A model generated the notes under the pieces. It ran no database searches, was not told the origin of the DNA, and worked only from the letters and a program-made list of their open reading frames with translations. Source: a virus. From it: a DNA stretch of 23,626 bases. The position numbers and the translations under genes are program-made. Location of the stretch: positions 1 to 23,626 of the IMG/VR virus record IMGVR_UViG_3300046747_000030. One strand, given 5' to 3'. How positions within the stretch are numbered: the stretch's first letter is position 1; the number at the start of each line of letters is the position of its first letter. Below are positions 1-23,626 of the stretch, piece after piece.

Positions 1-1486
1 AGAAGAAGTTCGTGCAGCGCGCCTTCAAGTCGCTGGCGACACGAGCGAGTGTTGATGTCCAGTCTCCGGCAACATCCTGTCGGATGATCTTGATGCTCGG
101 GTACCAGGGTGAATCGGTTCGGTCTCTCATCCAGCGCCAGTCAGTTCCGATCTCCGGGATCAGAAGCCAAGTCTCTTTACCCAAACTCCCGGCCAGGTGC
201 GCCACCGAGGTGTCGACCGTGATAATGATGTCCATGAACGCCATCGCGTGCGCCATCGCACGCAAGTCGACCAGCTTGTCACGGATCGAATGCAGCCGGC
301 CGCTACGCCTCAGACCATCGAGTGTGACCTGATCATCGTCTCGCACGTCGTACTGGAACGACACGAAGTCGGCCTTGGCATCCAGGATCGGACCGAACGC
401 CGTGAGCGGGATCGAGCGATGCTTGTCCTGCTTGTGCTGCCTACTCCCCGACCATGCCAGCCCGACCTTGGGGTTGAGATTTTTGCAGATCCCGAGGCTG
501 ACGAGGTACGCACGCATCTCCTCCATGACATCTTTGTTCGGTTCCGGACACCACTCCTCCGGAATGCAGTCCAGTGTGGTCTTAAATGTCATCGGGAGGG
601 AGAGCGCGGGCAGCCAGTAGTCGGTGTCCGGGTAGGCGTCATCCTCAGTAAGTGACGTGACGCCCGGAATGTTGACCAGCGATTGAAGCGGCTTATGTGT
701 AATAAGATACACACGGGCACCGCGATTCACGAGCAGCGGCAGGTACCGGAACATCATGATCGAGTCGCCGATCCCCTGTTCGCAGTGAATCAGGATCGAC
801 TTCCCATCCAAGAATGAGCGACCATTCCACTTCGGCTTCGTGTGCGGCATCGCATTGATGATGACGGACGGAGACTTGAACCGCCATTCGTAGTCCTCAA
901 AGCCACCAAAGTCCCCGACCATCAAACGCGCAATCCCGCGATTGAAATAGGAGTCAGGGAATTTTGGATCGCGCGCGATCGCCATATTGAAGTTGGCAAT
1001 CGCCTCGTGGCTGCGATTGAGACGCGCCAGGATGATTGCCCGGTTAAAGTAGGTCAGAGCGTGATCAGGATCGAGCTTGAGTGCGCGCTCGATGTCGACA
1101 AGCGCGTCATCCAATCTTCCGAGCATCTCTTTGATGTTGGCGAGATTGTTCCAGAACACACCGTTCTCGGGATCCTGCTTGACGCAAATTTCCCACTCCG
1201 CCATCGCTTCCTCTTTCTTGCCGAGGTGCGACAGAGTCATTGCCCGATTGGAGCGGATCATTGCGGACTGACCGCCTGACAGCTCCAGAGCCCGATCAAA
1301 CAACCGATAAGCCTCCACGTAGTCCTTGTGGCACGTGAGCGTGCCGAGCACGTTGACGGCGTGGTAGTTGTCCGGAAAGCGCTCCAGGACCGCATTGATC
1401 ACCTTGAGGGCTTCGTCATCCCTCTGTTTCTCGTGCAGGTCGATCGCGAATTGAATCGTCTCTTCGAGCGTTAGTATGGTTCTCAT
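1..1486 (-). CDS. TPR protein fused to GT9-like (heptosyltransferase-type) glycosyltransferase, partial
   Basis: This gene starts at ATG 1486 and runs off the left edge with no stop, so at least 495 residues are visible. Residues about 5-215 form tetratricopeptide repeats, with typical pieces such as NNLANIKEMLGRLDDALVD and TYFNRAIILARLNRSHEAI. The C-terminal half has the signature of the TPR-linked glycosyltransferase family 9 fold: HCEQGIGDSIMMFRYLPLL, VGLAWSGSRQHKQDKHRSI, VDTSVAHLAGSLGKETWLL and DWRWMRDRTDSPWYPS. Family members transfer sugars from nucleotide donors. In a phage the target could be the host surface, a virion protein, or another protein held by the TPR superhelix; the target is inference. 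The start overlaps the portal stop by four bases (ATGA), so the two are probably translationally coupled. Confidence 0.85.
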   Translation of the reverse strand, partial: MRTILTLEETIQFAIDLHEKQRDDEALKVINAVLERFPDNYHAVNVLGTLTCHKDYVEAYRLFDRALELSGGQSAMIRSNRAMTLSHLGKKEEAMAEWEICVKQDPENGVFWNNLANIKEMLGRLDDALVDIERALKLDPDHALTYFNRAIILARLNRSHEAIANFNMAIARDPKFPDSYFNRGIARLMVGDFGGFEDYEWRFKSPSVIINAMPHTKPKWNGRSFLDGKSILIHCEQGIGDSIMMFRYLPLLVNRGARVYLITHKPLQSLVNIPGVTSLTEDDAYPDTDYWLPALSLPMTFKTTLDCIPEEWCPEPNKDVMEEMRAYLVSLGICKNLNPKVGLAWSGSRQHKQDKHRSIPLTAFGPILDAKADFVSFQYDVRDDDQVTLDGLRRSGRLHSIRDKLVDLRAMAHAMAFMDIIITVDTSVAHLAGSLGKETWLLIPEIGTDWRWMRDRTDSPWYPSIKIIRQDVAGDWTSTLARVASDLKARCTNFF

Positions 1487-4266
1487 ACGTTCGGGGGCGG
1501 CCATGGTGCTTCCTCAGCGGGTGGACCAGCCGGGCCAGCAGGTGGGTGCTTGGCATAGACTGGAACGGCCGCGGTTATCCGACCGTCCGGACCCCGGACA
1601 AAGTCGTAGCGGACTGGCACCTGAACGGGCTCGGGTGGCGGCACCACAATCGATCCTGGCGCTGTTGGCGCGGCCCCTGGCATAGCCGGTGGCTCTTGAG
1701 CTGGGATCGAGGGTGCCGCCGCCGGAGCCGGCATGGGCATGGGCATGGGCGGTTGTTGGGGAGAGGGTTGGGGTGATGGTCCCCCACCAGCCCCCTCCTG
1801 CGGCTGCGCCATCTCGGCGGCCCTGAATTGATTATCGCGCTCGCTCTGCTGTGCTTGCTGGCGATGTCCGGCGACCTGCATGCCGGCGGCGTGGCCCGCG
1901 TCGCGATCACCAGCATTGGCTGTTCGCTCAGCCATGCCTTGCTGGTGTGCTGCGTCGGCTCTGCCGGCCTGATGCTGGGCAATATCCATGCGGACATTAT
2001 GCTGGTGCGTAGCGATCTCCATGCCGTGCTTGTGGCCCATCTCGGTGTGCTGGAGGTCTTGGTCGAGCATGCGATTGGCCTGCTCGCCCTCCGAGTCCTT
2101 GGCACCGAGCGCGGCCTTGGCGACCGCCGCGAGCCCGGTGAGCATCGCGCTCTTGCCGGTGCGATCGTTCTTGGAGATCTTGGACTTGATCTCCTGCGCC
2201 TTGAGATCGAGCAGCGGGTCGCCACCTGAGGGCTGGCCCTGACGGATGAAGCGCTTGCCACCGTCACGATAGCCGGCTGCCCCGAACAACTCTTCCATGA
2301 CGGCTTCTTCGTTCAGCTCAAGCTCGCCGGATTGGAATTTCTTGGACTGGGCAAGGAGCGGAAAGGCGATCGAGGCGGCAGCCTGGAAGCGAGCGATCCG
2401 CTGCTGCGGGTCGCCGGCACCGAGGCCGACATTGACGCGAATGGTGACTTCCTGGCTCATCAGATTGTCGTCAATCTGACTGACACCATGCTTCTGGAAC
2501 AGCTTCGCGCGCGTGCCCGCAAGCCCGAGAACGATCGGATCGTGCTCGTACCACTGCTCCAGGCGCACGAGCTGCGCCAAAACAGGGTTCGTCCAGGTCT
2601 CGATCCACACCCGGATGTCCATTTCCTGGACAGCATTGGCAGATCCGGAGACCAGTTTCAGGCCACCAAGGGTGCGACTGACCGCATTGTTGTGCTCGAC
2701 ACTCTGCGCATTGAACTGGCCGGCGAGATCGTCCATCTCCAGTTCAATGTCCCGCATCACCATCGGCATGGATTGCGGAACGTCGGGCACCTTCTCCCAA
2801 GTGACGTCGTCAGGCTGTGACACCATGATGGATGAACCCGACGCTCGCCTACGCACCTGGTCGAGGTCGATCTGACGACCACGCCGGATCTTGGAAACCG
2901 GCATGGCATTCTGCTTCAGGATATCCAACGACAGGTTGACGAGGTCGTTGATCTCCATCTGCATTGGCTGCCAGCTTTCGACGGGCGACATCGGGAACAT
3001 CCGGTGCGCCTCGATCGAGCCGTAGCCCATCACGAGCGGCCGCTCGCCATCCTGCTCAGGGTAGACGTCGCGGGTCTTTCTTGGATTGGTCAGGAATGCC
3101 TTGTCGCCAATCGACAGGAACGTCCAGTCGCAGCCACCAACGCGCATGAAGGTCTCGGTGACCCACACGATGCGGAAGTTCTGCCCCTGGAGATTCTTGA
3201 AGCGGTCGTTATCGCCCTCGCGCGCCGCGCGCAGCGCCGACACGTCGGCCGCCACATCCTCGGCTGCCGTAAGTAGAATACCGTCATCAACCTTGTTCCA
3301 CGGGTTGATGGGGTGCTTCATCTTGGTTCGCACCTCATCGATCTGCATCGGCCAGCGAATCACCACGAAAGCCGATGTCTGGATCGGATCCGTCCAATCG
3401 GCTGCCGGATCGATGTCCATATTCTCGGGCGGGATCAGGTCGACGGTCGGACGATCGATTTCCGGCTTGTAGACGTCACGAACGATCTTCTGCGGGACCT
3501 GGGTCAGCGGGTCGAGTTGCGTGACAGTCTCACGCTCCTTGCGCAGCTCCAGCTTCCAGCTCTGCTTCGAGAGGCAGATACCGGTCATCAATGAGTCTTG
3601 GCGCGACCCGATCGCGACGGCAAACCAGGGCAACGCGGCGCGGCCAGAGGTCCGGTCAGTTCGATAGTTGACCAGTTGCTCCATTACTGAAGCCGCGCCG
3701 CATTGCATCGGGTTGGCTTCGTCACCGGGGATGCAGTTGATCGCATCTATGTTCCCGAAAAGCGAAGCCACCACGGCCGCCTGATCCTTGCGGATGGCCG
3801 AGCGGGTCTTGGGTCGAAAGATCTTGGAGCGAAACTTGTAGTCAGTAGACGTGTACTTCGAGCCGCTAAAGTGCTCGTTGTGCATGGCGCGAAATGCCTG
3901 CGCCCAGCTCTTCCGATTGATTTGTTGCAGGTACTGGCGAGACTGACTTTGCGCTTCTTTTACGAGCCCGAGAAAGTCGTAATTCTCACTCTCGTCTGGC
4001 TCCTGCTCCGGCAATTCGTCTTGCTGGTTAGCAGCGTAGTTCTCCAGCTCGTCAGAACCGTCTGGTGCGGCCTGCGGCGCCTGCGCGTCGGCTTCGGCCG
4101 GCTCATTGCTCAGCGCATCTTCGCCCGGAGGGGCGCCCACGGGCTCACGAAAACCACCGCCTGGCAGGATGGGTTGCCCCATCGCCTTGAGCGGCAGCGC
4201 ATTGCCAATGTCATTCCCGCCAGCCGTCGATTCGTAATCTTCCAGCGATGGGAATGCGCGCTTCAT
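1483..4266 (-). CDS. Portal (head-tail connector) protein, P22/T7-type
   Basis: This 927-residue protein forms the dodecameric ring at the capsid vertex through which DNA is packaged and ejected. An acidic, disordered N-terminus (about 1-95) precedes the portal core (about 100-690), recognised by stretches such as KFRSKIFRPKTRSAIRKDQA, the wing and crown pattern, and LVNLSLDILKQNAMPVSKIR. The C-terminus is unusual: about 90 residues rich in His and Gln (roughly 720-810), then about 120 residues rich in Pro and Ala including PMPMPMPAPA, encoded by a GGGCAT microsatellite on the plus strand near 1734-1750. This makes it longer than most podoviral portals. It follows a small gene by one base and precedes the TPR-glycosyltransferase with an ATGA overlap. 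The portal call is from fold-typical sequence and context. Confidence 0.85.
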   Translation of the reverse strand: MKRAFPSLEDYESTAGGNDIGNALPLKAMGQPILPGGGFREPVGAPPGEDALSNEPAEADAQAPQAAPDGSDELENYAANQQDELPEQEPDESENYDFLGLVKEAQSQSRQYLQQINRKSWAQAFRAMHNEHFSGSKYTSTDYKFRSKIFRPKTRSAIRKDQAAVVASLFGNIDAINCIPGDEANPMQCGAASVMEQLVNYRTDRTSGRAALPWFAVAIGSRQDSLMTGICLSKQSWKLELRKERETVTQLDPLTQVPQKIVRDVYKPEIDRPTVDLIPPENMDIDPAADWTDPIQTSAFVVIRWPMQIDEVRTKMKHPINPWNKVDDGILLTAAEDVAADVSALRAAREGDNDRFKNLQGQNFRIVWVTETFMRVGGCDWTFLSIGDKAFLTNPRKTRDVYPEQDGERPLVMGYGSIEAHRMFPMSPVESWQPMQMEINDLVNLSLDILKQNAMPVSKIRRGRQIDLDQVRRRASGSSIMVSQPDDVTWEKVPDVPQSMPMVMRDIELEMDDLAGQFNAQSVEHNNAVSRTLGGLKLVSGSANAVQEMDIRVWIETWTNPVLAQLVRLEQWYEHDPIVLGLAGTRAKLFQKHGVSQIDDNLMSQEVTIRVNVGLGAGDPQQRIARFQAAASIAFPLLAQSKKFQSGELELNEEAVMEELFGAAGYRDGGKRFIRQGQPSGGDPLLDLKAQEIKSKISKNDRTGKSAMLTGLAAVAKAALGAKDSEGEQANRMLDQDLQHTEMGHKHGMEIATHQHNVRMDIAQHQAGRADAAHQQGMAERTANAGDRDAGHAAGMQVAGHRQQAQQSERDNQFRAAEMAQPQEGAGGGPSPQPSPQQPPMPMPMPAPAAAPSIPAQEPPAMPGAAPTAPGSIVVPPPEPVQVPVRYDFVRGPDGRITAAVPVYAKHPPAGPAGPPAEEAPWPPPNV

Positions 4267-4267
4267 C

Positions 4268-4738
4268 TCAGGCCCCAGCCATCCGGCGCTTCTTGATGCC
4301 TCCGGGGACCGGTCGCCGCTTCCTCAACAGCTTCGAGTGCTCCTGACGAGCTGACAAAAACGATCCAAGCTCAAAGGCGCCGCGACTAAGGCCGTACCGC
4401 TCCAGGATCTCGCCACCACCACGCATGACGTTCTCTGCCGTCATCTCGTGCTGCTTGAGATTGATCACATACCACGTGGTGACACCCATCAGGATCGGAA
4501 TTGAAATCTTGAGTAGGTGAGCCTTGACATCAGACTGCACCTGCCAGAAGTGACCAGGATAGTGAGTCTTCAGCACCGCCATCGCGCGGCGCGCCACCCA
4601 CATATCGAAGTCCTTAAAAGGGTCGGTTTCGCCTTCGTCGGCTGGCCCGATGTATTGCTCGATGACCGATTGATCCGGGAGTCCCCTGACATGCTCTTGC
4701 GCGTCAAGTCGAGTGATGGCCGGGTCTCCCCTAGCCAT
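4268..4738 (-). CDS. Unknown phage protein, 156 aa, between portal and structural genes
   Basis: I do not recognise this family. The sequence is mostly alpha-helical in character, with a tryptophan-containing segment (FDMWVARRAMAVLKTHYPGH), a hydrophobic stretch around residues 93-110 (ISIPILMGVTTWYVI) and a strongly basic C-terminus (KLLRKRRPVPGGIKKRRMAG). A purine-rich GGAAAG lies nine bases before the ATG. Its stop is one base away from the portal start, so it is in the same operon and probably has a head-assembly or DNA-contact role. That role is inferred from position and the basic tail only. Confidence 0.75.
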   Translation of the reverse strand: MARGDPAITRLDAQEHVRGLPDQSVIEQYIGPADEGETDPFKDFDMWVARRAMAVLKTHYPGHFWQVQSDVKAHLLKISIPILMGVTTWYVINLKQHEMTAENVMRGGGEILERYGLSRGAFELGSFLSARQEHSKLLRKRRPVPGGIKKRRMAGA

Positions 4739-4772
4739 CAGCCAAAGCTTTCCATTTTTTGTTTTTCCTCAA

Positions 4773-5123
4773 TCAACCGCAGTTGATGAATTTTTGGCCA
4801 GTCGCAATGACCACGACCGACGCGCCAGCGACCGTACCAACACGCATGAATCGTGGGTTGAAGCCTGCCGGGAAGGAGAAGATAGTGTTGGCAGCCATAG
4901 GACCAGTGGTTGGAGGGAGTGCTAGGTTAGCCTGGAGCCCAACGAAGTTAGTGCCATCATTTGACACTTCAATCTGCGCCGTTCCGGATCCGATATTGTG
5001 AACCGTGATGCACTCAAGGTCTGAGATGTCTACCGCGGTACCGGTGTCAGAGGTCGTTAGTGTCCATATGAACGCTTTTGTTTTCGAGGTCGATTGATCG
5101 ACCTTTGCATTAAGTGCCCCCAC
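4773..5123 (-). CDS. Small beta-rich phage protein, possible virion component
   Basis: A 116-residue protein with a GTG start preceded by a good ribosome binding site (AAGGAG, eight bases upstream). It is rich in Thr, Ser, Val and Gly and looks all-beta: alternating segments such as AFIWTLTTSDTGTAVDISDL and TAQIEVSNDGTNFVGLQANL resemble the jelly-roll or Ig-like fold of small head-decoration or fibre-attachment proteins. No Cys-based or catalytic motif is visible. Position between terminase and portal supports a structural role, but I do not recognise a named family. Confidence 0.72.
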   Translation of the reverse strand: MGALNAKVDQSTSKTKAFIWTLTTSDTGTAVDISDLECITVHNIGSGTAQIEVSNDGTNFVGLQANLALPPTTGPMAANTIFSFPAGFNPRFMRVGTVAGASVVVIATGQKFINCG

Positions 5124-5135
5124 TTCGAAGTCTCC

Positions 5136-5285
5136 TTATTGTTTGTGCTCGGCAAGACCGCGACTCGATGTTTTCGAGCGTTCTCGCAGCAGCCGACTAA
5201 GCCGAGATCGACGACCTCGCTCATGATCATGTTTGGGAATTTTGGCGGACGCGCGTTTGCGCGCGACCCGCTTACTCGTCCGCAT
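5136..5285 (-). CDS. Very basic 49-residue protein
   Basis: This short gene begins at an internal ATG at 5285 with AGGGG five bases upstream. Its TAA stop forms part of the ribosome binding site (TAAGGAG) of the next gene, which supports it being real. The product has 12 Arg and 6 Lys in 49 residues (for example KRVARKRASAKIPK and RGRRSRLSRLLRERS), so it should bind nucleic acid or an acidic partner. Its first 14 bases overlap the end of the preceding 70-residue gene in another frame. No family recognised. A longer reading from 5372 is possible but would overlap the upstream gene by about 100 bases. Confidence 0.5.
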   Translation of the reverse strand: MRTSKRVARKRASAKIPKHDHERGRRSRLSRLLRERSKTSSRGLAEHKQ

Positions 5286-5484
5286 AGGGACCCCTATGGT
5301 ACGGGTTCGAGTAGTGATACTTGCCGCGACCACCCCAGCCGCCGCTGTCGTAAGCCTCGCCCGGGTACTCACGATCGTAGAATTTCTTCTGCGACCAGGT
5401 CGGATCCAGCTTGTTAACCAGCGAAAGCAGCGTGATCGGACGTGTTGAGACTTTGGTTGGCGGCATGTAGCGATTGTCGACCAT
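5272..5484 (-). CDS. Small unknown protein, Gly/Tyr-rich C-terminus
   Basis: A 70-residue protein whose ATG overlaps the large terminase stop by one base (TGATG). The N-terminal half is ordinary (PPTKVSTRPITLLSLVNKLD). The C-terminal half is rich in Gly, Tyr, His and acidic residues (EAYDSGGWGGRGKYHYSNPY) and is probably disordered. Such small genes between terminase and portal are common in phages, but I recognise no family and assign no function. Confidence 0.72.
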   Translation of the reverse strand: MVDNRYMPPTKVSTRPITLLSLVNKLDPTWSQKKFYDREYPGEAYDSGGWGGRGKYHYSNPYHRGPYADE

Positions 5485-7343
5485 CAGTCATCCCCTCCTG
5501 GGACGCCATACTGATCCTCCTGCGAGGCTTCTGTCATGATCGACTCGAAGGCCACCGGAGAGCACGGCTCTATGTCGTAGATGCGTGAGACCGCATCGAT
5601 CAGGTCATCATGCGGGGCGAACGGGAAGAACCGCGCTTCCTCCATGAAAACCCTGGTGAGATCGTAGATATTGCCGTCCTCATCGAGACGCCGCAGCGGT
5701 GTCACAATGCGATGGGACTGCTGAGTGTCTTTCATCCAGCGCTGGGCCTTGGTGAGACCTCGCAGCGGCCGGTACATGATCTGGCCGACGGCCGGGTTAT
5801 TGGCCTTCCCAGCGGCGGCCCATGCGTCGTAGTCTTCCTGTGTCCAAGCTGACCAATACACGGTACCGGGGGTGATACCGATCTGGCGATCGATCGCGGG
5901 GATCGGGTTGTTCTCCATCGCAGGGGGGACCATGTCGGGATGATGCACGAGTGCCGGCATCCGGAATCTTCCGGTCTTGACGTCGGGTTCGAGACGCTCG
6001 ACGCGGTGCTTCTTGGAATGAAGCCCCTCACGCGGGAAGTTCAGCTCTTCGATCTCGAAGTAGACCCGGTCTCTCTCCATGTACTCTTCGAGCACTTCGA
6101 GGTCGACTTGTTGGCCGTACTGCTCGTAGCCGACCTTCACGACCTGAACACCGGGGAAGGAAGACCACTTCTTGTGCAGCTCCTTGATGAAGCTGTAGCG
6201 TGTCGACAGCTTCATGCGGTGGCAGTAGCCATCGAGCAAATATTTGTTGCCGCCTTGATCAATCCCAATCACCGCGATCGCAGTGTTGTCGGATTCGGAT
6301 CCGGAGCGCGTGCTGTGCTTCTTCTTGCCCTTGCTGGGATCGCAAAGGATGTAGACGTTCATCATGGCCGGGACGGTCTCGTATCCCGAGAACCACTCAC
6401 TCAGGAATATCTGTTCATTACCGGCGGTCGGATTGAGCAGCATCTGGGCTGCGACCGTCGACTTCTGCGCGGTCTTGACCTCATTCCAGCGCTTCTGACT
6501 GAGGAAGATGGGATTACCCTTGAGCGTCCCGTCATCCGTAGCCGCGTACCGCCGCTCGCGGAGTGCTTTGCGCTCCAGGATGATGCCGTAGGTATCGCCG
6601 TGGTGATACCGAGTGCCGGCATGCCACTTGCGCGCGCCCAAGTGGGTGGACAAGTTGTCCGACAGCTCCCACATGCGCGTCGTTTTGGTGATCTGGTCAG
6701 GGTTGGTGACCGACTTCTCAGTGACCACGTCATCATAAACCAGCAGGCTGTAGTGCCGCGAGATGGGCTGACCGTCCACAAGCCCATGTGCCTCAACCGT
6801 GGCTTCGCGGGGATTGGATAAGCGTTTGACGATGATCCCTTCTGCTGACCAACGTGGTGATTCAGCCTGCGGGTTTGCGAAGAGAACGTCGTCGAAGACT
6901 TCCTTGAGCTTGCCATTTGCTTCAAGCTCACGCTTGATCTGCTCCAAGAAAGCCTTTGCGATCGGTTGCGTATGCGAAAAGATCGCAACCGTCAGCTCGG
7001 GATCAATCAGGATCTCCTGAATGACACCAGCGAAGGTGATGATCGTCGATTTGTAGTGGTACCGGGCCCACAAATCCAACCAGCCATCCGGATTGGCTTC
7101 GACCTCCCGGCAACGGTCGTATAGCCATGGATGGACAATATCGTGCCGGTTTAGCATATGCGCCAAGAGGAAGAACCGGTCGTTGCAGGCCAAGAAGGCC
7201 AGATCATCGAGATTCTTCGTCTTGTCGGTGAATTCCTTGTAGAAATCGATCGCCTGTTCGAAATCTAGGTAGTGCAGCTCGTTCTCAATAAACTCCGCAA
7301 GCTGCGGATTGTGATTATACCGCTGGGCTTTTAACGAAGGCAT
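5484..7343 (-). CDS. terL: Terminase large subunit (DNA-packaging ATPase and nuclease)
   Basis: A 619-residue packaging motor that uses ATP to pump DNA through the portal and cuts the concatemer. The N-terminal ATPase shows a Walker A-like motif (WARYHYKST, residues 92-100), Walker B (LLVYDD, 200-205) and a coupling motif (AGTRYHH, 242-248). The C-terminal RNase H-like nuclease shows the first acidic residue in CDPSKGK (D335), a middle acidic segment near E407 (VGYEQYGQQ) and the last acidic pair in PHDDLIDAVSRI (D579, D580). Length is normal for the family. It overlaps the end of the putative small subunit by 29 bases and lacks an obvious ribosome binding site, which suggests translational coupling. 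Confidence 0.95.
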   Translation of the reverse strand: MPSLKAQRYNHNPQLAEFIENELHYLDFEQAIDFYKEFTDKTKNLDDLAFLACNDRFFLLAHMLNRHDIVHPWLYDRCREVEANPDGWLDLWARYHYKSTIITFAGVIQEILIDPELTVAIFSHTQPIAKAFLEQIKRELEANGKLKEVFDDVLFANPQAESPRWSAEGIIVKRLSNPREATVEAHGLVDGQPISRHYSLLVYDDVVTEKSVTNPDQITKTTRMWELSDNLSTHLGARKWHAGTRYHHGDTYGIILERKALRERRYAATDDGTLKGNPIFLSQKRWNEVKTAQKSTVAAQMLLNPTAGNEQIFLSEWFSGYETVPAMMNVYILCDPSKGKKKHSTRSGSESDNTAIAVIGIDQGGNKYLLDGYCHRMKLSTRYSFIKELHKKWSSFPGVQVVKVGYEQYGQQVDLEVLEEYMERDRVYFEIEELNFPREGLHSKKHRVERLEPDVKTGRFRMPALVHHPDMVPPAMENNPIPAIDRQIGITPGTVYWSAWTQEDYDAWAAAGKANNPAVGQIMYRPLRGLTKAQRWMKDTQQSHRIVTPLRRLDEDGNIYDLTRVFMEEARFFPFAPHDDLIDAVSRIYDIEPCSPVAFESIMTEASQEDQYGVPGGDD

Positions 7344-8040
7344 CGAACTTGAACGGGTTGGTATCGGTCTTCACGTCGTCGGACATCTCACCTCGCCCTC
7401 GCGTCCCATTCGGGTTGATGGTACGCATGCGGCGCTCCTCGACGTCGAGATAGTGCTTGGCGCCGCGGTTGGCGGCCTCTAGGAGGTTCGTGAAGGCGTT
7501 GATCAGCGACGCCAGTTCCTGTGCGTGCTTCGGAACCATGACATCGCGCTGGCGGTCCATCTCGTTGGCGAGCACCATGACCAACCCTTGCGCGCGCCGA
7601 TTGCTGTCACGCAGCAGCTCCAGATCGGAACCCTCGTCTACGAACTCGACAATCGAGCGGTTGTCGGTGATGCGCAGCAACGCGCCGCGGCGCGCCGGGG
7701 CATTCGCGATGAAGTCGGGCTCATCCGGAAAGGTGGTACCGATCTCGGGAGGGACGATGTCATCAAGCGTGACGCCCTCCAGATCAGGATCTCCGAGCAG
7801 CGAACCGACCTGGTTGCCAATGGCGCGCACGGCTTGCTGGATGTCTGTTTCCTGAACGTAATCATCCCAGCCGGCCTTGTGCCAGTCAGCAATCTGGTCA
7901 GCACTGATCGATCTCCCGGCCTTGCGAAAGGCAAGCGAGACTTTCTCATAGTTCGGGTTCCTGAGATTTTTCCAGACCCGCTTAGCCTCCAGCGGGGTCA
8001 CCCCGCGAGGCTTGTTGAATTTATTCTTGTGCTTGGGCAT
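7315..8040 (-). CDS. Putative terminase small subunit
   Basis: A 241-residue protein starting at ATG 8040, where TGATG joins it to the preceding gene; an in-frame TTG one codon earlier is also possible. Residues about 12-60 look like a helix-turn-helix (LEAKRVWKNLRNPNYEKVSL then AFRKAGRSISADQIADW), as in small terminases that recognise phage DNA. The middle is acidic and Pro-containing, and residues about 155-205 are a long predicted helix (LANEMDRQRDVMVPKHAQEL), suitable for oligomerisation. Position directly before the large subunit is the main support; the sequence is not a clear member of a family I can name. Confidence 0.65.
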   Translation of the reverse strand: MPKHKNKFNKPRGVTPLEAKRVWKNLRNPNYEKVSLAFRKAGRSISADQIADWHKAGWDDYVQETDIQQAVRAIGNQVGSLLGDPDLEGVTLDDIVPPEIGTTFPDEPDFIANAPARRGALLRITDNRSIVEFVDEGSDLELLRDSNRRAQGLVMVLANEMDRQRDVMVPKHAQELASLINAFTNLLEAANRGAKHYLDVEERRMRTINPNGTRGRGEMSDDVKTDTNPFKFDAFVKSPAV

Positions 8041-8243
8041 CAACCGCCCCGCTTACTGCCCCGGTTCTTCACGACACCGTTGGCTGTTCGGACGGCACTT
8101 GCGTCGGCCACCTTCTCACTCGCGCCGGCTGCCATCTCGCGGGTGCGTACGCTGTTGGCCACATCCGACCACTGCCGCTTCTTCACGGGGGAGTTGGCCT
8201 TCTTGGTGTGGCGGGCTGGGCCGTCATTAGGTGTCCAGGGCAT
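8040..8243 (-). CDS. Small conserved-type phage protein starting MPWTPNDG
   Basis: A 67-residue basic protein with a good ribosome binding site (GAGG, about six bases upstream). The pattern MPWTPxD, HTKKAxxPxKxRQWxxVAN and xxAxxxxNGVV is one I associate with short uncharacterised proteins common in phages and some bacterial genomes, often near packaging genes. The function is unknown. Its stop overlaps the next ATG by one base (TGATG). Confidence 0.8.
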   Translation of the reverse strand: MPWTPNDGPARHTKKANSPVKKRQWSDVANSVRTREMAAGASEKVADASAVRTANGVVKNRGSKRGG

Positions 8244-8250
8244 CAGATCC

Positions 8251-9114
8251 TCATGCTGGTTCTTCCATCCCTGGTAGGGACGGGGGTTTGGTGGGGAAAG
8301 TCGGCATCGGTGCCGGCTGCGTGCCGGGTGGCTGCGCCGGGTTGCCCTCGTAGACAGGCATCTTGGATTTGTCGCTGTCAGGCTGTGGCGTAAGCCACGG
8401 CATGAGCGGCTCGACCTTGTTCAGGCCGCCAGGGTTTCCATCATTGGGGCCCGGCGTGGGCTCCTGCGGGGCTCCCCCGGAGGGTGTGTAACCAGCCGCG
8501 AAGCGCGAGAAGTCCTGACCGTCATCAGCGCCCTTGTTGTCTTTCTTGTAACCGACGGCGAAGCGTGAGAAGTCCTGCATGGCGTTGTCGGGGTCGCCAC
8601 GCCCAGGCGGGCCGCCCTCGGGAGGCTCGCCGTACCGCCCTAACCGGCGGTCCATGTCGCCCAGTGTCTGATTGGTCAAATTACCGATCGTACCAGCGCG
8701 CGCGAAGTGCGGGTTGCCCTGCATCTCCAGCGGACTGAAAATCTGGTTGTTCGGGGTGTTTGGGTCGTATTTACCGGTCGCCATCTTGGAAGCGCGGTAG
8801 GGTCCGAAGTGGTGCCCCATGTAGAGTTCGGAATTGGTCGGCGTGCGCCCCATCCGCTGCGTCATGTCGTTGCGCAGCTCGTTTTCGTACTTGGCGAAGC
8901 CTGTCGACTGATGCGCGACGTCGCCGCCCTCTCGGATCCCGTACTGGTTCCGGAGAGCCCGTGTCATCTGATAGAGTCCGCGGATCGTGCCGGTACCGCC
9001 AGAGTTCGGATTGAAGTTCGATTCACGCGACGCAGTCGCTAGCGCGAAGGAAGGGTCCTGCCCAATCGACCGGTAGTAGTCGATGATCTGCTGGCGGACA
9101 TCATTAGTCGACAT
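8251..9114 (-). CDS. Lytic transglycosylase-like virion protein with repeated DFSRFA segment
   Basis: From ATG 9114 this is 287 residues. Residues about 10-110 have a soluble lytic transglycosylase character: SFALATASRESNFNP contains the likely catalytic Glu, and GLYQMTRALRNQYG matches the fold's second conserved stretch. Such enzymes cut peptidoglycan so that DNA can cross the cell wall during entry. The C-terminal third is Pro/Gly-rich and disordered and contains two copies of QDFSRFA[VA]GY about 22 residues apart. A start at 9147 is also open but adds a poor N-terminus (MRSARRSLKSA). No signal peptide is seen, consistent with virion delivery rather than export. The gene overlaps the upstream gene by 11 bases. 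Confidence 0.78.
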   Translation of the reverse strand: MSTNDVRQQIIDYYRSIGQDPSFALATASRESNFNPNSGGTGTIRGLYQMTRALRNQYGIREGGDVAHQSTGFAKYENELRNDMTQRMGRTPTNSELYMGHHFGPYRASKMATGKYDPNTPNNQIFSPLEMQGNPHFARAGTIGNLTNQTLGDMDRRLGRYGEPPEGGPPGRGDPDNAMQDFSRFAVGYKKDNKGADDGQDFSRFAAGYTPSGGAPQEPTPGPNDGNPGGLNKVEPLMPWLTPQPDSDKSKMPVYEGNPAQPPGTQPAPMPTFPTKPPSLPGMEEPA

Positions 9115-9391
9115 TGCCGACTTCAACGATCGTCGAGCGGACCTCATAGTCCTTCATGCGATGCTCCAGGAGCGCCACCGAAGCCAGAAGGTCCATTGTG
9201 TCGTCAGTGATCCACCCCCAACTATCGGTGTTGTCAACGGTCTGCGTAGCGTAAGCGAGACCATAGACGCTACCAGACTTGGCGCCTTCCAGGAGGCGCT
9301 CAAGCTCCTCGACCAGCCTCACGTTGGGCTGCTTTTCGAGCTTCTTGGTGTGATCGGTGACCCAGGGCATCGCCTTTACGTCACCGGCCAT
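9104..9391 (-). CDS. Unknown small phage protein
   Basis: A 95-residue protein with GAGG eight bases before the ATG. It reads VEELERLLEGAKSGSVYGLAYATQTVDNTDSWGW followed by DLLASVALLEHRM; the pattern LEGAKSGxxxGxAYA ... LLxxxALLxHR is one I recall from many unnamed small phage proteins. It looks like a compact alpha/beta domain with no catalytic motif. Function unknown. Confidence 0.78.
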   Translation of the reverse strand: MAGDVKAMPWVTDHTKKLEKQPNVRLVEELERLLEGAKSGSVYGLAYATQTVDNTDSWGWITDDTMDLLASVALLEHRMKDYEVRSTIVEVGNVD

Positions 9392-9392
9392 G

Positions 9393-9578
9393 TCACTTGC
9401 CTCGCCCGAAACCCTTCAAGGTCTCGGCCAGGTTGGCTTGCTTGCGAACCTTCGGGTTCGAACTCTTGGTCGCGGCCGCGATCTTGGCCGGGGGGATCTT
9501 CTGCCCCTCGGGCACGCCGAGGCTGCGGTGGAGGCCGCCCTTGTTCTTGACGGCGCCTGCAATCCAGTTCTTTGCCAT
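9393..9578 (-). CDS. Small basic conserved-type phage protein (KNWIAGAVK ... LKGF)
   Basis: A 61-residue protein with 14 Lys/Arg residues. The order KNWIAGAVKNKGGLHRSLGV, PEGQKIPPAKIAAA, NPKVRKQANLAETLKG is the pattern of a short uncharacterised family frequently seen near phage structural genes. It is probably a small helical nucleic-acid or protein binder. One base separates its end from the next gene's start region. Function unknown. Confidence 0.8.
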   Translation of the reverse strand: MAKNWIAGAVKNKGGLHRSLGVPEGQKIPPAKIAAATKSSNPKVRKQANLAETLKGFGRGK

Positions 9579-9579
9579 G

Positions 9580-9828
9580 TCAGTACACTCCCAACTTCTT
9601 GGATTTGCCCTTACCCTTGTCGCGGAAGCGCTGCGCGATCGGGGGCGGACCAGCCATCGGTGCCGACGGCGGACCTTCCATGTCGGCCGGGCTCTCCTCG
9701 AACGCGGCCGGTGTCATCTTGGCCTTGCGAGCCTGACGCATGTCCTGCGACTTCTCGGCCGCGGTATCCTCGGCCTCATACTGCTCACCAGCCATCTGCG
9801 GAAGATGGCCCTTCGTGAATTTCGCCAT
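9580..9828 (-). CDS. GEQY-motif small protein 3
   Basis: An 82-residue, mostly disordered protein with the motif AGEQYEAED at residues 13-21, followed by an Ala/Glu/Lys-rich helix and a Pro-rich, then Lys-rich tail (DKGKGKSKK). It is the last of three consecutive small genes with a shared GEQY-acidic motif. The ribosome binding site AACGGAG is encoded by the last codons of the upstream gene. No family recognised. Confidence 0.78.
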   Translation of the reverse strand: MAKFTKGHLPQMAGEQYEAEDTAAEKSQDMRQARKAKMTPAAFEESPADMEGPPSAPMAGPPPIAQRFRDKGKGKSKKLGVY

Positions 9829-9829
9829 G

Positions 9830-10063
9830 TCAGGCTCCGTTATTGTTGCTGTCGTTGTCGTACTGCTCGCCGGAGAGGCTCGGGAGCGATGGGGTAGCGG
9901 GGGCAGTGGACTTGGCAGGGCCGGCGAAATTCTTGATCTGGATCATCTTGGAATTCGCCTCGTCCTTCTCGTCCTGGCTCTGAGCAGCCGGCTTCGCCGA
10001 AGGATCTTTGTCGTTGTTGAGCTTGCTCGTCATGCCGCCCAAAAATGCGCCGATACCAGACAT
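9830..10063 (-). CDS. GEQY-motif small protein 2
   Basis: A 77-residue protein with a short hydrophobic Gly-rich N-terminus (MSGIGAFLGGMTSKL), a charged middle, and the motif LSGEQYDNDS at residues 63-72 close to the C-terminus. It shares LSGEQYD-x-D with the upstream gene although the codons differ. AACGGAG lies a few bases before the ATG, inside the upstream gene's terminal codons. Function unknown. Confidence 0.78.
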   Translation of the reverse strand: MSGIGAFLGGMTSKLNNDKDPSAKPAAQSQDEKDEANSKMIQIKNFAGPAKSTAPATPSLPSLSGEQYDNDSNNNGA

Positions 10064-10064
10064 C

Positions 10065-10307
10065 TCATTCTCCGTTATAACGTGGGCGCCATCGCCCCTG
10101 AACCGCCATGCGCGACCTCGTAGAAGCCACAGCCCTGGCTGTCTCAGCCTCAGTCGCTTCAGTCGGAGGTGGATCGCGCCGGTCCTCGATATTGTCGCTC
10201 ATCGGCATTTTCCCATATGGGTCGCCGTCGTACTGTTCACCTGAGAGCGCAATCTGATCAGGCGTCTTGTCACCCTTCTTTGGGCTCCTCGGTATCATGT
10301 CGGACAT
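10065..10307 (-). CDS. GEQY-motif small protein 1, first gene of the packaging operon
   Basis: I choose ATG 10307 because AAGGA lies seven bases upstream; the longer frame to 10436 would need a TTG start. The 80-residue product has a basic N-terminus (PRSPKKGDK), the motif LSGEQYDGDP at residues 21-30, an acidic middle and an Arg-rich C-terminus (GRWRPRYNGE). It is the first gene after a 207-base gap, so a promoter for the left-hand operon is expected just upstream. Function unknown. Confidence 0.78.
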   Translation of the reverse strand: MSDMIPRSPKKGDKTPDQIALSGEQYDGDPYGKMPMSDNIEDRRDPPPTEATEAETARAVASTRSRMAVQGRWRPRYNGE

Positions 10308-10514
10308 AGTGGGATCCTTATTGTGGGGGTTGATCACCTTGAACGGGCCGAAATGCACCGCGCGGAGCGCGATGGGGGCACCCCCGCAGGTCATCTTTCT
10401 GAACACCGAATCGTACCTGGAAACGTGGTTTGCCAACCCTTGATGCTATCGCGGGCCACCACCGTAGCGCTCCAGCACCCACTACCCGGCGGAGGATTGT
10501 GGGTGCCCCGTAAG
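10308..10514. other. Non-coding gap between accessory and packaging operons
   Basis: This gap holds no supported gene. It contains an 8-bp inverted repeat (annotated separately) next to the stop of the upstream gene, and a GGGGG/CCCCC hairpin near 10375-10387. On the minus strand a weak promoter-like pair can be read: TTGGCA around 10431-10436, then TACGAT after 15 bases. This is the logical place for a terminator of the upstream operon and a promoter for the packaging operon, but neither is clear from sequence alone. Confidence 0.5.
10475..10506. repeat. Inverted repeat GCACCCAC / GTGGGTGC
   Basis: Perfect 8-bp arms at 10475-10482 and 10499-10506 are separated by 16 bases. It begins nine bases beyond the stop of the DUF6378-like gene. 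There is no T-run after it on the minus strand, so it may be a weak terminator, an mRNA 3'-end stabiliser or a repressor site. Confidence 0.6.
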
Positions 10515-10832
10515 TCACGTCATAGAAATCGGAAACTGATCCATGTACTCACGGATCTCACCGGCGACTGCTGCGTAGCCGGCGCCGTCGATGTAGTCGT
10601 CATTGTTGGTGGTGCCGGTGAGTCGCCTGGCGACCTTCAGCAGCTCCATCATGTTGGCCACGTCCTCAGCATCGAGGCTGAATGGATCCTTGCCAGAGAC
10701 CTCGCGGGCCAGGATGTAGCCCGTCCAAACCGCCGCGATCGCCGCGTGGTTGGTGAATTTGTTGCCGTGTGACGCCTCCCGGTCTCCTTTAACCAGGCGC
10801 GCTGCTTCTGTAGCGATCTCATGAGCTTTCAT
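10515..10832 (-). CDS. DUF6378-like phage protein
   Basis: A 105-residue protein matching a phage family I know as DUF6378: ATEAARLVKGDREASHGNK, then NHAAIAAVWTGYIL, then ANMMELLKVARRLTG and DDYIDGAGYAAVAGEI. The conserved Asp, His and Asn residues and the helical layout suggest a MazG-like or other nucleotide-linked all-alpha fold, but the family's function is not established. The ATG overlaps the upstream SprT-like gene's stop by four bases. Confidence 0.82.
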   Translation of the reverse strand: MKAHEIATEAARLVKGDREASHGNKFTNHAAIAAVWTGYILAREVSGKDPFSLDAEDVANMMELLKVARRLTGTTNNDDYIDGAGYAAVAGEIREYMDQFPISMT

Positions 10833-11173
10833 ACGATTCGACTATCCCATCCGTGAAACGCACAGGCTTCGTCGTACAGCAATCTCCACGCGGGCCCGTG
10901 CGCGCCGCCTGGGAGATCGTGGATGTATTGGTGGAGGTGGCACATCTCGTGCCCAACCACCTGCATGATGCTGTCGGTGTGGCCATTGGCCACGCCCGAG
11001 ACCGCGATTGTGTGCTGCCCGTTGATCAGGCTGTACCAGCCCCTAACACCGGCCGAGCGGGTGACCTTGAAGCAGAGGTCATCTCCGTCTGGGAGGTTCC
11101 ACTTATTGAATGGCGGGGTCTCGCTCAGGAAATCGTACGCTGCCTGAAGAATGACAGGCGTGAGCGTGTACAT
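10829..11173 (-). CDS. SprT-like zinc metalloprotein
   Basis: The start at ATG 11173 overlaps the upstream stop by one base (TGATG), giving 114 residues; a longer frame upstream is a reading of the neighbouring gene. The motif GHEMCH (H75, E76, H79) is the HExxH zinc site, followed by HGPAWRLLYDEACAFHGWD, typical of SprT-like proteins. Eukaryotic Spartan relatives cut DNA-protein crosslinks; bacterial and phage members are poorly studied. A role in clearing proteins from phage DNA is possible but inferred. Confidence 0.82.
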   Translation of the reverse strand: MYTLTPVILQAAYDFLSETPPFNKWNLPDGDDLCFKVTRSAGVRGWYSLINGQHTIAVSGVANGHTDSIMQVVGHEMCHLHQYIHDLPGGAHGPAWRLLYDEACAFHGWDSRIV

Positions 11174-12297
11174 CACGCACCGTTCTTGACCCTCGGGAGC
11201 ATGCGCGGGCGCGCGTGCTTCGACCACCGGCCGGTACCGGCATAGAATGCCTTGTTGAAGTAGCGAATCAGCTCCGCCGAAAAGGATGTAATGGCGCCCG
11301 ACTTGGGATCCTGCTTCATCCGAATCAGCGTGCCGCCTACGTGGGCCTCCAGGCGTTTCTTGCGCATGAAGGGTGTCTGGTCCTGTTGGGTACCGGTCTG
11401 GGCGACCCACACGTTGCGGATCAATCCCGACCAGAGCTTGTGGTAGTGACCGTACAGTCCCACCGCCGGCTTTTCACCGCCTTCTAACGACTCAATGATT
11501 TTTTGTATCGAGTATGATGTCGCGTAGGCGGAGCCACCGCCGGGGTGGACCACTGCCATCGAGGCTTCCGCACCCGAGTTGGCATTTCGGAGGATCACAT
11601 GAGCTTCCATGAAGCCCAGGTTCTCCCATTCGTGACCAGCGTCTTGCATGACGCTTTCGTTGTATCGTCCGACGTCGATGCCCTCGCGCTGGACGTACCA
11701 GCCCTCGTGATCATCGCCCCAGACCGCATAGGTCTGGAGGCCAGTCGGATGCTCGCGCGCCAGGAGCTGGCACTGCGATTCGAGCCCGTGGGCATCGAGA
11801 TCGTAGCGATTGAAGGAAGCTTCCCCCTCAATCCAGTTACCGGTGTCAAAGTTGCATTGGGCCTCAGCCTCAATGAACTGTCGGTAGAGGTCGTGGCGAA
11901 CATCCCAGCGGGTGTATTTCGACCCAGCATGTAGGTCGCCAGCGGCCCCAAAGCAGAAGGTGTTGTCCTTCCGCGATGTAATGACGAGCGCCTCGTCAGC
12001 GGATGTATAAGCCGGCGGCGGCTTATAGATCGGCTCAGGAGGCGTGTAAAAGTCCCTCGCCTTGTACTTCTTCCAATCAGGTAGGAAGTGCTTTTTCCCG
12101 CCCTTCTTGTGCCTTTCCTCAGTGGCGATCCAACTATGGAGCGTCTGGGACGGCATATTCAGCGTCTTGGCAGCCTCGTGCGCGGCGCTGTTTGAGCGTA
12201 TGTTCGGCGATGGCGGCTCAAATCCACGTGAGAGTGCATCCTCCACCGCAGCCTTTCGGGCACGGCGGATCGTCTCCGACGTATCAGGAGTGCTCAT
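11173..12297 (-). CDS. HTH plus calcineurin-like metallophosphoesterase
   Basis: A 374-residue protein with GAGG five bases before the ATG. Residues about 35-62 (SAAHEAAKTLNMPSQTLHSW) look like a helix-turn-helix. The phosphoesterase domain follows: GDLH (120-123), TGNW (152-155), GDDHEG (194-199), a metal His at VVHPGG (H251) and GHYH (283-286). Compared with the textbook motif D-x-H / G-D / G-N-H-[ED] / H / G-H-x-H, the second motif has Asn for Asp and the third has Asp for Asn. I recall GDDHEGW in other phage homologues, so this may be a subfamily trait. Likely a phosphodiesterase or nuclease acting on DNA; substrate unknown. It lies directly downstream of the tRNA-Thr gene. Confidence 0.85.
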   Translation of the reverse strand: MSTPDTSETIRRARKAAVEDALSRGFEPPSPNIRSNSAAHEAAKTLNMPSQTLHSWIATEERHKKGGKKHFLPDWKKYKARDFYTPPEPIYKPPPAYTSADEALVITSRKDNTFCFGAAGDLHAGSKYTRWDVRHDLYRQFIEAEAQCNFDTGNWIEGEASFNRYDLDAHGLESQCQLLAREHPTGLQTYAVWGDDHEGWYVQREGIDVGRYNESVMQDAGHEWENLGFMEAHVILRNANSGAEASMAVVHPGGGSAYATSYSIQKIIESLEGGEKPAVGLYGHYHKLWSGLIRNVWVAQTGTQQDQTPFMRKKRLEAHVGGTLIRMKQDPKSGAITSFSAELIRYFNKAFYAGTGRWSKHARPRMLPRVKNGA

Positions 12298-12327
12298 TCA
12301 GTCCTCAGGGTTTTGGAATGGTAGAAT

Positions 12328-12403
12328 TGGAGCCTCGGGGCGATCTCGAATCGCCATCCTCCTGCTTACAAAGCAGGTGCTCGTCCTCTTGAGCTACCTC
12401 GGC
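12328..12403 (-). tRNA. tRNA-Thr (anticodon TGT)
   Basis: A 76-base tRNA on the minus strand with encoded CCA (12330-12328). The D stem is GCTC/GAGC, the anticodon stem CCTGC/GCAGG with loop TTTGTAA (anticodon TGT, reading ACA), and the T arm GGCGA-TTCGAGA-TCGCC. The acceptor stem is GCCGAGG against CCGAGGC, which leaves two adjacent mismatches: G4-A69 and A5-G68, a tandem 5'-GA-3'/3'-AG-5' pair that can form stable sheared G.A pairs. The discriminator base is T. Confidence 0.88.
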
Positions 12404-12404
12404 C

Positions 12405-12440
12405 AAAAAGAAAGGCCGCAGCGGTTGCCCGCGCGGCCTT
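12405..12440 (-). terminator. Intrinsic terminator between the two tRNA genes
   Basis: On the minus strand an 8-bp stem (AAGGCCGC pairing with GCGGCCTT, 12433-12440 with 12412-12419) is extended by an inner GCGG/CCGC stem closed by a GCAA tetraloop with one unpaired T. It is followed by TCTTTTT. This is a textbook rho-independent terminator. It lies after tRNA-Met and just before tRNA-Thr, so tRNA-Thr and the operon beyond depend on read-through or on antitermination. Confidence 0.82.
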
Positions 12441-12521
12441 CAAGTTCACAGCCCAAGGTCCGGGAGGAACGGGTGGACCTAACCCCCCTGTGCAAGAGGT
12501 TATTTTAGAGCCGTGTCGAAC
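12441..12521. other. Spacer between tRNA-Met and terminator
   Basis: No gene is supported here. It contains a 6-bp inverted repeat AGGTCC/GGACCT (12456-12461 and 12475-12480, 13-base loop) that may fold in the tRNA-Met precursor tail. Confidence 0.5.
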
Positions 12522-12596
12522 TGGAAGCGGAGGTGGGAATCGAACCCACTTCCTGCGCCTTATGAGGACGCCGAGCGCCCGGTGCTCTTCCCCGCA
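12522..12596 (-). tRNA. tRNA-Met (anticodon CAT), initiator-like
   Basis: A 75-base tRNA with encoded CCA. The stems are TGCGGGG/CTCCGCT (acceptor), GAGC/GCTC (D), GCGTC/GGCGC around loop CTCATAA, and GTGGG-TTCGATT-CCCAC (T arm). Two marks of bacterial initiators are present: no Watson-Crick pair at 1-72 (here T and T) and a purine-pyrimidine pair at 11-24 (A-T). The third mark, three G-C pairs beside the anticodon loop, is absent (it has a T-G pair). The D loop is short, at seven bases. It could also be an elongator or a degenerate phage initiator. Confidence 0.85.
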
Positions 12597-12813
12597 TCAA
12601 ATAGAATCCTGTTTCCAGGATAGTGATTGTTTTCCGAGTACCATAGTGTGTGTCATTTGTCAAGTGAAATCTTTGCTTAGTCTCAAGAGGTTAACAGCCG
12701 TTAAGGTATTAGGTGGGCGGAGCCAAGGTCCGGTCCTACTGCTCATTCCGCGACAAGCGCTTATTACTCGACAGATTATTCCCACCGAACGGGTCCCCTG
12801 TCGATCGTCCACC
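12597..12813. other. Intergenic leader of tRNA-Met
   Basis: No protein gene is supported in this 217-base stretch. It contains a promoter candidate (12635-12663) and a short perfect hairpin at 12606-12621, read on the minus strand as ATCCTG, loop GAAA, CAGGAT. The hairpin sits ten bases before the tRNA-Met 5' end and could guide processing. Confidence 0.55.
12635..12663 (-). promoter_or_regulatory. Promoter candidate upstream of tRNA-Met
   Basis: On the minus strand a perfect -35 box TTGACA (12663-12658) is followed after 17 bases by TACTCG (12640-12635). The -10 box is poor, matching only the TA start. The spacing and the location 39 bases before the tRNA support it. It shares TTGACA-17-TAC with the candidate at 13363-13391. 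Confidence 0.4.
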
Positions 12814-13233
12814 TCAACTTTTATGACAACCAACCCACCACTCCGGCTTCATGGGACTGGCATCATCAATGATCTGGTACCTGGACTGCGTCTCCCTCCA
12901 GGTGTTGATCACCCGGATGAGCTTGCGGCGCAGATCCTTTTGACCCGTCGTCTCCAGCACGTGCGCGATGAAACTCAGGAGTTGATCGGCAGTCCGGCAC
13001 ACCCTATTGACACCCGAGAATGCCATGTTCCTGATCGCAAGTGTCGGGTGCATCGCCCCGATCGAGAGTGCCAGGATAGCACGCTGGTTTGTCTTGTTGG
13101 ACATCCCACCGATCACCATAAGGGTCCTGTCCGAATCGTCTTCCCAACATCGTCGCACGAGATCGTTGGTAGTCGAGTCAGCCCCGAAACTCAGGAACCT
13201 CTCCAGACGCTGCCACTGATCGAGTTGTTTCAT
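12814..13233 (-). CDS. Unknown protein, 139 aa
   Basis: A helical-looking protein with no family I recognise. It contains LDQWQRLERFLSFGADSTTN, a small hydrophobic segment TLMVIGGMSN, and a basic C-terminal third (TTGQKDLRRKLIRVINTWRE). No good ribosome binding site precedes the ATG at 13233. The frame stays open about 110 bases further upstream without an ATG, GTG or TTG codon, so a rare start or leader-coupled initiation is possible. A promoter candidate lies about 130 bases upstream. Confidence 0.6.
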   Translation of the reverse strand: MKQLDQWQRLERFLSFGADSTTNDLVRRCWEDDSDRTLMVIGGMSNKTNQRAILALSIGAMHPTLAIRNMAFSGVNRVCRTADQLLSFIAHVLETTGQKDLRRKLIRVINTWRETQSRYQIIDDASPMKPEWWVGCHKS

Positions 13234-13397
13234 GAGGACTTTGATGGTGGTGAGAGGTCGCCGGGGTACGAGACACCCAGGTTGAAGATCGTCGGGCAGA
13301 ATCCCCTCAATTTGGATGGATCGGGTTCCGTCGACCTCTCACTCCACAAGGGGAGCGTCCGTTATGTAAAGGAGGCATCTTCCAGTGTCAACCCGAC
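13234..13397. other. Leader region between exonuclease gene and the 139-aa gene
   Basis: No separate gene is supported. It carries the promoter candidate at 13363-13391 and an untranslated leader of about 120 bases. Confidence 0.45.
13363..13391 (-). promoter_or_regulatory. Promoter candidate with perfect TTGACA
   Basis: On the minus strand TTGACA (13391-13386) is followed after exactly 17 bases by TACATA (13368-13363). It begins only seven bases past the exonuclease stop and points toward the 139-residue gene and tRNA-Met. The -10 box matches the consensus at three of six positions. Confidence 0.5.
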
Positions 13398-14144
13398 CTA
13401 GACTTCTTTCCCGCCTTTTCGAAAATAGACCTGCGGTTCCGGAAGCTTCCCGTTCATGAGCATCCATGATGCCACCGCGAGACAGGCCGTAGCATCATTG
13501 TCGGCACTATGCGCCAGCGAGGCGCGCGCGGCGCCGCTCACGAACTCATACGCTTGGTTGAGCGTCGGCCACTTCCACTTGCCCCTACTCCCGGCAAGCT
13601 GGCAGTGCTCAGTCATGCCGCGCATGGTGCAGATCGTCTTGGTCAGCATGAAGCGATCATCGCCTCCGGCGCGCCGCAGCTCGCCACGCATGATCTTGCC
13701 GTCATACTGCGCATTGTGGGCAATCATGACCACACCGGCGTCGATTATCTCAACGTAGCGAGCAAGCACACCGGCGAGCGGGACACCTTCCCTTTCCAGG
13801 CGTTCAGTGGTGAGACCATTGACGGCCGTCGCGCCTGGAGTCACCTCCCAACCATCCGGCTTGATCAGATAGTTCTCGTAGCCGAGCGGCTCAAGATTCT
13901 TGTCACACAGAATGATCGATAGCTCGGCAAGGTGTGGCTGATCGGGGTGATCGGCCGGGAGGGCGAAGTTGGCGAGACCGGAAGTCTCGGTGTCAATCAC
14001 AATGTAGGTGAGCCCCGGAGGGAGCGCCCGGGTTGGATCCCGCGCTCCCTCCCCAAGATCCCCATGGGGCTCTCGGCTAACGCTCAGCTCGTCGGCATCG
14101 TGTTCCCGTCTTTCGTCGGGCTGCCCCTGTACTTCTTGTCCCAT
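13398..14144 (-). CDS. DEDDh-family 3'-5' exonuclease (DnaQ-like)
   Basis: A 248-residue protein with the exonuclease motifs in order: VIDTETSG (D51, E53), IAHNAQYD (D148) and HSADNDATACLA (H212, D217), the DEDDh set that binds two metals and removes nucleotides from 3' ends. It could proofread, process DNA ends or degrade RNA. The first 45 residues are polar and unlike the family, and they overlap the upstream gene by 61 bases in another frame. GGAG eight bases before ATG 14144 supports this start, but a GTG within the first motif or another internal start cannot be excluded. Confidence 0.88.
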   Translation of the reverse strand: MGQEVQGQPDERREHDADELSVSREPHGDLGEGARDPTRALPPGLTYIVIDTETSGLANFALPADHPDQPHLAELSIILCDKNLEPLGYENYLIKPDGWEVTPGATAVNGLTTERLEREGVPLAGVLARYVEIIDAGVVMIAHNAQYDGKIMRGELRRAGGDDRFMLTKTICTMRGMTEHCQLAGSRGKWKWPTLNQAYEFVSGAARASLAHSADNDATACLAVASWMLMNGKLPEPQVYFRKGGKEV

Positions 14145-14383
14145 CGGAGTATCTCCGTAGCAATCTTGTCGTCATCTGACAAGAAGTTAAGATTCCTATT
14201 TCGCATCTCGCGCACGATATTGACGCATGACCACTTGAAGGAACACCATTCACCGACGACTATCTTGGATCTTGGACCAAGTTCATCAAACGCCTGATAC
14301 TCTTCGTCGCAGGTGACGCCAGCATCATCGCCCTCAACTTCGCCGGGCTCACCAAACATCTTTGGAAGCCAGGTCTTGAGCAC
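14084..14383 (-). CDS. Unknown small phage protein, 99 aa
   Basis: An acidic N-terminal half (EPGEVEGDDAGVTCDEEYQA) leads to a Trp/Cys-containing segment (VVGEWCSFKWSCVNIVREM) and a basic helix. Cys at about positions 25, 47 and 52 could bind metal, but no clear finger is present. It ends 61 bases inside the exonuclease reading frame. Function unknown. Confidence 0.65.
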   Translation of the reverse strand: MLKTWLPKMFGEPGEVEGDDAGVTCDEEYQAFDELGPRSKIVVGEWCSFKWSCVNIVREMRNRNLNFLSDDDKIATEILRWDKKYRGSPTKDGNTMPTS

Positions 14384-14384
14384 G

Positions 14385-14993
14385 TCATTCGCTTTCGTTC
14401 ATGATTCCGAACTTGGCCGCCACCATGCTGAGTAGCGACTTGATGTCCTTACGGGACTGATCGTCAGTCGGGTAGATGTCGTAGATGCAGACCTCGTCGA
14501 GCAGCTTGTGCGCCGTCGGCGAGGGGATGCCCTGCGCGATCTTCAGCCAGTTCTTCTTGGCCCGGCGGGCGGATTTCTCATACTGTTGGGTTGTTCCCTG
14601 GCGCTCGACCTTGTCGACCGTGTCGTCCATCCCGCGCGATGCGCGCGCGTAAGCCGGCGACTTGGCATGCCGTTGAATGCCGTTAAATCTGTCATATCTT
14701 GCCGCGGTCTGGGCATAGATGCGCCCCGCCGTGGCCTCACGTGCGGTAATATACTCGAACATGAACAACTTGCCGACGGCCGAGCCAAAGTCCTCATTGA
14801 CGCCGAGCCTCTTCAGATCAGCCCAGTTGTCGTACACCCGGTGGGCCATCACGTAGCAGTTCGGATTCTTCGGAAGTGGTTTCTTCTTCCGGCCGCTGAT
14901 CGGAGAGCGATCTGGTAGGGTCTTGTCGACCGCTGCACGAAACTTGGCCCGATTTTCTTTCGCGCTACTCACCGACGCCCCCATGACTTCCAT
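14385..14993 (-). CDS. Unknown phage protein, 202 aa
   Basis: A mostly helical, basic protein. The N-terminus is Lys/Ser/Pro-rich (SPISGRKKKPLPKNP); the middle reads VYDNWADLKRLGVNEDFGSA then EYITAREATAGRIYAQ; the C-terminus has LLDEVCIYDIYPTDDQSRKD. I recognise no named family. The size and basic character would suit a DNA-binding role, which is inference. An in-frame ATG three codons later is an alternative start. Confidence 0.72.
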   Translation of the reverse strand: MEVMGASVSSAKENRAKFRAAVDKTLPDRSPISGRKKKPLPKNPNCYVMAHRVYDNWADLKRLGVNEDFGSAVGKLFMFEYITAREATAGRIYAQTAARYDRFNGIQRHAKSPAYARASRGMDDTVDKVERQGTTQQYEKSARRAKKNWLKIAQGIPSPTAHKLLDEVCIYDIYPTDDQSRKDIKSLLSMVAAKFGIMNESE

Positions 14994-15016
14994 ACTGTCG
15001 CATTACCCCCGGTAGG

Positions 15017-15289
15017 TTAACATCGGGTGACGAGAGTGTAGCCTTCCTCGAAAGCTTCCGCGGGCGACCAAGACTGGTAGCCATCCTGGTAGACCACGTA
15101 ATATCCCCCGGCCTGCGGATTGTGCCTGGAGACATACGACGAATCGACATCGAACGGATCGTACTCGGTATTTTCCGGGAAGATCGTGGCACCAGGAGTG
15201 AGACACTGCACGCACTCACGCAGCACCACACGCTCAATCTTCAGCGCCCGCACTCGCTTATGGCTCTGGTAGAGGGGGAGTTCAGTCAT
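15017..15289 (-). CDS. Conserved-type small phage protein (GGYYVVYQDGYQSWSP)
   Basis: A 90-residue protein with a pattern that I recall from many phage genomes: TELPLYQSHKRVRALKI at the start, then two Cys, and GGYYVVYQDGYQSWSPAEAF with FEEGYT at the end. It looks like a compact beta-rich domain. Function unknown. The ATG overlaps the upstream stop by four bases. Confidence 0.85.
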   Translation of the reverse strand: MTELPLYQSHKRVRALKIERVVLRECVQCLTPGATIFPENTEYDPFDVDSSYVSRHNPQAGGYYVVYQDGYQSWSPAEAFEEGYTLVTRC

Positions 15290-15483
15290 TGTTTCAGCCT
15301 CTGGGATGGTGATGCGGGTTCGGCGAACGCCAGCGCACGGCGCAGCTCTGGAATGACATCCGCATGAATAGTGTCCTCAGGCGAAGTCTGATTGAGCTGC
15401 AAAGCCTTCAGGATCGCGGCCTGGCAGAGGAGCTTGACCTCCTCGGGCTGCAAGATGTCCCGCAGGAGATCGAAGTTGTTCAT
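15286..15483 (-). CDS. Small unknown protein, 65 aa
   Basis: A short helical protein (NNFDLLRDILQPEEVKLLCQ then AAILKALQLNQTSPED) coupled at both ends by 4-bp overlaps. No motif or family recognised. The tight coupling is the main evidence that it is translated. Confidence 0.75.
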   Translation of the reverse strand: MNNFDLLRDILQPEEVKLLCQAAILKALQLNQTSPEDTIHADVIPELRRALAFAEPASPSQRLKQ

Positions 15484-15761
15484 GATTCGCCCTCTTCGCC
15501 GTAGGCCGGGACATCGTCCGGGACCCAGAGATCATCAACCGTCTCAATCGGCTTGGGCTCAGGCGGGCGATCAACGATCTCGCAGATCACCTGACCATCC
15601 CTCCAGTAGACGCGCATCTCCTTGCCCTTGATGATAGCGTACCTGCCATCAACCCCAGCGAACGACCGCGACAGGATCGTAATATTACCATCCTTGAGCG
15701 CCTCGAACACGATCGTCGGCTTCTCAGACGAGCAGAGAATCTTAGTGTCGGTGTCAGCCAT
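15480..15761 (-). CDS. Small unknown acidic protein, 93 aa
   Basis: A beta-rich N-terminal part (KPTIVFEALKDGNITILSRS, RYAIIKGKEMRVYWRDGQVI) is followed by an acidic Pro-containing tail (WVPDDVPAYGEEGES). AAGGGG stands five bases before the ATG, and the structured element at 15780-15848 ends only 18 bases upstream, so translation may be affected by it. Function unknown. Confidence 0.78.
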   Translation of the reverse strand: MADTDTKILCSSEKPTIVFEALKDGNITILSRSFAGVDGRYAIIKGKEMRVYWRDGQVICEIVDRPPEPKPIETVDDLWVPDDVPAYGEEGES

Positions 15762-15779
15762 AGTGCCCCCTTGTATGTT

Positions 15780-15848
15780 GGGACGGCGAGCGCCAAGGGA
15801 GGTGCCAACCCGTTCTCAAGCGAGGAGAACCAAAGCACCCGCCGTCCC
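15780..15848 (-). ncRNA. Candidate structured RNA element in a 5' leader
   Basis: Perfect 8-bp arms GGGACGGC and GCCGTCCC (15780-15787, 15841-15848) enclose a nested GGTGC/GCACC stem and an inner GTTCTC/GAGAAC stem with a 7-base loop. The overall length is 69 bases, similar to a tRNA body, but no canonical T arm is present. It lies between two genes and directly before the ribosome binding site of the gene starting at 15761. It may be a cis-regulatory RNA or a tRNA-like remnant; which one is unknown. Confidence 0.5.
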
Positions 15849-15854
15849 GCACCA

Positions 15855-15877
15855 CACTGGCTACCCACATGCCAGTG
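15855..15877. repeat. Hairpin CACTGGC / GCCAGTG
   Basis: A perfect 7-bp inverted repeat with a 9-base loop, three bases past the stop of the HTH gene. No T-run follows on either strand, so it is not a clear terminator. Confidence 0.6.
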
Positions 15878-15880
15878 CGA

Positions 15881-16189
15881 TCAGTAACCGGCCCCTCGCA
15901 GGGCCGAAGCTATTGCACCAAGCACTTTGCGTGGAAGACGAAGCTCCACGTTCTCATTTTGTTCACCGCGACTCATGTTGTCCGCAAGCATCACGAAGGT
16001 CTCAACTCGCTCATGATTGATGTCCATCTTTGTGGTCATCTTGCCGGTGATCATCACTGTAGTGGCCTTGCGACCGCGACGTTTGGACAGTCTCATGCGA
16101 CGAAAGTATGTAGACCGCGAGCAAGGCTCACCCTCCCACTCATACTTCTTGGCCGTCGCTCGGGCTGCTTCATGCTCATGGTCACGCAT
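15881..16189 (-). CDS. Small HTH-like DNA-binding protein
   Basis: The start at ATG 16189 has AGGAG eight bases upstream and gives 102 residues. The N-terminal half (AARATAKKYEWEGEPCSRST then YFRRMRLSKRRGRKAT) resembles a helix-turn-helix with a basic recognition part. The C-terminal half is amphipathic, ending in LRLPRKVLGAIASALRGAGY. It is the last gene before the structured gap at 15.8 kb, so it could be a regulator; that is inference. Confidence 0.72.
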   Translation of the reverse strand: MRDHEHEAARATAKKYEWEGEPCSRSTYFRRMRLSKRRGRKATTVMITGKMTTKMDINHERVETFVMLADNMSRGEQNENVELRLPRKVLGAIASALRGAGY

Positions 16190-16243
16190 ATCACTGACTC
16201 CTAGTTTCAGGAGCCAGGAACTTAGGCTATCCCGCAAAGGTTC

Positions 16244-16633
16244 TCAACCGGTTAAGATCAGCTTTTTGGGCTTCAGTCCCATCATGGTTTCCACAGCCTT
16301 CTCGTCCCCCACGATCATGATCATATCCTGGTGGACGATGCCGGCAGTCCGACTGAGGATCTTGGCGGCGAACTCGACAGCATGATCCCTGCCCCTTCTG
16401 GCAGCCAGTTGGGTGATGCAGGATGCCAGCATGATGGTGACGGAGTCCGCGATGTCACCCAGTGGGGATCCACGCAGTACTTCCCCGGTGATCCATGGGC
16501 CAACCTCCTCGACCGGAAAGTGCTTGAACAGCCTCCACAATGTCCCATCAAGTCCGGGTTGCGTCACCCCGACCTTGACCTTCTTGGCCCACTCGATCTG
16601 CTTATCGCTTTGGGGCGCCTTGACGTACCGCAT
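16244..16633 (-). CDS. Unknown protein, 129 aa
   Basis: ATG 16633 is chosen because AAGGAGG lies five bases upstream, although the frame is open to 16657. The sequence is helical: SDKQIEWAKKVKVGV, LWRLFKHFPVEEVGPW, and a hydrophobic middle (SVTIMLASCITQLAARRG). No catalytic motif is visible and I recognise no family. It overlaps the preceding small gene by 32 bases. Confidence 0.72.
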   Translation of the reverse strand: MRYVKAPQSDKQIEWAKKVKVGVTQPGLDGTLWRLFKHFPVEEVGPWITGEVLRGSPLGDIADSVTIMLASCITQLAARRGRDHAVEFAAKILSRTAGIVHQDMIMIVGDEKAVETMMGLKPKKLILTG

Positions 16634-16856
16634 TCTGACCTCCTTGATTCGGCTCATCCGGAATCATCTCCCACAGGTACCGGCCCGCCGGAGTGACGAC
16701 CTCCATCGCCGGGAATGGGCACGGGATAAGATACCTACCCGATATCGGAAACGGCCCCAGGATCTTCCCCACCCCTGATCGCTTGTGATTGCCCAGACAC
16801 CCGATCGTGCTCGCCATCGAGCAGGTGACTGTCGGCTTCCCTACGAAGACTGACAT
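16602..16856 (-). CDS. Unknown protein, 84 aa, overlapping the HNH gene
   Basis: The start at ATG 16856 has an excellent ribosome binding site (AAGGAGG, eight bases upstream) that lies inside the HNH reading frame. The product reads MSVFVGKPTVTCSMAST, then GRYLIPCPFPAMEVVTPAGR and YLWEMIPDEPNQ; Cys residues are at about 12, 19 and 47. The first 122 bases are shared with the end of the HNH gene in another frame. Function unknown. Confidence 0.68.
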   Translation of the reverse strand: MSVFVGKPTVTCSMASTIGCLGNHKRSGVGKILGPFPISGRYLIPCPFPAMEVVTPAGRYLWEMIPDEPNQGGQNAVRQGAPKR

Positions 16857-17361
16857 TCCACATTCCTCCTTCACGCATCGGGTCGTGGGCATAGCGTGCC
16901 AGCTTATGCCGATAGGACTCGCGATGATGGTTGCATGTTTTGTGAGCCAGCACGATATTGTCAGCCGTGAATCTACCTCCGAGACTCCTTGGCAACAAGT
17001 GCTCGAAGCTCGCAAATGCCCCGGTAGGGCGGCCAGTAGGGTTGTGCATGGTCATCGGTTTCTGGCACCAGTGACACTTGCCACCCTGTTTCGCGAACAG
17101 GTCGGCGCGCATCTGGTCACGGCGCTCCTTGGTGTATTGGGATGCGGGCGGCTGGACCCTGAGGTACACCACTGGTGTACCGAAACCGGTCCGCATGATG
17201 TGCTCGATCTCACGATCGAAGATTCTCTGGTTGACTTTCGGGGGCCACTCCAGTGGAGGCTCGATCAGCAGAAGCTGAGTCATCCATACCGGGGCCTGAT
17301 ATTCAGGCTGAGAAAACAGGCCACAGTCTGATGGAGTAAGCCACTTCTTCTTCAGTGCCAC
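16735..17361 (-). CDS. HNH endonuclease
   Basis: With GTG 17361 as start the protein has 208 residues; ATG 17283 (182 residues) is the main alternative. The HNH domain is clear: GGKCHWCQKP (C96, C99), SFEHLLPRSLGG (E120-H121), ADNIVLAHKTCNHHR (N135, C143). It would bind zinc through the Cys pairs and cut DNA at the His-metal site. The N-terminal part (LLLIEPPLEWPPKVNQRI, TPVVYLRVQPP) is not part of the nuclease. It may be a free-standing homing-type or packaging-linked nuclease; the context here, far from the terminase, favours the first. Confidence 0.8.
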   Translation of the reverse strand: MALKKKWLTPSDCGLFSQPEYQAPVWMTQLLLIEPPLEWPPKVNQRIFDREIEHIMRTGFGTPVVYLRVQPPASQYTKERRDQMRADLFAKQGGKCHWCQKPMTMHNPTGRPTGAFASFEHLLPRSLGGRFTADNIVLAHKTCNHHRESYRHKLARYAHDPMREGGMWNVSLRREADSHLLDGEHDRVSGQSQAIRGGEDPGAVSDIG

Positions 17362-17813
17362 GGCCACTGGAACCCCGTAAACTTCCACAGCAAGTTCTTC
17401 GCCACCGCTTGCCCGCCCGCATCCTCGATGGTGGATTTCAGGCGCTGATAGTTGCGCTCGCGCTGCGACTGAAGTTTGACATTCCAGGACCAGCACTTAC
17501 ATGCGATATCGCCATCGATTCGGTAAACCTCGGAAGCGCGCCTGCGCAACTGGCGATCATAAAACTCCGGCATCCCCATCGTCTTGACGTACTTGCTGGC
17601 CGCCATGATGGTGTTGTCGTAGCCCGAGAACTCATAGTCGCCTTTTTGTGGTGATGAATCGATTGGAGGGCCGTAATCAAATGCACTGATATGAGGATTC
17701 GAACCGAAACCAGGCGTAGACACACCGGTGACGCGCAAGAGCGCCTCTTCGGTTAGCTTTCTGCCCGATAGGGCGCCGGCACCGAAGAGTTGCAGGAAGC
17801 TGCGCCGTTTCAT
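17352..17813 (-). CDS. Unknown protein with Tat-like N-terminal signal
   Basis: ATG 17813 overlaps the upstream stop by four bases and gives 153 residues. The N-terminus MKRRSFLQLFGAGALSG matches the twin-arginine pattern R-R-x-F-L-x followed by a weakly hydrophobic Gly/Ala stretch. The rest reads PHISAFDYGPPIDSSPQKGD and a basic helical C-terminus with LQSQRERNYQRLKSTIEDAG. Two Cys stand in ACKCWSW. Whether the protein is exported is unproven, since the hydrophobic stretch is short. No family recognised. Confidence 0.72.
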   Translation of the reverse strand: MKRRSFLQLFGAGALSGRKLTEEALLRVTGVSTPGFGSNPHISAFDYGPPIDSSPQKGDYEFSGYDNTIMAASKYVKTMGMPEFYDRQLRRRASEVYRIDGDIACKCWSWNVKLQSQRERNYQRLKSTIEDAGGQAVAKNLLWKFTGFQWPWH

Positions 17814-18130
17814 GACAGCGCCAGTGCCTGAACGAAGTCGCTTGCTCCAAGTGGCTCCAGGTCTCTCCCATGGCGGACGACCTCGGCGTAGTTCCTTCCT
17901 TGCAGCCAGTACCTTGGTTTGTCGTTGACCCATTTGATGCTGTGCTGCCGCCCTATTCTGCGGTACCCTTTGGTGGGATGGAGTTCGTAGTGGGTGATAC
18001 GCCCCTCCAACTTCCAGCCGTAATCATAGCGACAGGCCAACCCCTCGAAGATAGTCTTCTGCCCGACTGATCGCGGCCTCTTGTGAGGCGTGATCTCTTG
18101 CTTCGCGCGCCACCACCGACGAACACTCAT
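17810..18130 (-). CDS. Unknown basic protein, 106 aa
   Basis: A protein rich in Arg, Lys, Trp and Tyr: VRRWWRAKQEITPHKRPRSV, then GLACRYDYGWKLEGRITHYE and HSIKWVNDKPRYWLQGRNYA. The pattern looks like small beta-rich nucleic-acid binding proteins, but I do not recognise it. It is joined by 4-bp overlaps to the genes on both sides. Confidence 0.7.
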   Translation of the reverse strand: MSVRRWWRAKQEITPHKRPRSVGQKTIFEGLACRYDYGWKLEGRITHYELHPTKGYRRIGRQHSIKWVNDKPRYWLQGRNYAEVVRHGRDLEPLGASDFVQALALS

Positions 18131-18561
18131 TTGATAATTTGCCTCTCCACCCAGGCCCGCATTCGCATCCAGCGCTCCTCAGCGTTGTTTATCGAATAGG
18201 CATCATCATTCATGTACATGATCTCGCGCGTGAGCGCGTCAGAGATCTTCAGCACCCCGGCGAGACCCTCAGTGTCGAGTTCGTAGCAACAGTCGTCCTC
18301 ATCCCCCTCAGGATTGAACCCCTTGAGATCGACGCCCCTCAATCGTCCGACAGCTCCGAGCGAGCAGACGGCGGTGTCGTCGGTTTCGTCTTGCAATTTG
18401 CCGGAAATGAGTTTCTTCTCGGGGAGTGAGTCGAGGGCGACCAGCATCTCCCGTAAGAATGCCTGCCCCCTCTTGCCCTTGATCGCACTCGCGACCGCCC
18501 CGCGCCACATCACCTGTGCCCACTGATCATCACTTTCATCCGTGTAATTCGCCCGGCTCAT
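18127..18561 (-). CDS. Conserved-type phage protein (GKRGQAFLREMLVALD)
   Basis: ATG 18561 is chosen because it overlaps the upstream stop (ATGA); nine more residues are open upstream. The 144-residue product has the stretch AIKGKRGQAFLREMLVALDS, LPEKKLISGKL, then VCSLGAVGRLRGVDL and DALTREIMYMNDDAYSI, a pattern I recall from many small phage proteins of unknown function. The acidic C-terminal half and the helical N-terminus suggest a protein-binding role. Confidence 0.8.
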   Translation of the reverse strand: MSRANYTDESDDQWAQVMWRGAVASAIKGKRGQAFLREMLVALDSLPEKKLISGKLQDETDDTAVCSLGAVGRLRGVDLKGFNPEGDEDDCCYELDTEGLAGVLKISDALTREIMYMNDDAYSINNAEERWMRMRAWVERQIIK

Positions 18562-18785
18562 AGCCGCATCCTCCATGGCCGTGGCCAATCAAGATGTAGT
18601 CCGCACCCAACCTGATTCTCATTCATGAGCGGCCACGATACCGTGACGGTCGTCTGCCCATCGGTGCTCTTATGATACGACGATGGGGGCGATCCGTGAC
18701 ACCAGACCCAACCATCCTCTGGTGAAGGAACAGAGAACGGGCAGGTTCCGCAGAGCGGAAGTTTGGCGTCAGTCGCAACTACCAT
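18558..18785 (-). CDS. Small Cys-containing protein, possible zinc-binding
   Basis: A 75-residue protein with Cys at 12, 15, 29 and 61 (LCGTCPFS, WVWCHGSPPSS, VGCGLHL). The spacing CxxC-x13-C-x31-C is compatible with one zinc site and resembles short phage proteins of the C-x-x-C-P-F type. Its stop overlaps the next start by four bases. Function unknown. Confidence 0.75.
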   Translation of the reverse strand: MVVATDAKLPLCGTCPFSVPSPEDGWVWCHGSPPSSYHKSTDGQTTVTVSWPLMNENQVGCGLHLDWPRPWRMRL

Positions 18786-19147
18786 TTCTTCCCGCCTTCG
18801 GCCAACCTGGCAGCGGGCTTGTGATCCGCGCGATTGGCGTTGTAGGCCATCTTCTCTCGATACGCGCCATCCAGATCGTACTCGTACGCCCCGGCGTAAT
18901 CGAAGATCCGGATCAGCGCATCTACCAGCTCGACCTCAGCCATCCGGCGATGCGGGAGCTTGTCATCCTGGAGACCCTTACGCTCGCCCTCCATGGCTTC
19001 CGCGATCTCGGATACGATCAACATGAGCAGCTCGCCCTTGTTGCGCTGCAACGGCTCTCCGCTATATGGGTGATACCACCAGGTTTTATTCGCGGCATGA
19101 CATTCATGCGCGAGAGCATTCAGTGGAGTCATCTTCTCAATCATCAC
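18779..19147 (-). CDS. MazG-like nucleotide pyrophosphohydrolase
   Basis: A 122-residue all-alpha protein. The metal-binding layout of the MazG superfamily is visible: VSEIAEAME (E47, E50) and, 22 residues on, EVELVDALIRIFDYAG (E73, D76). The start of the domain is NKGELLMLIV. These enzymes hydrolyse NTPs or dNTPs to NMP and pyrophosphate; in phages they may clean damaged nucleotides or lower ppGpp-type alarm signals. ATG 19147 and ATG 19144 are both possible. The gene overlaps the cupin gene by 11 bases. Confidence 0.82.
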   Translation of the reverse strand: MMIEKMTPLNALAHECHAANKTWWYHPYSGEPLQRNKGELLMLIVSEIAEAMEGERKGLQDDKLPHRRMAEVELVDALIRIFDYAGAYEYDLDGAYREKMAYNANRADHKPAARLAEGGKKW

Positions 19148-19631
19148 ACCCTCTTCCGATCATGTTGCCATTCTTTGTTGGGACTGAGTAGTCAGTGTTG
19201 TGACGCCACCCTTTTGGACAGTGGAATCCCCACTCGCGAATCTTCGGCCCAACGAAAAATAAACTCCAGCACGGCGTGAAGCCCCCACACCTACCAGGGT
19301 GCAGCTCCAGCCGATGAGCCGTCGTGGCCCCTCTTCCTACCAGGGCCCCCACGGGGCGCTCGACCGCGTGATCCTTGAAGTGCTCAATGTAGCCGCCGCG
19401 CAGCACAAATGAGACCGAAAAATACGGGTGATCATGCAGCGCCCGATCATCATCCGAGCGACAGATCGCATGCAGGTACACGTTCCCGATGTAGCGGAAG
19501 CGCTTGTAGTTCAACAAGTGCCAGCGCAGCATGTAGGGATCGTCCGGTGGCCCAATCACGACATCGGGTGGGCGGCGCGTGATGTGCCACATCCTACTCC
19601 AAACCTTGCTAGCCAAGCCAGGGAAGATCAT
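19137..19631 (-). CDS. Cupin-fold protein
   Basis: A 164-residue protein with a cupin metal-site pattern: LHDHPYFSVSFVLRGGYIEH gives H66, H68 and E83, and TTAHRLEL gives H106. It starts with a stretch common to a phage cupin group (PPDVVIGPPDDPYMLRWHLL). The closing part, WSLFFVGPKIREWGFHCPKG, also fits that group. Likely a metal-dependent dioxygenase or binding protein; substrate unknown. Its ATG overlaps the preceding microgene stop by four bases. Confidence 0.8.
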   Translation of the reverse strand: MIFPGLASKVWSRMWHITRRPPDVVIGPPDDPYMLRWHLLNYKRFRYIGNVYLHAICRSDDDRALHDHPYFSVSFVLRGGYIEHFKDHAVERPVGALVGRGATTAHRLELHPGRCGGFTPCWSLFFVGPKIREWGFHCPKGWRHNTDYSVPTKNGNMIGRGCDD

Positions 19632-19801
19632 TCTGTCTCTTTCTTATCCCGCGGCTTGATGCTCACACTGAACACCGAGCCAGTCCAACACACCGACTGG
19701 ACCTCCGGAGAGCACCCGATCTTGAATTGAGCGTCAAGCCAGAACTGGATCGCGGCCGCCACTGTGGCCCCATTCAGCATCAGATTGTTGTTCCCGATCA
19801 T
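19628..19801 (-). CDS. 57-residue microprotein
   Basis: This short gene is coupled at both ends by ATGA overlaps: ATG 19801 with the stop of the upstream gene and TGA with the cupin start. The product begins MIGNNNLMLNGATVAAAIQF and continues LDAQFKIGCSPEVQSVCWTG to a basic end (KPRDKKETE). A beta-rich, soluble protein with two Cys. No family recognised. Confidence 0.72.
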   Translation of the reverse strand: MIGNNNLMLNGATVAAAIQFWLDAQFKIGCSPEVQSVCWTGSVFSVSIKPRDKKETE

Positions 19802-20013
19802 AGGCGATCCAATACATGCAGTTTGAGATGCTCTACTAACCAGAGTGCAGTCTCGCGCGACATATGACTCCCGAGGACACCGAACTCATCATTCGACTCA
19901 TAGTACCCGAACACGATGACCTTGTCCCACTTGCGCGCGCTCGCGTACCCGAGCGTCTGCTCAGGAGTCATCCTGCTGTGTGGCCCAAAGGTTTCGATCA
20001 CCTCGGCGGTCAC
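19798..20013 (-). CDS. Small unknown protein, 71 aa
   Basis: A GTG-start protein (GTGA overlap with the upstream membrane microgene). It reads MTPEQTLGYASARKWDKVIV, FGYYESNDEFGVLGSHMSRE and ETALWLVEHLKLHVLD, an alpha/beta protein with no motif I know. Function unknown. Confidence 0.75.
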   Translation of the reverse strand: MTAEVIETFGPHSRMTPEQTLGYASARKWDKVIVFGYYESNDEFGVLGSHMSRETALWLVEHLKLHVLDRL

Positions 20014-20141
20014 CAGTCAGCCTCCATGAGGCCGCATATCACGAACGTGATCCCGACACCCAAAAACCCAACCGTGGCACTTTCCATCATGTACCCGATC
20101 GCGATCGCGATCATGATGCCGCCCATGAAGATCCCGTCCAC
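20010..20141 (-). CDS. 43-residue single-pass or two-pass membrane microprotein
   Basis: A GTG start at 20141 has AAGGA seven bases upstream, inside the end of the preceding gene, and the stop overlaps the next GTG start. The product is almost entirely hydrophobic (FMGGIMIAIAIGYMME, then TVGFLGVGITFVICGLM) and fits two short membrane helices with a tight turn. Such small phage membrane proteins can be holin-like or can affect the host envelope; this is inference. Confidence 0.7.
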   Translation of the reverse strand: MDGIFMGGIMIAIAIGYMMESATVGFLGVGITFVICGLMEADW

Positions 20142-20144
20142 GGC

Positions 20145-20387
20145 TTATTCCTTCTCGTCCCCGATCAGTTTGTCGGTGACGGCGGCCGGACGTTCAGCCC
20201 AGGACGTAAGATCGCGCGCGTAAGCTTCCGACACATCGGCCATCGCCATGTAATACCCGGCCATGATGTAGAACTGAGCGCTTTTGGCGAGTAATTCCCA
20301 GGGCGTCATGTACTGACCGTCCTCGATTGCTTGCGCAAGCGCACGGCCATAGGACGCCACCACCTCATTATCAATTTCAATTTCCAT
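20145..20387 (-). CDS. Small unknown acidic protein, 80 aa
   Basis: ATG 20387 with AGGGG six to seven bases upstream is the likely start; the frame is open to 20426. The product is helical: VVASYGRALAQAIEDGQY, then ELLAKSAQFYIMAGYYMAMA and DVSEAYARDLTSWAERP. The Tyr/Met-rich helix in the middle is moderately hydrophobic. Function unknown. Confidence 0.7.
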   Translation of the reverse strand: MEIEIDNEVVASYGRALAQAIEDGQYMTPWELLAKSAQFYIMAGYYMAMADVSEAYARDLTSWAERPAAVTDKLIGDEKE

Positions 20388-20658
20388 GGCCTGCCCCTCG
20401 CTTCGATTCGACCTTTCGGCGCACATACGACATACATAGCGTGAAGCCGGTTAACATAGCGTTGCGATCCTCCTGGGACAGCGCGTCCCAGGGCCGAACG
20501 ATCTGCGGGTCAAGCGCCACGTATCTTCCCCACTCAGTCATCAGGACGGCTTCGTAAGCCTGCTGTTCGGCAAGCTTACGAATCGTTTCCTTGCGTTTGT
20601 CTGCCGCCGAAGTGAAAGTGGTGGCCGACTCAGTCGTCGGTTGGTTCGTCGTGCTCAT
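20377..20658 (-). CDS. Small unknown protein, 93 aa
   Basis: A Thr/Ser-rich N-terminus (MSTTNQPTTESATTFTSAAD) leads to helices KRKETIRKLAEQQAYEAVLM and PWDALSQEDRNAMLTGFTLC. The start could be ATG 20658 or ATG 20676; neither has a strong ribosome binding site. It overlaps the DUF2158-like gene by 29 bases. Function unknown. Confidence 0.68.
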   Translation of the reverse strand: MSTTNQPTTESATTFTSAADKRKETIRKLAEQQAYEAVLMTEWGRYVALDPQIVRPWDALSQEDRNAMLTGFTLCMSYVRRKVESKRGAGHGN

Positions 20659-20932
20659 CCGCCGACACGTCCTCATCTTCTTCGTCGTGCAGTGGGGACA
20701 CCATCAGGGCCTGTGGGACGAATGCCGAGCACAGCGGGTAGCCAGTGAATGAACCGTGCAATACCTCGAACCACATGCAGTCGACCGAGACCATCCCGAC
20801 TCCTGCATTATCCACCCCCTCCTTTTCCAAACCGACACCCACAACCGTCATATCGGGCCCATCGCTCTTGAGCCTCACCACACTTCCGAGCGGGAAGAGT
20901 GTCTCGGCTTCCTCCAGCGTTATCGCCACCAT
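20630..20932 (-). CDS. DUF2158-like small protein
   Basis: ATG 20932 has AGGAG eight bases upstream, giving 100 residues; the longer frame to 21106 covers two microgenes and is not needed. The N-terminal part FPLGSVVRLKSDGPDMTVVG matches the YodC/DUF2158 pattern (G-x-V-V-x-L-K-S-x-G-P-x-M-T-V), followed by VDCMWFE where the family has C-x-W-F. The C-terminal tail is strongly acidic (HDEEDEDVSADEHDEPTDD). The molecular role of the family is unknown. Confidence 0.8.
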   Translation of the reverse strand: MVAITLEEAETLFPLGSVVRLKSDGPDMTVVGVGLEKEGVDNAGVGMVSVDCMWFEVLHGSFTGYPLCSAFVPQALMVSPLHDEEDEDVSADEHDEPTDD

Positions 20933-21012
20933 TTCGTCATCTCCTGCTGCCACAGCCACGGCTTCATGCCGTACTGATCCCACCAAGCCATCCAGAGCGA
21001 AATCCCAATCAT
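20920..21012 (-). CDS. Trp-rich 30-residue microprotein
   Basis: ATG 21012 is preceded by GGAGG about ten bases upstream, and the stop lies 13 bases inside the DUF2158-like gene. The product has 7 Trp in 30 residues (pieces SLWMAWWDQYG, KPWLWQQEM, KWWR). It could insert at a membrane surface. A chance short frame is possible because G-rich DNA favours TGG codons. Confidence 0.42.
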   Translation of the reverse strand: MIGISLWMAWWDQYGMKPWLWQQEMTKWWR

Positions 21013-21053
21013 TGCCAAACAGCCTCCACGCCCTATCGTCGATAACCACCCGA

Positions 21054-21161
21054 TCACTCGCTATGGATGGCCATATTAATGTGTCCAAGGACAAGACCGA
21101 GGACAAGCATTGCCAAAGCGATCCAGGCCCAGTGCTCCGATGCCCAGCAATCCCAACACAT
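21054..21161 (-). CDS. 35-residue membrane microprotein
   Basis: A perfect ribosome binding site AAGGAGG stands five bases before ATG 21161. The product begins MCWDCWASEHWAW and continues as one hydrophobic helix (IALAMLVLGLVLGHINMAI), giving a single membrane segment with a Trp/Cys-rich outer end containing a C-x-x-C pair. Function unknown. Confidence 0.62.
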   Translation of the reverse strand: MCWDCWASEHWAWIALAMLVLGLVLGHINMAIHSE

Positions 21162-21178
21162 GCCAGCCTCCTTAGTGG

Positions 21179-21364
21179 TTACCCGCCCGATCCTTCACGA
21201 TCACCGTACTGTAACCCCGCCGTGCGATCCCGGATGATGAACTCCTCAAGCGACGGCATGAGCGCGGCCGTGCGCCCACACGCCTTCTCGTAGAGTTCGA
21301 TGTAGTGGTTCAGCTCTTCCGGGGTGACCGCGACATCACCCTGCTTGATGATTCGAATCCCCAC
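21179..21364 (-). CDS. Small unknown protein, 61 aa
   Basis: A GTG-start protein with GGAG nine bases upstream. It reads IRIIKQGDVAVTPEELNHYI, ELYEKACGRTAALMPSLEEF, ending in a Gly-rich tail. The beginning overlaps the upstream paralogue gene by 29 bases. No family recognised. Confidence 0.68.
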   Translation of the reverse strand: MGIRIIKQGDVAVTPEELNHYIELYEKACGRTAALMPSLEEFIIRDRTAGLQYGDREGSGG

Positions 21365-21722
21365 CTATTGTATCTCCCCCGTCCCACGCCTCGATCGCAT
21401 CCGCGATCTGACTGAACGTCATCCCATGATCGTCGTTCATGTACGCCAACCGCCCCATCACATCATTCGGCAGCCCAACCTTCTTGGCGAAGCGCGCGGA
21501 CGGGAAACCGTGACGGGAATAGTCATCGTGCCGAGGACCATCCATATCGTGGACATAAACCCCTGGTATGTATGATTCTGTCCACTTGTCAGGTTCCACC
21601 ATGTCGCATAGGACCCCGATGCAACAACACTCGTTTTTCTTGCCCCGCAGATTTCTGGCACCCTGTGTGTAATTCCCGGACCGTAATGTCGCGGCCCACC
21701 AGTCGCGCAGTGATTTCTTCAT
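21336..21722 (-). CDS. Phage protein of the W-x-x-x-L-R-S-G / C-[CI]-G-V-L-C-D family, copy 1
   Basis: A 128-residue protein with DWWAATLRSGNYTQG, ECCCIGVLCDMVEPDKW and, at the end, YMNDDHGMTFSQIADAIEAW. The gene at 22426-22833 has the same three blocks in the same order, so the two are paralogues. The pattern is common among phage small proteins that I have no function for. The Cys cluster may bind metal or form a redox site. ATGA overlap with the neighbouring gene. Confidence 0.82.
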   Translation of the reverse strand: MKKSLRDWWAATLRSGNYTQGARNLRGKKNECCCIGVLCDMVEPDKWTESYIPGVYVHDMDGPRHDDYSRHGFPSARFAKKVGLPNDVMGRLAYMNDDHGMTFSQIADAIEAWDGGDTIGGDSNHQAG

Positions 21723-21958
21723 GGCACCATCTCTCCTATGTAACCGTCAGGCAGCCCTGGACGATCAGGCTCCGGGTCCCCCTGGCCCCCAAGCGTATTG
21801 AGCGCCTGCCCAAAGTTGTGCATGAGGGCTTCAGTCTCGTGCGCGCGCTCGGTCAGGACACCAATCTCAGCCCGCAACGCGCCAGCATCGATGGTCAGCC
21901 TGCGCAAGTGCTCCCACAGCACGCGCTGCGGCGTCCCAGCCATGTAGGGATTTTGCAT
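21719..21958 (-). CDS. Small unknown helical protein, 79 aa
   Basis: From ATG 21958 the protein has a coiled-coil-like helix (RVLWEHLRRLTIDAGALRAE, IGVLTERAHETEALMHNFGQ) and a Pro/Gly-rich C-terminus. A TTG start at 22069 with GGAAG upstream would add 37 hydrophobic residues; I prefer the ATG although its ribosome binding site is weak. Function unknown. Confidence 0.68.
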   Translation of the reverse strand: MQNPYMAGTPQRVLWEHLRRLTIDAGALRAEIGVLTERAHETEALMHNFGQALNTLGGQGDPEPDRPGLPDGYIGEMVP

Positions 21959-22084
21959 ATTTTTCACACCGGACCTCGCCAGTAGATTCAACGAATCACA
22001 CACCACGATGAGGCCAATAACGTCACACCGATTACCAAAAAGCAAACCCGTCTCAGACGATTCCCACAACGTGTGTCTTCCCGG

Positions 22085-22429
22085 TTACTCAATGTGCTGC
22101 CACGGTACGCCCTTGGCGCGCGCAACGCGCAGCATGTCGGCTGTCCCCTTACCGCCCTGAAAGGCGAGAACGTGGGTGGGCTCGAACTCAGCCAGCATCT
22201 GGCGGTTGCGGATCGGGCCCGCCGCTTTTCCGTGTTTTGTCCAGTCCGCCCTGAACACATGGGTCTCGATCTTGTGTCGGGCAGCCCACTCGCCCGCCAG
22301 CGTGTCAGCGCCTGGGGCCCCGCCGTGCGCCATCATGACGATGGGATCAACCACGTGGTAGCACCGGAGCACGAAGCTCATCAGGGTGACGTCGCTGAAG
22401 AGACGCCCACCGCAGACCAGCAGTCTCAT
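22085..22429 (-). CDS. SLOG/DUF2493 (YspA-like) nucleotide-binding protein
   Basis: ATG 22429 overlaps the upstream stop (ATGA), giving 114 residues. The Rossmann-like SLOG fold is recognisable by LLVCGGRLFSD, MMAHGGAPGADTLAGEWA, and ADWTKHGKAAGPIRNRQML with LAFQGGKGTADML. SLOG proteins bind nucleotides or nucleotide-derived ligands such as ADP-ribose; some act in antiviral signalling. In a phage the protein could bind or sequester such a signal, which is inference. Confidence 0.88.
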   Translation of the reverse strand: MRLLVCGGRLFSDVTLMSFVLRCYHVVDPIVMMAHGGAPGADTLAGEWAARHKIETHVFRADWTKHGKAAGPIRNRQMLAEFEPTHVLAFQGGKGTADMLRVARAKGVPWQHIE

Positions 22430-22833
22430 GTCGACTGCGTCGCTACTGCCGGATGGTCCCACGCCTCGATCACGTCGGCGATCTCGGCAAACGTGCTGCC
22501 TTGATCATTGAGCGAACTCAACTGCACGGAGCGCCGACTCGACAGTCCAGCCTTTGCACTTATATCCTGGGCCGGGTAGGATGCCATGTGGCGGTGGGGA
22601 ATGGACCGCTGCGGATCGAGGGACATCGGGTTGTCGCCGTAGTAGCTCGTCCAACCCTTCGGGTCGACCACATCACACAGCACCCCGAGACAGCACATCG
22701 CCCCGGTGCCGTCGCGCATCTTGCCCTTGGTCTGACGATAGGCTCCCGACCTCAGGGCGGCGACCCACTTGGCCTTGATGTCCGGGTCCATCTTCCAGTT
22801 GCGTTGCGGGTCGTAGGGATCATCATCCAGCAT
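22426..22833 (-). CDS. Phage protein of the W-x-x-x-L-R-S-G / C-[CI]-G-V-L-C-D family, copy 2
   Basis: ATG 22833 has AAGGAG eight bases upstream, giving 135 residues. The blocks KWVAALRSGAYRQTKG, AMCCLGVLCDVVDPKGW and SSLNDQGSTFAEIADVIEAW match copy 1 at 21336-21722. Outside these blocks the two differ strongly. The N-terminus (MLDDDPYDPQRNWKMDPD) is acidic and specific to this copy. Function unknown. Confidence 0.82.
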   Translation of the reverse strand: MLDDDPYDPQRNWKMDPDIKAKWVAALRSGAYRQTKGKMRDGTGAMCCLGVLCDVVDPKGWTSYYGDNPMSLDPQRSIPHRHMASYPAQDISAKAGLSSRRSVQLSSLNDQGSTFAEIADVIEAWDHPAVATQST

Positions 22834-22855
22834 TCTGCTCGCTCCTTGTAACCGC

Positions 22856-23098
22856 TCAGTGTAGAGCGGACCATAGCCGTCGGTTGCGGATACACACCAC
22901 CCAGAGAGCCGCATTCATAGGCAGCAATCCCCAAGTGCCGGTGAGACAGATCCATACCAACCAGAGTGCCTGATTCGCCAGTGCCAAGTCCCAAGTCCAT
23001 GGGTGCCGGCTTCCGGCCATCCACATCTGCGCCATGGTGATGAGACTCAACGTCCAAGGTAGGGTGGTTGCCAGCACGTGTGTGTAGGCTAGTTCCAT
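22856..23098 (-). CDS. Phage membrane protein, 80 aa
   Basis: Three hydrophobic segments fit membrane helices: ATTLPWTLSLITMAQMWMAG, ALANQALWLVWICLTG and WGLLPMNAALWVVCI. The pattern TMAQMWMAGSRHPWTW, LANQALWLVW, GLLPMNAALW is one that I recall from small membrane proteins in many phages. Its role (holin-like, superinfection exclusion or other) is unknown. It starts inside the end of the upstream gene with a 10-base overlap. Confidence 0.8.
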   Translation of the reverse strand: MELAYTHVLATTLPWTLSLITMAQMWMAGSRHPWTWDLALANQALWLVWICLTGTWGLLPMNAALWVVCIRNRRLWSALH

Positions 23099-23277
23099 GG
23101 GAAGCCCAGGTCCTCACTCGGGGACGCGTTTGCATTTTTGCAGGCTGCTTTGCAATGAGCGTCGGCCTGCTGCTTGTAGTAATCCGCCAGCTCGGACCAC
23201 CACGCCGAGCACGGACTCGACAACGATTGCAGCCTGGCGTGAGCCTCGGCTTGCCGGAAGTGGAGTTCATGATCCAT
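23089..23277 (-). CDS. Small unknown protein, 62 aa; first gene of the accessory operon
   Basis: ATG 23277 with GAGG about six bases upstream is preferred over a GTG four codons earlier. The helical product (HELHFRQAEAHARLQSLSSP, then LADYYKQQADAHCKAACKNA) has three Cys and no family I recognise. It is the first gene after the repeat-rich control region, so it is likely the most strongly or earliest expressed of the operon. Confidence 0.7.
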   Translation of the reverse strand: MDHELHFRQAEAHARLQSLSSPCSAWWSELADYYKQQADAHCKAACKNANASPSEDLGFPWN

Positions 23278-23293
23278 GGGGGGCCTCACGGGT

Positions 23294-23321
23294 TAAGGAG
23301 GTGTTCATCAGGTAAGGAGGT
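23294..23321. repeat. Two copies of TAAGGAGGT, 19 bp apart
   Basis: Copies at 23294-23302 and 23313-23321. On the minus (transcribed) strand each reads ACCTCCTTA, identical to the 3' end of bacterial 16S rRNA, the anti-Shine-Dalgarno tail. They lie in the leader of the accessory operon, 17-44 bases before its first ATG. Confidence 0.75.
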
Positions 23322-23392
23322 AACCGAGTAGCTAACTCTAGGTTGAGTATGGGACCCTACACAACGTATGGGACCCTTTTGGACACGCGATT

Positions 23393-23415
23393 GCGTATAA
23401 CCAACCATTATACGC
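23393..23415. repeat. Inverted repeat GCGTATAA / TTATACGC
   Basis: Perfect 8-bp arms with a 7-base spacer, placed almost midway between repeat copies 2 and 3. It gives a TATAA element on both strands, TATAAT in the minus direction. Confidence 0.7.
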
Positions 23416-23459
23416 GATAACGTATGGGACCCTTTTTCAAAGTGGGACCCCTATTTTGG

Positions 23460-23492
23460 AAATACCACCCTTTTCCGGAATAGGGGGTATTT
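23460..23492. repeat. Hairpin AAATACC / GGTATTT with inner CCC/GGG
   Basis: A 7-bp stem extended by three G-C pairs across one unpaired A, with a 12-base loop. It lies between repeat copies 4 and 5. No T-run follows on either strand. Confidence 0.6.
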
Positions 23493-23580
23493 GGTGATTC
23501 GGATAGGGGAGTCTCTATGTAAATCGACCCCGTAGGGTGGATGGGACCCATCGAATGGTCAGGCGAGGTCGTGGGGAAAC

Positions 23581-23594
23581 GGCCAGAAATGGCC
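23581..23594. repeat. Small hairpin GGCCA-GAAA-TGGCC
   Basis: A perfect 5-bp stem closed by a GAAA tetraloop on the plus strand. No clear T-run follows on either strand, so a terminator role is not supported. Confidence 0.5.
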
Positions 23595-23626
23595 TCAAGG
23601 AGGGTTTCGAGGGCACGCGCGCGCCA

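Follow-up and report, generated by a model that had tools for sequence, protein, structure and literature searches.

The window (the whole stretch of DNA analysed here) comprises 23,626 bases and is an entire IMG/VR virus record, which probably covers part of a genome; almost all of its likely genes lie on the minus strand. Three small genes in it, A, B and C, abut one another at a spacing of 1 base, each with an ATG and a ribosome site of the GGAG/AAGGA type (the ORF starts being our choice), and each encodes one copy of a short GEQY-acidic segment, hereafter the tag. These genes and the features around them are as follows.

10065-10307, minus strand: gene A, 80 aa, disorder-prone, without family match
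10221-10247, minus strand: tag in A, CTC TCA GGT GAA CAG TAC GAC GGC GAC, encoding LSGEQYDGD at residues 21-29
9830-10063, minus strand: gene B, 77 aa, disorder-prone, without family match
9851-9877, minus strand: tag in B, CTC TCC GGC GAG CAG TAC GAC AAC GAC, encoding LSGEQYDND at residues 63-71
9580-9828, minus strand: gene C, 82 aa, the tag followed by a two-unit domain of a widespread family of small phage proteins
9769-9795, minus strand: tag in C, ATG GCT GGT GAG CAG TAT GAG GCC GAG, encoding MAGEQYEAE at residues 12-20
9679-9774, minus strand: two-unit domain of C, residues 19-50, [WYF]E.S..D..QDK..AKK.GMS...[WYF]E.S..D
9393-9578, minus strand: gene D, 61 aa, without the tag, with homologues in L077 and L082
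8251-9147, minus strand: transglycosylase-type protein (PHROG 4067) whose C-terminal tail contains two copies of DFSRFA
5484-7343, minus strand: terminase large subunit, TerL (PHROG 38), which served to place the phage among its relatives
1483-4266, minus strand: portal (Pfam SU10_portal)

On re-reading the sequence, the three ORFs of the original prediction, with [LM][SA]GEQY[DE]x[DE] at residues 21-29, 63-71 and 12-20, were recovered exactly. All three proteins consist to 75-79% of disorder-promoting residues; in an AlphaFold2 (AF2) model of C (built with 19 relatives; mean pLDDT 57, low confidence), a helix is predicted at residues 23-35, and GEQY (residues 14-17) lies inside a segment with pLDDT below 50. 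Among the GEQY codons of A, B and C, every nucleotide difference falls at a third codon position, so that the protein, not the DNA, is conserved, as had been claimed. The description of the three proteins as otherwise different also agrees with the comparisons made after masking of the tag, in which no significant similarity was found (A-B, p 0.08; A-C, p 0.93; B-C, p 0.09) in tests of low power with proteins this short.

The shared tag is far above chance. The pattern GGNGARCARTAY occurs 3 times in the window, against a mean of 0.06 in shuffles and never 3 times in 100 of them, and the best three-way block of 9 residues in A, B and C scores 101. The corresponding block score averaged 48 (sd 5.8, maximum 69) in 300 composition shuffles, and reached at most 77 in 1,500 random triples of the relatives' small ORFs and 73 in 1,994 neighbouring triples from the same locus. 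Chance is thus excluded, because the pattern shuffles, the composition shuffles and the triples of real small ORFs all fall short.

Only C shows a recognizable domain. Against the two-unit profile it scored 20.6 bits, a value to compare with 2,000 shuffles of C that did not exceed 10.0, and it retains the invariant residues E20, D29, A33, K35, M38, E44 and D49; A (-1.9 bits) and B (0.2 bits) do not match the profile. A DNA pattern of the two-unit core gave at least 120 matches in IMG/VR, and C belongs to this widespread and undescribed family of small proteins, for which neither PHROG nor Pfam gave an entry at the thresholds applied. A direct search with protein C against IMG/VR and GenBank phages returned no match, and the PDB search gave nothing significant. 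The first small protein of L077, a relative treated below, scored 65 against C (shuffles 32 +/- 5), so that C has the two-unit domain in common with an L077 protein that carries a different tag (EF), the tag preceding the domain in C and coming after it in the L077 protein. No member of the family aligned here except C carries GEQY. The idea of several two-unit proteins per genome was rejected, no fetched locus having two; in MW202496.1, a possible member (weak match, E 7) has TerL on one side and the head-to-tail connector on the other.

The trio had been placed at the head of the packaging operon. Its nearness to the packaging genes holds, but the very head does not, since further genes stand between it and TerL, namely D, E, the transglycosylase-type gene, a 67-aa ORF and a putative TerS, over about 2.2 kb. 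Upstream on the same strand are DUF6378 and SprT-like genes (the labels TerS, SprT and TPR are our reading of the sequence), the DUF6378 protein (10515-10832, minus strand) being directly upstream of A at a gap of about 207 bases. The DFSRFA copies of the transglycosylase-type protein (8497-8514 and 8557-8574, minus strand) are in its disordered C-terminal tail, and two or three D[FL][SA]xFG-like repeats were seen in this tail in 14 of 25 relatives (e.g., L031, L076, L081, L082 and L101). After the portal gene comes a protein resembling a TPR-repeat glycosyltransferase, at 2-1504 (minus strand) in the window and at 3303-4775 on the reverse complement of L289; a TPR protein of similar look is found near the capsid gene in the relative G001. 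Two further proteins of the window (22426-22914 and 21336-21722, minus strand) are paralogous, their best block having 22 identities in 51 residues.

The portal and terminase of the window are far from those of GenBank phages. In IMG/VR, 17 records have portals 46-55% identical to that of the window and at least 80 have similar terminases, mostly 45-59% identical; among genome contigs there was no portal relative and a single weak terminase match (33% over 66 residues). The original prediction had named absence of the motif from related phages as the observation that would refute it, and on that measure it would fail for GEQY itself. DNA coding for GEQY was missing from 17 of 19 portal-relative records, the two matches in this set being in a protein of another kind or off-frame. 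No small packaging-region protein in the loci of 98 relatives (1.2 Mb) contained GEQY, nor did the record of the nearest relative, L090, the terminase sister of the window (support 94/86); GLTGEQARF in a small protein of L090 was regarded as unrelated. When 2.9 million viral contigs were scanned, with a pattern blind to AGY serine codons and to forms that lack the trailing acidic residue, 16 unrelated stretches appeared, close to a rough chance estimate and none in a small packaging-region protein. As far as searched, the GEQY trio is found in this genome alone. Since no relative yielded a comparable protein with GEQY, the tag cannot be said to be conserved from genome to genome, in a comparison limited by the fragmentary nature of the records and the quick turnover of small genes.

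A tag of the same kind, with other residues, does exist in relatives. The EF tag, EF[STD]xx[QE]Exx[ML]R, was first seen in the present analysis, where it came up during the search for orthologues of C. It is present in 11 small, disorder-prone proteins of six virus records (L071, L077, L081, L082, L087 and L269); a record has as many as three of them, often encoded by neighbouring genes, and the place of the tag within the protein varies. In L077, the form F[ST][AP]D[QE]E[KQ]x[ML]R recurs in three small proteins (residues 54/90, 13/57 and 9/135); L081 has two adjacent carriers (24/76 and 11/68) with a third about 10.7 kb off in that genome; two adjacent carriers are present in L082 (residues 13/91 and 40/79), and one each in L087, L071 and L269. 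Six-frame translation of the relatives' loci added one match only (L059). A degenerate DNA pattern found 10 sites in 20 whole records, all in EF-tag proteins, with none for a reversed-pattern control, and a narrower pattern found 8 stretches in IMG/VR, most of them in the EF-phage group. After masking of the tag, the adjacent pairs P2-P3, Q1-Q2 and R1-R2 showed no similarity; in P2-P3 and Q1-Q2 the EF codons differ mostly at third positions. The EF phages that have a terminase, five in all, group together in a single clade of 16 rows (support 100/98), and the window is outside it. The EF-tag genes lie near TerL or the capsid gene; that of L269 follows the major capsid gene by about 1.5 kb, a homologue of the latter being present in 15 of 15 relatives tested (the capsid label is given by place, by presence in all 15 relatives and by likeness to annotated neighbours, without a family search). 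Like GEQY, the EF tag is carried by small disorder-prone proteins, up to three per genome, at shifting positions, but it is made of different residues. Identity of the two was rejected, as the EF PSSM gives the GEQY site no significant rank in A, B or C; GEQY and EF are two different motifs, parallel in their behaviour.

We tentatively favour, at just short of an even chance, the reading of the GEQY-acidic segment as a short linear tag, specific to its lineage, for docking onto a shared partner, putatively a procapsid component. One copy on each of three unrelated, mostly disordered proteins would allow all of them to bind the same folded partner. The tag is proposed to bind a protein and to co-evolve with it, which would make it lineage-specific, and the related clade has a different tag (EF) in neighbouring small genes of the packaging region. 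A conserved segment of 9-11 residues, movable among unrelated disordered proteins, has the look of a short linear motif for a common partner, an idea that the sequences of both groups support. The original prediction of a short motif for a shared partner thus holds as regards its mobility between unrelated disordered proteins and gains a parallel in the EF tag, but not as regards the occurrence of GEQY in related phages; the case draws on one genome and, by analogy, on the EF tag. The partner may be the portal, scaffold or capsid protein, which would recruit the small proteins into the head. Location makes a virion partner plausible, the trio having portal, terminase and transglycosylase genes in its neighbourhood and the L269 EF gene being near the major capsid gene. 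The ejection protein gp20 of SU10 has transglycosylase activity (PMC9509320), and the transglycosylase-type gene near the trio is neighbourhood evidence for a virion or ejection context.

It is somewhat unlikely, in our estimate, that A, B and C arose instead from one small protein by duplication, rearrangement and divergence, with the tag as the last recognizable remnant, which would then probably still be under selection. Such remote paralogy would account for the adjacency of the three genes and for the likeness of A and B over about 15 residues around the tag (TP....LSGEQYD.D, 10 of 15 identical), and the masked scores of A-B and B-C are slightly high (the p values of 0.08 and 0.09 given above). 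Tagged true paralogues also exist in a relative, as masked comparison of the EF-tag pair Q2-Q3 revealed. Against common descent speak the varying position of the tag (21, 63 and 12), the loss of all similarity between A and C upon masking, and the match to the two-unit family in C alone.

The docking partner may also lie outside the virion, for example, among host proteins (polymerase, chaperone, protease or defence factor) or among the phage's own proteins for replication or lysis. Host factors are frequent targets of small variable phage proteins, but the genes sit with the terminase, transglycosylase and portal genes, and in relatives also close to the capsid gene, and we regard a non-virion partner as unlikely. 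Far less probable is a prohead-protease site, in which [SA]-G-E would be cut after the glutamate during head maturation and the motif would mark precursors incorporated into the head. The tripeptides SGE, SGE and AGE agree with the A-X-E and S-X-E rules for the proteases of giant phages (PMC5694885), but these rules do not demand the conserved QY[DE]x[DE] beyond the cut, and the SU10 virion paper contains neither 'protease' nor any word in 'cleav-' (PMC9509320). No Peptidase_S78 was found in 15 relatives, though the window record may itself be incomplete. The protease reading is weak. A DNA- or RNA-level element (operator or recombination site) translated by accident, as might be imagined from three copies on one strand within about 480 bp, is extremely improbable given the same reading frame relative to each gene and the confinement of the GEQY differences to third positions.

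The docking-tag reading is worth comparing with the capsid-targeting sequence (CTS) of phage T4. The T4 internal proteins IPI, IPII and IPIII are highly diverse and have in common only a short segment that brings them into the head (PMC3012670), the CTS being an N-terminal propeptide of 10-20 residues (PMC5694885). The GEQY trio is alike in this respect, being small proteins of a single phage that are otherwise different and have one short segment in common. The GEQY tag, however, begins at residue 12, 21 or 63 and is not N-terminal, and packaging and cleavage would here be putative steps; it is therefore not classed as a CTS, which it may resemble in outline. A doubtful extension is that clade-specific, interchangeable tags constitute an address code, by which any small gene, once it has acquired the tag of its phage, would have its product brought to a single virion component. 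If so, the docking site could stay constant while a variable set of small, perhaps injected, proteins is swapped rapidly, and the principle known from T4, a single targeting segment conserved among hypervariable proteins, would extend to phages with SU10-type portals and to internal, movable tags. An address label of this kind would also allow sets of functionally linked small phage proteins without detectable homology to be found from sequence alone, and would make co-packaged or injected proteins predictable.

Several further features were seen in the genomes of the relatives. An in-frame stretch of about 1 kb that resembles an intein interrupts the terminase gene of L090 (5029-7902), and the capsid genes (MCP) of L090, G003, G021 and G033 look interrupted. 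The records L023 and L024, which come from different samples, both start within the terminase gene at residue 126/127, and this near-identical start may mark a real genome end. Finally, two small ORFs of L036 (7306-7518 and 8879-9007) have in common a 34-residue block with 32 identities (DPNFERDKHHEIEYEFSGRWF...), apparently the result of a recent duplication.
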